From NCBI RefSeq assembly GCF_009497655.1, contig NZ_CP023317.1, forward strand, positions 1,951,501-2,015,500: a stretch of 64,000 nt of DNA, read 5' to 3'. Shown here in pieces: positions 1 through 64,000 of the stretch. The position numbers and the translations under genes were made by a program. Source of the DNA: Priestia megaterium. Lineage in GTDB: Bacteria > Bacillota > Bacilli > Bacillales > Bacillaceae_H. Within the stretch, counting starts at the first letter, position 1, and each line of letters opens with the position of its first letter. The notes below the pieces were generated by a model, which worked only from the letters and a program-made list of their open reading frames with translations, was not told the DNA's origin and did not search any database.

Positions 1-222
1 ACGAAGGAATATGCACAGCTTTTTTTAATGGAAACAAATCGAGCAGAGTTAACTCACTGGATCAGCATACTTCCTTCTATTCTTTTTTTTATATGGAACT
101 CTCCTTCTATAGGTGTTTGGATGGTTATTTATGCGATTATTGCAAACGTACCGTTTATTTTGGTTCAACGATATAATCGAATACGGATTCATCAAGTCGT
201 TTTAAAACTCAAACGAAATTAA
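1..222 (+). CDS. CrtO-like glycosyl-carotenoid acyltransferase, C-terminal fragment
   Basis: The frame is open from base 1, so this is the 3' end of a gene that begins outside the window; the internal ATG at 28 is unlikely to be the true start. About 73 residues are visible. They contain RAELTHW, a hydrophobic stretch, and the ending PFILVQRYNRIR, which I recognise from the CrtO/YndJ-type membrane acyltransferases that add a fatty acid to glycosylated C30 carotenoids in firmicutes. Two membrane segments are visible. It converges on the next gene and overlaps its stop by a few bases. The family call rests on short motifs and memory; the truncation prevents a length check. Confidence 0.65.
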   Translation, partial: TKEYAQLFLMETNRAELTHWISILPSILFFIWNSPSIGVWMVIYAIIANVPFILVQRYNRIRIHQVVLKLKRN

Positions 223-671
223 TTAACATGCCTTTGGCTCCGAGTAGGGGCCTCGGTTTTTATCTTTTTCTCCTTATTTGAAGACAATAATTTCTTGGAT
301 AAAAGAAAAAAAGAAGCAAAGGCGATATAAATACTAAAAAACACTAAAAATCCCCATAAGCCTGCTATGGCATCATCAAATTCCATGTTGCCCCGGGTAG
401 TAATTCCTTGCTGAATTTCAATAGCAAAAACTAAGACAAGCATAACGGTAAGAGTATAGATAAAAGAAATAGCTGTAATACTAAATTTCCATTTTGACAA
501 TAATTTAAAGATCATATAAACGCTTAAAAACGTGAGCAGTCCAATAATGCCAATAATCCAGAAGTGAAGTTCTTTATCTGAAAGAGAAAATCCTAGTAAA
601 TAAAAAATATAAATTAATCCATCGTGCAATACATTAATAATATTTGTAATGAAAACAATACATTCTTTCAT
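219..671 (-). CDS. Hypothetical four-helix membrane protein
   Basis: I do not recognise this family. The 150-residue product has about four hydrophobic segments (roughly residues 10-30, 38-58, 66-88 and 102-125) followed by a basic, charged tail (KKLLSSNKEKKIK), as in small integral membrane proteins. A GGAGAAAA sequence upstream of the ATG acts as ribosome site. It is convergent with the CrtO-like gene, stop codons overlapping. Upstream at 713-726 lies GTATAC-AA-GTATAC, a possible operator. No catalytic motif is visible. Confidence 0.6.
   Translation of the reverse strand: MKECIVFITNIINVLHDGLIYIFYLLGFSLSDKELHFWIIGIIGLLTFLSVYMIFKLLSKWKFSITAISFIYTLTVMLVLVFAIEIQQGITTRGNMEFDDAIAGLWGFLVFFSIYIAFASFFLLSKKLLSSNKEKKIKTEAPTRSQRHVN
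240..267 (+). terminator. Intrinsic terminator of the CrtO-like gene
   Basis: CCGAG (240-244) pairs with CTCGG (252-256) and is followed by a T-rich run. It lies inside the 3' end of the convergent membrane-protein gene. The stem is short, so strength is uncertain. Confidence 0.5.
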
Positions 672-1064
672 TTTTTCTCCTTTATAAAAATGTAAGACGT
701 TTAAACTTCTAGGTATACAAGTATACGTAGCCCGTACTCATTCCAATTTTATATAAAAAATGCACTTTCTAGATCAAATATTAAAGAGATCTGAAATTTC
801 AAATAATATTTATAATTTATATTATAAACAAAAAGGTAAAAAAATAAAAATTTTCGATGCAAACTGACACATTTTTTTCATATTTAAAGAAAGAAATAAC
901 TCAGAATATGTGGTTTACTGTAGAAAGAAAAGAAAATAAGAGGCATTGATATAACAAATATTCACAAGTGCTTTTATGCATTCTCTTGTAAAGCAGAAGG
1001 AAAACTAAGGCAAGTGTTAAATTTATATGTATAGTGGACAAAATAAAAAATAAATATAAAATAG

Positions 1065-1090
1065 TGAAACCTAAAGAGAAGCTGTCCGTA
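1065..1090 (+). promoter_or_regulatory. Candidate ECF-sigma promoter upstream of ltaS
   Basis: TGAAAC (1065-1070), 16 bases, then CGTA (1087-1090) followed by TT. This fits the TGAAAC-N16-CGTA/CGTC pattern of Bacillus ECF sigma factors (sigma-W, M, X). It lies about 250 bp before the LTA synthase start. LTA-synthase paralogues in B. subtilis are known to include an envelope-stress sigma-M target, which makes the match plausible. Only sequence similarity supports it. Confidence 0.45.
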
Positions 1091-1203
1091 TTAAATAGTG
1101 AGAAGAAAAAAGCGCAGGATATATTTGTGTTTGAAAGCCGATAGAGCTGGGAATAAGAAAGTAGTTATTTTCTCACGTTTGGTGAAAATTATACGTAGCG
1201 GTG

Positions 1204-1231
1204 TTGACAATTTTTTTTAAAGAGTTAAAAT
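1204..1231 (+). promoter_or_regulatory. Candidate sigma-A promoter of ltaS
   Basis: TTGACA (1204-1209), 16-base spacer, TAAAAT (1226-1231). The -35 is perfect and the -10 has one mismatch. It lies 110 bp before the chosen start. Confidence 0.6.
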
Positions 1232-1248
1232 GTGAAAGAACAGATTAG

Positions 1249-1283
1249 CTCTCTTACATTTTTTGTAAGGGAGATTTCTTTTT
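1249..1283 (+). terminator. Leader hairpin with T-run between promoter and ltaS
   Basis: A 10-bp stem (1249-1258 with 1264-1273, one G-T pair) closes a T-rich 5-base loop and is followed by ATTTCTTTTT. It lies just downstream of the sigma-A promoter and upstream of the coding region, so it could end transcripts early or mark processing. The stem is A/T-rich; function is inference. Confidence 0.45.
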
Positions 1284-1340
1284 ACATTTACTATAAAAAT
1301 AAAAGTGAGCTTAAATTTCAATAGAGACAGAGGTGGGAAT

Positions 1341-3278
1341 ATGAAACAGCTCATGACAAACGGTAAAAATATTTTTTCGAAACAGCTGCCGTTATTTCTA
1401 ATTGCAGTTTTGTTGTTTTGGATTAAAACGTATACCGTTTATCGTATCGAATTTAACTTAGGGCTAGATAATTTTATGCAAAAGTTCTTACTTTTCATAA
1501 ACCCAATTGGTTCGGCAATTTTCTTTTTTGCCATTGCATTACTATTTAAAGGGCGCGGAAAAGTACGAGCACTGCTTGGAATGAATTTTTTACTTTCATT
1601 CATCCTGTACGCAAATGTAGTGTACTATCGCTTCTTTAATGATTTTATTACTGTTCCTGTATTGACTCAGTCAAACAACTTTGGTCAATTAGGCGGCAGT
1701 GCTATGGCTTTAATCAGCCCAACTGATATTTTATACTTCACAGATTTCTTTATTCTTTTAGTTTTAGTACTATGGAAAAAAGTTGACTTACCAGCAACAA
1801 TTAGTCGACGTACTGTGACAGGTGTATTTTTATCAGGGATTTTATTCTTAAGTGCCAACATTGCACTAGCGGAAATGGATCGTCCTCAACTATTAACGAG
1901 AACATTTGACCGCAACTATTTAGTAAAATATTTAGGAACGTATAACTATACGATCTATGACATCATCCAGAGCTCGAAATCTTCAGCACAGCGCGCGCTA
2001 GCAGATAGCAGTGATGTGGCTGAGGTAGAGAACTATGCAAAAGCAACGTATGCTGAGCCGAACAAAGAATATTTCGGTCAAGCAAAAGGCAAAAACGTTA
2101 TCTATATTTCATTAGAATCACTTCAGTCATTTATGATTGGTTATAAGTTAAATGGTGAAGAAGTAACGCCATTCTTAAATTCACTATTAAAAGATCAGAA
2201 CACAATGTATTTCGATAACTTCTTCCATCAAACAGGGCAAGGTAAAACGTCAGATGCTGAATTCATGATGGAGAACTCATTATTCGGCTTACCTCAGGGT
2301 TCTGTATTTACAACAAAAGCAAATAACACCTATCAGTCGCTATCTGGTATTCTAGATCAGCAAGGCTATACAACATCTGTGTTCCACGGAAATGGAAAAT
2401 CGTTCTGGAACCGTGATGAGATGTATAAATCAATGGGTGTAGAAAAATTCTTTGATTCAGCTTATTACAATATGTCAGACGAAGATACGCTGAACTATGG
2501 TTTAAAAGATAAACCATTCTTTAAAGAATCAATGCCGTACCTAAAAGGCTTAAAGCAGCCATTTAGCGCGAAGTTCATTACGTTATCAAACCACTTCCCT
2601 TATCCATTAGATAAGGAAGACCAAACGATTGGACCTCATAATACGGGAGATAAGTCAGTTGACCAATACTTCCAAACGGCTCGTTATTTAGATGAATCAA
2701 TCAAGCAATTCTTTGAGGACTTACAGGCCTCTGGCTTAGCAGACAATACGATGGTTGTGATGTACGGTGACCACTATGGTATTTCTGAAAACCATAAGCG
2801 TGCAATGGGCAAAGTAATGGGTAAAAACATCAATGATTTTGAACAAGCTCAACTGCAGCGCGTACCATTATTTATTACTTCACCAGGCCTTAAAGGCGGC
2901 GTAAATCATACGTATGGTGGAGATGTAGATGTTCGTCCAACAGTGATGCATTTATTAGGTCTTGATACAAAAGACTATATTGACTTTGGTACAGACTTAT
3001 TATCAAAAGAACATCAGCAAGTTGTACCTTTCCGTAACGGTGATTTTGTTACACCGAAGGTAACAAAAGTTGATCAGAAAGTGTATGACAACGCAACGGG
3101 CAAGCAGCTTTCAGATAAGGAAGCGAAACAGTATGATAAGTATGATGAACTAGTTAAGAAAAAGCTAGAACTATCAGATAAACTTGTTTACGGAGACTTA
3201 CTCCGCTTTCATACACCAGAAGGGTTCAAACCAATTGAACGTTCGAAGTATGATTACAACAAGCGCGAAGATCAATAA
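1341..3278 (+). CDS. ltaS: Lipoteichoic acid synthase (LtaS family)
   Basis: Membrane enzyme that polymerises glycerol phosphate from phosphatidylglycerol into lipoteichoic acid. I chose ATG 1341 (645 residues, normal for the family) because GAGGTGGG lies just before it; the frame extends upstream to 1305 without a ribosome site. Five N-terminal membrane segments are followed by the extracellular sulfatase-fold domain. The nucleophile is Thr303 in GQGKTSDAEF, and the metal ligands Asp477-His478 lie in YGDHYG. ALADSS after the last helix resembles the signal-peptidase site known to release the domain. B. subtilis has four paralogues, and I cannot tell which this matches best. A monocistronic gene with its own terminator. 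Confidence 0.93.
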   Translation: MKQLMTNGKNIFSKQLPLFLIAVLLFWIKTYTVYRIEFNLGLDNFMQKFLLFINPIGSAIFFFAIALLFKGRGKVRALLGMNFLLSFILYANVVYYRFFNDFITVPVLTQSNNFGQLGGSAMALISPTDILYFTDFFILLVLVLWKKVDLPATISRRTVTGVFLSGILFLSANIALAEMDRPQLLTRTFDRNYLVKYLGTYNYTIYDIIQSSKSSAQRALADSSDVAEVENYAKATYAEPNKEYFGQAKGKNVIYISLESLQSFMIGYKLNGEEVTPFLNSLLKDQNTMYFDNFFHQTGQGKTSDAEFMMENSLFGLPQGSVFTTKANNTYQSLSGILDQQGYTTSVFHGNGKSFWNRDEMYKSMGVEKFFDSAYYNMSDEDTLNYGLKDKPFFKESMPYLKGLKQPFSAKFITLSNHFPYPLDKEDQTIGPHNTGDKSVDQYFQTARYLDESIKQFFEDLQASGLADNTMVVMYGDHYGISENHKRAMGKVMGKNINDFEQAQLQRVPLFITSPGLKGGVNHTYGGDVDVRPTVMHLLGLDTKDYIDFGTDLLSKEHQQVVPFRNGDFVTPKVTKVDQKVYDNATGKQLSDKEAKQYDKYDELVKKKLELSDKLVYGDLLRFHTPEGFKPIERSKYDYNKREDQ

Positions 3279-3281
3279 AAA

Positions 3282-3312
3282 ACAGGCAGCTATAAAAGCT
3301 GCCTGTTTTTTT
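3282..3312 (+). terminator. Intrinsic terminator of ltaS
   Basis: Perfect 10-bp stem ACAGGCAGCT (3282-3291) with AGCTGCCTGT (3297-3306), followed by seven or more T. Confidence 0.92.
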
Positions 3313-3386
3313 GTTTTGTGAAACTTTTAAGGGATTTATCCGTATATAAATTATAACAGTAATCGTTTTAAGAGATGGGAAGACAA

Positions 3387-3395
3387 TGGTATAAT
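3387..3395 (+). promoter_or_regulatory. Extended -10 promoter element for xpaC-yaaN
   Basis: TGGTATAAT is a perfect extended -10 (TG-N-TATAAT). No clear -35 is seen at the right distance, which is usual for extended -10 promoters. It lies 49 bp before the xpaC start. Confidence 0.55.
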
Positions 3396-3443
3396 ATGTA
3401 TACGTTTAAAAGTTCGGTCACATTTAAGATAGGAGTGAAAGCG

Positions 3444-4088
3444 ATGAAAGTCGTTCGAATCATAAAAAAGATTCTTGCCATTTGGGTAACAGGAGCAGTA
3501 GCCGTTCCGGTCAGCTATTTTGGATTCAGTACCACGATGATTCAATCCGTTGGCATTAGTATAGGAGTAATGGTCGTGATGAGCCTGTTTTTTATTATGA
3601 GCAGTGCTCGACGTCATTATCAAAATCCATATAGAGAAGAAATTGCATACGTGCGTCATCAAGTAAAAGAGGCAAGAAAGCAATTAAGAACCATTGGAAG
3701 CTATCGTTTTAAAATTCGGTCTGTTCATATGTGGACAGAACTTTCTAAACTATACAAAGTAGGCAAAAGCATCATTGAAATGGTAGAAAAAGAGCCCGCA
3801 CGATATAAAGATGTTCAGCCCTTTTTTACGAACTACTTACAATCAACGGTTACCGTCATTGAAAGGTATATGTTTTTATTATCAAAACCAACGAAAAGCA
3901 TAGAAGTAAAAGAAAGTCTTCATGAAGCGGAAGACATGCTGCGCGGGTTATCAGGGAAGTATGAGCATTTATTAACAAATGCTCTTTCACAAGATAAGCT
4001 GACATTAGATGTAGAGCTTAAAGTGCTAAAGCAAGCATTTGAAGAAGAGCAGCCGTATATACCGACAGCTACTAATCGCACAAAGTAA
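3444..4088 (+). CDS. xpaC: XpaC-like protein
   Basis: A 214-residue protein of the family annotated as 5-bromo-4-chloroindolyl phosphate hydrolysis protein (XpaC). The family has no established natural reaction. ATG 3444 follows AGGAG (3431-3435) at good spacing; the frame also extends upstream to 3375, across the promoter, and that longer start is rejected. Residues 10-55 form two hydrophobic segments, and the rest is a soluble, helical, charged domain. It is followed after 24 bp by a yaaN/TelA-family gene, the same pairing as in B. subtilis, which supports both calls. The two products probably act together at the membrane, possibly in resistance to toxic anions or cell-wall agents. Confidence 0.8.
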   Translation: MKVVRIIKKILAIWVTGAVAVPVSYFGFSTTMIQSVGISIGVMVVMSLFFIMSSARRHYQNPYREEIAYVRHQVKEARKQLRTIGSYRFKIRSVHMWTELSKLYKVGKSIIEMVEKEPARYKDVQPFFTNYLQSTVTVIERYMFLLSKPTKSIEVKESLHEAEDMLRGLSGKYEHLLTNALSQDKLTLDVELKVLKQAFEEEQPYIPTATNRTK

Positions 4089-4112
4089 TGTAAATGCAAA
4101 GGATGGGATTTT

Positions 4113-5258
4113 ATGATGAAAGAATATGATCAAAATAAATCGTTAGATGCGCTGCTTGATGATCCTTTTGCTTCGCCTACCCCGCAGTTACAACCGGATA
4201 CTCGCGCTGCAAAAAGAAACACATACGATGATTTGACACCGGAATATCAGGAAAAAGCGCAGAAAATCGCAAATCAAATTGATTATAAAAATCAGCAGGC
4301 TATCTTACAGTACGGGGTAGCAGCTCAGTCAGAACTATCTCAGTTTTCTCAATCTGTACTACAGCATGTTCAAACGAAAGATACGGGACCAGTAGGAGAC
4401 GTTATAGGAGATTTGATGAGTAAGATTCGCCAAGTAAATCCCGATGACTTTTCTTCAAAGAAAAAAGGAGTCATCGGTCGATTGTTTTCAGGAGTCTCTA
4501 GGCCTATTCAAAATTTATTAACAAAATATCAAAGCATTAATGTTGAAATTGATAAAATTGCAGATAAGTTAGAGCGCTCAAAACAAATGCTGTATCGAGA
4601 CATTACAATGTTAGATAGCTTATATGATAAAAATAAACAGTTTTACGAGGCGCTTAACGTCTACATTGCAGCGGCAGAATACAAGTTAGTGGCGCTGCAG
4701 AATGAAACGCTGCCCCAGCTTCAGCAAACAGCCTCTCAAAAAAATGACTACTTAATGGCTCAGGAGGTCAATGATTTAAATCAATTTATCAATAGGCTAG
4801 AAAAACGAGTGCACGATTTAAAGCTGAGCCGTCAAATTGCCATTCAAAGTGCACCGCAGATTCGATTAATTCAAGAAGTCAATCAGACCCTTGTGGAAAA
4901 AATTCAAAGCTCTATTTTAACAGCTATTCCACTTTGGAAAAATCAAGTAGTCATCGCAACCACTTTATTACGCCAAAAGAAAGCAATGGAAGCCCAAAAA
5001 CAAGTATCTAAGACAACAAACGACTTGCTTACTAAAAATTCAGAGCTGCTCAAGCAGAATACAATTGAAGTAGCTCGTGAAAACGAGGCGGGGATTGTCG
5101 ATATCGAAACATTGAAAAAAACGCAGTCCGACTTGATTACTACGTTAGAAGAAGTACTAAAGATACAAGAAGAAGGGCGTACGAAGCGTACCGAGGCAGA
5201 ATCAGAGCTGTATCAAATGGAAAAAGATTTAAAAACTAAACTGTTAGATATGAAATAA
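4113..5258 (+). CDS. yaaN: YaaN/TelA family protein
   Basis: A 381-residue soluble protein of the TelA (toxic anion resistance) family. Members are linked to tellurite, nisin or other stress tolerance, but the mechanism is unknown. It is almost entirely predicted alpha-helical with long heptad-like stretches (about residues 140-380) and no membrane segment. Two adjacent ATG codons (4113 and 4116) are both compatible with GGATGGG at 4101-4107; the second has the better spacing. It is the second gene of the xpaC operon and ends at a strong terminator. Confidence 0.85.
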   Translation: MMKEYDQNKSLDALLDDPFASPTPQLQPDTRAAKRNTYDDLTPEYQEKAQKIANQIDYKNQQAILQYGVAAQSELSQFSQSVLQHVQTKDTGPVGDVIGDLMSKIRQVNPDDFSSKKKGVIGRLFSGVSRPIQNLLTKYQSINVEIDKIADKLERSKQMLYRDITMLDSLYDKNKQFYEALNVYIAAAEYKLVALQNETLPQLQQTASQKNDYLMAQEVNDLNQFINRLEKRVHDLKLSRQIAIQSAPQIRLIQEVNQTLVEKIQSSILTAIPLWKNQVVIATTLLRQKKAMEAQKQVSKTTNDLLTKNSELLKQNTIEVARENEAGIVDIETLKKTQSDLITTLEEVLKIQEEGRTKRTEAESELYQMEKDLKTKLLDMK

Positions 5259-5260
5259 AG

Positions 5261-5297
5261 AAAAAGTCGGTTTACACACTTTGTAAACCGACTTTTT
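5261..5297. terminator. Bidirectional terminator between yaaN and the lipoprotein gene
   Basis: AAAAAGTCGGTTTAC (5261-5275) pairs with GTAAACCGACTTTTT (5283-5297). The T-run serves the plus strand and the A-run serves the minus strand, so it can end both convergent units. Confidence 0.92.
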
Positions 5298-5304
5298 TTC
5301 TGAT

Positions 5305-5880
5305 TTATGCATTTTGAAGCGTTCTCGCCATTTCCAAAAGCGGAGTTAAATCCCTTTCGGATTTAGGAGCAAAGATCGTTAATCGGAAAGTAGGGTGTTG
5401 ATTTTGCTTTCGAACAAGAAAGCCGTATGCATTACTTTTATCATCGGACGCTTTGTACGCAGCTTCTATCTCTAAGCTAGAGTGAATGAGGTGCGTGTCA
5501 AGGGAAGCCACTTCCGAAAAGCCAGCTCTTAAAATTTCTTTTGTTTCTTTCTTCAGCTCCTCTACACTTTTATTTGAGGGAAACACTTCAATCCGCATCC
5601 ACAAAGCATCATTTTTTTTATTGTAAATGACATCTTTTCGGGGCTCTTCTTCTGTAAACTCGTATCCTTCTAGTACGTAAAGCGTATAGTTTTGATTACT
5701 GCTTCTTTTAAGATAACCAACATCTGTTCTGCTGCTTCCTTTGTAAGGATAGGTGAAGTTTTGCTGTGGCAAGCGTTCTCTTGGAATTTCTTTTTGTGTG
5801 TTGATAAGCTCTTCGCGAAAAGCAGTTGAGCAGCCACTCATCAAACATATAAAACAAACAAGAAATATCTTTTTTTTCAT
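5305..5880 (-). CDS. Hypothetical lipoprotein, paralogue of the next gene
   Basis: No function recognised. The 191-residue product has a lipoprotein signal peptide ending in the lipobox LMSGC. The body shares a pattern with the gene upstream (5902-6411): a WMRIEV block near the middle, a preceding D-I/V-[IL] strand, and a C-terminal H-P-x-[FL]-[RK]-[LI]-T block followed by a short helix. The two genes therefore look like an old tandem duplication in one leftward operon, 21 bp apart. AAGGAAG precedes the ATG. The product is expected to be anchored outside the membrane. Confidence 0.72.
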   Translation of the reverse strand: MKKKIFLVCFICLMSGCSTAFREELINTQKEIPRERLPQQNFTYPYKGSSRTDVGYLKRSSNQNYTLYVLEGYEFTEEEPRKDVIYNKKNDALWMRIEVFPSNKSVEELKKETKEILRAGFSEVASLDTHLIHSSLEIEAAYKASDDKSNAYGFLVRKQNQHPTFRLTIFAPKSERDLTPLLEMARTLQNA

Positions 5881-5901
5881 AGCTGGCTTCCTTATCTATT
5901 T

Positions 5902-6411
5902 TCATTCATGCGTTTTTACTGAGTCAACAATTGAAATTAACTTTTTTTCATCATCAGAATTTTTAGCCGTAACCATCGTGATTTTTAAAGCAGGGTGCCC
6001 CTTTGTTTCTCTTAATACATATAGTTTTGCCGTTTCTTTTTTACTCCCAGACATAGATGCAAACACAACGGGTTGAATAAATGGGAATGTAGAAGAAATT
6101 TTTAACGATTTTCCAAACTGGTCATCAAACAATTCTTTTGAACGACCTAGATATGATTTGCTTGTACTTTCTTTCCCGGAAAGGACTTCAATTCGCATCC
6201 ACGTATAGGGAGTCTTGGTTGAAAAAAGAATATCTTTTCCATTTTCTTCTTTTTGAAGCGTATATTCACCGGGCAATGAAAGAGAATATCCTTGTTCGCT
6301 TACGGTGAGCTGCTGATGTTTCTCGTTGCTTTCACTGATTGCTTTAACAGAAGGCAGTATAACCATGGTTCCGCTTATTATTAACAGAAGCGCTAAATAA
6401 AATTTTCGCAT
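5902..6411 (-). CDS. Hypothetical secreted protein, paralogue of the previous gene
   Basis: No function recognised. The 169-residue product starts with a typical signal peptide (MRKFYLALLLIISG..., possible cleavage after VKA) but has no lipobox Cys, unlike its downstream paralogue. The shared WMRIEV and HPALKITMV blocks align with WMRIEV and HPTFRLTIF of the neighbour. AGGAG precedes the ATG. It is the first gene of a two-gene leftward operon: one copy is membrane-anchored and the other is probably released or cleaved. Confidence 0.7.
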   Translation of the reverse strand: MRKFYLALLLIISGTMVILPSVKAISESNEKHQQLTVSEQGYSLSLPGEYTLQKEENGKDILFSTKTPYTWMRIEVLSGKESTSKSYLGRSKELFDDQFGKSLKISSTFPFIQPVVFASMSGSKKETAKLYVLRETKGHPALKITMVTAKNSDDEKKLISIVDSVKTHE

Positions 6412-6549
6412 GTATATATCTCCTATTCAAAACGCTAGACAGCGTGTAATTGCTATATAAAAATGTTTTGCCATGTGAGAACCCGTAGGTTTATTTTTGA
6501 CTTTTTGGTAAACCTAAAAACACAATCAATTAGTAATGGAGAGAAGACT

Positions 6550-6693
6550 ATGAAAAACCGTAAATCAACTTCTACAGCTAATCGCCGTCAACAGCGCGTG
6601 TGTTTGGGTAATGAACGATTATTTGCAGTTGGTATTAAAGCGTTTATTGACAATACGCATGAATCACACCTAGACAAAAAAGGAGGTCATTGA
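6550..6693 (+). CDS. Small basic hypothetical protein (47 aa)
   Basis: ATG 6550 follows GGAGAG (6539-6544). The frame runs upstream to 6463 but without a ribosome site there. The product is basic at its N-terminus (MKNRKSTSTANRRQQRVC) and ends with KKGGH, whose codons make up the strong AAAGGAGGT ribosome site of the next gene. The stop codon directly abuts the GTG of the deacetylase, so the two are probably translationally coupled. No family recognised. Confidence 0.55.
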   Translation: MKNRKSTSTANRRQQRVCLGNERLFAVGIKAFIDNTHESHLDKKGGH

Positions 6694-7461
6694 GTGAAAT
6701 GGTGCTTGTCAATTATTATTATTGTTTCCATTAATTTCTACGGTATTCAGGTGGATGCTGCAAAGAAGAGCAGATTTTATTATGAAAGAAAAGGAGATAT
6801 CGTGTGGGAAGTTCCCATGAAAGATGAGAAGTTAATTGCGCTTACATTTGATGATGGACCAGATCCTAAATATACGCCGACTATTTTAAATTTATTGCAA
6901 AAGTACGGTGCCAAAGCAACTTTTTTTGTAGTCGGCGATCGAATAACGTCGTTTCCCAAGCTTGCTCAAAGAGAAGTTCGTGAAGGTCATGAACTTGCTA
7001 ATCATACATATAGCCATTTGAAAGTAAGGGGCCAGGAAGTAGAGAGAATTGAACAAGAAATTGAAAAAGCGGATGAACGTATACAAGCTATTACAGGAAT
7101 AAAACCTTACCTGTTTCGTCCGCCTACTGGCTATTATGACGATCGGGTAGTAAAAGCTGCTAAAAATCAGCAGTATACGATTATTCTTTGGTCTTGGCAT
7201 CAAGATACATTTGATTGGAGAAATCCAGGCGTCGATAAAATTGTAAGTCAAGTGCTTAACCATGCCAGGTCAGGAGATATTGTATTGTTTCATGATACGG
7301 GAGGAGATCGAACCCAAACCATTGAAGCATTAAAACAAATTTTACCGAAGTTAAAGGAAGAGGGGTATAAATTTGTCACGGTCTCAGAACTTTTAAAACA
7401 TCATCCCAATTATAAATCTCTTTATTTGATGCAACAGCAAAAACAGCACTCCGTTCAATAA
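6694..7461 (+). CDS. Secreted polysaccharide deacetylase
   Basis: Carbohydrate esterase family 4 (NodB homology) enzyme, removing N- or O-acetyl groups from peptidoglycan or another polysaccharide outside the cell. The GTG start at 6694 has a near-perfect ribosome site (6679-6687). A short signal peptide ends near VDA-AKK. NodB motifs are complete: TFDDGPD (Asp53-Asp54), HTYSH (His104, His108) binding the metal, RPPTGYYD, and the C-terminal I-VLFHDTGGDR. At 255 residues it has the size of PdaA/PdaB-type spore or wall deacetylases; I cannot choose a specific paralogue. Coupled to the 47-residue gene upstream. Confidence 0.88.
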   Translation: MKWCLSIIIIVSINFYGIQVDAAKKSRFYYERKGDIVWEVPMKDEKLIALTFDDGPDPKYTPTILNLLQKYGAKATFFVVGDRITSFPKLAQREVREGHELANHTYSHLKVRGQEVERIEQEIEKADERIQAITGIKPYLFRPPTGYYDDRVVKAAKNQQYTIILWSWHQDTFDWRNPGVDKIVSQVLNHARSGDIVLFHDTGGDRTQTIEALKQILPKLKEEGYKFVTVSELLKHHPNYKSLYLMQQQKQHSVQ

Positions 7462-7476
7462 GCGGGTGCTGTTTTT
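7441..7476 (+). terminator. Intrinsic terminator of the deacetylase gene
   Basis: AAACAGCAC (7441-7449) pairs with GTGCTGTTT (7466-7474), extended by CCG/CGG next to the loop, followed by T. The 5' arm includes the last codons of the gene. Confidence 0.75.
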
Positions 7477-7500
7477 CCAGTAAAAGCTTTAGCCAATCTT

Positions 7501-8988
7501 TTAACTGGTTTTTCCTTCTCTTTCGTCCCCATCAGACGTATTTTTTTGGAAAAATGCTTTTACTTTATCTCGTTTTTTCTTTGAAATAAGAATATATAAT
7601 GTATCACCTGCAAAAATTTGTGTATTTCCTCTAGGTGTAAGTAATTTATCATCTCGAATAACAGCAGTCACTAAAATATCTTCAGGGAGGTGAAGTTCTT
7701 CAAGCGATTTTCCTGATATATCTGCATGTTCCACGAGCTTCAACTCAATCATTTCATTTTTGGTTTTGCCCATCGAAACAAGCTCGAGACTGTGAGGAAC
7801 CGTCTCTTTTTCACCTTGAGAAAGGTTTAGAAATTTGGCTAAAGGAGCGATTGTTGCTCCTTGAAGAAGAGCGGAAGTTAAGACAACAAAGAAAACGACG
7901 TTAAAAATGAGCGTGCTGTTCTCCAAACCTGCCATCATAGGATAAGTAGCCAATACAATTGGAACAGCTCCTTTTAAACCGGCCCAAGAAATAAACAGTT
8001 TTTCTTTGGATGAGTATTTAGCAAACATCATCGAAAGAAATACGCCGAGTGGACGAGCGACAAACATAAGTAAAAGAGATAACAGTATACCCTGCCAAAT
8101 AATATCTAGCAGTTGATTAGGAAAGACAAGAAGGCCGAGTAAAATAAACATTAAAATTTGCATCATCCATGCAAAACCTTCGTTAAAGCGGACAATTGTG
8201 TGACGATAAGTTAGATCTGCATTTCCTACTACCACTGCCATTACATATACAGCAAGTAGACCGCTTGCTTCTACAAATGTGGAAATTCCATAGGTCAAGG
8301 CGGCCAATGACAATGTAAGAACAGGATAAAGTCCTGAAGAATCCAAATTAATTCGATTAATAATCCAAACGGATGCTTTTCCAAGTACTAAACCAAGTAA
8401 TAGTCCGATTCCCATTTGCCAAAAGAAATTAAGGATTAATGAGAGGATTGGAGAGTCTGGATGTTGAATTAATTCAATAATAGAAACGGTTAAGAAGATG
8501 GCCATCGGATCATTGGAACCAGATTCTGCTTCTAGCGTGGAGTTTAGTTTTTGGCGGATGTTCTGTGTCCCGAGTACAGAGAACACGGCTGCAGCATCTG
8601 TAGAGCCAACGATTGCCCCAAATAAAAAGCCTTCAAGCCAAGTAACGCCTAAAATATATTTGGCAAGTACGCCGGTTAAAACTGTCGTAATGAGGACTCC
8701 GAAAGTAGCTAATGAAACGGAAGGGCGAACAACGCGTTTGACATCTTTCCATTTGGTCTGCACGCCTCCATCAAAAAGAATAATGATAAGCGCTAATATT
8801 CCGAATCCTTGTGTTAAAAGAGCATTGTCAAAGTAGATGTAGTGGCTAACAACCATTCCTACGATGATAAAAAGTACGAGCGAAGGGACCCCAAGGCGAG
8901 TAGAGAACTTTGCAGTAAGTACCCCTATGACAAGGAGAATAGATAATAAAAGAATTGAATGGTCTACCGTAAAATCCAAAAAATACAC
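7501..8988 (-). CDS. K+/H+ antiporter-like CPA1 transporter with RCK-C domain
   Basis: A 495-residue monovalent cation/proton antiporter of the CvrA/NhaP2 type. Residues 1-390 hold about 12 membrane helices with typical NhaP2 segments (FDGGVQTKW in helix 3, GSNDPMA and AGLKGAVPIVLA). Residues 405-480 form a TrkA-C (RCK-C) nucleotide- or ligand-binding domain, followed by a charged tail. Such proteins expel K+ (sometimes Na+) in exchange for protons. The ATG is preceded by AGAGGTG on the minus strand. Single gene. The transported ion cannot be read from sequence alone. Confidence 0.85.
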   Translation of the reverse strand: MYFLDFTVDHSILLLSILLVIGVLTAKFSTRLGVPSLVLFIIVGMVVSHYIYFDNALLTQGFGILALIIILFDGGVQTKWKDVKRVVRPSVSLATFGVLITTVLTGVLAKYILGVTWLEGFLFGAIVGSTDAAAVFSVLGTQNIRQKLNSTLEAESGSNDPMAIFLTVSIIELIQHPDSPILSLILNFFWQMGIGLLLGLVLGKASVWIINRINLDSSGLYPVLTLSLAALTYGISTFVEASGLLAVYVMAVVVGNADLTYRHTIVRFNEGFAWMMQILMFILLGLLVFPNQLLDIIWQGILLSLLLMFVARPLGVFLSMMFAKYSSKEKLFISWAGLKGAVPIVLATYPMMAGLENSTLIFNVVFFVVLTSALLQGATIAPLAKFLNLSQGEKETVPHSLELVSMGKTKNEMIELKLVEHADISGKSLEELHLPEDILVTAVIRDDKLLTPRGNTQIFAGDTLYILISKKKRDKVKAFFQKNTSDGDEREGKTS

Positions 8989-9083
8989 CTCTTTTGTTCA
9001 AAATTTTTATGTAAGCATTAAGCGAGGTTCCTCTATGATAATTGTAGCATAATGGATTTAAAACCTTGAGAAATCTGCTTATC

Positions 9084-9115
9084 AAAAAAAGAGATGCATA
9101 AACATCTCTTTTTTG
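9084..9115. terminator. Bidirectional terminator
   Basis: AAAAAAGAGATG pairs with CATCTCTTTTTT across a short loop. It lies between the two leftward genes and ends just beyond the 3' end of the aminopeptidase gene. Confidence 0.8.
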
Positions 9116-9143
9116 GTCATGTATGAATAACGGGGATAGATTA

Positions 9144-10520
9144 TTAGTTGACATCTTGCTCGTGATAAAGATGAGGTGCTTTAAATGGTGCTCTCTTTTT
9201 ATCGGAAGAACCTTGTTGATCGGGACGGGAACGATCGTAAATAGCTGTTCCAACAATCTCAGCCACATCTTGAAGTTTTTCTTTGCTTATTTTATCAAGG
9301 GTATCTTCAGGGGAATGATACCAAGGTTCAGACGGACTGTGAATAAATAGAGCAGCCGGTATTCCTGCCTCTGCAAAAGGAACATGATCACTTCGGCCGC
9401 CAGCTTGGAATGGCGTAGGTGATCCATTTAATCTTGTACTTGAAGCTTGAGCTAATTCTGTGACAAGGTTTGGTGTTCCATCAGCTGTATTCATCACTAA
9501 ATCTCCCGCATCTCGACTTCCTACCATGTCTAAATTAAACATTCCAACAATACGATTTTTCTCATCTTCAGATAACTCACTAACATAATGCTCGGATCCT
9601 AGTAAGCCTACTTCTTCAGCTCCGAATGTAACAAATCGCAGTTCTGTATCAGTAGGAAGACTTTTAAATACGCGAGCTAATTCAAGCACCATTGCTGTTC
9701 CAGAAGCATCGTCATTTGCCCCAGGCGCTCCGGCTACAGAATCATGATGAGCGCCTACTACAATAATATCATTTGTTCCTTTTTTCTTAAAAGTAGAAGG
9801 CTTAGTAGCGGTTACATTATAAGATGTTCGCTCACTTACGACAGCTCCTTCAATTTTTACTGTACCTGAAGGTTTTTCGCCTTTTTGAATAGAAGTAAGA
9901 ATCTTTTCACCTTCTTCTTTGGTTACAGCAAGAGACGGAATGTAGTTATCATTAGCGCCGCCAAGCGTTCCGTTTAGCTCACCGTCTGTATTATTAAAAA
10001 TAATGACGGCTGCAGCCCCTTTTTCAGCAGCATTTAATACTTTTTCACCAAAAGTAATAGTGCCTCGCTGAACTAATACAATTTTACCTGTCACATCTTT
10101 GTTTGCTAAATTATCTTTTGTACCCAGCCCTCCATCTACAATTTCAGCTGTGACATTTCCATTGGTGGTATAAGTAAAAGTTGTTGGAGAGTAGCTGGTA
10201 CCGTTTACGCTTAGTGAAAAACTAGCTGCTGGTGTGTAACCGGTAAATGTAAAAGGCTCTACTGCGCTCTCATAGCCTAGTTTAGACAAACGCTTTTGAA
10301 CAAATGTAGCAGCTTCGCGTTCAGATTCAGTTCCTGCCACACGAGGTTTTTTTGAGAGATACGCAATGTCTTGATAAATTTTCTCGGAATTTACTTTTTT
10401 TAATACTTTTTGTTCAGAACTTTGATTGTGAGAAACATTTGCAGAAGTAGAAGCTTGTACACTTGTAAAAGATAAAGTCAAACTTGTTGCTACAGCCAAA
10501 GAAATCACGGTTTTTTTCAT
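9144..10520 (-). CDS. ywaD: Secreted M28 aminopeptidase with PA domain
   Basis: Exported double-zinc aminopeptidase like B. subtilis YwaD. The start at 10520 (458 residues) is chosen because GGGGGA precedes it and the protein then begins with a signal peptide (MKKTVISLAVATSLTLSFTS-VQA). A protease-associated insert lies around residues 130-235. The M28 domain follows: GAHHDSV, GANDDASGTA, FGAEEVGLLGSEH (catalytic and bridging Glu), FNLDMVGS and the C-terminal SDHVPF...HSPSEPWYHSPEDT metal ligands. All zinc ligands expected for the family are visible. It probably frees N-terminal amino acids from peptides during nutrient scavenging. Single gene. Confidence 0.9.
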   Translation of the reverse strand: MKKTVISLAVATSLTLSFTSVQASTSANVSHNQSSEQKVLKKVNSEKIYQDIAYLSKKPRVAGTESEREAATFVQKRLSKLGYESAVEPFTFTGYTPAASFSLSVNGTSYSPTTFTYTTNGNVTAEIVDGGLGTKDNLANKDVTGKIVLVQRGTITFGEKVLNAAEKGAAAVIIFNNTDGELNGTLGGANDNYIPSLAVTKEEGEKILTSIQKGEKPSGTVKIEGAVVSERTSYNVTATKPSTFKKKGTNDIIVVGAHHDSVAGAPGANDDASGTAMVLELARVFKSLPTDTELRFVTFGAEEVGLLGSEHYVSELSEDEKNRIVGMFNLDMVGSRDAGDLVMNTADGTPNLVTELAQASSTRLNGSPTPFQAGGRSDHVPFAEAGIPAALFIHSPSEPWYHSPEDTLDKISKEKLQDVAEIVGTAIYDRSRPDQQGSSDKKRAPFKAPHLYHEQDVN

Positions 10521-10845
10521 TAAAATCCCCCTAAATTTATCGATGTAGTTGGTACTATTCGAATTTACAATATTAAGAAAATACAAAAAAGAGCATTATT
10601 ACCTAAATGTTCCAGAGTATTCCATATCTAAATTCCTATTTTAATAGAGAAAATAATTCAAATAAAATGAAAATGCGGAAACAAATAAAGGGGATAAAAG
10701 AAACTGTGTCAAAAGTAATAAAAAAAGGTATTAGATAAGAATAAAAAAATAAGGTAAACTAGTTTAAAAGTAAGAAGAATGTTCAGAACTTAATTGATGA
10801 GACATAGAGAGTGTTCACGTAAAAAACAAAGGCTGGTGGGAAATA
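10521..10845. other. Divergent intergenic region
   Basis: AT-rich DNA between the leftward aminopeptidase and the rightward kinase. It must hold both promoters, but no pair of boxes stood out clearly and no hairpin with a T-run was seen. Confidence 0.5.
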
Positions 10846-12129
10846 TTGATAAAAAATAGGGAGGGTGTACGAAAAGCAGCGGCGGTTGCTGGTCTTCTGG
10901 TTGTAGGGGTGTACATCGTCTTTCAAACAATGGCATTTTTTAAAGGAGCATATGCTCTTAGCAGTTTGATAAAAGATAGTTTACTAGTGGGCATAACGGC
11001 TGGCACGTTTTATTTACTTCATAAGCGTTCGGTTCATACACAGGTGTCTGATGAACAGTATCAGCTTGCTACATTAATAAACTCAATGCCAGATTTTATT
11101 TGTTTTAAAGATGGAGCTGGCAAATGGTTGGCGGTGAACGATTTTGGAAGAGAACTTTATCATTTAAAGGGTATTGATTACAGGGGTAAAACCGATGCAG
11201 AACTTGGAGAGCTTGTGCCGTTCTTTCAAGCCGCTTTCTTACACTGTATTTCATCGGATGAAGAAGCTTGGAGAAAAAAGGAAAAGGTACGCATGGAAGA
11301 AGCATTTGAAATACCAAACGGCGAGGTCAAAACATTTGATGTTATTAAAGTACCTGTGTTTTTTGATGATGGCTCAAGAAAAGCTCTTATCACGATTGGA
11401 CGAGATATCACTCAGCAAAAGCTTGCAGAAGCGCTTCTGATAAAAAAGGAAAAGCTTTCTGTAGTAGGCGAATTAGCTGCTGGAATTGCCCATGAAATTA
11501 GAAATCCGCTTACGAGTATTAAAGGGTTTGTTCAGCTCATGAAAGAAACAGACCGATCCGCGGTAGGGTATGCTAATATCATGCTTGATGAGCTGGAACG
11601 AATTAATGGTATTGTCAGTGAAATGCTCCTGTTGTCAAAACCTGAAAGTGAACATTTTCGCGTGTTTTCTCTTACAGAAGCGGTTAAGTATGTAATGAGT
11701 TTAACTTCCCATGAAGCTTTATTGAAAAACATTGACTTCTTATACGATGAACAAACAAGTAAAGCTAGTGTGTATGGAAATAAAAATCACCTTATTCAAG
11801 TATTACTTAATGTTTTTAAAAACGCAATTGAAGCCATGGATAAGCCTGGGAATATTTACATTACAATCAAAACAGCGCAGGATGACCATATTTTTATAGA
11901 AGTTAGAGATGAAGGAGTAGGAATTTCTAAAGACCGTCTAGAACATATAGGAGAACCGTTTTTTACTTTAAAAGAAAAAGGAATGGGGCTTGGATTAACA
12001 ATCAGCTCCAAAATTATTCATGATCATCACGGTACCCTGCAGATTGAGAGTGAACAGAACAAAGGGACGATTGTTAAAATCCGACTGCCTCTGTATGTAA
12101 AAGATACGGCGGTTTTTGCAAGCAAATGA
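10846..12129 (+). CDS. KinC-like membrane sensor histidine kinase
   Basis: A 427-residue histidine kinase with the architecture and length of B. subtilis KinC, which feeds the sporulation phosphorelay. Order: two membrane helices (about 12-30 and 36-55), a PAS domain (about 70-190) ending in GRDITQQK, the phosphoacceptor His216 in GIAHEIRNPLTSIKGF, then the ATPase domain with NAIEAM (N box), DEGVGI (G1) and GMGLGLTI (G2). The start is TTG 10846, with GGTGGG before it; no better in-frame start was seen. Orphan: no response regulator is next to it, as expected for a Spo0F-type kinase. Assignment to KinC rather than another Kin protein is by layout only. Confidence 0.8.
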   Translation: MIKNREGVRKAAAVAGLLVVGVYIVFQTMAFFKGAYALSSLIKDSLLVGITAGTFYLLHKRSVHTQVSDEQYQLATLINSMPDFICFKDGAGKWLAVNDFGRELYHLKGIDYRGKTDAELGELVPFFQAAFLHCISSDEEAWRKKEKVRMEEAFEIPNGEVKTFDVIKVPVFFDDGSRKALITIGRDITQQKLAEALLIKKEKLSVVGELAAGIAHEIRNPLTSIKGFVQLMKETDRSAVGYANIMLDELERINGIVSEMLLLSKPESEHFRVFSLTEAVKYVMSLTSHEALLKNIDFLYDEQTSKASVYGNKNHLIQVLLNVFKNAIEAMDKPGNIYITIKTAQDDHIFIEVRDEGVGISKDRLEHIGEPFFTLKEKGMGLGLTISSKIIHDHHGTLQIESEQNKGTIVKIRLPLYVKDTAVFASK

Positions 12130-12233
12130 AATGTTGTAAACGAAAAGTAATGAAAACGTCATCCATTTCTTATTGCTAAACGCAGCCGTACATGATGTAA
12201 TAAAAGAAACGAACATGTCAGGAAGGTAGCAAA

Positions 12234-12602
12234 ATGAGACGTGCAGATCAAAAAATTATATTACCGTATACACCGGAAAATTTAAGAATGCTATTGCTTC
12301 AAGTATGTGACGGAGAAAATCCGTTTTCCCATCAAGACCTTGCGTATTGGTGTGATAAATATACTCTCCATTATTATGAGTATGAAGCGGATGAAACGCA
12401 GTGGATGAATGATATGCAGCAGACAGATAATAGGCAAGATCTAGCTAAATCTTATGCCATTGCTAAAGATATTGGCTGGCAGTGGTACTTTTATATGGCT
12501 AGAGGAACGACGCTATCTGATATTCAATATGTCGAGCTTCACGAACTAGAATTACCTAGACATTTGTTTGTAAAATGGCTGAATGAATTATATGAAATGT
12601 AA
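12234..12602 (+). CDS. Hypothetical soluble protein (122 aa)
   Basis: No family recognised. AGGAAGG precedes the ATG at good distance. The product is acidic and rich in aromatic residues (DIGWQWYFYMARG; WCDKYTLHYYEYEADE), with no signal peptide or membrane segment. It follows the KinC-like gene in the same direction after 104 bp and ends with a terminator about 100 bp downstream. Normal codon use and the ribosome site argue for a real gene. Confidence 0.65.
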   Translation: MRRADQKIILPYTPENLRMLLLQVCDGENPFSHQDLAYWCDKYTLHYYEYEADETQWMNDMQQTDNRQDLAKSYAIAKDIGWQWYFYMARGTTLSDIQYVELHELELPRHLFVKWLNELYEM

Positions 12603-12701
12603 TCCTATATATGAATTGTAGTACATCCGGTCTGATGAAAGAAAGGCCATCTCTGGTAACGGAGCAAAAGACCACTGAAGTACATACAAGCGTAAAATAG
12701 A

Positions 12702-12727
12702 AAGCTAAGGAAAATCCTTAGCTTTTT
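12702..12727 (+). terminator. Intrinsic terminator
   Basis: AAGCTAAGGA (12702-12711) pairs with TCCTTAGCTT (12715-12724) over a 3-base loop, followed by T. Confidence 0.88.
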
Positions 12728-12782
12728 TGTTTTGTCAAAATTATTCAAAAAAACTGTCTTTAGGAAAAAATACAAAACCTAG

Positions 12783-12811
12783 TTGACTTATTGGTATTGT
12801 TGTATTATAAG
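12783..12811 (+). promoter_or_regulatory. Candidate promoter of tcyP
   Basis: TTGACT (12783-12788), 17-base spacer, TATAAG (12806-12811). The spacer carries TATTGGTATTG; a similar block sits at the same place in the promoter at 50544, so a shared sulfur regulator such as CymR is possible but unproven. Confidence 0.55.
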
Positions 12812-12854
12812 TAATAGAGACATAAATTATGGAAAAATCACAGGGGGAACATCT

Positions 12855-14249
12855 ATGAATAACTTATTAGTCATTCTAAACATCCTTATTATGCTGGCAC
12901 TGCTTGCGGGGCTGTTTATGATGCAGAAAAAACATGTATCATTTTCAAAGCGTGTGTTTACGGCGCTTGGACTAGGGATTATTTTTGGCTTTGCTCTTCA
13001 GTGGGTGTATGGTCCGACTCATGAAGTAACGATAACGACCGCCGATTGGTTTAGCATTGTAGGAAGCGGATATGTGAAGTTTCTTCAAATGATTGTCATG
13101 CCGCTTGTATTTGTGTCGATCGTAGCGGCATTCACTCGCTTAAAATTGACGAGCAACATTGGAAAGATTAGTAGTTTAATTATTGGCATTTTGCTTGTTA
13201 CAACAGCGATAGCAGCTGCTATTGGTATTTTTACAACGACGAGCTTTAATTTAGAATCTGTCCAAATTACAAAAGGGGAAGCGGAACTTCAGCGCGGAGA
13301 GGACTTAGAAAACAATTTATCTAGTCTAGAAGCAAAAACAATCCCGCAGCAAGTAGTAGAATTATTACCAGCTAACCCGTTCCTTGACTTAACAGGCGCA
13401 CGTTCAACTTCCACGATTGGCGTTGTCATCTTTGCAGCATTTGTGGGAATTGCATATTTAGGCGTGAAGCGTAAAAAGCCAGAGGAAGCAGCGTTATTTT
13501 CAAAAATTATTGATACGCTGTATGCAATTGTGATGCGTGTAGTGACGCTAATTCTTCGTTTAACTCCTTATGGGGTACTTGCAATTATGACCAAAACAGT
13601 AGCAACGAGTGATGTTGATGCAATTGTTAAACTTGGAAAATTTGTTGTAGCATCATATGTCGCATTGGCAGCTATGTTTATCGTTCACTTAGTTATTCTA
13701 ACAATCATCGGTGTAAATCCGATCACATATGTTAAGAAAGTATTTCCTGTATTGGCGTTTGCCTTTACTTCTCGTACGAGTGCTGGAGCATTGCCTTTGA
13801 ATGTTAACACACAAACAAGACAGTTAGGGGTTCCAGAAGGAATTGCGAATTTTGCAGGTTCATTTGGTCTTACAATCGGTCAAAACGGATGCGCTGGAAT
13901 ATATCCAGCTATGTTAGCCGTTATGATTGCACCAACGGTAGGTATTGATCCTTTAACGCCTTCATTTATTTTCACGTTGATTGCCATTGTAGCAATTAGT
14001 TCGTTTGGCGTAGCAGGGGTTGGCGGAGGAGCGACATTTGCGGCTTTACTTGTATTATCTTCTATGAATTTGCCCGTAGCGCTAGCAGGCTTATTAATTT
14101 CAGTAGAACCACTGATTGATATGGGACGTACGGCACTTAATGTAAGTGGAAGCATGACAGCCGGAGTCGTAACTAGTAAACTAACAAAAGAGTTAGATAC
14201 AAACGTATACAACGATCAAACCATCTCACCTGAAACAGCAGAAGTGTAA
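12855..14249 (+). CDS. tcyP: L-cystine symporter TcyP
   Basis: Sodium/proton-coupled cystine importer of the dicarboxylate/amino acid:cation symporter (DAACS) family. ATG 12855 follows AGGGGG (12843-12848) and gives 464 residues, like B. subtilis TcyP (463). The upstream frame to 12783 runs through the promoter and is rejected. About eight to ten hydrophobic segments are visible, with family motifs SRTSAGALPLNVNTQ and GVAGVGGGATFAALLVLSS in the C-terminal re-entrant half, and QNGCAGIYPAM between them. Single gene with its own promoter and terminator. It complements the ABC cystine uptake genes at 47-50 kb. Confidence 0.9.
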   Translation: MNNLLVILNILIMLALLAGLFMMQKKHVSFSKRVFTALGLGIIFGFALQWVYGPTHEVTITTADWFSIVGSGYVKFLQMIVMPLVFVSIVAAFTRLKLTSNIGKISSLIIGILLVTTAIAAAIGIFTTTSFNLESVQITKGEAELQRGEDLENNLSSLEAKTIPQQVVELLPANPFLDLTGARSTSTIGVVIFAAFVGIAYLGVKRKKPEEAALFSKIIDTLYAIVMRVVTLILRLTPYGVLAIMTKTVATSDVDAIVKLGKFVVASYVALAAMFIVHLVILTIIGVNPITYVKKVFPVLAFAFTSRTSAGALPLNVNTQTRQLGVPEGIANFAGSFGLTIGQNGCAGIYPAMLAVMIAPTVGIDPLTPSFIFTLIAIVAISSFGVAGVGGGATFAALLVLSSMNLPVALAGLLISVEPLIDMGRTALNVSGSMTAGVVTSKLTKELDTNVYNDQTISPETAEV

Positions 14250-14261
14250 AAGAGATACGGC

Positions 14262-14298
14262 ATCCATAGTTAACATTGTTAACTATGGATTTTTTTTC
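14262..14298 (+). terminator. Intrinsic terminator of tcyP
   Basis: Perfect 13-bp stem ATCCATAGTTAAC (14262-14274) with its complement (14278-14290), 3-base loop, eight T. Confidence 0.93.
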
Positions 14299-14329
14299 TT
14301 TATCCGCATAAAATAGGAAAAAATACTTA

Positions 14330-14343
14330 TGATAACGCTTTCA
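14330..14343 (+). promoter_or_regulatory. cre-like site (CcpA) at the pullulanase promoter
   Basis: TGATAACGCTTTCA matches the cre consensus TGWAARCGYTWNCW at 13 of 14 positions. A TATAGT -10 lies at 14352-14357, so the site covers the -35 region and would block RNA polymerase when glucose is present. Confidence 0.7.
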
Positions 14344-14397
14344 AAAAAGGTTATAGTGAAAAATGTGTACGTACTTTATTTTACGGGAGGGTTTTAA

Positions 14398-17310
14398 TTG
14401 AAACGTAGTTGGACTAAATATGCAATGGTACTGACGGCTTTACTCTTACTAGTAAGCTCTTTTTTTAGCCCGTTTATGCAATCGTTTGCATCTGCAGCGG
14501 ATACCACAAAACTCACGATTCACTATCAGCCTGCTTCAAACGATACAAAAGAATGGGGATTATGGGTTTTTCCTGAAGGAGGAGAAGGGAAGCCTTACGC
14601 ATTTACAGGGGAAGATCAATTTGGAAAAGTAGCGGAAGTTGAACTACCCGGTACTTATGACAAAGTAGGTTTTATTGTACGAACCGAGTCGTGGGAAAAA
14701 GATGGAGGAGACCGCTTCGTTTCAGTGGAGAACGGTGAAGGAGAAGTATGGGTAAAAAGTGGAGATGAACATACATATACGTCTCCTCCTGACGGTGAAT
14801 ATCGAGATTTACCGGAATTTGATAAAGTAAACGTTACCTTAAACTATCATCGGTACGATGGAGATTACAGCGGGTGGAACATTTGGACATGGCCAGGTGA
14901 TGAAAAAGAAGGCAAGCAAATCGAATTTACGGAAGACACGAATTTTGGGAAGAAAGCAACTTACACAATTAACAGTGGAAGTGGTAATTTATTTGACAAA
15001 ATTGGTTTTATTGTACGCCATTCTACTAGTGATAGCGATTGGGAAAATAAAGACGGAGGAAACCGCTTTATTACCAAGGTTGGGAAAGATGGGAATGTAG
15101 AAGTATGGATTGTTCAAGGGCAAAATCGAATTTATTATGATAGAGCTGTAGTAGATATCACTCGGAAAATCACGAAAGCGACTATGGATGCATTTAATCA
15201 AATTACATTAGAAACAAACGTACCGTTCGATTCTTCTAAGAGTGTAGGAGACATTGAAATTGACGGAGCTCAAATTGAGAAAGTGACACCTTATAAAGAG
15301 GGAGGAGACTCTGTTACTACTAAAGTTAAAATCATAACAAAACAGCCTCTGGACGTTACAAAAACGTATAAAGTTAAGCAAAAAGGATACGGATCAGCTG
15401 ATGTAGTCAATGGAAATGTCGTGCGTACGAAAGAATTTGACGAAAAGTATGCATATAGCGGAAACGATTTAGGAAACACATATTCTAAGAAACAAACAAA
15501 TTTTCGCGTATGGGCTCCAACTGCAAGCGAAGCCAAGCTAGTGACTTATTCGTCATGGAACTCGAAAGCTTTAAAAGAAATTTCTATGACTAAAAGTGAA
15601 AAAGGAACGTGGAAAGCGGAGTTAAAAGGAAATCAAGATGAACTAATTTATACGTACAAAGTAAAAATTGGGAACGTCTGGAATGAAGCGGTTGATCCAT
15701 ATGTACGAGCAACAACGGTCAATGGAGATCGCGGAGTCGTCGTAGATTTGGCTAAAACAAATCCGAAAAAGTGGAGTACAAATAAGCCGAAATTTAAAAA
15801 TCCAGAAGATGCCATTATCTATGAACTGCACGTACGAGATTTATCGTCTCAAAAAGAGAGCGGTATCAAAAACAAAGGAAAATATTTAGGCGTAGCGGAG
15901 TGGAATACGAAAGGACCAAATGGAGTAAAAACAGGACTCAGTCATATTAAAGATTTAGGTGTAACGCACGTCCAGTTCCTGCCTATTTACGATTATCGTA
16001 CGGTGGATGAAACGAAATTAAACGAGCCGCAGTTTAACTGGGGATATGATCCGAAAAATTATAACGTCCCAGAAGGCTCCTATTCAACAAACCCATATAA
16101 TCCTAAGACTAGAATTATTGAGCTCAAACAAATGATTCAAACGCTTCATGACAAGCAGCTTCGCATGGTAATGGACGTTGTTTATAATCACGTGTATGCA
16201 GTGAGTGAGCATAGTTTTGATAAACTAGTTCCAGGCTACTACTTCCGTTATAAAGAAGATGGAACTCTATCCAACGGAACAGGTGTTGGAAACGACACGG
16301 CGTCTGAACGGAAAATGGTTCGGAAGTTTATCGTAGATTCTGTTGCGTATTGGGCAAAAGAGTACCACATTGACGGGTTTCGGTTTGATTTAATGGGGAT
16401 TCACGATACAAAGACAATGAATGAAGTGAGAAAGAAATTAGATGAACTTGATCCTTCCATTATCGTCTTAGGAGAGGGCTGGGATCTAGGAACCGAGCTT
16501 GACGCTAAGCTCAAAGCTAACCAGAAAAACGCTCAGGATATGAAGCGCATCGCTCACTTTAATGACGGTATGCGGGATGGTCTTAAAGGCAGCGTATTTT
16601 TTGATCATGACAACGGATTTGTGAATGGAAAGCAAGGACAAGAAAAGCTCATACAGCAAAGTATAGCAGCTGGAATTGATTATGATCGTTCAACTGCCAC
16701 GTATGAAGATCCAGATCAAGTTGTTACGTATGTAGAAGCGCACGATAACCATACGTTATGGGATAAGCTTCAGCTGACGAACCCTGCTGACACCGAGCAA
16801 ACGAAAAAGCAAATGCACAAGCTTGCTTCTTCTATTATTTTAACATCTCAAGGAATGAACTTTATACATGCAGGTCAAGAGTTTATGAGAACAAAAGGCG
16901 GAGACCATAACAGCTATCAGTCACCCGATTCTGTCAATCAGCTAGATTGGAAGCGCCGAGCAGCTTTCAGCCAAGAAGTAAATTACATGAAGGGACTTAT
17001 TGCGCTTCGAAAGCAATATTCGTCATTTAGAATGACGAGTGCACAGGCTATTCATCAAAATTTACGCTTTGTTGATGCACCAGCAAACGTAGTAGGTTAT
17101 ACGTTAAATGCTAAAGCTAATAAAGATAAAGCAAACGAAATAATGGTGATTCATAATGCAAATAAACAAGCTCAAACGGTTCATTTGCCTTCTAACAGAA
17201 CGTGGAGATTACTTGTTGACGGCGAGCGGGCCGGAACAAAAACGCTCCGTACGGTGAAAGGAAATACAATAAACGTTTCGCCTCTTTCGACATTTGTACT
17301 AGTAAGATAA
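14398..17310 (+). CDS. pulA: Secreted type I pullulanase
   Basis: Extracellular debranching enzyme hydrolysing alpha-1,6 bonds of pullulan and branched glucans (GH13_14). TTG 14398 follows GGGAGGG. A signal peptide covers about residues 1-33 (ending SFASAA). Two similar CBM41-type starch-binding modules follow (about 36-130 and 140-250, each with W-x-[LI]-W-x-[FW]-P and K-[VI]-GFIVR), then a linker, a CBM48 module (about 355-440, FRVWAPTASEAKLV) and the catalytic barrel. FNWGYDP (546-552) is the pullulanase motif. The catalytic residues are Asp664 (FRFDLMG), Glu693 (LGEGW) and Asp783 (EAHDNHT). At 970 residues it is larger than cytoplasmic AmyX because of the signal and CBM41 pair. Monocistronic; a cre-like site precedes it. 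Confidence 0.93.
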   Translation: MKRSWTKYAMVLTALLLLVSSFFSPFMQSFASAADTTKLTIHYQPASNDTKEWGLWVFPEGGEGKPYAFTGEDQFGKVAEVELPGTYDKVGFIVRTESWEKDGGDRFVSVENGEGEVWVKSGDEHTYTSPPDGEYRDLPEFDKVNVTLNYHRYDGDYSGWNIWTWPGDEKEGKQIEFTEDTNFGKKATYTINSGSGNLFDKIGFIVRHSTSDSDWENKDGGNRFITKVGKDGNVEVWIVQGQNRIYYDRAVVDITRKITKATMDAFNQITLETNVPFDSSKSVGDIEIDGAQIEKVTPYKEGGDSVTTKVKIITKQPLDVTKTYKVKQKGYGSADVVNGNVVRTKEFDEKYAYSGNDLGNTYSKKQTNFRVWAPTASEAKLVTYSSWNSKALKEISMTKSEKGTWKAELKGNQDELIYTYKVKIGNVWNEAVDPYVRATTVNGDRGVVVDLAKTNPKKWSTNKPKFKNPEDAIIYELHVRDLSSQKESGIKNKGKYLGVAEWNTKGPNGVKTGLSHIKDLGVTHVQFLPIYDYRTVDETKLNEPQFNWGYDPKNYNVPEGSYSTNPYNPKTRIIELKQMIQTLHDKQLRMVMDVVYNHVYAVSEHSFDKLVPGYYFRYKEDGTLSNGTGVGNDTASERKMVRKFIVDSVAYWAKEYHIDGFRFDLMGIHDTKTMNEVRKKLDELDPSIIVLGEGWDLGTELDAKLKANQKNAQDMKRIAHFNDGMRDGLKGSVFFDHDNGFVNGKQGQEKLIQQSIAAGIDYDRSTATYEDPDQVVTYVEAHDNHTLWDKLQLTNPADTEQTKKQMHKLASSIILTSQGMNFIHAGQEFMRTKGGDHNSYQSPDSVNQLDWKRRAAFSQEVNYMKGLIALRKQYSSFRMTSAQAIHQNLRFVDAPANVVGYTLNAKANKDKANEIMVIHNANKQAQTVHLPSNRTWRLLVDGERAGTKTLRTVKGNTINVSPLSTFVLVR

Positions 17311-17365
17311 GTTTTAGATAGCTAGAATGCATGTAGAAAAATTCAGAATATTGTATGCAAAATTG

Positions 17366-17393
17366 TTGATTTTACTAGATAACATGGTAAAAT
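17366..17393 (+). promoter_or_regulatory. Candidate sigma-A promoter of the aldehyde dehydrogenase gene
   Basis: TTGATT (17366-17371), 16-base spacer, extended -10 TGGTAAAAT (17385-17393). Confidence 0.6.
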
Positions 17394-17399
17394 ATTCAT

Positions 17400-17413
17400 T
17401 GTTAGCGTTTTCA
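17400..17413 (+). promoter_or_regulatory. cre-like site (CcpA) near the transcription start of the aldehyde dehydrogenase gene
   Basis: TGTTAGCGTTTTCA fits TGWAARCGYTWNCW at 13 of 14 positions. It lies directly after the -10 element, over the expected start point, a position typical of CcpA repression. Confidence 0.65.
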
Positions 17414-17438
17414 AAATTCGTGGGGAGGTATGTATTTG

Positions 17439-18932
17439 ATGCAAAATCTTGGAGCGAAAAAAGTTGAAATGAGTCCGAAAGTAGTGGAGTTTTTAAAAGG
17501 AGTTAAACAGCTATACATTAATGGCGAATGGGTAGACTCTGTTTCAGGAAAAACGTTTGAAACAGTAAATCCAGCAACGGGTGAAAAGTTGGCAGATGTA
17601 GCTGAAGCAAATCCAGAGGATATTGATCGCGCCGTCAGAGCGGCTAGAGAAGCCTTTGATCATGGACCTTGGACAAAGATGTCAGCAGCTGAAAGAAGTC
17701 GACTTATTTATAAATTAGCTGATTTAATGGAAACACATCAATTGGAACTTGCGCAGCTTGAAACGCTTGATAACGGAAAACCAATTCGTGAAACATCAAA
17801 TGCAGACATTCCATTAGCCATCGAACATTTCCGCTACTTTGCAGGGTGGTCAACTAAAATGGTTGGACAAACTATTCCTGTGCAAGGAGCGTATTTTAAC
17901 TATACGAGATATGAACCAGTAGGAGTTGTTGGCCAAATTATTCCGTGGAACTTCCCGCTTTTAATGGCCGCTTGGAAGCTCGGAGCCGCTTTGGCAACTG
18001 GATGTACAATTGTGCTCAAGCCAGCCGAGCAAACGCCTCTTTCTGCACTTTACTTAGCTCGACTAGCCGATGAAGCAGGATTCCCAAAAGGCGTGCTAAA
18101 CATTGTGCCAGGCTACGGGAAAACAGCAGGTGAACCGCTCGTTCATCATGATCTTGTCGATAAAATTGCTTTTACAGGATCTACTGCTGTCGGAAAAGCA
18201 ATTATGAAACAAGCTAGCGACTCTTTAAAGCGTGTGACGTTAGAGCTTGGAGGAAAATCACCAAACATTATCCTCCCGGATGCAGACTTAACAAAAGCTG
18301 TTCCTGGTGCGCTTTCAGGTATTATGTTTAACCAGGGACAAGTATGTTGTGCTGGAAGTCGTCTGTATGTCCAAAAAAGCTTATATGATAATGTCGTAGC
18401 TGATTTAGTTTCTCAAACGAAATCTATTAAACAAGGAAATGGATTAGCTGATGAGACAACAATGGGTCCGCTTGTATCTGCGCAGCAGCAAAAACGAGTG
18501 AAAACCTATATTGATAAAGGAATTGAAGAAGGAGCGGAAGTACTCGCAGGAGGAAACATACCGTTTGATCAAGGCTATTTCGTAGAACCGACTATCTTTG
18601 CAGATGTCGATCATTCGATGACGATTGCTCGTGAAGAAATCTTTGGTCCGGTTGTAGCTGCTATGCCGTTTGACGATCTTGATGATTTGATTGCCAAAGC
18701 AAATGATACAGCATATGGTCTAGCAGCAGGCGTCTGGACACAGGATTTAAAGAAAGCACACTATATTGCTCATGGTATTAAAGCGGGTACAGTTTGGGTG
18801 AACTGTTACAACGTATTTGATGCAGCAAGCCCGTTTGGAGGTTATAAGCAGTCGGGAATTGGTCGTGAAATGGGAAGCTATGCGCTTGATAATTACACTG
18901 AAGTGAAAAGCGTATGGATCAATATGGAATAA
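17439..18932 (+). CDS. dhaS: NAD-dependent aldehyde dehydrogenase, DhaS-like
   Basis: Cytoplasmic aldehyde dehydrogenase oxidising aldehydes to acids with NAD(P)+. I chose ATG 17439 (497 residues) since GGGGAGG (17422-17428) is too close to the in-frame ATG 17430. The ALDH motifs are complete: [10 protein letters not shown] (catalytic Asn), FTGSTAVG (nucleotide binding), ELGGKSPNI (Glu269), [11 protein letters not shown] (nucleophile Cys303) and the C-terminal EIFGPV and [10 protein letters not shown]. Sequence and length agree with my memory of B. subtilis DhaS (495 residues). Natural substrate unknown. The promoter carries a cre-like site, so expression is probably repressed by preferred sugars. 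Confidence 0.88.
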
Positions 18933-18976
18933 TAAGTAAGATTTTTTGTGAAAATCAATAGCATATCTTTGTGTGA

Positions 18977-19009
18977 AAAAGAGTAGTCTTTAGTGGACTA
19001 CTCTTTTAT
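18977..19009 (+). terminator. Intrinsic terminator of the aldehyde dehydrogenase gene
   Basis: A-rich AAAGAGTAGTC pairs with GACTACTCTTT around a short loop, followed by a T-rich tail. Confidence 0.85.
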
Positions 19010-19048
19010 TTGTTTAAGTCCCGCATTTTTAGAAAAGGAGTGATAACA

Positions 19049-20326
19049 TTGCCGGTTATACAGGGCCCCTCGTCGTATAAGCTTACCGGTCACCTGCAAA
19101 AGTTTAGAGAGAACCCATTGGGTTTTTTGGAAAACTTGACTCAGTATGGAGAAATTGCAACATTTAGAGTTGCGCACAAACGCTTTTATGTAACGAGAGA
19201 CCCTCAACTTATTAAAGATGTAGTCATTACAAACAGCAAGGCGTTTCAAAAAATTAAACTAACGCATATGTTTAAAACGCTGCTGGGTGAAGAAATGTTA
19301 TGGACAGATGAAGCATTATACATGAGCCCCATTCAACCCTCACAACTTAAACAACATCTAACTTATAATAAGGAAGCAATCGCAAAAATAATTGAAAAGC
19401 ATACGGAAACGTGGGAAGAAGGGCAGCTTCGAACGATAGTAAAAGACATAAGACAGATAGTCGTAGCTGTACTCCTTCAACTTGTATTTGGCATTTCGAT
19501 TGAGGATAAAGACAAAATTCACTATGTTCAAGCGCTTATGAGAAAAAAAGAAAAGTTAGGCAAAATTTATATTCGTCTACCCTTGCACCAGCCTGACTCA
19601 GATGAGCAGCTAGAACAACTCCTTTTTGAACGCGTTCAAATGCGTGTTCAAAACAAAACCGAAGGAAATGACTTACTGCAGTGTGTATTAAATTCTCACG
19701 GGGAAGACATCGATGAAAGAGAAATATACGAACAGCTAAATTCTATATTCCTTTCGATGTATGAAATGATTACGCACGTATGCAGCTGGTCTATTCATTT
19801 ACTGTCTCAAAATATTAGGGAGCACCTTCAGCTGCATAAAGAAATTCAAGCCTATGCTAGCGGTGAATCACTTTCAACCAAAAATTTGACCTATATGCGC
19901 AAAATAATTGCTGAAAGCATGAGGCTGTATCCGCCTCTTTGGCTATTTGGGCGTCAAGCACGTGAAGATATACAAATAGATGGTTACAGCATTAAAAAAG
20001 GGGAGATTATGTTAATTAGCCCTTATATGATGCATCGCCATGAAGATTATTTTTTAGAGCCAAGTGAATTTTTACCTGACCGTTTTGAAAAAGGAGGATC
20101 CATTGATGTCCCAAGCTATATGTATATGCCGCTTGGGATTGAGCATCAAGCGGAAAGAGGCATGGACTATATCACTGAAATAGTAACTATTTTTCTGTCA
20201 GAAATGACAAAGCGCTTTTTATTTCAACTGACTAAGCCCGAGCCTATTGCTCCGATGGCGGGCGTTATGCTGAATATGAAAGAAGAACTGGATGTGAATG
20301 TTCACAAAGTTCACACGCAGTCTTGA
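19049..20326 (+). CDS. Cytochrome P450-fold protein lacking the heme-ligand Cys
   Basis: A 425-residue protein with P450 layout. TTG 19049 follows AAAAGGAG (19033-19040); the frame continues upstream but runs into the preceding terminator. The K-helix ExxR is intact (Glu289-Ser-Met-Arg292, then LYPPLWLFGRQA), and the later PxRF-type block reads LPDRFEKG. The heme loop normally FxxGxRxCxG reads PLGIEHQAERG (361-371), putting Glu369 where the axial Cys belongs. The I-helix AGxxTT motif is also absent (LSMYEMITH). The reading frame is intact, so this is a degenerate or repurposed P450, not a frameshift. A normal P450 (60276) in the same window serves as contrast. Function unknown. Confidence 0.72.
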   Translation: MPVIQGPSSYKLTGHLQKFRENPLGFLENLTQYGEIATFRVAHKRFYVTRDPQLIKDVVITNSKAFQKIKLTHMFKTLLGEEMLWTDEALYMSPIQPSQLKQHLTYNKEAIAKIIEKHTETWEEGQLRTIVKDIRQIVVAVLLQLVFGISIEDKDKIHYVQALMRKKEKLGKIYIRLPLHQPDSDEQLEQLLFERVQMRVQNKTEGNDLLQCVLNSHGEDIDEREIYEQLNSIFLSMYEMITHVCSWSIHLLSQNIREHLQLHKEIQAYASGESLSTKNLTYMRKIIAESMRLYPPLWLFGRQAREDIQIDGYSIKKGEIMLISPYMMHRHEDYFLEPSEFLPDRFEKGGSIDVPSYMYMPLGIEHQAERGMDYITEIVTIFLSEMTKRFLFQLTKPEPIAPMAGVMLNMKEELDVNVHKVHTQS

Positions 20327-20360
20327 ATGAACGGGAATCCTTTCCCTCTTTATATCAGGC

Positions 20361-20399
20361 TGTCAATTTATTGACACATCCTGCATTGAGATTTATCAT
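20361..20399 (+). promoter_or_regulatory. Promoter with inverted repeat over the -35
   Basis: TTGACA (20371-20376), 17-base spacer, TATCAT (20394-20399). The -35 is the right arm of the perfect inverted repeat TGTCAA-TTTA-TTGACA (20361-20376), a possible operator. The predicted start point is near 20406, which argues against the in-frame TTG at 20410 as translation start. Confidence 0.6.
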
Positions 20400-20445
20400 A
20401 GGATAATATTTGATAGAGATTACTGAAGGATTTTTAGAGGGGACT

Positions 20446-21105
20446 ATGGATAAAACAATTAAACAGTTAGTGTCGCTAGTTGAAACATCATTACTAACGC
20501 AAGTTAAGATTCAAAGTGAAAGTGACTATGATCCAGTTGAAGTTACGAACAAAACAAAAGAGTGGGTACTTATTGGTAAAGGAAACTATGCCGGTGTGTT
20601 TACGCACGAGAATTATCCTGAATTTGTCGTAAAAGTATACGGAAGAGACGTTTATGGTGTAAAAAAAGAAGCGCAAGTGTATAGAAAGCTGGGCGTTCAC
20701 CCAGCTTATTCTCAACTTTTTCATGAGGGAAAGACGTACTTGATTTTAAAAAGACTTACAGGTGTTACTTTGTATGATGCTGTACAGCGGGGAATAAAGA
20801 TTCCAGAACAAGTCATAAAAGATGTGAACAAAGCTTTGGACTATGCAAGAAGCCAGGGGTTAAACCCGTATGATGTGCATGGCAAAAATGTCATGATGAA
20901 AGATGGAAGAGGATATGTGGTGGATATTTCTGACTTTTATAAGGAGGGTATTGATAAAAAATGGACAGACCTTGTAAAAGCTTATTACACCTTTTATCCG
21001 TTTATTGATAAATACCATATCCGCTTGCCGTATCCGCTTTTAAACGTTATCAGAAAAGCATATCGTCTATATCGTAGAATCAAATCAAAAAGGAGTTTCC
21101 GCTAA
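20446..21105 (+). CDS. yrzF: YrzF-like serine/threonine protein kinase
   Basis: Small soluble protein with a bacterial protein-kinase fold. ATG 20446 is preferred to TTG 20410 because the promoter ends at 20399; AGAGGGG precedes it rather closely. Visible kinase parts: a glycine-rich loop (IGKGNYAGVF), VVKVYG with the ATP-binding Lys, a helix-C Glu in KKEAQVYRKL, the catalytic loop NPYDVHGKNVMM with Asp and Asn, and a DFG-equivalent VDISDF. Length (219) agrees with B. subtilis YrzF. It probably transfers phosphate to a protein, but the substrate is unknown. Single gene ended by a hairpin that overlaps its stop codon. Confidence 0.75.
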   Translation: MDKTIKQLVSLVETSLLTQVKIQSESDYDPVEVTNKTKEWVLIGKGNYAGVFTHENYPEFVVKVYGRDVYGVKKEAQVYRKLGVHPAYSQLFHEGKTYLILKRLTGVTLYDAVQRGIKIPEQVIKDVNKALDYARSQGLNPYDVHGKNVMMKDGRGYVVDISDFYKEGIDKKWTDLVKAYYTFYPFIDKYHIRLPYPLLNVIRKAYRLYRRIKSKRSFR

Positions 21106-21120
21106 AGGGAACTCCTTTTT
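21087..21120. terminator. Bidirectional terminator
   Basis: AAAAAGGAGTTTCC pairs with GGAACTCCTTTTT over a 7-base loop that includes the stop codon of the kinase gene. A- and T-runs on both sides allow it to serve the convergent gene at 21119 too. Confidence 0.88.
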
Positions 21121-21397
21121 AAGATGAAATACAGCGCAGTACGTGCTGCTGTTCAAAAGTTGGTTTTAATTTGAATAGAATGGTTTGTAGTATTTCAGAT
21201 TGATAGACAAATTTCAGCGTATGTTTAAGGGAAAGAGGATGTAAGAAAGAACGTATTCTTTTTTCAGCATAACGTATCACCTGTTCTTCATAAAATAAAG
21301 TACGTGCGGAGATTTTAGCGTGAATATCTTTTGTTAGTTCGATTGTAAACTGGATAATCATTAAATCAGTGTCTTTACAGTATTTTTCTAGTAGCAT
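21119..21397 (-). CDS. Hypothetical protein (92 aa)
   Basis: No family recognised. A near-perfect GGAGGTGAT ribosome site seven bases before the ATG strongly supports translation. The product is basic, soluble and probably helical (KDIHAKISARTLFYEEQVIRYAEKRIRSFLHPLSLKHTLKFVYQ would be two amphipathic helices, here described and not claimed as a motif). No signal peptide or membrane span. It is convergent with the kinase gene. Confidence 0.62.
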   Translation of the reverse strand: MLLEKYCKDTDLMIIQFTIELTKDIHAKISARTLFYEEQVIRYAEKRIRSFLHPLSLKHTLKFVYQSEILQTILFKLKPTFEQQHVLRCISS

Positions 21398-21537
21398 AAT
21401 ATCACCTCCATTTTGTCAACTCATTTACATAATCTTAATATAAAATTTACAAATGTCAATAAAACACGGAAAAATAAATGGTAAGACTGTTCTTTTTATA
21501 TGTTGAATAAACAACAACGTTACAGAGGTGAGTAAAG

Positions 21538-21681
21538 TTGAATATTAACGTCGGGTTTGCAATTTTAGCTGATATTGATAATAAGATGACGGCTGCTATT
21601 TATGTGGAAAATCAAATTGTAGCGATTATAGCTGGACCTTCAGATATTCTGTATGAAAAGTTGAAAAAAGTGTTTTTATAA
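21538..21681 (+). CDS. Small hypothetical protein (47 aa) before motA
   Basis: A short frame with AGAGGTGAG (21524-21532) placed well before TTG 21538. The product begins MNINVGFAILADIDNK and ends YEKLKKVFL; it has a central hydrophobic stretch (IVAIIAGP). No family is recognised. It is followed after 129 bp by motA. The ribosome site is the main evidence, and conservation in related genomes would be decisive. Confidence 0.42.
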   Translation: MNINVGFAILADIDNKMTAAIYVENQIVAIIAGPSDILYEKLKKVFL

Positions 21682-21722
21682 TAGAGAAAAGATGTAATTG
21701 TAAATATGATTCATAAAAAGCT

Positions 21723-21748
21723 TAAAAATTCTATGAAATAGTCGAAAT
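21723..21748 (+). promoter_or_regulatory. Candidate sigma-D (flagellar) promoter of motAB
   Basis: TAAA (21723-21726), 14 bases, then GTCGAAAT (21741-21748), against the sigma-D pattern TAAA-N15-GCCGATAT (6 of 8 in the -10, spacer one base short). It lies 62 bp before motA, where such a promoter is expected because motAB of B. subtilis is sigma-D dependent. Confidence 0.4.
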
Positions 21749-21810
21749 AAAAGATGAGGATAAAATACACAAAAAGAAAGAACAGGAAGTTAAGGATAGG
21801 AGAATTACAT

Positions 21811-22605
21811 ATGGATAAAACATCTTTTATTGGACTGATTTTAGGAATAGCCTCTCTTATTGTAGGCATGTTTTTCAAAGGGGTTAATCCATCTGTGTTA
21901 GGAAATCCGGCTGCTATTTTAATTATTATTGTCGGAACCGTCGGAGCAGTAGTGATTGCATTTCCTTCAAATGAAATCAAAAGAGTCCCAAAACTGTTTG
22001 GTGTCCTGTTTAAAGAACAAAAAATGCTGCAGCCCGTTGATTTAGTATCCATGTTTTCAGAATGGGGACAAGTTGTTCGAAAAGAAGGGTTACTATCACT
22101 TGAAGCCCAAATTATTGATGTAGATGACCCTTTCTTAAAAAATGGTTTGAATTTAGCTATTGATGGTCAAAGTGCGGATTATATACGAGACGTGTTGTCT
22201 GAAGAAATTGATGCTATGGAAGAGAGACATCAAACGGGTGCAAGTATTTTCGCTTTAGCAGGTACATATGCTCCAACTCTGGGTGTACTTGGAGCTGTTA
22301 TAGGGTTAATTGCTGCGCTTGGGAACATGGAAGATACGGATACGCTAGGACATGCGATCAGCGCGGCGTTTGTTGCTACGCTTCTTGGTATTTTTACTGG
22401 GTATGTACTATGGCATCCGTTTGCAAATAAACTGAAGCGTAAATCGAAACATGAAGTAAAGGTAAAGTATATGATGATCGAAGGAGTGCTTTCACTTCTA
22501 GAAGGAGAAACACCGAAAGTAATTGAGCAAAAGCTGGCTTCCTATTTGCCAACAGCGGAACGTAAAAAGCTTCTTCAAGAAAGCGAAGTGGGCATAAATG
22601 AGTAG
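21811..22605 (+). CDS. motA: Flagellar motor stator protein MotA
   Basis: Membrane part of the stator complex that uses ion flow to turn the flagellum. ATG 21811 (264 residues) has ATAGGAG before it; the upstream in-frame ATG at 21754 has no ribosome site. Four membrane helices (about 5-25, 32-50, 145-165, 178-200) and a cytoplasmic loop with the charged residues that touch FliG (around RKEGLLSLEAQ). The segment GTYAPTLGVLGAVIGL and HAISAAFVATLLGIFTGYVLWHPF are diagnostic. Residues match MotA more closely than MotP in my memory, suggesting proton coupling. Overlaps motB by 8 bp. Confidence 0.95.
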   Translation: MDKTSFIGLILGIASLIVGMFFKGVNPSVLGNPAAILIIIVGTVGAVVIAFPSNEIKRVPKLFGVLFKEQKMLQPVDLVSMFSEWGQVVRKEGLLSLEAQIIDVDDPFLKNGLNLAIDGQSADYIRDVLSEEIDAMEERHQTGASIFALAGTYAPTLGVLGAVIGLIAALGNMEDTDTLGHAISAAFVATLLGIFTGYVLWHPFANKLKRKSKHEVKVKYMMIEGVLSLLEGETPKVIEQKLASYLPTAERKKLLQESEVGINE

Positions 22606-23431
22606 ACGCAGAAAACGAAAGCATGAAGAGGACCATGTTGACGAAAGCTGGCTGCTTCCTTACTCAGATTTGCTTACACTTTTACTTGCTTTATTCATTG
22701 TATTGTTTGCAATGAGCTCAGTGGATGCGCAAAAATTTAAAAACCTTTCCCGCGCATTTAATGAAGCGTTCGTTGGAGGAACGGGCGTGATGGAATTTCA
22801 ATCTCTGCAGGAATCTGAAGAAGCGGTTCAGCCTTCAAATACTCCTGCAGCTAAAAGTACGGAAAAAACAAATGAAGTAGAGACAGCTCCCAATCAGTCT
22901 CCTGCTTCTTCACAATCGTTAACGAGCGAACAAAAGGAGCAAACCATTCGAGAAGCTGATCAAGAAGAGCTTCAGCAAATTCAATCTAAAATTAATGCGT
23001 ATATTCAAAAGAAAAACTTAACAAATCAATTGCAGACTTCGCTAACAGATGAAGGTCTCTTAATTTCCATTCGAGACAATGTATTGTTTGATTCGGGAAG
23101 AGCACAAGTTCGGAGTGAAGATACAAAAATCGCAAATGATATTTCAGAGCTTTTGGTGATTGATCCTCCTCGTAATATTATTATTAGCGGTCACACCGAT
23201 AACGTACCTATTCGGAACGCTGGTTTTGAATCCAACTGGGAGTTAAGCGTGATGAGAGCCGTTAACTTTATGAAAGCTATCTTAAAAAACGATAAGCTTA
23301 ATCCAAGCATGTTCAGTGCAAAAGGGTTTGGAGAGTTCAAACCCGTGACATCTAACAATACAGCAGAGGGGCAAGCGAAAAATAGAAGGGTTGAAATATT
23401 GATTACTCCTCGTACAATTAAACAGCCGTAA
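22598..23431 (+). CDS. motB: Flagellar motor stator protein MotB
   Basis: Stator partner of MotA, anchoring the complex to peptidoglycan. ATG 22598 lies inside the end of motA, so translation is coupled. A charged N-terminus (RRRKRKHEEDHVDESW) precedes one membrane helix with the ion-binding Asp24 in PYSDLLTLLLALF. A variable linker rich in Ser, Glu and Gln (about 65-125) includes the periplasmic-side plug region. The OmpA-like peptidoglycan-binding domain (about 150-275) shows FDSGRAQV, IIISGHTDNVPI and NRRVEILI. 277 residues. Ends in a strong terminator. Confidence 0.95.
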   Translation: MSRRRKRKHEEDHVDESWLLPYSDLLTLLLALFIVLFAMSSVDAQKFKNLSRAFNEAFVGGTGVMEFQSLQESEEAVQPSNTPAAKSTEKTNEVETAPNQSPASSQSLTSEQKEQTIREADQEELQQIQSKINAYIQKKNLTNQLQTSLTDEGLLISIRDNVLFDSGRAQVRSEDTKIANDISELLVIDPPRNIIISGHTDNVPIRNAGFESNWELSVMRAVNFMKAILKNDKLNPSMFSAKGFGEFKPVTSNNTAEGQAKNRRVEILITPRTIKQP

Positions 23432-23459
23432 AAGCAGGACTGCTTTTACGGCTGTTTTT
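23422..23459 (+). terminator. Intrinsic terminator of motAB
   Basis: A 16-bp stem ACAGCCGTAAAAGCAG with its complement and a 2-base centre; the motB stop codon lies inside the 5' arm. Five T follow. Confidence 0.92.
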
Positions 23460-23466
23460 CTATGTG

Positions 23467-23799
23467 TTATAAAGCTAAGAGTCTTCTCTTCTCAAAGTTT
23501 CCTCGTACTAGTTTGAGATCCATTCCATCTAAAATCAAATCAATGAGAGCGCCTTTAAAGACATCCGCTGTTTTTTTCTTATCATTGGACTGCAAATATT
23601 GCACGCGATACCACTTGTCTTCAACTTGAAAGTACATAAAACGACCGTGTGTAAAGTCAATCCAGAACTTTGTAGGTTGTCCATTGAGATTTTTATAAAC
23701 ATATCCCCAGCTTCGTCCTTGGTGAGCGTCCTTCATTTTAGGGCGAGCTGTATTAAATACTTCGTAATATACTTTGTGCTTAATATCATAGAGCATCAT
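23467..23799 (-). CDS. Hypothetical protein (110 aa)
   Basis: No family recognised. AGGAGGA stands six bases before the first of two adjacent ATG codons. The product is basic, with aromatic-rich beta-like segments (SWGYVYKNLNGQPTKFWIDFTHGRFMYF) and no signal peptide or membrane helix. It is convergent with motAB and has its own upstream region at 23800-23998, shared with the divergent flavoprotein gene. Confidence 0.6.
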   Translation of the reverse strand: MMLYDIKHKVYYEVFNTARPKMKDAHQGRSWGYVYKNLNGQPTKFWIDFTHGRFMYFQVEDKWYRVQYLQSNDKKKTADVFKGALIDLILDGMDLKLVRGNFEKRRLLAL

Positions 23800-23998
23800 G
23801 TGACGGTCCTCCTATCTATAGACGTGCTAGCAGGTAAAGATATATTTGTATACAACAAGTATATTAAGATGAAAAGAATCGTAGACTATTTTTTTGAGAC
23901 AAGCAGGAGCGAAGGTAAATGAAAAAGACAGTTTAAATTAGCTCAATTATTCCGCTTTTTTTATACTGTAAGTAAATGAGTTAAATAAGGAGGAAAAA

Positions 23999-24952
23999 AT
24001 GAAACGAGTAGGAATAGTAGGTGCAGGAATGACCGGCCTTACAGCTGCGGCTGAATTACAAAAAGCAGGAATAGAGGTCTTTCTTCTTGATAAGGGCAAA
24101 AGTGTAGGGGGACGAATGGCTACACGAAGAGTAGGGGATGGAAAAGCAGATCACGGAGCTCAATTTTTTACAGTGAGATCCGATGAATTTCAGCAAGCCG
24201 TAAATAAATGGATAGCTGATAGAAAGGTTAAGAAGTGGTTTGGTGAGCATCACCCTCGTTATCAAAGTATAAATGGCATGAATGCATTAGCTAAATATTT
24301 AGCAAAAGATCTACGCGTATACTTGAATCGAAAAGTTCAAACCATTGACTTTCAAAACGGAAGGTACCAGCTGTATACAGAAGAAAATGAGATTTTTGAA
24401 GCGACTGATATCATTCTTACACCTCCGTCTCCTCAGGTTATTGAGGTATTTAATAATAGTAAGCTGCAAGCGGACCAATCTATTCTTAAAACACTTAAAT
24501 TTAGTCCCTGCTTGGTTGCTATCGTGGAGCTTTACACAGAGATGCTGTATAGTGATCATGGTCAAATCACAAATCCATCTAGCACAATCCAAAGAATTGT
24601 TAATCATGAGCAAAAAGGAATATCAAAGACGCCCGTTCTTAGCATATATATGAATAAAGACTGGTCAGAAAAACATTTTGATGAACATGAACGTGAGTTG
24701 CTGCCGATGATAAAAAATGAAATAAAAGAATGGATAGGTGCAAATCATATTAAAAGCATCCAGATAAAGAAATGGCGCTATGCAGAGGTTGAACAAGTTC
24801 TTCATCAGCCCTTTGCTAAAATTATGCCGTCGCTACTGGTGGCAGGAGATGCTTTTTTAAGAAGGGAAGACGAGACGAATCACTCACGGTTAGAGAGCGC
24901 ATATTTGTCAGGCAAATCGGCAGCCGCTGAATTAATGGAAAAGAACATCTAG
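23999..24952 (+). CDS. NAD(P)/FAD-dependent oxidoreductase, renalase-like
   Basis: Flavoprotein of the amine-oxidase/renalase-like group. The dinucleotide-binding motif VGIVGAGMTGLTAA lies at residues 4-17, followed by LLDKGKSVGGRMATRR and DHGAQFFTVR, the typical second FAD contacts. The C-terminal LLVAGDAFLRRE...ESAYLSGKSAA is the late FAD-binding segment. 317 residues is normal for this group. No signal peptide. AAGGAGG precedes the ATG. It forms an operon with the YqjF-like gene 19 bp downstream. Substrate unknown; a role in repairing or oxidising small amines or nicotinamide forms is only suggested by the family. Confidence 0.8.
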   Translation: MKRVGIVGAGMTGLTAAAELQKAGIEVFLLDKGKSVGGRMATRRVGDGKADHGAQFFTVRSDEFQQAVNKWIADRKVKKWFGEHHPRYQSINGMNALAKYLAKDLRVYLNRKVQTIDFQNGRYQLYTEENEIFEATDIILTPPSPQVIEVFNNSKLQADQSILKTLKFSPCLVAIVELYTEMLYSDHGQITNPSSTIQRIVNHEQKGISKTPVLSIYMNKDWSEKHFDEHERELLPMIKNEIKEWIGANHIKSIQIKKWRYAEVEQVLHQPFAKIMPSLLVAGDAFLRREDETNHSRLESAYLSGKSAAAELMEKNI

Positions 24953-24971
24953 AAAAAGGAGGGACCAAGAA

Positions 24972-25667
24972 GTGAAAAATAATTGGATAATGAAACAAAC
25001 GTGGAAAGATTTACTGTTTATTCATTGGCCTGTAGATCCGGCATTTTTGGCTTCTTTATTGCCGAGTCAGTTAGAGCCTGACACCTATAATGGTCAAGCG
25101 TGGATTGCGCTTGTGCCTTTTACGATGACAGACATTCGATTCAAAGGAACGCCCGCCGTGCCCATCTTTTCACGGCTATATGAGCTAAATGTGCGTACCT
25201 ATGTTACATATAAAGGGGAAAAAGGCGTTTATTTTTTTAGTTTAGACGCAAGCAATCCACTAGGAGTATGGATTGCTCGTCAGTTTTTTCACTTGCCTTA
25301 TTACCACGCTGCTATGACATTCAACAAAACTCAGAACTATATTTCTTTTCAGTCAGTTCGAACGCACAGAGACTCAAAAAAAGAGCGAGTAAAGCTTACA
25401 TATAGAGGTACTTCTCCGTCCTATCGCAGTAGAAAAGGAGAATTAGCTCATTGGCTTACAGAGCGCTATTGCTTATTTACCACTCACCAAGGAAATGTCT
25501 ACAGAGGAGACCTTTATCATGATCCTTGGGAGCTGCAAAAAGGAGAGTGTGAAATAAGAGATGATTCTATCACTCAGCCTTTTTTGCGTCCGGCGGACTA
25601 TCATAATTTAACTGTACACTACGCAAAGAAAGTAACTGCTTATTTTTACCCGTTTAAGAAAGTATAG
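24972..25667 (+). CDS. yqjF: YqjF-like DUF2071 protein
   Basis: A 231-residue protein of the DUF2071/YqjF family, a steroid/acetoacetate-decarboxylase-like fold of unknown reaction. GTG 24972 follows AAAAGGAGGG. Typical family blocks are present: LLFIHWPVDPAFLASLLP, WIALVPFTM, LYELNVRTYV and GVYFFSLDASNPL. No signal peptide or membrane helix. It is cotranscribed with the flavoprotein and ends only 3 bp from the convergent msrA-like gene; no terminator is visible between them. Confidence 0.8.
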   Translation: MKNNWIMKQTWKDLLFIHWPVDPAFLASLLPSQLEPDTYNGQAWIALVPFTMTDIRFKGTPAVPIFSRLYELNVRTYVTYKGEKGVYFFSLDASNPLGVWIARQFFHLPYYHAAMTFNKTQNYISFQSVRTHRDSKKERVKLTYRGTSPSYRSRKGELAHWLTERYCLFTTHQGNVYRGDLYHDPWELQKGECEIRDDSITQPFLRPADYHNLTVHYAKKVTAYFYPFKKV

Positions 25668-25670
25668 GCA

Positions 25671-26576
25671 TCAAAATAAAATTAAAAAATCTTCATAGCC
25701 TTCTTCTTTAAGCTTCTCTTTTGGAATAAAGCGAAGAGCCGCAGAATTTACTTGATAGTATTCGCTGTTTTCTTCTGTTAAAAGTAAACCAAGATAGTTA
25801 TCTCCTTCTTTGCTTTTTAGCGCTGTTGAATGCTGAGCCGGCACTTTTTTTATGTTTCCGTATAAGATAGGACGCTTAAAAATGGGCCAGCCTGTATGAG
25901 AAGGAAGCTGATCTGACGTTTTGAACAGTGCTTCTCCAGTTAGAAGGTCAACGTAAATTCCTTTTTTTTTGTTATTCCAATATAAATTTGTAAAAGGGGG
26001 TTCGGTTCCGTTTTCCTGCGTAACAAAATATTGCATAGGCGTTAGGAACTTTTTAAGGTAAGAGCGGTCCTTGGGCCAATGCTGCGTCAGAAAATCAGTT
26101 CGCCCCGAGCCTTCTTTGTATAATTTATAGTGAAATGCATTTTTTCGATAATAATCCTGCTGCTGTTCTTCTGCTTCGTAAAAAGAAGAAAAAGGTAAAA
26201 TAGGTGTGACGATAGGGTTCTTAAAACGTCCGCTTTGGGCGAGCTTTCTTTTAGAATCGAGAGCCACTTCTTTTTGCTTTTCGTTATGATAAAAAATAAT
26301 GGCTCGATACGATGGTCCGCGGTCTGAAAACTGTCCGGCGGAATCCGTAGGGTCAATTTGCTGCCAATACAGGTTAAGCAGCTCTTCAAACGTAATTTGA
26401 GAAGGATCCCATACAATTTGCACGGCCTCTACGTACTCGCTTTCCTGTTTAGCTTCAGAAGCGATTTGTTCATCTCTAGCGTAGCCCGAGCGGATACTAA
26501 TGATTCCTGTAAGCTGATCAAAAGGAGCGACCATGCACCAAAAGCATCCTCCTGCAAACGTTGCATATTCTTTCAT
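25671..26576 (-). CDS. MsrA fused to a degenerate MsrB domain
   Basis: Methionine sulfoxide reductase. The start at 26576 (301 residues) has AGAGGAAAG before it and puts the MsrA motif at the N-terminus; the frame runs further upstream without a ribosome site. Residues 1-160 are MsrA with the catalytic Cys11 in GGCFWCM and a full domain. Residues 180-285 follow the MsrB pattern (YFVTQENGTEPPFTN, GIYVDLLTGEALF, NSAALRFIP), but the catalytic Cys of RYCxN is Gln275 (YYQVNSAAL), the CGWP motif is HTGWP, and the zone with conserved His reads GDNYLGLLL. The MsrB half is therefore expected to be inactive. It should repair methionine-S-sulfoxide only. Confidence 0.82.
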   Translation of the reverse strand: MKEYATFAGGCFWCMVAPFDQLTGIISIRSGYARDEQIASEAKQESEYVEAVQIVWDPSQITFEELLNLYWQQIDPTDSAGQFSDRGPSYRAIIFYHNEKQKEVALDSKRKLAQSGRFKNPIVTPILPFSSFYEAEEQQQDYYRKNAFHYKLYKEGSGRTDFLTQHWPKDRSYLKKFLTPMQYFVTQENGTEPPFTNLYWNNKKKGIYVDLLTGEALFKTSDQLPSHTGWPIFKRPILYGNIKKVPAQHSTALKSKEGDNYLGLLLTEENSEYYQVNSAALRFIPKEKLKEEGYEDFLILF

Positions 26577-26899
26577 GTTACTTTCCTCTTTTCGTTGAAT
26601 AAAATAAATGAAAATATATTTATATATTAAAATGTATAAACAAACAGAAAGCGCTTTATAACGAGTCTTGTAAGAAAGCACACTCTTATGGTATTATGAC
26701 CACTGGATAAAAGAAAGATGGCTTATTGTTTACGCGAGTATCCTTATTTTATGTTCTTAAAAAGATGCAGTTTATTGTTTAAGTACTCATAGAAATACAT
26801 ACGTTGGAGCAGTAAGAGGAACAATTAAAAAATAAGGACGTTTTGCTCTTAAACGATACCACATTCCAGAATCTACATACCAGTTTAGGAGGAGCTAGT
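26577..26899. other. Intergenic region between msrA and nhaC
   Basis: Divergent promoters of both genes must lie here. A sequence AGAAAGCGCTTTAT (26647-26660) resembles a cre site with two mismatches and is not claimed. Otherwise AT-rich DNA without clear structure. Confidence 0.45.
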
Positions 26900-28306
26900 T
26901 TGAACACAACCCGTTTACCATCTATGTGGGAAATAATGATTGTGCTTGCTTTATTTTTAGCTGTTGTTATTTCGTTTGCAACTGTTTTTGATTTACCTAT
27001 TCAGCTCGCTTTATTTATTTCATGGTTTATTGTTATGGCGCTAGGAGTACGACTTGGGTATACGTATAATCAGCTGCAAGGGGCCATTACAAGAGGAATA
27101 TCAAACGGCTTAGAAGCTATTTTAATTTTATTAGCCGTCGGTACGTTAATTGGAACATGGATTGCCGGAGGAGTTGTTCCTTCTCTTATTTATTTTGGAT
27201 TAGAGTTTATTAATCCAACATTCTTTTTACTTGCTACACTTATCATTTGCTCTATTACCTCGATTTCAACAGGAACATCTTGGGGAACGGTTGGTACAGC
27301 CGGAATCGCGATGATGGGAATCGGACAAGGCTTAGGTATGCCGCTTCCTTTAGTAGCTGGAGCCGTGATTTCAGGAGCTTATTTTGGAGACAAGCTTTCT
27401 CCTCTTTCTGATAGTACCATTTTATCTGCGTCAATGGCCCGAGTGAACGTTATCGATCACGTAAAAGCAATGTTAGTATTGGATATTCCTGCTTATCTCA
27501 TTACGGCAGTATTATTTACGGTAACAGGGTTTATGTATGGGGGAAAAGATTTTGATGCTGGACGGGTAGAAGAATTAAAATCTTCGCTGTTGGATACATT
27601 TCACATCAGCGGGTGGATGCTGATTCCGGCTTTGGCTGTCATTGTCCTTTTAGCATTAAAGAAACCTTCTCTTCCAGCAATTGCGGTTGGTTCATTATTA
27701 GGAATTATATGGGCAGTTGTCTTTCAACATATGGATGTGGCGAGCGCATTTAATACGGCTTATGAAGGATTTAAAATTAATACCGACAACACATTTTTAA
27801 GTGAGCTATTAAATCGTGGCGGAATTTTAAGCATGGTCGGTTCTATTATTGTCATTATTTTTGGACTAGGATTTGGCGGGTTATTAGATGAGCTCGGCGT
27901 CTTAGAAGTCCTGCTATCTAAATTTGAAAAAATTCTTGTCAATTCAGGAAACGTTACGGCTTCTACTATTTTCGTTGGATTATTAGGAAATATATTTGGT
28001 TGTGCGATGTATGTTTCATTAATTTTAACACCGAAAATTATGGAGAAAAGTTACGATAAGTTAAGAATACAGCGTCTAGTGCTTGCCCGTAACTCAGAAG
28101 TAGGGGGAACCTTAACTTCTGGAATGGTTCCGTGGACGGATAACGGTGTATTTCTAGCTACAACGCTTGGGATCTCTACATTCGCTTATCTGCCGTTTAT
28201 GTGGCTCAGTTTTGTCTCTATTATTTTGGCGATTGTTTACGGATATACAGGGAAATTCATTTGGTACGTAAAAGAAGAAAAACAGCGTTCTGCTATAGCA
28301 AAATAA
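26900..28306 (+). CDS. nhaC: Na+/H+ antiporter NhaC family
   Basis: Membrane antiporter exporting Na+ in exchange for protons, for pH and sodium balance. TTG 26900 is chosen because AGGAGG (26887-26892) stands seven bases before it; the frame begins further upstream at 26843 without a ribosome site. 468 residues. About 11-12 membrane helices. Family segments: TSISTGTSWGTVGTAGIA, AVISGAYFGDKLSPLSDST and, near the end, NSEVGGTLTSGMVPWTDN. Single gene. Directly after its stop codon begins a copy of a dispersed repeat whose hairpin should act as its terminator. Confidence 0.88.
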   Translation: MNTTRLPSMWEIMIVLALFLAVVISFATVFDLPIQLALFISWFIVMALGVRLGYTYNQLQGAITRGISNGLEAILILLAVGTLIGTWIAGGVVPSLIYFGLEFINPTFFLLATLIICSITSISTGTSWGTVGTAGIAMMGIGQGLGMPLPLVAGAVISGAYFGDKLSPLSDSTILSASMARVNVIDHVKAMLVLDIPAYLITAVLFTVTGFMYGGKDFDAGRVEELKSSLLDTFHISGWMLIPALAVIVLLALKKPSLPAIAVGSLLGIIWAVVFQHMDVASAFNTAYEGFKINTDNTFLSELLNRGGILSMVGSIIVIIFGLGFGGLLDELGVLEVLLSKFEKILVNSGNVTASTIFVGLLGNIFGCAMYVSLILTPKIMEKSYDKLRIQRLVLARNSEVGGTLTSGMVPWTDNGVFLATTLGISTFAYLPFMWLSFVSIILAIVYGYTGKFIWYVKEEKQRSAIAK

Positions 28307-28487
28307 AAGAGGCTGGGACAAAAGAGTTTTAGTTGAAGAAAAATCCGAACGATGAATTGAGATTCTTAATGAAGAATCAACTTCGTTCGGATTTTTTCAT
28401 TGGTATGATAAACGTAGGTTTCATGTATTTCGTTTCTTCTAGCTGTTGATCGAATTGATTTAGTCATGTCTCGAGTTCTTTTTGATC
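28307..28487 (+). repeat. Dispersed terminator-bearing repeat, copy A
   Basis: First of three related elements (others at 35576-35737 and, inverted, 44464-44639). Order of shared blocks: AAGAGGCTGGGACAAAA, TTTTAGTTGAAG, a hairpin, ATGATAAACGTAGGTTTCATG, a TTGAT..TTAGTCATGTCTC block and AGTTCTTTTTGATC. The hairpin arms are AAATCCGAACGA (28341-28352) and TCGTTCGGATTT (28383-28394), with an inner hairpin GATTCTT/AAGAATC (28361-28378) and a T-run after it. It starts right after the nhaC stop and its end overlaps the stop of the convergent gntR gene. Confidence 0.85.
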
Positions 28488-29139
28488 AAATCATTTCTGG
28501 GTATTCGATTTTCCAGTGAACATTTTGAAGGTAAAGCTGAACATCGGCCTTTTTTTTCTGCTGCAGAAGTTTTAGAATATGGCGGTGATGTTCATTCATT
28601 ACGCGTAAAATGGCGTATAGCTCTTTGGTGTCATCGCTAAAGTACGTTTGTCTGATGAATCCGTCTTGTAAAGACATAAGCTGTTCTTTTAAGGTCACAT
28701 TATCGCATCGGTTCAAATATACTCGATGAAAATACGTTTGATATTTTTGATAATCCTGATAATTTTCTGATTCAATCGAAACATCGATTTTTTTAATAAG
28801 CTCATCCATCTTCGTAAAATCTTCTTCAGTTAAGTGATCAATCGACAAGGCAGCTGCCAGACCATCTAAAGCACCGACGATTTCAAATACTTCTAGTTTT
28901 TTGTGTGTATCAATTTCCTTTACAGTAAACCCTCTGCGCGGTCTGTATTCTAATAGGTTGTCTGAAGCTAATTTAATAAGCGCTTCTCTTACAGGCGTTC
29001 GGCTGACATTCAGCTGAGAACAAATACTGGCTTCATTTATTTTGTCGTTAGGCAGCAGTGTACCGTCTTGAATTTGACTTGCTATGTAGTTATATACATG
29101 ATCCTTTAATGAATGATAAATCATAGGCCCCTTGTTCAT
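28486..29139 (-). CDS. GntR-family regulator with FCD domain
   Basis: Transcription regulator of the FadR subfamily. A winged helix lies at about residues 8-75 (LKDHVYNYIASQI, then SQLNVSRTPVREALIKLASDNLL, the classic recognition helix). An FCD ligand-binding domain covers about 80-215 and has the expected metal-binding pattern region (Asp/His in FHRVYL and HHRHILKLL). The ATG follows GGGGGA. It is divergent from the amino-acid permease at 29504, whose leader contains a 22-bp palindrome of the TTGTATACAA type bound by this subfamily, so it most likely controls that permease. The inducer is unknown. Confidence 0.88.
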   Translation of the reverse strand: MNKGPMIYHSLKDHVYNYIASQIQDGTLLPNDKINEASICSQLNVSRTPVREALIKLASDNLLEYRPRRGFTVKEIDTHKKLEVFEIVGALDGLAAALSIDHLTEEDFTKMDELIKKIDVSIESENYQDYQKYQTYFHRVYLNRCDNVTLKEQLMSLQDGFIRQTYFSDDTKELYAILRVMNEHHRHILKLLQQKKKADVQLYLQNVHWKIEYPEMI

Positions 29140-29321
29140 TGTTTCCCCCTAAAATAAATATCGCATCAGCCGTTCCTTCTCTTCATGTCATGGTGACGAA
29201 AGAGTATAAAAATAGCATGAAAGAACGTACGGGTGTAAAAATAATCATATCATATCACTTCATTTAATCTTAGTTAGAATATAAAAAATAGAATTATTGA
29301 AATATTTTTTACTATTCATTG

Positions 29322-29349
29322 TTGTAAAAAATCTGAAAAATGATATAAT
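29322..29349 (+). promoter_or_regulatory. Promoter of the amino-acid permease gene
   Basis: TTGTAA (29322-29327), 16-base spacer, perfect TATAAT (29344-29349). The leader to the start codon is about 150 bases. Confidence 0.6.
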
Positions 29350-29368
29350 CGTAAAAAGATTTAAGAAG

Positions 29369-29390
29369 TGTATATTGTATACAATATACA
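29369..29390. promoter_or_regulatory. Perfect 22-bp palindrome, probable GntR operator
   Basis: TGTATATTGTA followed directly by its reverse complement. The core TTGTATACAA has the form usual for FadR-type GntR operators. It starts 19 bases after the -10 box, so a bound protein would block early elongation. It lies between the divergent gntR and permease genes. Confidence 0.78.
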
Positions 29391-29503
29391 AAATTCGTAC
29401 ATATCGAAGAAATAGAGCCTATTCCTGAAGAGAAGAGACTATAGAGAATATGTAAAAAAACCAAGTTTTTGGATGGGTTTACTATAAAAAAAGGAGGTAC
29501 ATA

Positions 29504-30916
29504 ATGGGTGAGAATACAACATCTATGAATCAGTTACAAAGAAAAATGAAAAGCCGTCATTTATTTATGATTTCCCTTGGCGGTGTTATCGGTACGGGGT
29601 TGTTTCTTAATTCTGGCTATACAATTAATGCAGCAGGTCCTGGGGGAACGCTCCTTGCTTATTTAATCGGTGGATTAATTATGTATTTAGTCATGATATG
29701 TCTAGGGGAGCTAAGCGTAGCAATGCCTGTGTCAGGATCATTTCAAGTATACGCTACAAAGTTTATAGGGCCGGGAACTGGTTTTGCGGTGGGCTGGCTC
29801 TACTGGCTGACTTGGGTAGTATCTGTCGGTTCGGAGTTTACAGCGTCTGGGCTGCTTATGCAAAGATGGTTTCCTGACGTTTCGGTTTGGATATGGAGCG
29901 CGCTGTTTGCTCTTTTATTATTTGGTTTAAATGCAACATCTGTACGTTTTTTCGGCGAAACAGAATTTTGGTTTTCAAGTATTAAAGTATTAACGATTAT
30001 TGTATTTATTATTTTAGGCGCAGCAGCGATGTTTGGATTCATTCCCCTTAGCGGTCATGAAAAAGCGCCGATGCTTTCTCATTTTACAGGAGAGGGCGGT
30101 TTATTTCCAAATGGACTTATGCCTGTATTAATTACGATGGTTTCCGTAAGTTTTGCTTTTTCAGGAACAGAATTAATTGGTATTACGGCGGGAGAAACCG
30201 AAGATCCAGAAAAGAACATACCTCGAGCCATTAAAAATATCATTTGGCGTACATTCTTCTTCTTTATCGGCGCCATGTTTGTACTATCTGGGTTGATCTC
30301 ATGGAAACAAGCAGGAGTGTTAGAAAGTCCTTTTGTGACGGTGTTTGATCAAATAGGTATTCCTTATGCAGCAGATATTATGAACTTGGTTATTTTAACA
30401 GCTTTACTATCAAACGCTAATGCAGGCTTATATGCATGCTCGAGAATGCTCTGGTCATTATCCGATCAAAAAATGGTTAGCAGCTGGTTAGGGAAAGTAA
30501 CGTCTAAAGGAGTTCCATTTAATTCGTTGCTTATCAGCATGGGAGTGGCTTGTCTGTCCTTGCTGTCAAGCGTGGTTGCACCAACTACTGTTTACTTAGT
30601 ATTAGTTTCTATTTCTGGATTTGCGGTGGTAGCTGTATGGATGGCTATTGCAGCTTCTCATTTTATGTTCAGAAGACGCTATATTAAAGAAGGAAATGAT
30701 GTATCAAAGCTTGTTTACAAAGCTCCTTTATATCCTCTCGTTCCTATCTTAGCATTCGTTTTATGCTTTGCTGCTTGTGTAGGACTTGCTTTTGATAAGA
30801 GTCAGCGTATCGCATTATACTGCGGTATCCCATTTGTCCTTTTTTGTTATCTGTTTTATTATTTAAAAAGTAAAAAAGAAAACGGAAAAGGTGACAGTCA
30901 GCCTATAGCAAAATAA
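29504..30916 (+). CDS. Amino-acid permease, APC superfamily (AAT type)
   Basis: A 470-residue proton-coupled amino-acid importer with about 12 membrane helices. The N-terminal [23 protein letters not shown] is the consensus of the AAT family, which includes RocC/RocE, LysP and Mmu[26 protein letters not shown] is the second family signature. AAAGGAGG precedes the ATG. The specific substrate cannot be assigned; arginine, lysine and S-methylmethionine carriers all look like this. It is regulated, in all likelihood, by the divergent FCD-type GntR protein through the palindrome in its leader. Confidence 0.88.
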
Positions 30917-30949
30917 AAAGCAGAAGACCTAGGTCTTCTGCTTTTTTTT
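30916..30949 (+). terminator. Intrinsic terminator of the permease gene
   Basis: AAAAGCAGAAGACCT (30916-30930) is followed at once by its reverse complement, and then by T-rich sequence. Confidence 0.92.
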
Positions 30950-30960
30950 GCATACAAAAA

Positions 30961-31022
30961 CACCCTATCCATCCGTACTGGTTAAGTGTCCCGCAACAAG
31001 CGAAATTGAATTGGATAGGGTG
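30961..31022. repeat. Inverted repeat of unknown role
   Basis: CACCCTATCCA (30961-30971) is perfectly complementary to TGGATAGGGTG (31012-31022) over 11 bp, enclosing 40 bases with GGTTAAGTGTCCCGC. No T-run follows, so it is not a usual terminator. It could be a structured RNA or a remnant of a mobile element. I do not recognise it. Confidence 0.5.
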
Positions 31023-31044
31023 CGTATCTATATAGTAGAGAAAG

Positions 31045-31078
31045 AGGCGCCATTTGTCAAACTTATTTAGCGGCGCCT
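31045..31078. repeat. GC-rich inverted repeat AGGCGCC/GGCGCCT
   Basis: Seven complementary bases (31045-31051 and 31072-31078) around a 20-base AT-rich loop, in an otherwise AT-rich region upstream of the acyltransferase. Possible weak terminator or operator. Confidence 0.4.
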
Positions 31079-31213
31079 TATTTAAAAATAGAAAAAAGAA
31101 AAGTTTTCACTGTTTTTTCATTTTCACTATGTATAGTAAGGGATGTAAAGAAAAGATATTCGCAGCAGCACGTCGTACAAATCCATAGAACGTAAAAGAA
31201 AGGAGGAAGTCAA

Positions 31214-32215
31214 ATGGCTAAGCGGGATGCGTATTTTGATAACGTGAAATTTATCTTAATTGTACTGGTAGTGTTTGGCCATTTGTTAACTCCCTTCATT
31301 AATGATGAACAGTGGTTACGAACACTCTACATATTTATTTATACTTTTCATATGCCAGCGTTTATTTTAATAAGCGGATATTTTGCAAAAGGATACCGAA
31401 AGAAAGGATATATGTGGAAGATGGCGAAGAAAGTATTACTTCCTTATATTATCTTTCAACTTATCTATGCGGTATATGATTATAAACTGTATGATGAATC
31501 GTCATTTGAAGTTTCAGTATTTCAGCCAGCTTGGTCACTGTGGTTTTTACTAAGTTTATTTTGTTGGAATGCGATGCTGTTCATTTTTACAAAGATCAAA
31601 TATCCTTTAGCTGTCGCGGCAGTTTTAGGAATTATGATTGGCTTATGTGAACCGCTAGAAACAACGTTAAGTCTTTCTAGAACATTTGTATTCTTCCCCT
31701 TCTTCTTAGCAGGGTTTTATATGAAAAAAGAACATTTTAAAAAGTTGACGTCTGTTTCTTGTAAGAAAATAGCTGGAGGCACATTGCTCATTATTGCTCT
31801 GTGGATCCAGTACGTAGCACCGGATTTTGAGAAGGAGTGGCTATTTGGTTCAAAATCTTATGCCTCCTTAGGTGTAAATCAAGTAGAGGGAATGATCATT
31901 CGTACACTATTTTATAGCATCAGCTTAGCAATGACGGTTTCCTTTTTAGCTTTGACCCCTACACAGACGATGTCTTTTACATCTCGAGGTGCTCAAACCT
32001 TTTATGTGTATTTGCTACATGGATTTCTGATTAAATATATTCGCTTATCTTCTTTTGGAGACTGGATAGAAAGTGTACAAGGATACAGCATTCTTTTGAT
32101 TGGAGCTTGTGGAGTGGCGTGGCTGTTGTCGAGTAAATACGTATCTACGATTGCAAGGCCTTTAATTGAGCTTAAACCGTTACCAACGCGCAAAAGTTTA
32201 AGTTTAGGTAAGTAA
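31214..32215 (+). CDS. Membrane acyltransferase (Acyl_transf_3 family)
   Basis: Integral membrane protein of about ten helices in 333 residues. The start AYFDNVKFILIVLVVFGHLL and later FHMPAFILISGYFAKG are typical for the acyltransferase-3 group with the catalytic-type His in VFGHLL and fucose-4-O-acetyltransferase-like members; AQTFYVYLLHGFLIK near the end also fits. These enzymes move acetyl or other acyl groups to sugars of the envelope. AAAGGAGG precedes the ATG. It is followed 23 bp after its stop by a PrsA-like foldase gene, and the two are probably cotranscribed. Acceptor unknown. Confidence 0.8.
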   Translation: MAKRDAYFDNVKFILIVLVVFGHLLTPFINDEQWLRTLYIFIYTFHMPAFILISGYFAKGYRKKGYMWKMAKKVLLPYIIFQLIYAVYDYKLYDESSFEVSVFQPAWSLWFLLSLFCWNAMLFIFTKIKYPLAVAAVLGIMIGLCEPLETTLSLSRTFVFFPFFLAGFYMKKEHFKKLTSVSCKKIAGGTLLIIALWIQYVAPDFEKEWLFGSKSYASLGVNQVEGMIIRTLFYSISLAMTVSFLALTPTQTMSFTSRGAQTFYVYLLHGFLIKYIRLSSFGDWIESVQGYSILLIGACGVAWLLSSKYVSTIARPLIELKPLPTRKSLSLGK

Positions 32216-32240
32216 TGAGAAATGGAAAAGGAGTTTAATG

Positions 32241-33116
32241 ATGTCTAAAAACAAAATAATTATGATTATCGCAGCCGTTGTCATTATTGCTGCAGTAGCT
32301 ATTGGTGCCGTAGCAATGAATAAATCAAAGGTAGTTGCTACCGTTGGTGATGAAAAAATCACAAAAGATCAGCTGTATGATGCTCTTCTTGCTCAAGGAG
32401 GATCAAGCGTCCTTGATTCACTAATCGAACAAAAAGTCATTTCAAAAGAAGCAGCTAAACAAAATATTAAAGTAACCGATAAAGAAATTAATGCTGAATT
32501 AGAAAACCTTAAAAGTCAGTACGGTGGAGAAGATGCACTAAATCAAGCATTAGCATCTAGCGGTGTAAAATTGTCAGAGCTGAAAAAAGATTTAAAGACG
32601 AATATTGAAGCAAAAAAAATGGTCGAGTCGACTATTAATATTAAAGATAGTGAAATAAAATCGTACTTTAATCAAAATAAAGATTCACTAGCTACAGAAG
32701 CACAGGTAAAAGCTAGTCATATCTTAGTAGCAGACGAAAAAACAGCAAAAGAAGTAAAGGCAAAGCTTGATAAAGGAGAAGATTTTGCAAAGCTAGCAAA
32801 AGAATATTCAACGGATACAGCTTCTAAATCAGATGGCGGAAACCTTGGATACTTCAAAAAAGGCGATATGGTCGAAGCTTTTGCCAACAAAGCATTTTCA
32901 ATGAAGGTAAATGAAGTAAGTGATCCTGTTAAAACAGAATACGGTTACCATATTATTAAAGTAACAGGCAAAAAAGAAGCGCAAAAAGCAACATATGAAA
33001 ACAGCAAAGCAAAAATCAAGCAAACGCTGCTTGATCAAAAATACCAAACAGAGTATCCAACATGGTTACAAAAGCTAAAGAAAAAGTATGATATTACAAA
33101 CAAACTTGATTCATAA
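32241..33116 (+). CDS. prsA: PrsA-like peptidyl-prolyl isomerase without lipobox
   Basis: Extracytoplasmic foldase with a parvulin-type domain. Two ATG codons are adjacent (32238, 32241); the second has better spacing to AAGGAG. A hydrophobic N-terminal segment (about 6-28) has no Cys, so the usual PrsA lipobox (L-x-A-C) is missing; the protein is probably held by this helix as a signal anchor, or cleaved and released. Residues 30-130 are the helical N-domain (VATVGDEKITKDQLYDALL). The parvulin domain is about 135-225 (KASHILV, GEDFAKLAKEYSTD, GGNLGYF, YGYHIIKV). The C-terminus is basic. 291 residues. Operon with the acyltransferase. Confidence 0.85.
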   Translation: MSKNKIIMIIAAVVIIAAVAIGAVAMNKSKVVATVGDEKITKDQLYDALLAQGGSSVLDSLIEQKVISKEAAKQNIKVTDKEINAELENLKSQYGGEDALNQALASSGVKLSELKKDLKTNIEAKKMVESTINIKDSEIKSYFNQNKDSLATEAQVKASHILVADEKTAKEVKAKLDKGEDFAKLAKEYSTDTASKSDGGNLGYFKKGDMVEAFANKAFSMKVNEVSDPVKTEYGYHIIKVTGKKEAQKATYENSKAKIKQTLLDQKYQTEYPTWLQKLKKKYDITNKLDS

Positions 33117-33146
33117 ATAATACCTTAACGAAATGAGGGGATGGAT

Positions 33147-33305
33147 ATGAAACAAACAGCGTCTTATAGCAAATTAGAAAAAATCGTCGAACAATTGAAG
33201 CACAGAGGTGTACGAGCTGAAATATGCCGGCGTGTTGTAAAGGTCACAGAAACTGTTAATGGATCAAATCCTTCATATTCAAATCAAATCGTTAGTCATT
33301 CATAA
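33147..33305 (+). CDS. Small hypothetical protein (52 aa)
   Basis: A short frame with GAGGGG (33135-33140) six bases before ATG 33147, 30 bp after the prsA stop. The product begins MKQTASYSKLEKIVEQLK, is basic in the middle (HRGVRAEICRRVVKVTE) and Ser-rich at the end. No family is recognised. It is probably the last gene of the prsA unit, followed by a weak terminator. Confidence 0.5.
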   Translation: MKQTASYSKLEKIVEQLKHRGVRAEICRRVVKVTETVNGSNPSYSNQIVSHS

Positions 33306-33384
33306 AAGTACAAAAGACGCGAACGGCTGAACAGCAGTTTGCTCTCGTTCTTAATACAGGTAGGGAAAATTAAAATGAAAAGAG

Positions 33385-33420
33385 ATCAGTAGAGGCAGCT
33401 TGTTTCTGCTGATTCTTTTT
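33385..33420 (+). terminator. Probable intrinsic terminator
   Basis: ATCA...GGCAG pairs with CTGCTGAT, with a small bulge, followed by TCTTTTTG. Moderate strength. Confidence 0.55.
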
Positions 33421-33483
33421 GTATAATAAAGTAAACAAAAGGATGCAGGGAAATGTATCAAACGAAGGAAGGAGTTACGCAGA

Positions 33484-34158
33484 ATGAACGTACTGCTAGC
33501 AGAAGATGATTTGCAGCTAGGTGAATTAGTTAGTTATATGCTGAAGAAAAAAGGAGGCTATAACGTCGAATGGGTGACGGAAGGGAATGATGCATATGAC
33601 TATGCATCTGAAGCACATTATGATGTGTTAATTCTTGACTGGATGATGCCCAATGGAGACGGAATCGATGTATGTAAACGTCTAAGAAAAGAAGGATACG
33701 CCGGGGCCATTCTTATGTTAACAGCAAAAGATGCGGTTCAAGATCGTATACAAGGCTTAGATGCGGGAGCGGATGATTACGTTATTAAGCCATTTGAAAT
33801 TGACGAGCTGCTTGCAAGGCTTCGCGCTTTGGCTCGTCGTAATTATGCACCAATTTTAGAAGAAGAAGTAGAGATTGCCAGCATGATATTAAAAAGAGCA
33901 AGTCAAACCGTGCAGTTTGACGAGGAGTTTATTCAATTAAGTCCTCGTGAATTTCAACTGCTAGATTTTTTAGTAAAAAACAAAGGACAAGTTCTTTCCC
34001 GGGATATTATTTTAGACAGGGTATGGGGATATGAATCAGATGTTTCGATTAAAACGATTGATGCGACGGTTAAACTTTTGCGAAAAAAACTAGAGAAATT
34101 TAACAAACAAGATCTTATTCAAAGCATTCGCGGAGTAGGCTACAAAATTGAAAGCTAA
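33484..34158 (+). CDS. OmpR-family response regulator
   Basis: A 224-residue two-component regulator. The receiver domain (1-115) has the acidic pocket EDD, phosphoacceptor Asp52 in LILDWMMP and Lys102 in VIKPFE. A winged-helix DNA-binding domain (about 128-222) shows LSPREFQLLDFLVKNKGQVLSRDIILDRVWG and RGVGYKI. Ribosome site AAGGAAGGAG before the ATG. Its end overlaps the start of the histidine kinase gene by 11 bp, so they form a pair. No target or B. subtilis orthologue can be named with confidence. Confidence 0.92.
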   Translation: MNVLLAEDDLQLGELVSYMLKKKGGYNVEWVTEGNDAYDYASEAHYDVLILDWMMPNGDGIDVCKRLRKEGYAGAILMLTAKDAVQDRIQGLDAGADDYVIKPFEIDELLARLRALARRNYAPILEEEVEIASMILKRASQTVQFDEEFIQLSPREFQLLDFLVKNKGQVLSRDIILDRVWGYESDVSIKTIDATVKLLRKKLEKFNKQDLIQSIRGVGYKIES

Positions 34159-35575
34159 ACTTCTTACGAGGGCTAAACAGAAAGTAAAACAAAAAGTAAA
34201 GCAAGATTTATTCAGCCAGACGCAAAATCGTTTAACATTCCGATACAGCGCATTGCTAATGCTGTTTCTGCTTTTATTCGTATTTATTGTTTATGCATTG
34301 GTGTATGTGGTTGTATCCAATAGTCAGCAGCAAAACTTAAATAGCATGTTAAAACAAGAGTCTCGAATTGTCCAAAGCATCTTAATTAAACAAGCGGTAA
34401 ACAGTTCGAATCAACAGTCGAAAGAAGAGTATAAAAACATTGTCGTAGCCGGTGAAGACCAGTTTTTTTATTATGTCATCAGTCCTGAAGGGGACCTTAT
34501 TATGGGCAACGAAGCGAGTGAGCGTCTTCGCTCTAACTTGTTAGATTTAATTGATGGATGGATCCCTATTGAAAACGAAGTGCGAAAAGAACGAATAAAA
34601 GCCCCGCGTCCTAGTTTTGAGCACATCGAAGGAGTAAAAGGGCAAAACGGGGAAGGCAAAATAGATATTGATTTAATGATGGCGGGGGAACCTATTTTTT
34701 ATAAAGGCCAATTTTTAGGGATGCTTTATATTGGAAAAGACGTTTCGTTTCTTTATCAGCTGTTAAAGTGGCTCCTCATTATTATGCTGAGCCTTACGGT
34801 ACTGTTTGTAGGAGTAGCCATTTATATCAGCCGCTTAATGTCAAAACGTGCCATGGTCCCAATTGAAACAGCTTTCCAAAAGCAAAAAGAATTTGTGGCG
34901 GATGCATCCCATGAGCTAAGGACACCGCTTAGCGTTATGCTTTCTTCTATCAACGCTTTAGAAATGCAGGAGGAAGTAACAGAAGATCCCTTCTCTAAAA
35001 AATTAATTAATAATATGAAAGCTGAAGTGAAGCGGATGACGAGTCTCGTCAGTGATTTACTTACGCTTGCACGCTCAGACTCTAATAAAGTAGAAAAAGC
35101 AATGATGCCATTTGATATTACAGATGCGGTACAAAAGGTAATGGAATCGGTTGAAACTCTAGCGATTTCTAAACATATTGATTTGCAGCTGGATACGCCT
35201 GAAAAATTAGTCGTAACTGGAGATCAAGAGCGTCTCACTCAGCTGATTTACATTTTGTTAGACAATGCGATTAAATATACGACTCCTCATGGAAGTGTAA
35301 ACATTCAAGTGGTTCAGCACGGGAGTGAATGTACATTAAAAGTACGTGATACAGGGGTTGGAATTCATCCCGACGAAAAGGATCGAATCTTCGACCGCTT
35401 TTATCGTGCTGATAAATCCCGATCCCGTCAAATGGGAGGTCACGGGCTAGGCCTAGCAATCGCTAAATGGATCGTAGAAACACATAAAGGCAAAATTGAT
35501 GTAGAAAGTGAACAAGAAAAAGGAAGTACATTTACAGTAAGGTTGCCAATGTCACAAAAAGTAAAAAAGAGTTAA
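34148..35575 (+). CDS. Membrane sensor histidine kinase, partner of the regulator upstream
   Basis: A 475-residue kinase starting at TTG 34148, inside the end of the regulator gene (translational coupling). Two membrane helices (about 30-55 and 205-228) flank an extracellular sensor domain of about 150 residues. Then come a short linker, the phosphoacceptor His255 in DASHELRTPLSVM, and the ATPase domain with DNAIKYT, RDTGVGI and GGHGLGLAIAKWIV. The lysine/glutamine-rich N-terminus (KAKLLTRAKQKVKQKVKQ) is unusually long and basic. Directly after the stop codon begins copy B of the dispersed repeat, which should act as terminator. Stimulus unknown. Confidence 0.9.
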   Translation: MKAKLLTRAKQKVKQKVKQDLFSQTQNRLTFRYSALLMLFLLLFVFIVYALVYVVVSNSQQQNLNSMLKQESRIVQSILIKQAVNSSNQQSKEEYKNIVVAGEDQFFYYVISPEGDLIMGNEASERLRSNLLDLIDGWIPIENEVRKERIKAPRPSFEHIEGVKGQNGEGKIDIDLMMAGEPIFYKGQFLGMLYIGKDVSFLYQLLKWLLIIMLSLTVLFVGVAIYISRLMSKRAMVPIETAFQKQKEFVADASHELRTPLSVMLSSINALEMQEEVTEDPFSKKLINNMKAEVKRMTSLVSDLLTLARSDSNKVEKAMMPFDITDAVQKVMESVETLAISKHIDLQLDTPEKLVVTGDQERLTQLIYILLDNAIKYTTPHGSVNIQVVQHGSECTLKVRDTGVGIHPDEKDRIFDRFYRADKSRSRQMGGHGLGLAIAKWIVETHKGKIDVESEQEKGSTFTVRLPMSQKVKKS

Positions 35576-35737
35576 AAGAGACTGTGACAAAATTAGTTGA
35601 AGGAAGATCCGAACGAGTTTGATTCTTGATGGAGAATCAAACTCGTTCGGATTTTTTTATGGTTAGAGTGGAGGTAGGTTTCATTTATCCAATTTGTTCG
35701 TCCGTTGATTTAGTTATGTCTCCATCTCTTTTCAGTT
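35576..35737 (+). repeat. Dispersed terminator-bearing repeat, copy B
   Basis: Same block order as copy A: AAGAGACTGTGACAAAA, TTAGTTGAAG, hairpin, GTAGGTTTCAT, TTGATTTAGTTATGTCTC and TCTTTTCAG. The hairpin is a perfect 19-bp stem (35607-35625 with 35634-35652) over an 8-base loop, followed by seven T. It starts at the stop codon of the kinase gene, as copy A does with nhaC. Confidence 0.87.
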
Positions 35738-35802
35738 AGTGAAAGTGACCAAATGAAAAAGAAAAGTTTAGACAAAATGGCGAATGAAAAAATCGGATAA
35801 TT

Positions 35803-35817
35803 CAGTTATATTAACTG
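35803..35817. repeat. Short palindrome CAGTTA-TAT-TAACTG upstream of allB
   Basis: A perfect 6-bp inverted repeat with a 3-base centre, 135 bp before the allantoinase start. Possible operator; no regulator is known for it here. Confidence 0.35.
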
Positions 35818-35951
35818 GCGTAATAATCAGTCTGTGTGTCAGGGTTCTTTACAATGATAAAGACTTTTTAAAGGAAACAGTGCATGATAGAACAATAGCA
35901 GACTACTTCGTTTAACAAAAAGATGAAGTAAGTAAAGGGGAGTTTGATAAT

Positions 35952-37316
35952 ATGTACGATTTAATTATTCGGGATGGTTCGGTCGTATTAGAAGACGAAA
36001 TAGTAAAAGCGGACATAGGTGTTAAAAAAGGAAAGATTGCAGAAATAGCGCAAGGTGTTAGCATACCAGCAAAAAAATACGTAGATGCTAAAGGCAAATA
36101 TGTTCTGCCTGGAATGATTGATATTCATGTGCATTTTGATGAACCGAGCCGAGACCATTGGGAAGGGTTTGACTACGGTTCAGCATCTATGGCCGCAGGA
36201 GGCTGCACTACATATTTTGATATGCCTTTAAACGGCGTTCCTCCTACCGTAACAGAAGCAGCGCTGTGGGAAAAGAAAAAGCTGGCTGATCAAAAGTCAG
36301 TAGTAGATTACGGTCTATGGGGAGGGTTGGTTCCTGGTAATAAAGAAGAATTAGCCAAAATGGCTCATTCGGGTGTAATAGGTTTTAAAGCATTTATGTC
36401 AGAAGCAGGTTCTGAATTTGATTTCTCAGATGACCTCACATTATACGAAGGAATGAAAGAGATTGCAAAACTAAATAAAGTGCTTGCCCTGCATGCTGAA
36501 AGAAATGACTTAATACAAAAGCTTGAACAGGCTAAACAGAAGCAAAAGCAAACGGCTATTAAAGATTATTTAGAAACGCGACCGGTTGTAGCAGAAGTAA
36601 ACGCAGTAAAGCAAGCGCTTGAGTACGGTGAAGAAACGGGATGTCCGCTTCACTTTGTACACATTAGCAGCTATGAAGCAGTGCAGCTTATTACGGAAGC
36701 AAAGAAGAATGGAATGAACGTTACGCTGGAAACTTGTCCGCATTATTTACTTTTTACAGAGGAAGACTTTGAAGAAATTGGCGTAACGGCTAAGTGTGCA
36801 CCTCCTCTTCGCAGCAGGAGTCAAAAAGAAAAATTATGGGCATGTATTCAATCAGAAGAAGTAGATATGATTTCTTCGGATCATTCTCCTTGCCCGATTG
36901 AGTTAAAAACAGCTCATCAGAATGATTTATTTAAAGTTTGGGGTGGAATATCAGGCGGTCAGTACTCTTTGCAAGCAATGATTAGTGAAGGAGCGATCAC
37001 TAGAGGGATTTCTCTTTCTCACATTTCAAAGCTTGTATCAACCAATCCAGCTAAACGATTCGGCTTATATCCCAAAAAAGGAAGCATTTTGCTAGGAGCC
37101 GATGCGGATTTGGTTATCGTTGATCTTAATCAAACTGAAAAAGTGACAAAAGAAGGAATGGTTTTCAAACATAAGCACAGTATATATGAAGGAACGGTAT
37201 TTAATAGCGTTATTTTAACTACCATTAATAGAGGAACGATTGTATACACTAAAGAAGAAGGTGTGTTTCCTCTTCACAAAGGACAAATGGTAAATGGTGA
37301 ATACGTAAAATTGTAG
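35952..37316 (+). CDS. allB: Allantoinase
   Basis: Cytoplasmic metal-dependent hydrolase opening the ring of allantoin to allantoate in purine breakdown (PucH in B. subtilis). The 454-residue product is a cyclic amidohydrolase with the expected binuclear-metal residues: His59 and His61 (DIHVHFDEP), Lys146 for carbamylation (GFKAFMSEAGSEF), His181, His237 (HISSYEA) and Asp310 (SSDHSPC). AFMS and HFDEP favour allantoinase over dihydropyrimidinase. AAGGGGAG precedes the ATG. No other purine-degradation gene is nearby, unlike the puc clusters, so it stands alone here. Confidence 0.9.
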   Translation: MYDLIIRDGSVVLEDEIVKADIGVKKGKIAEIAQGVSIPAKKYVDAKGKYVLPGMIDIHVHFDEPSRDHWEGFDYGSASMAAGGCTTYFDMPLNGVPPTVTEAALWEKKKLADQKSVVDYGLWGGLVPGNKEELAKMAHSGVIGFKAFMSEAGSEFDFSDDLTLYEGMKEIAKLNKVLALHAERNDLIQKLEQAKQKQKQTAIKDYLETRPVVAEVNAVKQALEYGEETGCPLHFVHISSYEAVQLITEAKKNGMNVTLETCPHYLLFTEEDFEEIGVTAKCAPPLRSRSQKEKLWACIQSEEVDMISSDHSPCPIELKTAHQNDLFKVWGGISGGQYSLQAMISEGAITRGISLSHISKLVSTNPAKRFGLYPKKGSILLGADADLVIVDLNQTEKVTKEGMVFKHKHSIYEGTVFNSVILTTINRGTIVYTKEEGVFPLHKGQMVNGEYVKL

Positions 37317-37324
37317 GCACAGTG

Positions 37325-37363
37325 AAAAAAGAGATGAAAAATAAACCTTTTATCTCTTTTTTT
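37325..37363 (+). terminator. Intrinsic terminator of allB
   Basis: AAAAAAGAGAT pairs with ATCTCTTTTTT around a 16-base loop; T-run included. Confidence 0.7.
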
Positions 37364-37729
37364 ACATAAAAAAATGAGGATGACTTATATTAAAAGTATT
37401 ACATAGGTGAAAAAAGAGTATCTACTATAACAAAAGAGACATTTTTAAAGAAGGTTTTATTATTTTAAAAAAGTATATTTTTGATTGAGGGAAGCATAAT
37501 TTAAAAAGAATAAAGCTTCTTTTTAAATATAAAGAAAAATTTCCCAAAAAGAAAAATATTATCTGGTTGTATGAAAAGTAGATAATCAGATGCTTTGTAA
37601 TCAAGGGTTTTGTATAAAAAAATTTTCAAAAAGATATTTTAAGAAAGGAAATCTTGATTTAAAGCTTTTTATAGGTGCAATTTTATAATGAAAAACCGTA
37701 TATTATGCACTCATTGTAAAATTCTGATA
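37364..37729. other. AT-rich stretch without genes upstream of dtpT
   Basis: About 370 bp of very AT-rich DNA with no credible coding frame. AATTTTCAAAAAGAT (37621-37635) has three or more mismatches to the CodY box; dtpT-type genes are CodY targets in some firmicutes, but this match is too weak to claim. Confidence 0.6.
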
Positions 37730-37758
37730 TTGACAGAATCATTTTATAAGAATAAAAT
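37730..37758 (+). promoter_or_regulatory. Promoter of dtpT
   Basis: TTGACA (37730-37735), exactly 17 bases, TAAAAT (37753-37758). One of the best sigma-A promoters of the window. Confidence 0.75.
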
Positions 37759-37844
37759 TTTCTTGTTTCTATTTTTTTATATCATCATAATTTTTTGACA
37801 GTTTTGTCTATGGTGGTTTACGGTTGAAAGAGAGGTTAAGGAAT

Positions 37845-39335
37845 ATGTCAGTAGAGAGAGAAAAAGTGTATGAAACAGTTCCTCAAAAAGGATTCTTCGG
37901 ACATCCTAAAGGTTTATTTACCTTGTTCTTTACAGAATTCTGGGAGCGTTTTTCATACTATGGAATGCGTGCGCTACTTGTATTGTACATGTACGATACA
38001 ATTGCAAACGGTGGATTAGGAATGGAACAAGGAACCGCTTTAGCGATCTTTTCTATTTATGGTTCTCTTGTTTATATGTCTGGAATTATTGGCGGTTGGA
38101 TTGCAGACCGCATTTTAGGTACGTCTAATACGGTGTTTTACGGCGGTATATTTATTATGCTCGGACATCTAGTGCTTGCATTGCCAGCAGGTGTAACGGC
38201 GCTGTTTATTTCAATGTTCTTGATTATCATTGGAACAGGTTTATTAAAACCAAACGTTTCAAGCGTTGTGGGCGATATGTATAGCCCGACTGATAACCGT
38301 CGAGATGCTGGATTTAGTATCTTCTATATGGGTGTAAATGCTGGAGCATTTATCGCGCCGCTAGTTGTTTCAACAGTAGGTGAAAAGTATAACTACCACT
38401 TAGGTTTTGGAATCGCGGCAGTAGGAATGCTTTTAGGCCTAATCGTATTTATGGCTACACGAGGTAAAAACCTAGGGCGTGCAGGTAGACAAGTTCCAAA
38501 CCCTTTAAAACCAGAAGAGCGCAAAAAAGTTTTTGGTACTATTGCACTTGCTGTAGTTGTACTTGCTATCTTTATTGTACTGACTTCTTTAGCAGGTATT
38601 TTAACAGTTGAAGGCGTTATTTTATTTGTAAGTATTTTAGCGATTGTTATTCCAATTATTTACTTTGTGGTTATGTATAAGAGTCCCAAGACAACAGCTG
38701 ATGAGCGTTCACGCGTATTAGCTTATATCCCTCTTTTTATTTCTGGAGTAATGTTCTGGGCAATTCAAGAGCAGGGGTCAACAATTTTAGCAACGTATGC
38801 AAAAGATCATACACAGCTAACGTATGGCGGCTTTAAAATTCCAGTTGGCTGGTTCCAATCGTTAAATCCGTTATTTATTATTATATTTGCCCCAGTTTTT
38901 GCAGCAATTTGGGTGAAATTAGGAAACAGACAGCCTTCTACACCAAAGAAGTTTTCATTAGGACTTTTATTTGCAGGGCTTTCTTTCCTTGTCATGGTTA
39001 TCCCGGCTAGTATTCATGGAAACGAAACGTTAGCGAGCCCGCTATGGCTAGTATTAAGCTTCTTCTTAGTTGTAGTTGGAGAGCTTTGTTTATCACCAGT
39101 AGGGCTATCAACTACAACAAAACTAGCACCTGCAGCGTTTTCTGCTCAGACAATGAGTTTATGGTTCTTAACAAGCGCAGCGGCGCAGGCAATCAATGCT
39201 CAGCTTGTTCAATACTATGAAAACATTTCGCAAGTTGTTTATTTTGCTGCATTGGGCGGAGTGTCGGTCATTTTAGGTGTAATTGTACTAATGATTTCGC
39301 CAAAAATTCAGCGTTTAATGAAAGGTGTTCAATAA
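37845..39335 (+). CDS. dtpT: Di-/tripeptide transporter DtpT (POT family)
   Basis: Proton-coupled importer of di- and tripeptides. ATG 37845 (496 residues) is chosen with AGAGG nine bases upstream; the frame begins earlier at 37824 without support. About 14 hydrophobic segments. POT signatures: FFTEFWERFSYYGMRALLVLYM at the N-terminus (ExxER-type E..ERFSYYG), GGWIADRILG and FSIFYMGVNAGAFIAPL. LSPVGLSTTTKLAP near the end is also typical. Single gene with strong promoter and terminator. In related bacteria such genes respond to nitrogen supply. Confidence 0.93.
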   Translation: MSVEREKVYETVPQKGFFGHPKGLFTLFFTEFWERFSYYGMRALLVLYMYDTIANGGLGMEQGTALAIFSIYGSLVYMSGIIGGWIADRILGTSNTVFYGGIFIMLGHLVLALPAGVTALFISMFLIIIGTGLLKPNVSSVVGDMYSPTDNRRDAGFSIFYMGVNAGAFIAPLVVSTVGEKYNYHLGFGIAAVGMLLGLIVFMATRGKNLGRAGRQVPNPLKPEERKKVFGTIALAVVVLAIFIVLTSLAGILTVEGVILFVSILAIVIPIIYFVVMYKSPKTTADERSRVLAYIPLFISGVMFWAIQEQGSTILATYAKDHTQLTYGGFKIPVGWFQSLNPLFIIIFAPVFAAIWVKLGNRQPSTPKKFSLGLLFAGLSFLVMVIPASIHGNETLASPLWLVLSFFLVVVGELCLSPVGLSTTTKLAPAAFSAQTMSLWFLTSAAAQAINAQLVQYYENISQVVYFAALGGVSVILGVIVLMISPKIQRLMKGVQ

Positions 39336-39367
39336 AAAAAACCGTCCTTAAGGGCGGTTTTTTTTTA
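39336..39367. terminator. Intrinsic terminator of dtpT
   Basis: AAAAAACCGTCC pairs with GGGCGGTTTTTT over TTAA, with a long T-run. It lies between convergent genes and may serve both. Confidence 0.88.
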
Positions 39368-39769
39368 TGATTTATTTGAAAAAATATTCATGAAGGAGGC
39401 GTATGTCTGATCGTCCTCACCCTCATAGAACGCAAGATTTAAAAGTCTGTTAAGTTCGTTTGTTGATTTTTCAGTTTCTGCAATAATTTGATGCATATGA
39501 GCAATCTTAGACATGGATCCGTTGCCATAAGCATTTTTAATTTGATTTAATGTTAAATGAAGCGATAAGACCTCTCGGCGAAGAGCTTGTCTTAATTCAG
39601 AGGAAGCAGGGATAAAAAAGCGTTTATAAAAATAACTGGCTTCTTCAAACACCAATTCTCCATTCTCTAGCTCTTTAGCCGCAATTTCTTTAATCTCTTG
39701 ATCGTCTAATCGACTGGCCGCTTCTTCGATAAGAAATCCAAAAATAATAGCTGTATCTGGTTTTAACAT
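39365..39769 (-). CDS. Hypothetical helical protein (134 aa)
   Basis: No family recognised. The start at 39769 is chosen because GGAGGT precedes that ATG; the longer frame to 39841 has an implausible N-terminus and no ribosome site. The product MLKPDTAIIFGFLIEEAASRL... is acidic and all-helical, without membrane segment. Its pattern of heptad-like leucines (LHLTLNQIKNAYG; EKSTNELNRLLNLAF) suggests a helical bundle. Convergent with dtpT. Confidence 0.6.
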   Translation of the reverse strand: MLKPDTAIIFGFLIEEAASRLDDQEIKEIAAKELENGELVFEEASYFYKRFFIPASSELRQALRREVLSLHLTLNQIKNAYGNGSMSKIAHMHQIIAETEKSTNELNRLLNLAFYEGEDDQTYASFMNIFSNKS

Positions 39770-40089
39770 ATAATAACCTCCATTATTATAAAAAAGAACT
39801 ATGTAGTTTATATGTATAGATAGAAAGGAAAAAATATTCATAGTAATTCACTAATCAGCATAGACAAAAAAATAAAAAATATTCTTTTATAGGCAAACTA
39901 AAATTATTTCAAAATAAATTTTTTATAATTAAACATTTTTTCCATATTAAAGGATTATTTTGACTTTCCAAAAGAGATGAATAGAATAAAGAGGGTTCTT
40001 AGTACCTATATAAAAAGAAAATTGATAAAAAATATTAAATTCAGAAATTTCTACCTCTTTGTAACTAAAAAATTGCTCTACTAAAATAG
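39770..40089. other. AT-rich divergent intergenic stretch
   Basis: Separates the leftward helical-protein gene from the malic-enzyme promoter. No coding frame and no stable hairpin was seen. Confidence 0.5.
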
Positions 40090-40118
40090 TTGACAGCAGA
40101 AATAGATAGGCATAAAAT
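40090..40118 (+). promoter_or_regulatory. Promoter of the malic-enzyme gene
   Basis: TTGACA (40090-40095), exactly 17 bases, TAAAAT (40113-40118). The leader to the start codon is about 145 bases. Confidence 0.75.
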
Positions 40119-40222
40119 ATACTATTGTCAAATGAATTAGCAAGCTATTCATAAAAAGTTAACGGACATTTGAATAATATGAGTAATATCCATATAAGGT
40201 ATCAATTACTTAAATCTAACCA

Positions 40223-40245
40223 ACTTGTATGCTTGTCATACAAGT
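40223..40245 (+). promoter_or_regulatory. Hairpin just upstream of the malic-enzyme ribosome site
   Basis: ACTTGTATG (40223-40231) pairs perfectly with CATACAAGT (40237-40245) over a 5-base loop. The ribosome site AAGGAAG starts at 40253. It may be an operator or an mRNA structure that affects translation or stability. Confidence 0.5.
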
Positions 40246-40267
40246 CTACAGAAAGGAAGATAGTCGT

Positions 40268-41977
40268 ATGCGTAACGTATTTTTTACAGATAATGAAACA
40301 ATTGAAACGACTTTACGTGGGAAAGAAATTTTAGGAGCTCCAATGTTAAACAAAGGAGTAGCTTTTACAAAAGAAGAGCGTAAAACGTTAGGATTAGAAG
40401 GTTTACTTCCTCCAATGACTTTAAGTTTAGATGAGCAGGCAAAACGTGCATATGAGCAGTTTTTAGCTCAGGCAGATAACCTTGGTAAGAATGTGTATTT
40501 AAACGATTTACAGAACCGTAATGCTGTATTATTTTATCGTTTATTGCAAGATCACTTAAAAGAAATGCTTCCGGTTGTTTATACACCAACAGTTGGACAA
40601 GCAATCCAAGAATACAGCCACGAATATCGCCGTCCGGGTGGCGTATACTTGTCAATCGATAATGTAGAAGGCATTGAAGAAGCTCTTAAAAATATCGATG
40701 CAAATAGTGAAGACATTGATTTAATGGTTATTACAGATTCAGAAAGTATTTTAGGAATTGGTGACTGGGGCGTTGGTGGTATTAATATTGCTATCGGTAA
40801 ATTAGCCGTGTACACAGCTGCAGCAGGAATCGATCCAAGCAGAGTACTTCCAGTTGTTCTTGATGTAGGAACAAACAATGAAAAATTATTAAATGATCCT
40901 TTATATATCGGAAACCGCCATGAACGTATCCGCGGTGAGCGCTATGATCATTTCGTAGATCAATTTATTTCAAAATCTCTTGAAATATTCCCTAATGCAC
41001 TGTTACACTGGGAAGATTTCGGTAATGTAAATGCTCGTAATATTATTAACAAGTACGGAAAAGAAATTCTAACGTTTAATGATGATATTCAAGGCACAGG
41101 TGCCGTAACGCTTGCCGCTATTTTCTCAGCAGTTCAAGTGTCTAAAATGCCACTTCGTGACCACCGTGTTTTAATCTTTGGACCAGGTACAGCAGGTATC
41201 GGTATTGCAGATCAAGTACGTGATGCAATGGTATTAGACGGGATCACAGAAGATGAAGCATACAAAAACTTCTGGGCAGTCGATTTCCGAGGCCTTTTAA
41301 CAGATGACATGGACGACTTATTAGGTTTCCAAACGCCTTATGCACGAAAAGCAGAAGAAGTGAAGGACTGGAACCGTGAAGAAGACAAAATTTCTCTTTT
41401 AGAAGTTGTCAGACAAGTTAAGCCAACAATCTTAATTGGTACGTCTGGTGTAGCAGGCGCATTCTCAGAAGAAATCGTAAAAGAAATGGCGAAGCATGTA
41501 GAACGCCCAGCTATTTTACCAATGTCAAATCCAACTCCGCTTGCGGAAGCTACTCCTGAAAACCTATTAAATTGGACAGAAGGAAAAGCACTTGTAGCGA
41601 CTGGAAGTCCGTTTGAACCAGTTAACTACGATGGTGTGGAATATGAAATTGGTCAATCTAATAATGCTTTTGTTTTCCCTGGTCTTGGTCTTGGATCAAT
41701 CGTGGTAAAAGCAGAAGTTATTACAGACAGCATGTTCGCAGCATGTGCACACGCTGTAGCTCAAATGGTAGACAGCAGCAAACTAGGAGCTTCATTACTA
41801 CCACGCGTAGAAGAATTACGTGAAGTATCATATAACGTTGCTTTAGCGGTTGCTAACGCAGCAATTAAAGATGGCGTTGCAAAAGAAGTTCCAACAGATG
41901 TAAAAGCGGCAGTAAAAGCAGCAATGTGGGAACCAACATACAAAGAAATTAAAGCTTTAGAAACGGTAAATGCTTAA
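40268..41977 (+). CDS. maeA: NAD-dependent malic enzyme
   Basis: Oxidative decarboxylation of L-malate to pyruvate with NAD. ATG 40268 (569 residues) has AAGGAAG before it; the frame extends upstream to 40229 without a ribosome site. It is of the long (about 560-residue) type: N-domain with [21 protein letters not shown] and GGIGDWG-like [11 protein letters not shown], the metal site [10 protein letters not shown] and [11 protein letters not shown], and the NAD fold with [12 protein letters not shown]. subtilis has two proteins of this type, MaeA and MalS, and this one could be either. A malate symporter gene lies 140 bp downstream, so the pair serves malate use. Confidence 0.92.
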
Positions 41978-41988
41978 TTTTTAGATAG

Positions 41989-42028
41989 AAAAAGCACAGC
42001 TTCTGAAAAAAGAAGCTGTGCTTTTTTT
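41989..42028 (+). terminator. Intrinsic terminator of the malic-enzyme gene
   Basis: AAAAAGCACAGCTTCT pairs with AGAAGCTGTGCTTTTT over a short A-rich loop; T-run follows. maeN therefore needs its own promoter or readthrough. Confidence 0.92.
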
Positions 42029-42120
42029 AGTTACAAAAAGAATTCTTAAGTTACATAACGTATATAGTTTTTTTAAACTTGTGTATGATTCTCTATATTA
42101 GAACCACAGGGGGTTATGAG

Positions 42121-43464
42121 ATGAATACAGCACGTAAATTGGAAACGTTTACTCAAGATTCACAGCCTGAAAATAAGGGTTTTTGGAACCGAATCAACAA
42201 TATTAAAGTAGGAGTTATTCCTCTACCGCTATACGTTTTACTTGCATTAATTGTATATGGCGCGGCCGTTTACAACGAACTTCCTCCAGATATGATTGGC
42301 GGATTTGCGATTATTATGGTAATGGGAATGCTGCTTGGTGATTTAGGATTAAAAATTCCGATTTTAAAAGATATTGGCGGACCAGCTATTTTATCACTGC
42401 TTGTACCTTCCGTATTAGTTTTTTATAATGTTTTAAATCCCGCGTCTATGGAAGCGGTAACAACTTTGATGAAAACATCAAACTTTTTATACCTTTATAT
42501 TTCTTGTTTAGTAGCCGGAAGTATTCTGGGCATGAACCGTAAAGTTTTAATTCAAGGCTTTACACGTATGTTCGTACCGCTTGTGTTAGGTACGCTAGCC
42601 GCTGTAGCTGCAGGCGTAGCCGTTGGGATGTTATTTGGTTACGGAGCAAAACATACATTTTTCTATATTGTTGTACCAATCATTGGAGGAGGAATTGGTG
42701 AAGGTATTTTACCGCTTTCACTTGCTTATTCTCAAATTTTAGGTAGTTCAGCAGAATCTTTTGTGTCGCAAATGATTCCAGCTGCTGTTATTGGAAACAT
42801 CGTTGCTATCGTATGTGCTGGCTTAATGAAACGTCTAGGAGAGAAAAAGCCAGAATTAACAGGTAATGGAGTTCTTGTGAAGACAAAAGGCGGAGATGGC
42901 ATCTCAGAAGATACAAATATCAAGAAACCAGTAGATTTTTCGTTAATGGGCGCAGGTCTTTTAATTGCATGTAGTTTCTTTATTTTTGGAGGCTTAGCAC
43001 ATAAGTTTTTAGGAATTCCAGGTCCAGTTTTAATGATTGTAGCGGCAACGCTAGTCAAATGTTTACAAGTAATGCCTGCTAAGATGGAGCAAGGTGCTTA
43101 CCATATGTACAAATTCATTTCTACGAGCTTGACATGGCCGTTAATGGTAGGCCTAGGAATTTTGTATATTCCTCTTGAAGATGTAGTGAAAATTGTGACA
43201 CCAGGTTATGTAGTCGTATGTGCAGCAGTTGTTATGGCTATGGTAGCAACCGGTTATTTTGTAGGTAAAATGATGAAAATGCATCCGGTGGATGCAGCAA
43301 TTGTAACCGGCTGTCACAGCGGTTTAGGAGGTACGGGAGACGTAGCGATTTTATCAGCTTCCAACCGTATGTCACTTATGCCATTTGCTCAAGTAGCAAC
43401 AAGACTTGGAGGCGCTTCCACTGTTATTTTAGCTACGCTTCTTATGAAACTTTTAGGAGTATAA
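42121..43464 (+). CDS. maeN: Na+/malate symporter MaeN
   Basis: Importer of the 2-hydroxycarboxylate transporter family (CitS/MaeN). ATG 42121 (447 residues, B. subtilis MaeN 448) follows AGGGGG; the frame opens earlier at 42079 without a ribosome site. About 11 hydrophobic segments. The two re-entrant loop motifs are visible: IIGGGIGEGILPLSLAYS and, near the end, CHSGLGGTGDVAILSA. MaeN proteins of Bacillus are controlled by a malate-sensing two-component system (MalK-MalR), not found in this window. Confidence 0.93.
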   Translation: MNTARKLETFTQDSQPENKGFWNRINNIKVGVIPLPLYVLLALIVYGAAVYNELPPDMIGGFAIIMVMGMLLGDLGLKIPILKDIGGPAILSLLVPSVLVFYNVLNPASMEAVTTLMKTSNFLYLYISCLVAGSILGMNRKVLIQGFTRMFVPLVLGTLAAVAAGVAVGMLFGYGAKHTFFYIVVPIIGGGIGEGILPLSLAYSQILGSSAESFVSQMIPAAVIGNIVAIVCAGLMKRLGEKKPELTGNGVLVKTKGGDGISEDTNIKKPVDFSLMGAGLLIACSFFIFGGLAHKFLGIPGPVLMIVAATLVKCLQVMPAKMEQGAYHMYKFISTSLTWPLMVGLGILYIPLEDVVKIVTPGYVVVCAAVVMAMVATGYFVGKMMKMHPVDAAIVTGCHSGLGGTGDVAILSASNRMSLMPFAQVATRLGGASTVILATLLMKLLGV

Positions 43465-43473
43465 AATCAAAAC

Positions 43474-43509
43474 AAAAAAGCAGCTCGGTTCGTACGAGCT
43501 GCTTTTTTT
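43474..43509. terminator. Bidirectional terminator between maeN and the HAD gene
   Basis: AAAAAGCAGCTCG pairs with CGAGCTGCTTTTT over 7 bases, with A- and T-runs on both strands. Confidence 0.92.
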
Positions 43510-43512
43510 GTC

Positions 43513-44334
43513 TTATGAAACACTAACAGGTTTTAAGATGAATTCTTCCACAACTTTTGCCACACCGTCGTTCATGTTTGTATCTGTTACGTGGTTGGCT
43601 TTTTCTTTAATATCTTCAGGAGCATTTCCCATTGCTACGCCAAGTCCAGCAAATTCAATCATGGCAAGGTCATTATAACTGTCGCCAATAGCAATCACTT
43701 CATCGCGTGTAATGCCAAGCTGCTGAATTAATAAATGTAAGCTTGTCCCTTTTGTGACACCTTCTTCTGTGAATTCAAGGAAGTATGGTTTAGAGCGCAT
43801 TACGCTTAGCTCTCCTTGAAGCTGCTTTTGAAGTTTCTTTTCAACGTGAACCAGCATTTCCGGTTCTGCAAGCATGAGTACTTTTACAACAGGTTCTGTA
43901 ACGGCATCAGTAAAAGATGAAACAACACGGATCGGCAGACCTGTAATGTCACTTTCAATATCCGTAAATTTATTTTCTACTTCTGTTATAATTTCATCTC
44001 CAACGTACGTATGAATTAAAACTCCTTCTTCGCGGCTAATATCGTCGAGACGTGCAACGGTTCTCGGAGATAATGTGCTGCTAAATAGCTCTTCATTTGT
44101 TAAGCAATTAATAATTTTCGCCCCGTTAAACGATAAAATAAAGCTTCCGTACTTTTCTAACTCCAGTTCTTTGGCGATGTGAACCATTCCGTAAGTTGGT
44201 CGGCCAGAAGCAAGTACAACTTTTACTCCCGATTCTTGCGCCTTCATTAATGCTTCTTTTGTGCGCGGAGAAATAGTGTGATCATCGCATAATAGTGTAT
44301 CATCCAAATCTAAAACAATCATTTTGTAAGGCAT
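43513..44334 (-). CDS. Cof-type HAD-superfamily phosphatase
   Basis: A 273-residue hydrolase of the Cof/YidA group, which act on sugar phosphates or flavin and pyridoxal phosphates. HAD motif I is LDLDDTLLCDD (nucleophile Asp), motif II is VLASGRPTYG, motif III has Lys in VTKGTSL and motif IV is IGDSYNDLAMIEFAG. The large C2 cap (about 80-195) is typical of the family. Ribosome site AAGGGA. Single gene, convergent with maeN. Natural substrate unknown. Confidence 0.88.
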   Translation of the reverse strand: MPYKMIVLDLDDTLLCDDHTISPRTKEALMKAQESGVKVVLASGRPTYGMVHIAKELELEKYGSFILSFNGAKIINCLTNEELFSSTLSPRTVARLDDISREEGVLIHTYVGDEIITEVENKFTDIESDITGLPIRVVSSFTDAVTEPVVKVLMLAEPEMLVHVEKKLQKQLQGELSVMRSKPYFLEFTEEGVTKGTSLHLLIQQLGITRDEVIAIGDSYNDLAMIEFAGLGVAMGNAPEDIKEKANHVTDTNMNDGVAKVVEEFILKPVSVS

Positions 44335-44463
44335 AATTTTAAATTCCCTTCTTCTACTAGACTCATATCTTCATATGGTACTATAAAAAAACGTTTGATT
44401 CAATTTAATGATTTTTTGAAAAAAAGAAGCATGCGTATACTTTGTTTGAACGCCTCGTAAGTA

Positions 44464-44639
44464 GATGAAACAAAGAACTTGAGACATAGCTAAAACAGCC
44501 CAATCAATAGCTAAAAGCAATTAAACACATGAAAGCTACGTTTACCATGACAACGAAAAAATACGAAGTAATAATCAATCATTTTGATTATTACTTCGTA
44601 TTTTACTTCGACTAAAATTCTTTTATTTCAGCCTCTTGA
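44464..44639 (-). repeat. Dispersed terminator-bearing repeat, copy C (inverted)
   Basis: Read on the minus strand it has the same blocks as copies A and B: AAGAGGCTGAAATAAAAG, TTTTAGTCGAAG, hairpin, GGTAAACGTAGCTTTCATG, TTGATT..TTTTAGCTATGTCTC and AAGTTCTTTGTTTCATC. The hairpin is a perfect 19-bp stem (44559-44577 with 44585-44603), but its arm sequence (AAATACGAAGTAATAATCA) differs from A and B while pairing is kept. It starts within a few bases of the stop codon of the flavin monooxygenase gene and follows that gene's direction. Confidence 0.85.
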
Positions 44640-45674
44640 TTAGTAAGCTGCTAGAGTTTGATTCGTTTTCTGAGCATCTCCTTCACTGAAAGCTTCTTTT
44701 AAGAGCGTATAAGACCGCTTTTTTTGTTCAAAATCTTGAAGAGCAGTAAGAATAATAAATTCATCAATAGAAAATGCCTGTTTCAAAGCTTGGAGCTTTT
44801 GACGAACGGTTTCTTTTGTACCGTATATGACGTTTGCTTCTTTTTCTTCAATTCGATAGCTTTCTTTAGACTGCTGACCAAATTCTTCCGCTTTTTCTTT
44901 GGAGCCTATTGTAGCGGATTTCCCATTTTGTAAGTATACTTTAAATATTTTTGTGCTGGATGCTAATGCTTTTGCTTCTTCTACGGTATCCGCTACGATG
45001 ACGGAAAGGGCAACGAAAAGCGAGCGTGCATGGGATGAAACGTGCTGATTATAGACGGAAATCGCTTCTTCTAGCACTTTTTGATCACCATTAATGAATT
45101 GAGCAAATACATAAGGAAGATTTAGAGATGCCGCTAGCTCTGCGCTTGAAGCACTTGCTCCCAGTAAAAACATATCTGCTGCTTTTTGGGGCCTTGGATA
45201 GGCTTTTAAACCGTAAAGAGGGTGATCTTCCGGCAGCGTATCGTTTAGGTATTGTTTAAGTTCTATCAGTTTGTCTGTTAAGGACTTAGTGGGCTGAGAG
45301 TTTTGTTGCAAGGCTTGAGTAGAATGAGGTAGTCCTCCTGGTGCTCTGCCGATTCCAAGATCGATGCGATTTGGAGATAATGAGGCTAAAACGTTAAAAT
45401 TTTCTGCTACTTTATAAGGGCTGTAGTGTTGAAGCATAACACCGCCTGAGCCGATACGGATATGATGTGTTTTGGCGAGCAGGTGAGAAATTAACACTTC
45501 GGGTGATGATCCTACAACATGTTCAGAGTCATGATGCTCCGCTACCCAAAAACGGTGGTAGCCAAGTTCTTCTGCTAGCTGAGCTAATTGAATGGTATGC
45601 TGAAATGCATCTTCAGCACGCTCACCTTCATAACGCGGGCTTTGATCTAAAATACTTAATTTCACTGAAAACAC
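44640..45674 (-). CDS. cmoO: LLM-class flavin monooxygenase, CmoO-like
   Basis: Bacterial-luciferase-like FMN-dependent monooxygenase (344 residues), similar in length and motifs to YtmO/CmoO of B. subtilis: LSILDQSPR, HRFWVAEHHD, VGSSPEVLISHLLAKT, RIGSGGVMLQHYSPYKVAE and DLGIGRAPGG. It has the usual TIM-barrel pattern. In B. subtilis cmoO lies inside the sulfur operon; here it is divergent from it, reading leftward from the shared promoter region. AAGGAG precedes the ATG. It probably oxidises S-modified cysteine derivatives with reduced FMN. The family also contains enzymes with other substrates, so the role rests on context. Confidence 0.78.
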   Translation of the reverse strand: MFSVKLSILDQSPRYEGERAEDAFQHTIQLAQLAEELGYHRFWVAEHHDSEHVVGSSPEVLISHLLAKTHHIRIGSGGVMLQHYSPYKVAENFNVLASLSPNRIDLGIGRAPGGLPHSTQALQQNSQPTKSLTDKLIELKQYLNDTLPEDHPLYGLKAYPRPQKAADMFLLGASASSAELAASLNLPYVFAQFINGDQKVLEEAISVYNQHVSSHARSLFVALSVIVADTVEEAKALASSTKIFKVYLQNGKSATIGSKEKAEEFGQQSKESYRIEEKEANVIYGTKETVRQKLQALKQAFSIDEFIILTALQDFEQKKRSYTLLKEAFSEGDAQKTNQTLAAY

Positions 45675-45780
45675 TCCTTAAAGTTGATAAAAAAGGTAAG
45701 AATAATTGGGATTAATTTTAGCAAAGGACTTTCCAGATGAAAAGAGTTTTTTTAAAGAAAAATATTTTTTGAAAAATAAG

Positions 45781-45809
45781 TTGACTTTGCCATTTTGAGG
45801 CTATATAGT
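45781..45809 (+). promoter_or_regulatory. Promoter of the sulfur operon
   Basis: TTGACT (45781-45786), 17 bases, TATAGT (45804-45809). Directly downstream stands GAATCATCAAATAG...CCGA, almost the same as in the second promoter of the locus (50544). Confidence 0.65.
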
Positions 45810-45815
45810 TGAATC

Positions 45816-45992
45816 ATCAAATAGAAAAGCCGATAAAACAACTTGGATAAATAAGAATTGAGTGAGTATGTTTCAAAGACACTTCACTTCATTCTCCGGT
45901 TTTATCAAAGAAACAGTTAAAGCTGATTGGTCTACCAAAGGCTCCTGAGGAAACTCTAGGAGCCTTTTTGCTGTAAAAAGGAGGGGGAAAAG
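45816..45992 (+). promoter_or_regulatory. Structured leader with intrinsic terminator
   Basis: Transcribed, non-coding leader of about 175 bases. GATAAAAC (45832-45839) pairs with GTTTTATC (45899-45906), closing a domain that includes partly complementary GAGTGAGT and ACTTCACTTC stretches. Next follows a terminator: AAAGGCTCCT pairs with AGGAGCCTTT around 45938-45967, followed by T. Promoter, structured part, terminator and start codon in this order suggest control by attenuation. It lacks the T-box AGGGTGGNACCGCG signature and the S-box conserved core. Confidence 0.55.
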
Positions 45993-46523
45993 GTGAGCGA
46001 TGTATGTATTTTATATAACGGAAGCTCTCATAATTATCAACAAATAGCCTCAGTGAAAGATGAGCTAGAAGCTTGCTTAACCTCAAAAGGAGTGCACGCC
46101 GAAGCTATCTCGTATCATGATGTACACGCTTTGAAGCAGGAAGCGCAGAAAGAAGTAAAGGCATTTATTTCAAAAATGAACCAAGCTAAAAGCATTGTCG
46201 TTCTGTTATCGGGAGTAAATGAAACATACGTAGAATCTTTTGAACGGCTAACAAAAATATTGCCAGAAGATTTATTTTATAAAAAAATACTTCTGCCAAT
46301 TCTTATTGGTGAAAATGTGAATTCTTTACTAAAAGCTAAGTATGATTTAAAACTTTTAGCGTCTTTTTTAGGTAGACCTTACTGGCTCAGCAGTCTTTTT
46401 CTACTGCATGAATACGTCTCTTTTACAGGTATTAACAATGCGAATGCCAAAAGTCGTTTAAAGGAAGCGGTGGATGAGCTGATTTACAAAGGTAATCTAT
46501 CCCTTCAAACATTTATAAAATGA
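45993..46523 (+). CDS. Flavodoxin-fold, NADPH-dependent FMN reductase-like protein
   Basis: A 176-residue soluble protein. GTG 45993 follows AAGGAGGGGG. The N-terminal strand-loop VCILYNGSSHNYQ and the alternating alpha/beta pattern (SIVVLLSGVNETYVESFERL; KKILLPILIGE) fit a diverged NAD(P)H:FMN reductase (SsuE type), although the usual GSPR motif is replaced by NGSSHN. Position as first gene of a flavin-monooxygenase operon supports a role in supplying reduced FMN to CmoO/CmoJ. I do not recall it in the B. subtilis operon. The family call is moderate. Confidence 0.55.
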   Translation: MSDVCILYNGSSHNYQQIASVKDELEACLTSKGVHAEAISYHDVHALKQEAQKEVKAFISKMNQAKSIVVLLSGVNETYVESFERLTKILPEDLFYKKILLPILIGENVNSLLKAKYDLKLLASFLGRPYWLSSLFLLHEYVSFTGINNANAKSRLKEAVDELIYKGNLSLQTFIK

Positions 46524-46533
46524 GGTGAAGAAA

Positions 46534-47058
46534 ATGAGTGAATTATTTCGATTAGCTACCGTAGAAGATGCTGAAGAACTGTTGGATTTAACGCTTCGAG
46601 CATATGAGCCGATTCGAAAGCTAGGAATTAAATTTCCTGCTGCGACGGCAACGATTCAACTTGTAAAAGAAAACATTCAAAACAGCCGCTGCTACGTGCT
46701 GGAAAGTGATGAAAAAATCGTAGCTACGATTACAGCAAGAACGTATAAAGAAATAACGAACTGGCCTTTCTTATGGTGGTTTGCGGTAGATCCTTTGCTT
46801 AAAAAGAAAGGAGTAGGTTCTAAACTCTTAACGTGGGTTGAAGAAACGGTTATTCGAAATCAACTGGGGGCTCCTGCTGTTACATTAGCTACTTCTGATC
46901 GACACCCATGGCTGATTCCTATGTATGAAAGAAAAGGGTATGAACGCTTTTTTGAAGTCGATCAAGGAGAAGAAGGAAAAGGCGTATTCTTAAGGAAGAT
47001 CTTACATCCCGAAAGATATGAGTTAGAAAAACACAAGGAGTTACAACAAGCTAATTAA
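46534..47058 (+). CDS. snaA: GNAT acetyltransferase, SnaA-like
   Basis: A 174-residue N-acetyltransferase like B. subtilis SnaA (YtmI), which acetylates S-modified cysteines such as S-(2-succino)cysteine as the first step of their breakdown. ATG 46534 has GAGGTG at good distance; the alternative GTG 46525 overlaps that ribosome site. The acetyl-CoA motif is WFAVDPLLKKKGVGSKLLTWVE; LATSDRHPWLIPMYERKGYE is the C-terminal GNAT part. It starts 10 bp after the reductase-like gene. Assignment relies on locus order together with the fold. Confidence 0.78.
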   Translation: MSELFRLATVEDAEELLDLTLRAYEPIRKLGIKFPAATATIQLVKENIQNSRCYVLESDEKIVATITARTYKEITNWPFLWWFAVDPLLKKKGVGSKLLTWVEETVIRNQLGAPAVTLATSDRHPWLIPMYERKGYERFFEVDQGEEGKGVFLRKILHPERYELEKHKELQQAN

Positions 47059-47084
47059 TCATTTAAAAGAAAAGAGGAGAAACC

Positions 47085-47351
47085 ATGTCAGTAAAAATTT
47101 TATTATGGAATCGAAAAGGTTGTCATCATTGCGAAGAACTAAAAGCATATTTTCATGAAAAAGGCCATCAATATGAAAGTATCGATGTAGAAGGAAAAGA
47201 TTATTTGCGAGATCTACTTGAAATTAAATACGGTATTCGTCATGTACCGGTCGTTGAAATTGGAGATAAGGGGCAGTTTAAAGGAGTTATTGAAAAAGAT
47301 TATGAACAAATAGAAAAGTTGATTGAAGACTATTCACCAATCGTTAAATAG
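47085..47351 (+). CDS. cmoI: Glutaredoxin-like protein, CmoI-like
   Basis: An 88-residue thioredoxin-fold protein with CxxC as Cys13-His-His-Cys16 in NRKGCHHCEELK and the cis-Pro loop RHVPVVEI. It agrees with YtnI/CmoI, a small redox protein in the B. subtilis sulfur operon. It may protect or reduce thiols that are released by the monooxygenases. GAGGAG precedes the ATG. Member of the plus-strand operon, 26 bp after snaA. Confidence 0.8.
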   Translation: MSVKILLWNRKGCHHCEELKAYFHEKGHQYESIDVEGKDYLRDLLEIKYGIRHVPVVEIGDKGQFKGVIEKDYEQIEKLIEDYSPIVK

Positions 47352-47420
47352 CTGCAACATCCATTTTATTAACTCGTTAAAACAATAAATTATTTTGAGA
47401 CATAGTGAGGGACCAAACAC

Positions 47421-48242
47421 ATGAAAAAACTACAGCTGACAGCTATCTTTTTATCACTTCTTTTATTATTAGCCGCTTGCGGAACACCCAATAAAGAAAC
47501 AGCAGCTAACGCAAGCAAAGACAAAGTGCAAAAAATTATTGTAGGAACGGGTACGCAATTTCCCAACATTTGCTTTCTTGACAATAAAGGAAATCTAACG
47601 GGGTATGACGTAGAGCTTGTTAAAGAAATAGACAAACGTCTTCCAAACTATAAGTTTGAATTCAAAACGATGGATTTTTCTAATTTACTTTTGAGCTTGG
47701 AATCCAACAAAATTGATTTAGTCGCCCATCAGATGGAAGTGAATGAAGAAAGAAAACAAAAGTTCCTGTTTAATAAAGAACCTTATAATATCTTTCCGCT
47801 ACATGTAGTTGTAAATGAAAAAAATACGTCAATTAAATCAATTAAAGATTTGAGCGGTAAAAAGGTAATTGTAGGAGCAACGAGTAACTCTGCTAACTTA
47901 ATCGATAAGTACAACAAAGAACATGGAAATAAAATTGATATCGTTTATTCAGGTCAAGGATCTGATGATACAAAAACGCAGCTAAAAACAGGACGTGCGG
48001 ACGCTACAATTAGTACGCCGTTTGCAGTTGACTTTGTCAATAAGCAAGCGGACGCAGAGCAAAAAGTTGTGGGACCTGCTATTTCAAATTCAAAAGTATA
48101 TTTTATGCTTCGAAAAAATGAAACAGGTTTACAAAAAGATGTTGATAAAGCGCTAAAAGAAATAAAAGAAGACGGAACATTGACAAAATTAAGCAAAAAA
48201 TGGCTAGGAGAAGATTATACAAAAGCAGCTGGAAATAACTAA
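47421..48242 (+). CDS. tcyJ: Cystine ABC transporter substrate-binding lipoprotein
   Basis: Extracellular solute-binding protein family 3. A lipoprotein signal peptide ends in LLLAACG. The body (about 35-260) has GTGTQFPNICFLDNKGNLTGYDVELVKEI and SIKDLSGKKVIVGATSNSANLI, the two family signatures. 273 residues. B. subtilis has two such proteins (TcyJ, TcyK); only one is present here, so the symbol is approximate. GAGGG precedes the ATG. A hairpin follows in the gap before the permease genes. Confidence 0.85.
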   Translation: MKKLQLTAIFLSLLLLLAACGTPNKETAANASKDKVQKIIVGTGTQFPNICFLDNKGNLTGYDVELVKEIDKRLPNYKFEFKTMDFSNLLLSLESNKIDLVAHQMEVNEERKQKFLFNKEPYNIFPLHVVVNEKNTSIKSIKDLSGKKVIVGATSNSANLIDKYNKEHGNKIDIVYSGQGSDDTKTQLKTGRADATISTPFAVDFVNKQADAEQKVVGPAISNSKVYFMLRKNETGLQKDVDKALKEIKEDGTLTKLSKKWLGEDYTKAAGNN

Positions 48243-48254
48243 ATCACTTACTGT

Positions 48255-48277
48255 GACCCAAGCCTTGAACTTGGGTC
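48255..48277 (+). terminator. Stem-loop between binding-protein and permease genes
   Basis: GACCCAAG (48255-48262) pairs with CTTGGGTC (48270-48277) over 7 bases, followed by CTTTC. The T-run is poor, so it is more likely a partial terminator or mRNA-stabilising hairpin that raises binding-protein output relative to the permeases. Confidence 0.55.
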
Positions 48278-48316
48278 CTTTCGCTACCTGTAGAGGGAAA
48301 CAAAGGAGAGAAAAAG

Positions 48317-49015
48317 ATGGGAAAAGCATTTGATATAGAGCTGATTTTCACCTCTATTCCTCAATTATTATCTTATTTGCATATTACAATTTGGATTTTG
48401 GTTGCTTCACTTTTGATTGGCAGTACCTTGGGATTGTTTATTGCCCTGCCTCGTATTTATAAAGTACCGGTGTTAAGTCAATTAGCAGCAGTTTATATTT
48501 CTTTTATGAGGGGGACGCCTATTTTAATTCAATTATTTTTAGTTTTTTACGGGGTACCTGCCCTCTTACAATTGATTCATATTGACGTTTCTAGAATGGC
48601 TCCGCTCGTATTTGTGATTATCACATATTCACTGAGCACGGCGGCGTCTTTTTCTGAAATGATGCGCGGTGCCATTAATAGTGTAGATAAAGGGCAAACT
48701 GAAGCAGCGTATAGTGTAGGAATGACCGGAAAACAAACGTTCACTCGAATTGTGCTGCCGCAAGCTCTCGTTGTAGCATTTCCTAACTTTGGAAACCTTG
48801 TGATTGGTTCCTTAAAAGATACGTCTTTAGCCTTTACCATTGGTGTCATGGATATGATGGGAAGAGGAGATACCATTATCGCAGCAACGGCTCATGCAGT
48901 TGAAGTATATATTGCACTTGCCATTATTTATTATTTTGTAGCCATTATATTAGAGAAATTTTTTATGAAATCCGAACAGAAGCTGCAAAAACACGATCAG
49001 CCTGTTCATGTATAA
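48317..49015 (+). CDS. tcyL: Cystine ABC transporter permease TcyL
   Basis: A 232-residue inner-membrane permease of the polar amino acid (HAAT) type with about five helices. The N-part has YISFMRGTPILIQLFLVFYG, a family signature, and the cytoplasmic EAA loop is EAAYSVGMTGKQTFTRIVLPQAL. AAAGGAGAG precedes the ATG. It works with TcyM as heterodimer and TcyN as ATPase. Confidence 0.88.
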   Translation: MGKAFDIELIFTSIPQLLSYLHITIWILVASLLIGSTLGLFIALPRIYKVPVLSQLAAVYISFMRGTPILIQLFLVFYGVPALLQLIHIDVSRMAPLVFVIITYSLSTAASFSEMMRGAINSVDKGQTEAAYSVGMTGKQTFTRIVLPQALVVAFPNFGNLVIGSLKDTSLAFTIGVMDMMGRGDTIIAATAHAVEVYIALAIIYYFVAIILEKFFMKSEQKLQKHDQPVHV

Positions 49016-49042
49016 AACGAGCTTACTAAAAGAGGTGTAAAC

Positions 49043-49753
49043 ATGATTATTGACGTACCGTTTATATGGACAGCATTTGTAGAAATTTTGAAGGCATTAC
49101 CTTTAACACTCCTTATTACCATCTGTCCATTACTAGGCGGATTGCTTATTGGTATTGCTGTTGCGGCTGTGAGAATTAATTCAGTAAAAATAATAACGCC
49201 TATTGCCAACGTATACGTATCATTTTTTCGAGGAACGCCTGCCATTCTTCATATTATGGTTATTTATCTAGGGTTCCCGCTATTGATTAATAAACTATCA
49301 AGCTACTATGGGTGGGGCTTCAATGCAAACAGCATTCCTATTGTCGTATTTGTATTAATCGCTTTGTCTTTTACAGCGGGAGCTTATATGTCAGAGATCA
49401 TTCGCTCTGGTTTGTTAGCGGTAGAAAAAGGACAAATTGAGGCTGCGTATTCCATTGGAATGAATCGTTTTCAATCGATGAAACGAATTGTTTTCCCTCA
49501 GGCGTTTGCTTTATCTTTACCAAATTTATGCAATATCTTCATTGGCTTTTTGCATACGTCTTCTATCGCATTCATCGTCTCACAAAAAGAGTTAAACGGT
49601 GCAGCTAATATCGTAGCTTCAAATAATCTTAAGTTTTTAGAAGCCTATATTGCTGCTGCCCTTATTTATTGGATGCTGACGATGTTAATAGAAGGAATAA
49701 CAGCGCTGCTTGAACGAAAATTAACGGTTTATAATCGAGGAGGGGTTGTATGA
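49043..49753 (+). CDS. tcyM: Cystine ABC transporter permease TcyM
   Basis: A 236-residue permease with the same layout as Tcy[21 protein letters not shown] and the EAA loop [23 protein letters not shown]. Its stop overlaps the ATG of tcyN by 4 bp, a sign of coupled translation. AGAGGTG precedes the start. Confidence 0.88.
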
Positions 49754-50523
49754 TTACATTAACAAATATTAAAAAAACATTTGGTCAACATACAGTATTG
49801 GACGGTATTGATTTAGTTGTTAAAAAAGGGGACGTTGTGACCATTTTAGGGCCGAGTGGCTCTGGAAAGACTACGTTTTTACGCTGCATTAATTTCTTAG
49901 AAAAAGCAGATGAAGGAGAAGTTTCGATCGATCAATTTACGGTGCAGTGCCAAAAGCCAAACCGCAAAGATATTTTAACTCTTCGCCAAAAAACAACGAT
50001 GGTTTTTCAGCAATACAATTTGTTTAAACACAAAACCGTTATTGAAAATATTATGGAGGGGCTAGTTATTGTTCAAAAGCTGCCAAAGGAAGAAGCAAAA
50101 CAACGAAGTTTAGACGTCCTTGAAAAAGTTGGGCTTGCTGAAAAAGCAAATGCGTATCCAAGTCAGTTATCAGGAGGTCAACAGCAGCGAGTGGGTATCG
50201 CTAGAGCGCTTGCTTTAAATCCTGAAGTCATTTTATTTGATGAGCCAACGTCTGCTTTGGACCCTGAACTGGTGGGTGAAGTACTGTCTGTTATTCGTAA
50301 AATTGCTGAAGAAGGAATTACGATGATTATTGTTACGCACGAAATGAGTTTTGCCCGTGAAGTCTCTAATCACGTGGTGTTTATGGACGGAGGAAAGATT
50401 GTCGAACAAGGTCATCCTGAAGAAATATTTTTAAACCCAAAAGAAGATCGAACAAAGCAATTTTTCAAGCGTATTAACCCAACGCATTCGCCTTACTCTT
50501 ATGTTTATGAAAAAACAATCTAA
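49750..50523 (+). CDS. tcyN: Cystine ABC transporter ATPase TcyN
   Basis: A 257-residue ATP-binding subunit. Walker A is GPSGSGKTT, the Q-loop reads MVFQQYNLF, the ABC signature [15 protein letters not shown], Walker [15 protein letters not shown] and the switch His IIVTHEMSF. It couples ATP hydrolysis to uptake by TcyL/M. Last gene of the first transcription unit; the next gene has its own promoter. Confidence 0.92.
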
Positions 50524-50543
50524 TATTTTAATTTAAAACCCAC

Positions 50544-50572
50544 TTGACTCATAGGAATAATAAGTATATGAT
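50544..50572 (+). promoter_or_regulatory. Second promoter of the sulfur locus
   Basis: TTGACT (50544-50549), 17 bases, TATGAT (50567-50572). Downstream stands AAATCATCAAATTAAACAAACCGA, which matches the sequence after the first promoter (45781) in ATCATCAAAT and CCGA. A common regulator is likely. Confidence 0.65.
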
Positions 50573-50609
50573 AAAATCATCAAATTAAACAAACCGACTA
50601 GATCACTAG

Positions 50610-50657
50610 AGGTTCTTTGCACAATGTCACGCATTGTGCAAAGAACCTTTTATTTTT
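50610..50657 (+). terminator. Strong terminator in the ribR leader
   Basis: Perfect 17-bp stem (50610-50626 with 50632-50648) over loop TCACG, followed by a T-rich run. It lies after the second promoter and before ribR, so it either ends the upstream operon or controls entry into ribR-cmoJ by attenuation. Confidence 0.85.
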
Positions 50658-50688
50658 AACTAGACTTAAGGGAAGAAGGGTGAACGTA

Positions 50689-51411
50689 GTGAATAGAGGA
50701 GCATTAAAAGCTAAAACAAGCAAAAAACTTATTATAAAAGGCCTGGTTGTACCTGGACGGCAGAAAGGAAGACATTTGGGTTTTCCAACAGCTAATATAG
50801 ATACTCAGCATGAGGAATTAAAAAATGGCGTGTATGGTGTCCTCGTTCATCTGCGGGGACTTGATCATATAGGAGTTATGAATGTAGGCGTTAAGCCGAC
50901 ATTTGGATCGGAACTATCTAAAACATTTGAGGTTCATATTTTGGATTTTAACGACGTTATTTATGGAGAGACAGTTCAATGCGACGTGATCTTTCGGGTG
51001 CGAGGAGAGAAAAAGTTCCCTTCTATTGAGTTTTTAAAGCATCAAATTAAAGCGGATACGCTGCAAGTTAAGCAAAGATTTCAACATATGGGCTATGTAT
51101 CTAGTGAACATACAGCTTCCAAGCTAGGGCAAGCGCGGTATTTAAATCTTCCTGATCTACAGTTTTTTAATTGGTGCCACAGTCAATTCAGAGTCAATAA
51201 AGGGATTTACAATACAATTGATCAATGGTTTTATGACGCAGGAATTGAAAATATTCACCCTAGAAGAGTTCACGTTATTGCTTTTTTGCAATTTGCACAG
51301 GAAGGAAATGAAAGAAAGACCGAAAAAGAAGGAGTCCTTCGCTTTGGAGCAGGTGGTTTGACCAATCAATTACGAGAATTTATGAATGGATATGAAAAAG
51401 GAGAATGGTAA
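50689..51411 (+). CDS. ribR: Riboflavin kinase RibR-like
   Basis: A 240-residue protein like B. subtilis RibR, a flavokinase with an extra regulatory domain. GTG 50689 has AAGAAGGG eight bases upstream; the frame extends further back into the terminator hairpin and is rejected there. Residues 10-130 form the flavokinase barrel ([35 protein letters not shown]). Residues 135-235 are the C-terminal domain that in RibR binds the FMN riboswitch RNA and changes its output. It supplies FMN for CmoJ/CmoO, linking sulfur breakdown with flavin supply. Confidence 0.85.
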
Positions 51412-51412
51412 T

Positions 51413-52735
51413 ATGACACATCAAAGACAATTAAAGATAGGGGCTATTATTCATGGAGTGGGAGGAAACATGGGGGCATGGAGACACCCTGAAATTTTGT
51501 CAGATGCCAGCGTTAATTTCGGTTTTTACAAGCAGCAGGCTCAAAAAGCGGAAGAAGGAAAATTTGATTTAGTGTTCATTGCCGATGGGTTATATATTAA
51601 TGAAAAATCGCTTCCGCATTTTTTGAATCGTTTTGAACCTCTCACTATTCTATCAGCACTTGCTTCTGTCACTTCTCATATTGGTTTAGTTGGCACTCTA
51701 TCGACTTCGTATAGCGAGCCGTTTACGGTGGCTAGACAATTTGCTTCACTTGATCATATTAGCAGCGGCCGAGCAGGGTGGAATGTTGTAACATCTCCAT
51801 TGGAAGGATCTGCGCTTAACTATGGAAAAGAGCACCCCACTCATGATAAACGTTATAGAATAGCTGAAGAGTTTCTAGAGGTAACGAAGGGATTATGGGA
51901 TTCTTGGGAAGATGATGCATTTATTCGAAATAAAGAAACCGGACAATTTTTTGAAGAGAAAAAGCTGCATCGCTTGCACCACAAAGGGGAATTTTTTTCT
52001 GTAGAAGGTCCGTTAAACATTGGCCGCTCAGCTCAGGGGCAGCCCGTAGTGTTTCAAGCAGGCTCCTCTGAAAGCGGAAAAGATTTAGCAGCGAAAACGG
52101 CTGACGCAGTGTTTACGGGACAAGATAATTTAGAAGAAGCGAAAGCTTTTTACCAAGATGTAAAATCAAGAGCCGTAGCGCAAGGACGCAATGAAAACGA
52201 ACTTTTAATTTTCCCGGGAATAGGTCCTATCATTGGCAGTACAACCGAAGAAGCCGAAAGAAAATATGAAGAACTTGCTCAATTGGTAACAATTGAACAT
52301 GCGCTCAACTATTTAGGACGTTTTTTCGATCATTTTGATTTTTCACAGTTTCCATTAGATGAGGCGTTTCCTGATTTAGGGGATATCGGAAGTAATAGTT
52401 TCCGCAGTACAACTGATAAAATCAAAGAAAACGCTAAAAAACATAAGTGGACACTGCGAGAAGTGGCGCTGCGAATTGCTACACCTAAAACACAATTTAT
52501 TGGGACGCCAGAGCATATCGCTAATTTGATGCAACAGTGGTTTGAAGAAAAAGGAGCTGACGGCTTTATTATTCATTCAAGCGTTCCGCATGGCTTAGAT
52601 GACTTTGTTGAACACGTCGTACCGATACTGCAAGAAAGAGGCCTGTATCGTACAGAATACGAAGGGAGTACTTTAAGAAGTAACTTGCAATTGAATGTTC
52701 CTAAAAATCGTTACACACAGGTGAAAGTTAACTGA
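51413..52735 (+). CDS. cmoJ: FMN-dependent monooxygenase CmoJ-like
   Basis: A 440-residue luciferase-like monooxygenase of the NtaA/SnaA/DszA group, as B. subtilis YtnJ/CmoJ (442). ATG 51413 follows AAAAAGGAG; the earlier in-frame ATG at 51386 lies within the end of ribR. Motifs: [56 protein letters not shown] and WDSWEDDAF. It oxidises N-acetylated S-substituted cysteines, leading to C-S bond breakage. Cotranscribed with ribR and ended by a terminator. Confidence 0.87.
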
Positions 52736-52743
52736 AGTGGATT

Positions 52744-52772
52744 AAAAGAGACTCGAAGGAGTCTCTTTTTTT
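52744..52772 (+). terminator. Intrinsic terminator of the ribR-cmoJ unit
   Basis: AAAAGAGACTC pairs with GAGTCTCTTTT over 4 bases, with a T-run. Confidence 0.9.
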
Positions 52773-52871
52773 AATATTTTTAATATTAAAAATATGGTAA
52801 AATTATTTTTGTAGGTTATTCGTTTCAGTTCATAAGGCCTAAAGGGTTTTGAATACCCGGAAAGGAGTCAA

Positions 52872-53408
52872 ATGGAAAAAAGACATAAAAGTAAGAAGAA
52901 GCGTATGATCATTTCGATATCTTTATCCGTTCTTTTAGTCGGAGGAGGAGCGACAGGATGGATATTGTACCAAAACGGAAAAATTCCTTTTTTATCACAG
53001 CAAAGTATAAAGGCAAGTGCCATTAAGGTGAATCAACAAAAAGTTGATAAGCTGGAAAGCAGCGATCAGCAGGCAAAAGATTTTATAGCTGAACATCATG
53101 ACGTACTAAATGATTTGACGGGGTGGAGTGCCATTGAACACCCAGACTGGCCTGCTGTACAAGAAGAAGCAGCAGCCATTAAAAATACGATTGGCACCAT
53201 TGAAGTAAAAGATTCTGTTTTAAAGAAAGACTTTCAGCATATGGAAAAGCTCGCTGGACAGCTAGAGCAGACGAAAGATCAAGCACTGTTAAAAGAACTT
53301 CATCGTTATTTTCATGACTTAGATGTTGTGATCAATGAAGACGATGGATCAAATACATATTTTGATGTTACCAGCTATGGTAAATCAGTTGTAAAGACTT
53401 CTAAATGA
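52872..53408 (+). CDS. Hypothetical membrane-anchored exported protein
   Basis: No family recognised. AAAGGAG precedes the ATG. A very basic start (MEKRHKSKKKR) leads into one membrane helix (about 12-33); the remaining 145 residues are outside and mostly helical, with repeated charged heptads (KDFQHMEKLAGQLEQTKDQALLKELHRYFHDLD). Such proteins may sense or bind the wall. It lies between the sulfur locus and the amidase gene. No Cys in the exported part. Confidence 0.62.
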   Translation: MEKRHKSKKKRMIISISLSVLLVGGGATGWILYQNGKIPFLSQQSIKASAIKVNQQKVDKLESSDQQAKDFIAEHHDVLNDLTGWSAIEHPDWPAVQEEAAAIKNTIGTIEVKDSVLKKDFQHMEKLAGQLEQTKDQALLKELHRYFHDLDVVINEDDGSNTYFDVTSYGKSVVKTSK

Positions 53409-53453
53409 GCCATAGCAAAAAGCTTTATACATAAAAGTAGTTTTGTATAACAA

Positions 53454-53481
53454 ACGTCTTCGCTTATTTATGCATATGCTA
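53454..53481 (+). promoter_or_regulatory. Possible sigma-K promoter before the amidase gene
   Basis: AC (53454-53455), 17 bases, CATATGCTA (53473-53481), fitting the sigma-K pattern AC-N17-CATANNNTA. The predicted start point would fall at the edge of the ribosome site, which weakens the claim. A late mother-cell promoter would fit a CwlC-like enzyme. Confidence 0.28.
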
Positions 53482-53504
53482 GGAATAAGGAGGAGACAGG
53501 TTAT

Positions 53505-54506
53505 ATGAAAAAAATTTATTTAGATGCAGGTCACGGAGGGGCAGATCTAGGAGCTGTAGCCAGCGGGTTATATGAAAAAGACGTAGTGTTAGCTGTTCAA
53601 CAGTACATCATCTCTTTTCTTTCTACTCACTATCAAGGATTTTCTCTTTGCACAACGCGTACAACCGATGTGTTTTTGTCATTAAATGAACGGGTCAACA
53701 AAGCCAATGTGTGGGGGGCTGATATATACTTATCTATTCATATAAATTCAGGTGGCGAAACGGGATATGAAGATTTTATTTATAGCAAAAATATAAATAA
53801 CCAAACCATTGTGTTACGAAACGATATTCACGATCATGTGAAATTTGTTCTCGCTAAATACAATCACTCTAACCGAGGCAGGAAATTAGCTAATTATAGT
53901 GTGTTAAGGCGTTCATATATGCCGTCTGTATTAACTGAAATTGGGTTTATTGATACAGAACACGATGCAAAGCTCTTAAAAAATCCTCAATTTCTAAAAG
54001 ATATGGGGGTGGCATATGCAAAAGGGATTGCGCAGTTTTTAAACTTAGAGCCTAAATCTACAAATTCTGTGGGAGATCCTGACGAGGAAGGGTTTCTAAA
54101 GCCTACTTTTTTATATAAACCTTTATGGATAAAAACAACCGAGGATAAGGAGACGTATAAGTATATCAATATGTCAGAGAGAACAGGTTATTTAAAAAAG
54201 AATACCCTCTTTCAAGTTTATAGTGAAACGCATGCAGCCTGGATAATTGATGGAGAACATTTTATTGAAAAAAAAGATACAATCATTGAAGGAGAAACTA
54301 TCACAACTGCGGAATTAACAAAAGAGAATATGGAAACATTAAAAGTGTTTGTGACGAAAGAAAAGTTAGAAACAGCGGTAACCTTTTCTGAAGAAGGAGC
54401 TGCGGTAGCCATCTTTACACTTCACGATAAAAAAATATTGAATGTAAAAGCATTTTTAGATAGAGAAAAATGGTGGTACAAAGCTGAACGGATAAAAACA
54501 TCGTGA
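53505..54506 (+). CDS. Amidase_3 N-acetylmuramoyl-L-alanine amidase, CwlC-like
   Basis: Cell-wall hydrolase cutting between muramic acid and the stem peptide. Zinc residues are visible: His in LDAGHGG, Glu at YEKD, His in LSIHINSGG and the catalytic Glu in LTEIGFID. The domain covers about residues 1-185; the C-terminal 150 residues form an unrecognised, probably wall-binding region. There is no signal peptide, as in CwlC of B. subtilis, which lyses the mother cell from inside, or as in phage endolysins. GGAGGAG precedes the ATG. No other phage gene is near, so a sporulation role is favoured. Confidence 0.8.
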   Translation: MKKIYLDAGHGGADLGAVASGLYEKDVVLAVQQYIISFLSTHYQGFSLCTTRTTDVFLSLNERVNKANVWGADIYLSIHINSGGETGYEDFIYSKNINNQTIVLRNDIHDHVKFVLAKYNHSNRGRKLANYSVLRRSYMPSVLTEIGFIDTEHDAKLLKNPQFLKDMGVAYAKGIAQFLNLEPKSTNSVGDPDEEGFLKPTFLYKPLWIKTTEDKETYKYINMSERTGYLKKNTLFQVYSETHAAWIIDGEHFIEKKDTIIEGETITTAELTKENMETLKVFVTKEKLETAVTFSEEGAAVAIFTLHDKKILNVKAFLDREKWWYKAERIKTS

Positions 54507-54609
54507 AGAAACCTGCTTGTTTTTTTGAAGCTTTCACCCTAGTAATTTTACTTATTTTTGATAGAATATAAAGAGCTGAATCGTAAAGATGTATAAAGGT
54601 GTGATGGAA

Positions 54610-54783
54610 ATGGAAGAGCAACAAGAAGCGATTGATTTAACAAAAGTATATGTATATGAGGAGTTTCCGGATAAAGTTGCAGGCAGATGCGATAACTGTG
54701 GACATGTGAAATTTAAAAGCTTAGTAAAAGACTTTATTTTTATCCGTACATGCGCAAAGTGCGGCATGAAAAAAAGTATTTAA
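54610..54783 (+). CDS. Small zinc-ribbon protein (57 aa)
   Basis: ATG 54610 lies seven bases after AAAGGTG; two earlier in-frame ATG codons (54589, 54604) are upstream of or too close to it. Two CxxC pairs (CDNCGH and CAKCGM) make a zinc ribbon. The N-terminus is acidic. Such short ribbons often bind nucleic acid or act as partner subunits; function unknown. Ends in a strong terminator. Confidence 0.6.
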   Translation: MEEQQEAIDLTKVYVYEEFPDKVAGRCDNCGHVKFKSLVKDFIFIRTCAKCGMKKSI

Positions 54784-54800
54784 ATCCCTACTTCTTTATA

Positions 54801-54838
54801 AAAAACGCTCTTTTCTAAAATGAAAAGAGCGTTTTTTC
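54801..54838. terminator. Bidirectional terminator
   Basis: AAAAACGCTCTTTTC (54801-54815) pairs with GAAAAGAGCGTTTTT (54822-54836). It serves the zinc-ribbon gene and the convergent MobC-like gene. Confidence 0.92.
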
Positions 54839-54839
54839 T

Positions 54840-55220
54840 CTATTTAACGTATAAATGATCGCTAAGCTGCTCTGAAATAGTTTCTACATCTTCTTGCACA
54901 TGTTTTTGTTTTTTCATCATTTCTAACAGGATTTGTTCAAGGTTCTGTGAATGATTTTGCTTATCTTTTGGTTTATGTAAATACTTTGCGATTTGATGCA
55001 TATTATTGCTTAGCCGGCTTAGCTCAGACTCAATTTTTCGCAGGTTAACTAATAGTTCCACACCTGCTTCTTTGCCGATTAAAGGCGGCTTAACTTTTCC
55101 ATCCATAATAAATTTTCGAATGAGAGACGTTCGTTTTAAATTATAGTGTTCAATAAGTTCCTCTAATTTTTCTTTTTCTTCTTCATTCAACTTAATTGCT
55201 GGAATGCTGTGTCCTCTCAT
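54840..55220 (-). CDS. MobC-like relaxosome accessory protein, orphan
   Basis: A 126-residue protein with a probable ribbon-helix-helix start (IPAIKLNEEEKEKLEELIEHYNLKRTSLIRKFIM) and the MobC-like block ELLVNLRKIESELSRLSNNMHQIAKYLHK. MobC proteins help relaxases open plasmid transfer origins. No relaxase, transfer origin or plasmid gene was found beside it. The start at 55220 is chosen for GAAAGGAG; the frame extends to 55259 without a ribosome site. It could be a relic of an integrated plasmid or a domesticated DNA-binding protein. Confidence 0.65.
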   Translation of the reverse strand: MRGHSIPAIKLNEEEKEKLEELIEHYNLKRTSLIRKFIMDGKVKPPLIGKEAGVELLVNLRKIESELSRLSNNMHQIAKYLHKPKDKQNHSQNLEQILLEMMKKQKHVQEDVETISEQLSDHLYVK

Positions 55221-55691
55221 AAGGTATCTCCTTTCAAGAGCAGTTCTTGCTGCGTTCAATCATATGTAAACATTCTCTTGTCTTTAATAATAGCAACCTT
55301 TTCCATGGTTAACTATGGTGAAAAGTTACTAAAATGTCGAACGTACAGTCTGTTAAAAAACTGGTAAATTAAGAAATTTGGTTTAGTAATAGTTGAATTA
55401 TAGAAGTAATGTCATTATCTACAATATTGCTGCTTTATTAAAAAGGCAGCCAAAGGGATGAATATACCGCCTTTGTACTCACCATTTTTGAAAGCGCAGC
55501 TTTAAAGAAGAGGGATGGTTTTTATCATTTTTTCCTCCTACCACATCTTTCCTCCTAGTAACTCTGTCGAATCTTCTAGACTATTGTCTCAAGGGAATAG
55601 AAAGAAAGAAGACGAAATGGTTGAGAACGAGGTAAAGTCATATTATGTCTTTATTTACCTCATTTACATACTTTACGGGGGAGGAATACGT
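55221..55691. other. Divergent intergenic region upstream of the amidase gene
   Basis: AT-rich DNA. A frame through this stretch opens at 55515, but its first 59 codons lack a ribosome site and give a non-signal-like sequence, so it is treated as leader. CAAAGG and CCTTTG (around 55451-55475) form a weak inverted repeat. No other structure was recognised. Confidence 0.5.
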
Positions 55692-57551
55692 TTGAAACTA
55701 AAAAAACGATTTAAACTAAACAAGATAGGGGCAGCCATGCTTGCGGCTGGGGTGATATGTACAGGTTATACGCCTATTCATATGCTACAAGCGCCTCTAG
55801 TCGCTCAGGCTGCAGAGAATCAGTCGGACTCTTTGGAGCTAGCATTTGCACAAGCATCTAAAGAATTTGGTGTGCCAGCTTCGCTTTTAAAAGCAATTTC
55901 CTACAACAAGTCGCGCTGGGAAAGTCATAATGGAAAACCCAGCGCAGCCGGGGGATACGGCCTGATGCATTTAACAGACATCCCTTCTTTAGAAGATGGA
56001 AAAGGAAATGGAGCTGCGCCTTCAAAGCCAGCATATGACAAACAGCAAACGCTCTCCTTAGCTGCTAAGCTGCTTAAATCAGATAAAGAAAGATTAAAAA
56101 ATGACCCTGTGCAAAATATTCGTGGTGGCGCTGCTGTACTAGCTTTTATTGCAAAGGACAAAAATGGAAACGTACCGTCTACTGATCAGAAATGGTACGA
56201 CGCAGTCGCCGCTTACAGTTCTTCTCAAGATAAAGAAAACGCTCAAGTATTTGCCGATGATGTATATGAAACGCTGGAAAAAGGGGCAGAGCGTACAACA
56301 TCAGATGGACAGCATCTTAAAATTTCTCCTCAACATATAGGTATGTCGATTCCTCGTGCTGAAAATTCCAATACGAATAAAGCGGATTGTCCGGCATCTT
56401 TAAAATGTGAATATATTCCTGCTTTTTACGGGAAATTCAGCGAAAGTCCTTCAGATTACGGAAACTATGATATTGCAAATCGTCAAAAATCAGATGTTCG
56501 CTATATTGTTATTCACGATACAGAAGTAAGTTATGACGGAACCATTGATTTGTTTGCTAACCCTAATAGAGCAGCTGCAAACTATGTCATACGTTCAAGT
56601 GATGGCCACATTGCACAGATGATCCATAACAAAGATGTAGCATGGCATGCAGGAAACTGGTATTTTAATACGCACAGTATTGGAATCGAACATGAAGGGT
56701 TCGCCCTTGAAGGATCCACGTGGTTTACAGAAGAAATGTACCGTTCTTCAGCAAGACTCGTACGCCACCTTGCCAAAGAATATCATATTCCATTAGACCG
56801 AGCTCATATTATCGGTCATGACGAGGTACCGGGTTTGTCTCCTAAGGCTCAATCAGGTATGCATTCGGATCCCGGGCCGTTTTGGGATTGGGGGCACTAT
56901 ATGGATTTAGTAGGAAGCCCAGTCGAGCGCCAGCATACAAGCAAACTAGCCGTTACAATTAATCCCGTCTTTGAAAACAATCAGCCAGAGGTATCAGATG
57001 CACCAAAGCAGCCGGCCAACTTTGTGTATTTGCATCAAGCTCCGAGCAATGATTCACCGCTACTGAATGAGCCTGCAGCTTCAGGGCCAGGAACGAAACA
57101 AACGTTAGACTGGGGAAGCAAAGCTGTAACGGGCCAAACGTACGCAGTGGCTGAGACAAAAGGAGAATGGACAGCGATTTGGTACGGAGGACAAAAAGCC
57201 TGGTTTTACAATCCGCATAATAAAAATACGAGTAAAGGTACGGGCATATTATTAACGCCAAAAGCAGGAAAAGAAGGCATTCAAGTGTACGGAGGAGCTT
57301 TCCCGGAAGCTTCAGCCTATCCTTCTGATATCCCGGTTAAAGACATGGTCCCACTTCAGTATACAATCTCTCCGGATCAGGTGTACGTAGGGGTAGAAAA
57401 AGTAAGGAGTGACTATTACTATGCACCCACTTTTACAACAAATCCAAACGATCACAAAATGATTGTGGGAAAAGATGAATATTATCAAATTTATTTTAAT
57501 CACCGCTATGCGTTTGTGAAAGCTTCGGATGTAGAGATTAAAAAACAATAG
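55692..57551 (+). CDS. Secreted amidase with N-terminal lysozyme-like domain
   Basis: Secreted 619-residue wall hydrolase. TTG 55692 follows GGGGGAGGA and gives a proper signal peptide (basic start, hydrophobic core, cleavage near AQAAEN). Residues 45-195 resemble a transglycosylase/lysozyme-like domain (FGVPASLLKAISYNKSRWESH, GGYGLMHLTD, NIRGGAAVLAF). Residues 250-430 are an Amidase_2 domain with zinc His in YIVIHDTE, Glu in GIEHEGF and His in HSDPGPFWDW. The last 170 residues look like SH3-type wall-binding repeats. The lysozyme-like Glu is not clear (the usual ES motif reads NKSRWES), so only amidase activity is secure. Confidence 0.83.
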   Translation: MKLKKRFKLNKIGAAMLAAGVICTGYTPIHMLQAPLVAQAAENQSDSLELAFAQASKEFGVPASLLKAISYNKSRWESHNGKPSAAGGYGLMHLTDIPSLEDGKGNGAAPSKPAYDKQQTLSLAAKLLKSDKERLKNDPVQNIRGGAAVLAFIAKDKNGNVPSTDQKWYDAVAAYSSSQDKENAQVFADDVYETLEKGAERTTSDGQHLKISPQHIGMSIPRAENSNTNKADCPASLKCEYIPAFYGKFSESPSDYGNYDIANRQKSDVRYIVIHDTEVSYDGTIDLFANPNRAAANYVIRSSDGHIAQMIHNKDVAWHAGNWYFNTHSIGIEHEGFALEGSTWFTEEMYRSSARLVRHLAKEYHIPLDRAHIIGHDEVPGLSPKAQSGMHSDPGPFWDWGHYMDLVGSPVERQHTSKLAVTINPVFENNQPEVSDAPKQPANFVYLHQAPSNDSPLLNEPAASGPGTKQTLDWGSKAVTGQTYAVAETKGEWTAIWYGGQKAWFYNPHNKNTSKGTGILLTPKAGKEGIQVYGGAFPEASAYPSDIPVKDMVPLQYTISPDQVYVGVEKVRSDYYYAPTFTTNPNDHKMIVGKDEYYQIYFNHRYAFVKASDVEIKKQ

Positions 57552-57566
57552 AATAGAGTGTTAAAA

Positions 57567-57616
57567 GAAAGGAAGAGACAGGGTGTATAAAGGGTTTGTT
57601 TCTTCCTTTCCTTTTT
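57567..57616 (+). terminator. Intrinsic terminator of the amidase gene
   Basis: GAAAGGAAGAGAC (57567-57579) pairs with GTTTCTTCCTTTC (57598-57610) with one G-T pair, and CTTTTT follows. Confidence 0.78.
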
Positions 57617-57706
57617 AAAACCACAAAAATTCAGAATGTTATTGATGATTTTTCCTTATAATGGTTTTTTAGCTTATTATCTTTTTAAAAAAGGAAGGAA
57701 TGTCCT

Positions 57707-58609
57707 GTGATTATAATTAAGCCTTTAAGTCAGTGTTCTTTTTCTGATGCGCTAGAAGCATTTAATAAGGGTTTTGAAGATTATTACATTCCGGTTGAGA
57801 TGTCACTAGATCAATTCATTTGTAGGTTTGGTGTGGATCGTTTATCTGTCGAGCATTCTTTTGTAGCTTTTTATAATGACACACCAGCTGGAATTATGTT
57901 AAATGGAATAAAAAGAGTCAAAGGAAAGAAACATGCTTGGAATGGAGGTACAAGTGTAGCATTCCTTTACCGAAAAATGGGAATTGGTGAAGCCTTACTA
58001 AAAGCTACACTTGAGAAATATCAGCAGCAAGGAGTAGTGGAAGCCAGTCTGGAAGCATTTACAGTCAATAAAAAAGCCATTCACCTTTATGAGAAATATG
58101 GATATGAAATTGTAGATACGCTTTTCTTTCTAAAGCATAGAGGTAGTTTTCCCGCTTCTTTACTTAAAAAGAAGAATCAGCTTGCGTATTCGTTAAAGCG
58201 AAGGCTTGCAAAAGATATTCAGAACCTACCCTTTTATACATACGACGTTCCGTGGAAAAATCAATTTGACTGTATTTGTGATGGAGAATCGTTTATTGCG
58301 TTGAATGAAAGAAACGAAGAAGTTGGCTATCTATTATTTCAAAAGAATTTTTCTTCCATAGGCATCGTGAATTCCGTTACTTTTTATCAAGGAAGCGTTA
58401 AGGAACATATCTCAAATTCAGAGGACGTTCTGGCCTTTTTATTAGCAACCATTTTTAATATGTATGGACCAATTGCTTACAATACACATAATGTACCTGA
58501 AAAAGGAAATAGCTTACTCGTGAAAATGTTAAAATCATTTGGTTTTCAAGATTTATATACAGATGAAGGAATCAAACTTGAGCAGGTGTTTATGAAAAAA
58601 CAACTTTAA
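57707..58609 (+). CDS. Two-part GNAT-family acetyltransferase
   Basis: A 300-residue protein beginning at GTG 57707 behind AAGGAAGGAA. The N-terminal half is a GNAT acetyltransferase with the acetyl-CoA motif VAFLYRKMGIGEALLKATLEK and FTVNKKAIHLYEKYGYE. The C-terminal half (about 160-300) has a weaker GNAT-like pattern (VGYLLFQKNFSSIGIVNS...) without a clear CoA-binding loop, as in tandem GNAT proteins where one half has become structural. Substrate unknown. Single gene with terminator. Confidence 0.75.
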   Translation: MIIIKPLSQCSFSDALEAFNKGFEDYYIPVEMSLDQFICRFGVDRLSVEHSFVAFYNDTPAGIMLNGIKRVKGKKHAWNGGTSVAFLYRKMGIGEALLKATLEKYQQQGVVEASLEAFTVNKKAIHLYEKYGYEIVDTLFFLKHRGSFPASLLKKKNQLAYSLKRRLAKDIQNLPFYTYDVPWKNQFDCICDGESFIALNERNEEVGYLLFQKNFSSIGIVNSVTFYQGSVKEHISNSEDVLAFLLATIFNMYGPIAYNTHNVPEKGNSLLVKMLKSFGFQDLYTDEGIKLEQVFMKKQL

Positions 58610-58632
58610 AAAGCGGCAATGGGCCGCTTTTA
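58608..58632. terminator. Bidirectional terminator
   Basis: AAAGCGGC (58610-58617) pairs with GCCGCTTT (58623-58630). It lies between the convergent acetyltransferase and lipoprotein genes. Confidence 0.75.
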
Positions 58633-59175
58633 CTGCATTTCCGTAATTGGATGTGCATCATAAAATTCCTCGATTTTTTCTTGCTGCCCTTCGTATTTTG
58701 CTTTCCATGCTTGAGTCCCGTCCTTATAATTGCGCAGATCTGTTCCGTAGAAGTCGGTTAACTCTTTTCGAGTAATCGTGATTGTCTGAGGAACAGTCGT
58801 GTTAATAGTAAAGTGAACGCTGTCAACATTTTGTACGGCAGAAAGTAAAATGGTTGCGTTATGTAAAAGTGTACGTTTAGTTTTAACAGACGTCCAGCTT
58901 TTTTCAAACGCATGCTGATTATCTGTTGCAGCGTAGTTAATTGCTAAGTAGTAAGGTTTTTGCGCATTTTGAAAAGTTATACCTTTTAAATAAACGTGTC
59001 CTGGAAGTTTATTTGTTATTTCTTCTATTGAAGTATCACGTTTTAAAGAAGAAGTATGATGAATAGAAGAAGCAGAGACTCTTTCAGCAGACAGATTATT
59101 ATGAGGTGCATAGGCACACCCTGATAGGCAAGTGAGCACTATACAAAGTGTAAGAGAAGCATCTATTTTTTTCAT
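58630..59175 (-). CDS. Hypothetical lipoprotein
   Basis: No family recognised. The 181-residue product has a lipoprotein signal peptide with lipobox CLSGC followed by AYAPHNN. The mature part is mixed alpha/beta (HVYLKGITFQNAQKPYYLAINYA; VDSVHFTINTTVPQTITITRKELTDFYG), a pattern like small DUF4825-type lipoproteins of bacilli. AAGGAG precedes the ATG. It lies upstream of no coupled gene; the ZIP transporter gene is 83 bp before it in the same direction. Confidence 0.68.
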   Translation of the reverse strand: MKKIDASLTLCIVLTCLSGCAYAPHNNLSAERVSASSIHHTSSLKRDTSIEEITNKLPGHVYLKGITFQNAQKPYYLAINYAATDNQHAFEKSWTSVKTKRTLLHNATILLSAVQNVDSVHFTINTTVPQTITITRKELTDFYGTDLRNYKDGTQAWKAKYEGQQEKIEEFYDAHPITEMQ

Positions 59176-59258
59176 AATGGTAACTCCTTTTGTTTATATC
59201 TACTTGTAAAGACGAAAGACCTACACTTTTTGTTTCATACAAAATATAAATTTATTCA

Positions 59259-59990
59259 TTAAAAAGACAGATAATCCAAAATAATAGAAGTTAATAACCC
59301 TAATGAAGCAATAAAACCAATAACAGGACCACCTTCTTCAAAAGCTTCCGGCAACATCGTAGAAGCAACCATGGCCACAATTCCACCACCGGCAAATGAG
59401 GCAATAAAGCCCATCATGTTTGGGGTAGCGTCTTGAAGAAATAGATATCCAATCCAAGAGCAAAGAGCTGATATAAAGAAGACCGAAAGCCATAATGAAA
59501 AAATTTTCTTTCGCTTATATTGGCTTTTTAGTAGTCCGCTTGTCCCGGAGATTCCTTCCGGTATATTGCTGATAAAAATAGAAACAACAAGCAGCCAGCT
59601 AACGTGGTGCTGTTCAATCAAACTTGCGCCAATCATTAGTGATTCAGGTATAGCATCCATAATGGTACCAATAAAAATGGCTAGTCCTGAGCTAGCTGGG
59701 ACAAGGTGGTTTGAACGTTTTCTTTTGTGAGCACCTTTTTTAGCTAAAGACATATCAAGAAGAGTAAAAAGTGCTGCGCCTGTTAAGAAGCCTAAAGAAG
59801 AAGCAATAATTCCCGCTTCTTTTACCGAATCTTGAATGAGCTCGTAAGCAGCAGCTCCTAACAAAACGCCCGTGCCAAAAGCCATAATATAAGCAGTCAA
59901 CTGTTTTTTTAAAGGTACAAAAATAGCTATAATAGCTCCAATTAATACAGCTGAGCCTGAGACACCACCCCACATAAGGGCATCTATCAC
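59259..59990 (-). CDS. ZIP-family metal transporter
   Basis: A 243-residue membrane protein with about seven to eight helices. The two metal-site motifs of ZIP proteins are visible: MDAIPESLMIGASL and SNIPEGISGTSGL, plus the late LPEAFEEGG. These carriers move Zn2+ or other divalent ions into the cytoplasm. A basic, histidine-poor loop (KKGAHKRKRSNH) follows helix 3. The start is GTG at 59990 with a weak ribosome site, so the N-terminus is uncertain by a few residues. Confidence 0.82.
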   Translation of the reverse strand: MIDALMWGGVSGSAVLIGAIIAIFVPLKKQLTAYIMAFGTGVLLGAAAYELIQDSVKEAGIIASSLGFLTGAALFTLLDMSLAKKGAHKRKRSNHLVPASSGLAIFIGTIMDAIPESLMIGASLIEQHHVSWLLVVSIFISNIPEGISGTSGLLKSQYKRKKIFSLWLSVFFISALCSWIGYLFLQDATPNMMGFIASFAGGGIVAMVASTMLPEAFEEGGPVIGFIASLGLLTSIILDYLSF

Positions 59991-60275
59991 ATGAGATCCC
60001 TACTTTCTTGCGTACTTATTTGTAGTGTAACCATCTATGTGATTATTATGAAACAAGATAAAAGAACTAAAAAAATGGAAAAGAATCACTGATTTAGACC
60101 TTAAATAAAATAAGTCTTCTGTATAATTGACAAAATTTTCTGATTATGTCCGTTGAAAGTGAAAAAACCTTGTGATAGTCTGATCAAAAGATATAAAGAT
60201 GGAAAAAAATTCTTTCATCTGTAGAAGGTCAAAAAACTTAATGAGGTCACTTTTAAACGAAAGAAGGAAGACGAG

Positions 60276-61487
60276 ATGAATCCAAAAGCAGTGAAAAGAG
60301 AAAATCGTTATGCTAACTTAATTCCTATGCAAGAAATTAAATCCGTTGAACAGCAGCTTTACCCATTTGATATTTATAACAGTCTGCGTCAAGAAGCACC
60401 TATTCGTTACGATGAAAGCCGAAACTGCTGGGATGTATTTGATTATGAAACAGTAAAGTATATTTTAAAAAACCCGTCGCTTTTTTCATCCAAACGAGCA
60501 ATGGAAGAACGCCAAGAAAGTATCTTAATGATGGATCCTCCAAAACACACAAAATTACGAAACTTAGTGAATAAAGCTTTTACACCAAGAGCTATTCAGC
60601 ACTTGGAGGGTCATATTGAAGAGATTGCAGATTATTTATTAGATGAAGTAAGCAGCAAAAAAAAGTTTGATATAGTAGAAGATTTTGCTGGACCACTGCC
60701 GATTATTGTAATAGCTGAGCTGCTAGGAGTACCTATACAAGATCGAGCACTGTTTAAAAAGTACTCCGATGACTTAGTGAGCGGTGCTGAAAATAATTCA
60801 GACGAAGCTTTTGCGAAAATGATGCAAAAGCGTAATGAAGGGGTGCTTTTTTTACAAGGGTATTTTAAAGAAATTATCGCTGAGCGTCAGAGAAAGAAAC
60901 AAGAAGATCTGATTTCGCTGCTTTTAGAAGCAGAAATTGACGGCGAACATTTAACAGAAGAGGAAGTACTAGGGTTTTGTATTCTATTGCTAGTAGCAGG
61001 CAATGAAACAACAACAAACTTAATTACGAACGGAGTCCGGTATATGACAGAAGACGTAGACATACAGAATGAAGTTCGTCAAGACATATCCCTAGTTCCG
61101 AATCTCGTGGAAGAAACGCTCCGCTATTATCCTCCTATTCAAGCGATTGGACGCATAGCCGCTGAAGATGTAGAACTTGGAGAGTGTAAAATTAAAAAAG
61201 GGCAGCAGGTAATTAGCTGGGCAGCAAGTGCAAATAGAGATTCAGCTAAGTTTGAACGGTCTAACACTTTTGTCGTGCGTCGTAAAACGAATCCTCACGT
61301 AAGCTTTGGTTTTGGCATCCATTTTTGCTTAGGAGCACCGTTAGCAAGAATGGAAGGGAAAATTGCCTTTGCTAAATTACTAGAAAAAGGGGAATTTTCC
61401 AAAGTTCAGAATCAGTCTTTAAAGCCAATAGATAGCCCTTTTGTTTTTGGGGTAAAAAAATATGAAATTACTTTTGACAACGCCTGA
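60276..61487 (+). CDS. Cytochrome P450, CYP109-like
   Basis: A 403-residue soluble monooxygenase with all P450 signatures: I-helix LLVAGNETTTN, K-helix ExxR (VEETLRYYPP) and heme loop FGFGIHFCLGAP with Cys351 as heme ligand. Sequence and length resemble B. megaterium CYP109 enzymes, which hydroxylate steroids, terpenoids and fatty acids with external redox partners. No ferredoxin or reductase gene is adjacent. GAAAGAAGGAAG precedes the ATG. Upstream, AATTTTCTGATTATG (60134-60148) fits the CodY box at 12 of 15 positions; a regulatory role is open. Confidence 0.9.
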   Translation: MNPKAVKRENRYANLIPMQEIKSVEQQLYPFDIYNSLRQEAPIRYDESRNCWDVFDYETVKYILKNPSLFSSKRAMEERQESILMMDPPKHTKLRNLVNKAFTPRAIQHLEGHIEEIADYLLDEVSSKKKFDIVEDFAGPLPIIVIAELLGVPIQDRALFKKYSDDLVSGAENNSDEAFAKMMQKRNEGVLFLQGYFKEIIAERQRKKQEDLISLLLEAEIDGEHLTEEEVLGFCILLLVAGNETTTNLITNGVRYMTEDVDIQNEVRQDISLVPNLVEETLRYYPPIQAIGRIAAEDVELGECKIKKGQQVISWAASANRDSAKFERSNTFVVRRKTNPHVSFGFGIHFCLGAPLARMEGKIAFAKLLEKGEFSKVQNQSLKPIDSPFVFGVKKYEITFDNA

Positions 61488-61518
61488 AAAGCGAGCGCAA
61501 ATGATGCGCTTGCTTTTT
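61487..61518. terminator. Bidirectional terminator
   Basis: AAAAGCGAGCGCA pairs with TGCGCTTGCTTTT with one G-T pair, starting in the P450 stop codon. It also stands at the 3' end of the convergent LOG-family gene. Confidence 0.82.
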
Positions 61519-62104
61519 AGCGTTCAGTCTTCCATTTTTGGTCCTCTGAAGGAGACGTATAGGTGTCCATTGAAGAGATAAGCTGTTCGGGAGTATCAGA
61601 AATATTGATGAGACGAATAGCAGAATCCGTAGAAAATCCTTCATCTACTGCATGCTGAACCATTTGCATAAGGGGGTTGTAGTAGCCGTTTACATTTAAT
61701 AACCCCACTGGTTTTTTATGTATGCCAATTTGAGCCCAGCAAAGAGCTTCAAACAGCTCTTCAAATGTCCCGAAACCTCCAGGAAGGGCAATATAAGCAT
61801 CTGCTAACTCGTGCATAGTTGCTTTTCGCTCGTGCATGCTCTCTACTTCGATGAGTTCTGTCAGCGCGGTATGAACAATTTCACCGCTAAACAAACCGCG
61901 GGGCATAATACCAATGACTTCGCCCCCATGTTCAAGCATTTCATTTGCGACTTCTCCCATCAGGCCCATTCGTGAGCCTCCGTAAATCAGCCGGTAGTTT
62001 TCTTGGGCCATGTAGCGTCCTAGCGAGACGGCGGCCTCTTTATATTCTGTTTTTATTCCTGCGCTTGATCCTGCAAACACACAAATTGATTTCAATTTCT
62101 TCAC
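61517..62104 (-). CDS. yvdD: LOG-family nucleotide phosphoribohydrolase (YvdD-like)
   Basis: A 195-residue Rossmann-fold enzyme related to plant LOG, which cleaves ribose 5-phosphate from nucleoside 5'-monophosphates (cytokinin nucleotides or AMP-like substrates). The signature is [14 protein letters not shown]; other matching blocks are [21 protein letters not shown] and [16 protein letters not shown]. Length agrees with B. subtilis YvdD (191). AGGAG precedes the ATG on the minus strand. Convergent with the P450 gene. Confidence 0.88.
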
Positions 62105-62192
62105 TCCTTTGTTTCTTCTCTATATAAGTCTTTTCTGTTTATGAACAACAAAATCCTTCTTAATAATTTATGAATTTTCACAATGTCATCGC

Positions 62193-62221
62193 TTGATTAT
62201 TCTAAAAACTTTGCTTATAAT
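62193..62221 (+). promoter_or_regulatory. Promoter of the ACT-domain malic-enzyme gene
   Basis: TTGATT (62193-62198), exactly 17 bases, perfect TATAAT (62216-62221). Confidence 0.75.
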
Positions 62222-62239
62222 CAAAGCGAAACATCTGTT

Positions 62240-62253
62240 TGAAAGCGTTATCT
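62240..62253 (+). promoter_or_regulatory. cre site (CcpA), perfect match
   Basis: TGAAAGCGTTATCT fits the cre consensus TGWAARCGYTWNCW at all 14 positions. It lies 18 bases after the -10 box, so CcpA would act as a roadblock. Confidence 0.82.
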
Positions 62254-62289
62254 ATTTCTTTTCTTTTGATGAAAAAGAGAGTACGCATA

Positions 62290-62313
62290 GATCTACTTGT
62301 AAGATAAGTAGAT
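62290..62313 (+). repeat. Leader hairpin ATCTACTT/AAGTAGAT
   Basis: Eight complementary bases (62290-62297 and 62306-62313) in the leader between the cre site and the start codon. No T-run; role unknown. Confidence 0.4.
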
Positions 62314-62403
62314 AATATGAACTTATGGGAGATTGGACCGTTTTAAACGCTTCATTAGTAAGTATACGTACTTGCAGGATTAGGACAAGGGGGATATGGG
62401 GAT

Positions 62404-63735
62404 ATGATGAATAATTTAATACGCACATTAATGGTACAAACACCGACTGTACCAGGAAACTTAGGAAGAGTAGCAACAGCCATTGGAAATGTTGGAGGAG
62501 ACATTGGCGAGGTTGAAACCGTTAAAGTAGGACATAACTACACGATGAGAAGTATTACGGTTCAAGTAGAAAGTGAAGACCAGCTTGAGGAATTGCTTGA
62601 AGCGGTTCGCAGTTTAGAAGGCATTACTTTACATACAGTATCAGATGAAGTTCTTCATGCGCATGAAGGCGGTAAAATTCAAATGAAAAGCAAAATGAAA
62701 ATTGAGTCGATCGCTGACTTAAGAAGAGTATATACACCAGGTGTAGCAAACGTTTGCCGTGCTATTCAAGAACAGCCCGACAAAGCTAAAATTTATACGA
62801 GCATTGGAAACACGGTTGCGATTGTAACGGATGGTACCGCTATACTAGGACTAGGGAATATTGGTCCAGTTGCAGGAATGCCTGTTATGGAAGGAAAAGC
62901 TGCGTTATTTGATCAGCTTGCCAGTGTAAACGCTATCCCTATTTTGTTGAATGTAAATGAGCCGGAAGAAATCATTCAAACGGTTAAAAATATTTCACCA
63001 GGATTTGGCGGTATTTTACTAGAAGATATAGGGTCGCCTCACTGCTTTGAAATTGAAGAACGTTTAAAAGAAGAGCTAGATATTCCAGTTATGCATGATG
63101 ATCAACACGGAACAGCAGTTGTGACGCTAGCAGCAGCTATCTCAGCTTGTCGCAGCACAGGTGTGAATTTGAAAGAAGCAAAAGTAGGGCAGATTGGTTT
63201 AGGAGCTGCTGGTATCGCTACTTGCAGAATGTTCATGGCTTACGGTGTCAAACAGGTGATAGGAGCTGATAAGTCTCCTGAAGCGAATGAGCGCTTGGTC
63301 AGCTACGGTGGAAAAGTAGCGGATTCATTAGAAGAGCTTATGGAGAACTGTGATATTGTTATTGCGACAACAGGTGTACCTGGCTTAATACAGAAAGAAT
63401 GGATTCGAAAAGGGCAAATCATTTTAGCACTTTCTAATCCAAAACCAGAAATTGAACCTGAAGATGCTCTTGAAGCAGGAGCTATTTATGCTACTGACGG
63501 AAGGTCAGTGAATAATGTGCTTGGATTCCCAGGTATTTTCAGAGGAGTATTAAATGCGGGAGTGCGTGATATTACGCATACGATGCTTGTAGCTGCAGCT
63601 GAAGCCATTGCAAATTCAACGCGTCCAGGCGATTTAGTTCCTCACCCTCTTAATCTAGCTGTACACGAAGCAGTATCTGAAGCAGTTGAAAGAGCGGCTG
63701 TTGCACACGGAGAGAAAGACGGCGTTTATCGATAA
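62404..63735 (+). CDS. mleA: NAD(P)-dependent malic enzyme with ACT domain, MleA-like
   Basis: Oxidative decarboxylation of malate to pyruvate. The 443-residue protein has an N-terminal ACT domain (about 8-85, LMVQTPTVPGNLGRVATAIGNVGG), a likely regulatory ligand site, followed by the short type of malic enzyme: RRVYTPGVANVC, the metal region MPVMEGKAAL and LEDIGSPHCFEIEE, DDQHGTAVV and the nucleotide fold GLGAAGIATCRM. B. subtilis MleA has this layout and length (439). It differs from the long malic enzyme at 40268. A good promoter and a perfect cre site stand upstream, so it is probably repressed by preferred sugars. Confidence 0.88.
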   Translation: MMNNLIRTLMVQTPTVPGNLGRVATAIGNVGGDIGEVETVKVGHNYTMRSITVQVESEDQLEELLEAVRSLEGITLHTVSDEVLHAHEGGKIQMKSKMKIESIADLRRVYTPGVANVCRAIQEQPDKAKIYTSIGNTVAIVTDGTAILGLGNIGPVAGMPVMEGKAALFDQLASVNAIPILLNVNEPEEIIQTVKNISPGFGGILLEDIGSPHCFEIEERLKEELDIPVMHDDQHGTAVVTLAAAISACRSTGVNLKEAKVGQIGLGAAGIATCRMFMAYGVKQVIGADKSPEANERLVSYGGKVADSLEELMENCDIVIATTGVPGLIQKEWIRKGQIILALSNPKPEIEPEDALEAGAIYATDGRSVNNVLGFPGIFRGVLNAGVRDITHTMLVAAAEAIANSTRPGDLVPHPLNLAVHEAVSEAVERAAVAHGEKDGVYR

Positions 63736-63778
63736 CAAACAAGGCTGCCTCGAAATAGGCAGCCTTGTTTGTTTTTTA
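63735..63778 (+). terminator. Intrinsic terminator of mleA
   Basis: Perfect 16-bp stem ACAAACAAGGCTGCCT (63735-63750) with its complement (63757-63772), followed by T. Confidence 0.94.
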
Positions 63779-63877
63779 TCAAAAAATAATAAGAAAATAG
63801 TAAACGATGAAACTTTTTTCCTTTTTTAACGTAATATAGTAATAGAAATAGTAAAAAAGGTAGAGAAAGGAGTTTTT

Positions 63878-64000
63878 ATGGAGTTTGAACATTTAAAGGG
63901 CAAATTGCCCCTCGAGGCTAAAAAAGCGATGCGCTGGCAATCCATTTTTACGCATAGCCTGTGGCTTCTGGCAACAGCGGGTTATTTTCTACTCGTTCAT
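63878..64000 (+). CDS. ydbS: YdbS-like membrane protein, N-terminal fragment
   Basis: ATG 63878 follows AAAGGAG, and the frame stays open to the window end (41 residues seen). The start MEFEHLKGKLPLEAKKAMRW followed by a membrane helix resembles the PH-domain (bPH_2) protein YdbS of B. subtilis, which works with YdbT and is linked to resistance against antimicrobial peptides. Only the cytoplasmic tail and first helix are visible, so the call is tentative. Confidence 0.5.
   Translation, partial: MEFEHLKGKLPLEAKKAMRWQSIFTHSLWLLATAGYFLLVH

Follow-up and report, generated by a model that had tools for sequence, protein, structure and literature searches.

A high-copy IS1182-type miniature element that very probably exchanges host terminators for its own in Priestia

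Here, we describe a non-coding repeat of Priestia which very probably is a high-copy IS1182-type MITE that swaps the terminator of the host gene for a terminator of its own; its orientation is most likely shaped by selection. The element is present in three copies in the window, that is, the whole 64,000-nt stretch of Priestia megaterium DNA that was analysed. It is bounded by inverted repeats, lies behind genes in a preferred orientation, and occupies sites at which sister genomes carry terminator hairpins that are lost from the filled alleles; its ends resemble those of IS1182-family elements, and an IS1182 remnant from the same genus has a similar core and a similar right end.

Architecture of the element

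The full-length element measures about 330 bp. Of the 96 copies in which both ends were located, 44 fall between 315 and 352 bp, and the remaining ones are shorter, with a minimum of 120 bp (overall range, 120–352 bp). It consists, in this order, of a left inverted repeat (AAGAGGCTGGGACAAAA), a spacer of ~15–20 nt, a hairpin with a T-run, a linker, a GC-rich core that runs from GACTCCTGCGGG to CTTGCACGGAAATCAA in the consensus, and a right repeat (TATGTCTCAACCTC) followed by a T-tract; at lengths of 120–352 bp, it carries no transposase gene. The GC-rich core is missing from all three window copies, which are internal-deletion derivatives of the ~330-bp element. Their features are as follows:

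28307..28478, + strand: copy 1, deletion derivative, 172 bp (limits from the right-end model)
28307..28323, + strand: left terminal inverted repeat of copy 1, AAGAGGCTGGGACAAAA (read; start from model R1)
28339..28397, + strand: terminator-like hairpin and T-run of copy 1 (limits by eye)
28461..28478, + strand: right terminal inverted repeat of copy 1, TAGTCATGTCTCGAGTTC, with the T-tract next to it
35576..35728, + strand: copy 2, deletion derivative, 153 bp (limits from the right-end model)
35606..35658, + strand: terminator-like hairpin and T-run of copy 2 (limits by eye)
44475..44637, − strand: copy 3, deletion derivative, 163 bp (limits from the right-end model)
44555..44604, − strand: terminator-like hairpin and T-run of copy 3 (limits by eye)

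A preliminary description of this DNA had noted blocks shared by the three copies on either side of a hairpin, a fixed two-sided layout and the lack of an encoded protein; the blocks are evident on reading of the copies, the layout recurs across the family, and no ORF of at least 90 aa overlaps any of the window copies.

The right inverted repeat is present in 96 of the 105 copies examined, with scores of at least 12.7 compared to a maximum of 3.4 in a control of one shuffle per copy, and in 81 of these 96 copies at least 9 of 12 bases of the terminal repeats can pair, G-U pairs being allowed. Pairing of the flanks outside the repeats is weak (5.25 vs 4.98 of 8 positions, a value reached in 3 of 500 re-pairings). 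The internal hairpin covaries across 65 copies, with 91.8% of the cells pairing and changes on both sides in 13 of the 15 pairs; none of 500 shuffles scored as high and slid structures scored far lower, in an alignment that was fitted to the model and is biased towards that structure. As counted in the alignment columns of the same 65 copies, a run of at least 5 T follows the hairpin in 57 copies on the head-first strand vs 25 on the opposite strand. Another hairpin script applied to 105 copies recovered at least 5 T within 8 positions in 35 and the equivalent for A in 20; in our opinion, these counts are weaker because the stem probably swallowed part of the T-run. The hairpin is terminator-like and is predicted to mediate termination.

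No Rfam family matches within the window at the gathering score. Kinship with Rfam families was considered and rejected: sau-5971 and several miRNA families matched full copies far below the gathering score (at best 33 bits, for sau-5971, vs the 90 needed), and the alignments shown correspond to hairpins.

A large family within the genus

The covariance model R1, which represents the left part of the element and was built from 28 copies including all three of the window, matches at least 150 copies in genome G000, all with E values of 3e-7 or better; the window copies score 130.3, 89.0 and 133.7 bits, partly by construction given that they are part of the model. The large genome-wide family surmised from the three window copies is thus real and extends far beyond them. 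When up to 2 mismatches are allowed, there are 242 occurrences of the left-end 15-mer, compared to 63 of the reversed control.

A search of related Priestia genomes, as the preliminary description had proposed, yielded R1 matches in 8 of 10 genomes of the genus, G000 included. At least 150 matches each were found in G000, G001, G006 and G008; G003 has 42, the best of which score strongly, and G002, G004 and G009 have 25–35 weaker ones each (31 in G004 and 35 in G009), with zero matches in G005 and G007. The R1 form hardly extends beyond this genus: 8 of 299 genomes of the class matched, G000 included, in a search with strict filters and 11 candidates scored per genome. The same element resides on a Priestia megaterium plasmid (L151) and on contigs of P. 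aryabhattai (L223, L246). Furthermore, NZ_CP069400.1, a 116-kb plasmid of Priestia megaterium, contains 9 places that match at a loose E limit; the element may thus also travel on plasmids.

Along the G000 chromosome, scored copies are sparse near the contig start, with none below 255 kb and 6 of 150 below 500 kb. Outside the window, at G000:C1:159572-160228, four identical matches to GAAGCTGGTACAAAA are spaced by 210–222 bp, perhaps forming a tandem array.

Position and orientation relative to genes

Copies 1 and 2 directly abut the stop codons of ORFs 26843-28306 (+) and 34148-35575 (+), respectively, and copy 3 begins 2 nt behind the stop codon of ORF 44640-45674 (−); a convergent ORF, 28486-29139 (−), ends 7 nt past the right end of copy 1. 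Across the family, the nearest upstream ORF is on the same strand in 96 of the 105 copies examined with flanks when ORFs of at least 60 aa are considered (99 with at least 80 aa), these 105 of the 150 copies being a non-random set in which the best-scoring ones are over-represented. The distance from the same-strand stop codon to the left end has a median of 5.5 nt and does not exceed 25 nt in 83 of 96 copies, and 14 copies touch or overlap the stop codon. At site 1252703, the stop codon of the empty allele is TAA, whereas those of the filled alleles are TAG or TGA, built with the first bases of the element. For the 59 copies with more than 60 nt of intergenic slack, the median share of this slack on the left side is 0.05. 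Between tandem genes, 64 copies are head-first vs 4 tail-first (one of the latter without a recognised right end); another 33 copies lie between convergent genes, with the second stop codon within 25 nt of the right end in 30 cases, and 4 copies are in other arrangements.

Most copies (128 of 150) also agree with the direction of replication, given a fitted break at 2.3 Mb. Orientation set by replication was rejected: 17 of the 22 examined copies that oppose replication still follow the gene, so that the gene is the better predictor of orientation. Head-first copies most likely predominate because the reverse orientation deprives the gene of a nearby terminator. Alternatively, the same MITE could have its orientation fixed at insertion, through asymmetric target recognition or coupling to transcription, rather than by later selection. 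We consider this rather unlikely, even though it would accommodate both the ratio of 64 to 4 between tandem genes and the 17 of 22 replication-opposing copies that follow the gene: the four tail-first copies lie comparatively close to the model (Mann-Whitney p 0.03, post hoc, n=4), which would fit their gradual removal by selection, the head-first strand has the better T-run (57 vs 25 of 65), and IS1272, according to the accessible part of PMC4923244, goes in both ways.

Empty sites are terminators

Three clusters comprise 11 copies, ten of which were compared with G001, G003, G006 and G008, the copy at 2902822 being left out for want of a flank. The question of empty sites in relatives, raised in the preliminary description, can be answered in the affirmative: at 9 of the 10 sites compared there is at least one empty allele, with 14 empty alleles altogether, most often in G003. 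Six alleles were classed by reading against the automatic filled/empty label, after which the 14 empty ones were refolded; by reading, 1252703 and 2899556 are empty in G003 and 2900752 is empty in G003, G006 and G008, whereas 2899556 is filled in G006. Each of the 14 empty alleles folds as a hairpin followed by 4–8 T, with energies of −14.6 to −21.1 kcal/mol for a 54-nt stretch. At the junctions of the filled alleles, the A-tract and the T-tract are kept and the stem-loop is gone, so that in 14 of 14 comparisons, at 9 sites, the element has entered a hairpin and hairpin sequence has been lost. Thus, given that each empty allele is a terminator hairpin at that very spot, the element replaced the host stem-loop. 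Insertion is likely, rather than loss, because the native stems differ among sites and the filled alleles offer no means of rebuilding them.

In the window, the sites of copies 1 and 2 are empty in G003, where each is a terminator, and the site of copy 3 is filled in G003 and G008 as well, with a short form in G006 and no match in G001. Site 1256147 is filled in G000 only, among the five genomes compared.

These data also bear on a host regulatory or small-RNA element that is retained at gene ends because it has an independent function, the least probable of the explanations considered and one to which we give very little credence. The fixed place behind genes and the conserved structure would fit such an element, but its presence varies among sister genomes at 9 of 10 sites, 2 of 10 genomes of the genus have no match, copy length ranges from 120 to 352 bp through internal deletion, and the Rfam matches stay under the gathering score.

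Relatives outside the genus

The left end was also detected in plasmids of Lactobacillales and Bacillales, with 66 records at a loose limit, of which the 40 listed are from Bacilli. Among the 11 plasmid matches opened, both ends are visible by eye in eight; L142 corresponds to the IS of locus L152 discussed below, L143 is a left end adjoining an ISL3 element, and the match at L149 lies within a gene and lacks the layout. In Enterococcus faecium and L. plantarum plasmids, the shortest relatives consist of nothing but the two repeats, which form a simple hairpin.

In genome contigs, the left-end 19-mer occurs in at least 120 stretches, and the 80 titles among the matches listed are presumably all Bacilli. 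Of 121 such places, 70 have the upstream ORF on the same strand, 40 of them within 25 nt of the stop codon, and 47 have it on the opposite strand; the right repeat, by a strict pattern, is found in 22, and an IS1182-like protein is encoded within 1.9 kb behind the 19-mer in 3. The gene-directed layout is therefore clearest in this genus, being looser at the 19-mer places outside it. Among phage records, 31 matched at a loose limit; 18 of them are Listeria phages without annotation, and the others look like chance matches.

Several variants deserve mention in their own right. The Streptococcus copies of the 19-mer (L180, L181, L188, L190, L204, L254) belong to a different composite, in which a short GAGGCTGGGACAAAAGTCCTAGCCTCT hairpin is combined with a second repeat pair, GAGGTGGGACGACGAAATCG to TCTGTCCCACTCTC. 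In L207, L232, L234 and L245 (Lentibacillus, Alkalibacillus, Paucisalibacillus), the GC-rich core is apparently reversed and the terminator hairpin absent, as judged by eye. In Lactobacillaceae plasmids, an element and an IS1182 copy (L145, L168) are located near tetracycline-resistance genes.

Similarity to IS1182-family elements

One plasmid match of the left end led to L152, an IS1182-family IS on the Limosilactobacillus reuteri plasmid NZ_CP041677.1, with the ends GAGGCTGGGAAAAAACTA and a 570-aa transposase (NF033551, 341 bits vs a cut-off of 270; Pfam DUF772 and DDE). It has a terminator-like hairpin inside each end, and its left end lies ~20 nt behind a stop codon; having been found by its end, L152 is not independent support for the likeness of the ends. 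Among 430 plasmid records with related transposases, 10 loci were opened for end comparison: both ends match GAGGCTGGGACA with up to 3 mismatches in 9 of 10 and with up to 2 in 5 of 10, but because 3 mismatches to a 12-mer end motif are expected, by arithmetic, about twice per locus by chance, weight is given only to matches that are closer or well placed. For L172, a search for the right end found none. All six IS1182 left ends that were read contain a terminator-like hairpin, by eye.

Further matches come from within the genus. The broken IS1182 locus L156 matches the core of the element (83% over 132 bp, E 8e-31) and its right end (75% over 49 bp, E 3e-4; the best E value of a shuffled query was 0.049). 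The broken IS1182 element in G009 carries the MITE core on both sides of a transposase remnant as well as the MITE right end, an arrangement that points to an origin of the MITE from an IS of this type through loss of the sequence between its two end hairpins. In L169, an ISSau3 has a GC-rich, core-like stretch (~290-380) upstream of the transposase, for which BLAST with the Priestia element reported no match.

Searches for the IS1182 transposase (NF033551, E 1e-20 or better) found none in G000, G001, G003, G006 and G008, which have strong copies of the element in common. NF033551 matches occur in 3 of 10 genomes of the genus, G004, G007 and G009, in which element copies number 31 (weaker), 0 and 35 (weaker), respectively. 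A transposase source in the same genome, usual for a MITE, is thus lacking here; this trait is not a defining one, as a MITE may outlive its source.

The missing transposase would also fit a process without transposition, in which terminators are overwritten through recombination or template switching via microhomology in the A- and T-tracts, so that the element would be a spreading terminator. The preservation of both tracts at the junctions and the plain-hairpin relatives in E. faecium and L. plantarum plasmids point the same way. Nevertheless, this scenario seems highly improbable, given that similar inverted repeats bound IS1182 elements that do have a transposase, that an IS1182 remnant resembles the element in the core and the right end, and that the full copies have discrete ends.

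Discussion

We propose that the terminal repeats of the Priestia element serve, or formerly served, a hairpin-targeting transposase of the IS1182 family, with mobilisation presumably in trans by a transposase that was looked for and not found in G000. The targets would be intrinsic terminators just behind genes; upon insertion, the target stem-loop would be lost, with the A-tract and the T-tract remaining, and the element's own terminator hairpin, ~35–40 nt inside the left end, would take over termination of the upstream gene. A tail-first insertion would leave the gene without a nearby terminator, such that head-first copies would be the ones to survive. The short window copies are products of internal deletion. 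The preliminary description had correctly recognised a large, non-coding, two-sided family; it missed the IS1182 inverted repeats, the terminator hairpin, the full length, and the location of the copies directly behind stop codons, where the native terminator was replaced. The comparison it drew with REP and STAR holds insofar as all are small repeats and goes no further.

The kind of element, an IS1182-type MITE related to hairpin-targeting IS, is already known. EFAR of Enterococcus faecalis are miniature elements of ~170 bp that contain two stem-loops; they use stem-loops as integration sites, and most of the target is deleted in the process. They are probably the same as Efa-1, a 163-bp, intergenic double hairpin with 65 copies in E. 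faecalis (PMC2267715); the resemblance to the Priestia element considered here is one of size, structure and target, and the accessible part of PMC2267715 draws no link to IS1182. IS1272, an IS1182-family element of staphylococci, inserts into hairpins, several of them terminators confirmed by RNA-seq, with deletion of part of the hairpin, no target duplication, and both orientations found at one target (PMC4923244, in its accessible part). The same text reports mostly one copy of TnSha1 per strain sequenced. IS1272/TnSha1 thus shares with the Priestia element the hairpin or terminator target and the loss of hairpin sequence but has a transposase, which the Priestia element lacks, and replacement of termination by a terminator of its own is not described in that part of PMC4923244. 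MITEPye1 of Paracoccus yeei has IS1182-family-like ends, with 1–3 chromosomal copies and direct repeats, and the accessible part of PMC11578231 describes no terminator targeting; by contrast, the junctions read in Priestia lack direct repeats and represent stem-loop replacement. The L. reuteri IS of L152 shares the end type and the hairpin inside each end and differs by its 570-aa transposase.

A terminator-replacing element is not described in the accessible parts of PMC2229807, PMC10969869 and PMC3196728. The papers listed in a literature search by sequence string were unrelated, and among the matches listed for Bacillus megaterium or Priestia none concerned this repeat, which does not prove absence. 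In the open-access literature searched, we did not find the built-in replacement terminator, the scale or the gene-directed orientation described.

A parasite that destroys the stop signal of a gene should be harmful, and a replacement supplied by the element itself would explain its presence at 150 or more gene ends. Pairs of native and transposon-derived terminators behind the same gene in sister species would, furthermore, provide a gauge of the effect of a terminator swap on expression. The repeats found across Bacilli possibly have a common origin. It is conceivable, although we lean slightly against it, that IS1182-type elements and MITEs across Bacilli form one superfamily of mobile terminators that remove intrinsic terminators and supply their own. 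If so, hundreds of gene ends could be colonised by such elements at little cost, the superfamily would take in repeats that have been described separately for Enterococcus, Streptococcus, Lactobacillaceae and Bacillaceae, and many seemingly native terminators in genomes of Bacilli would be of transposon origin.
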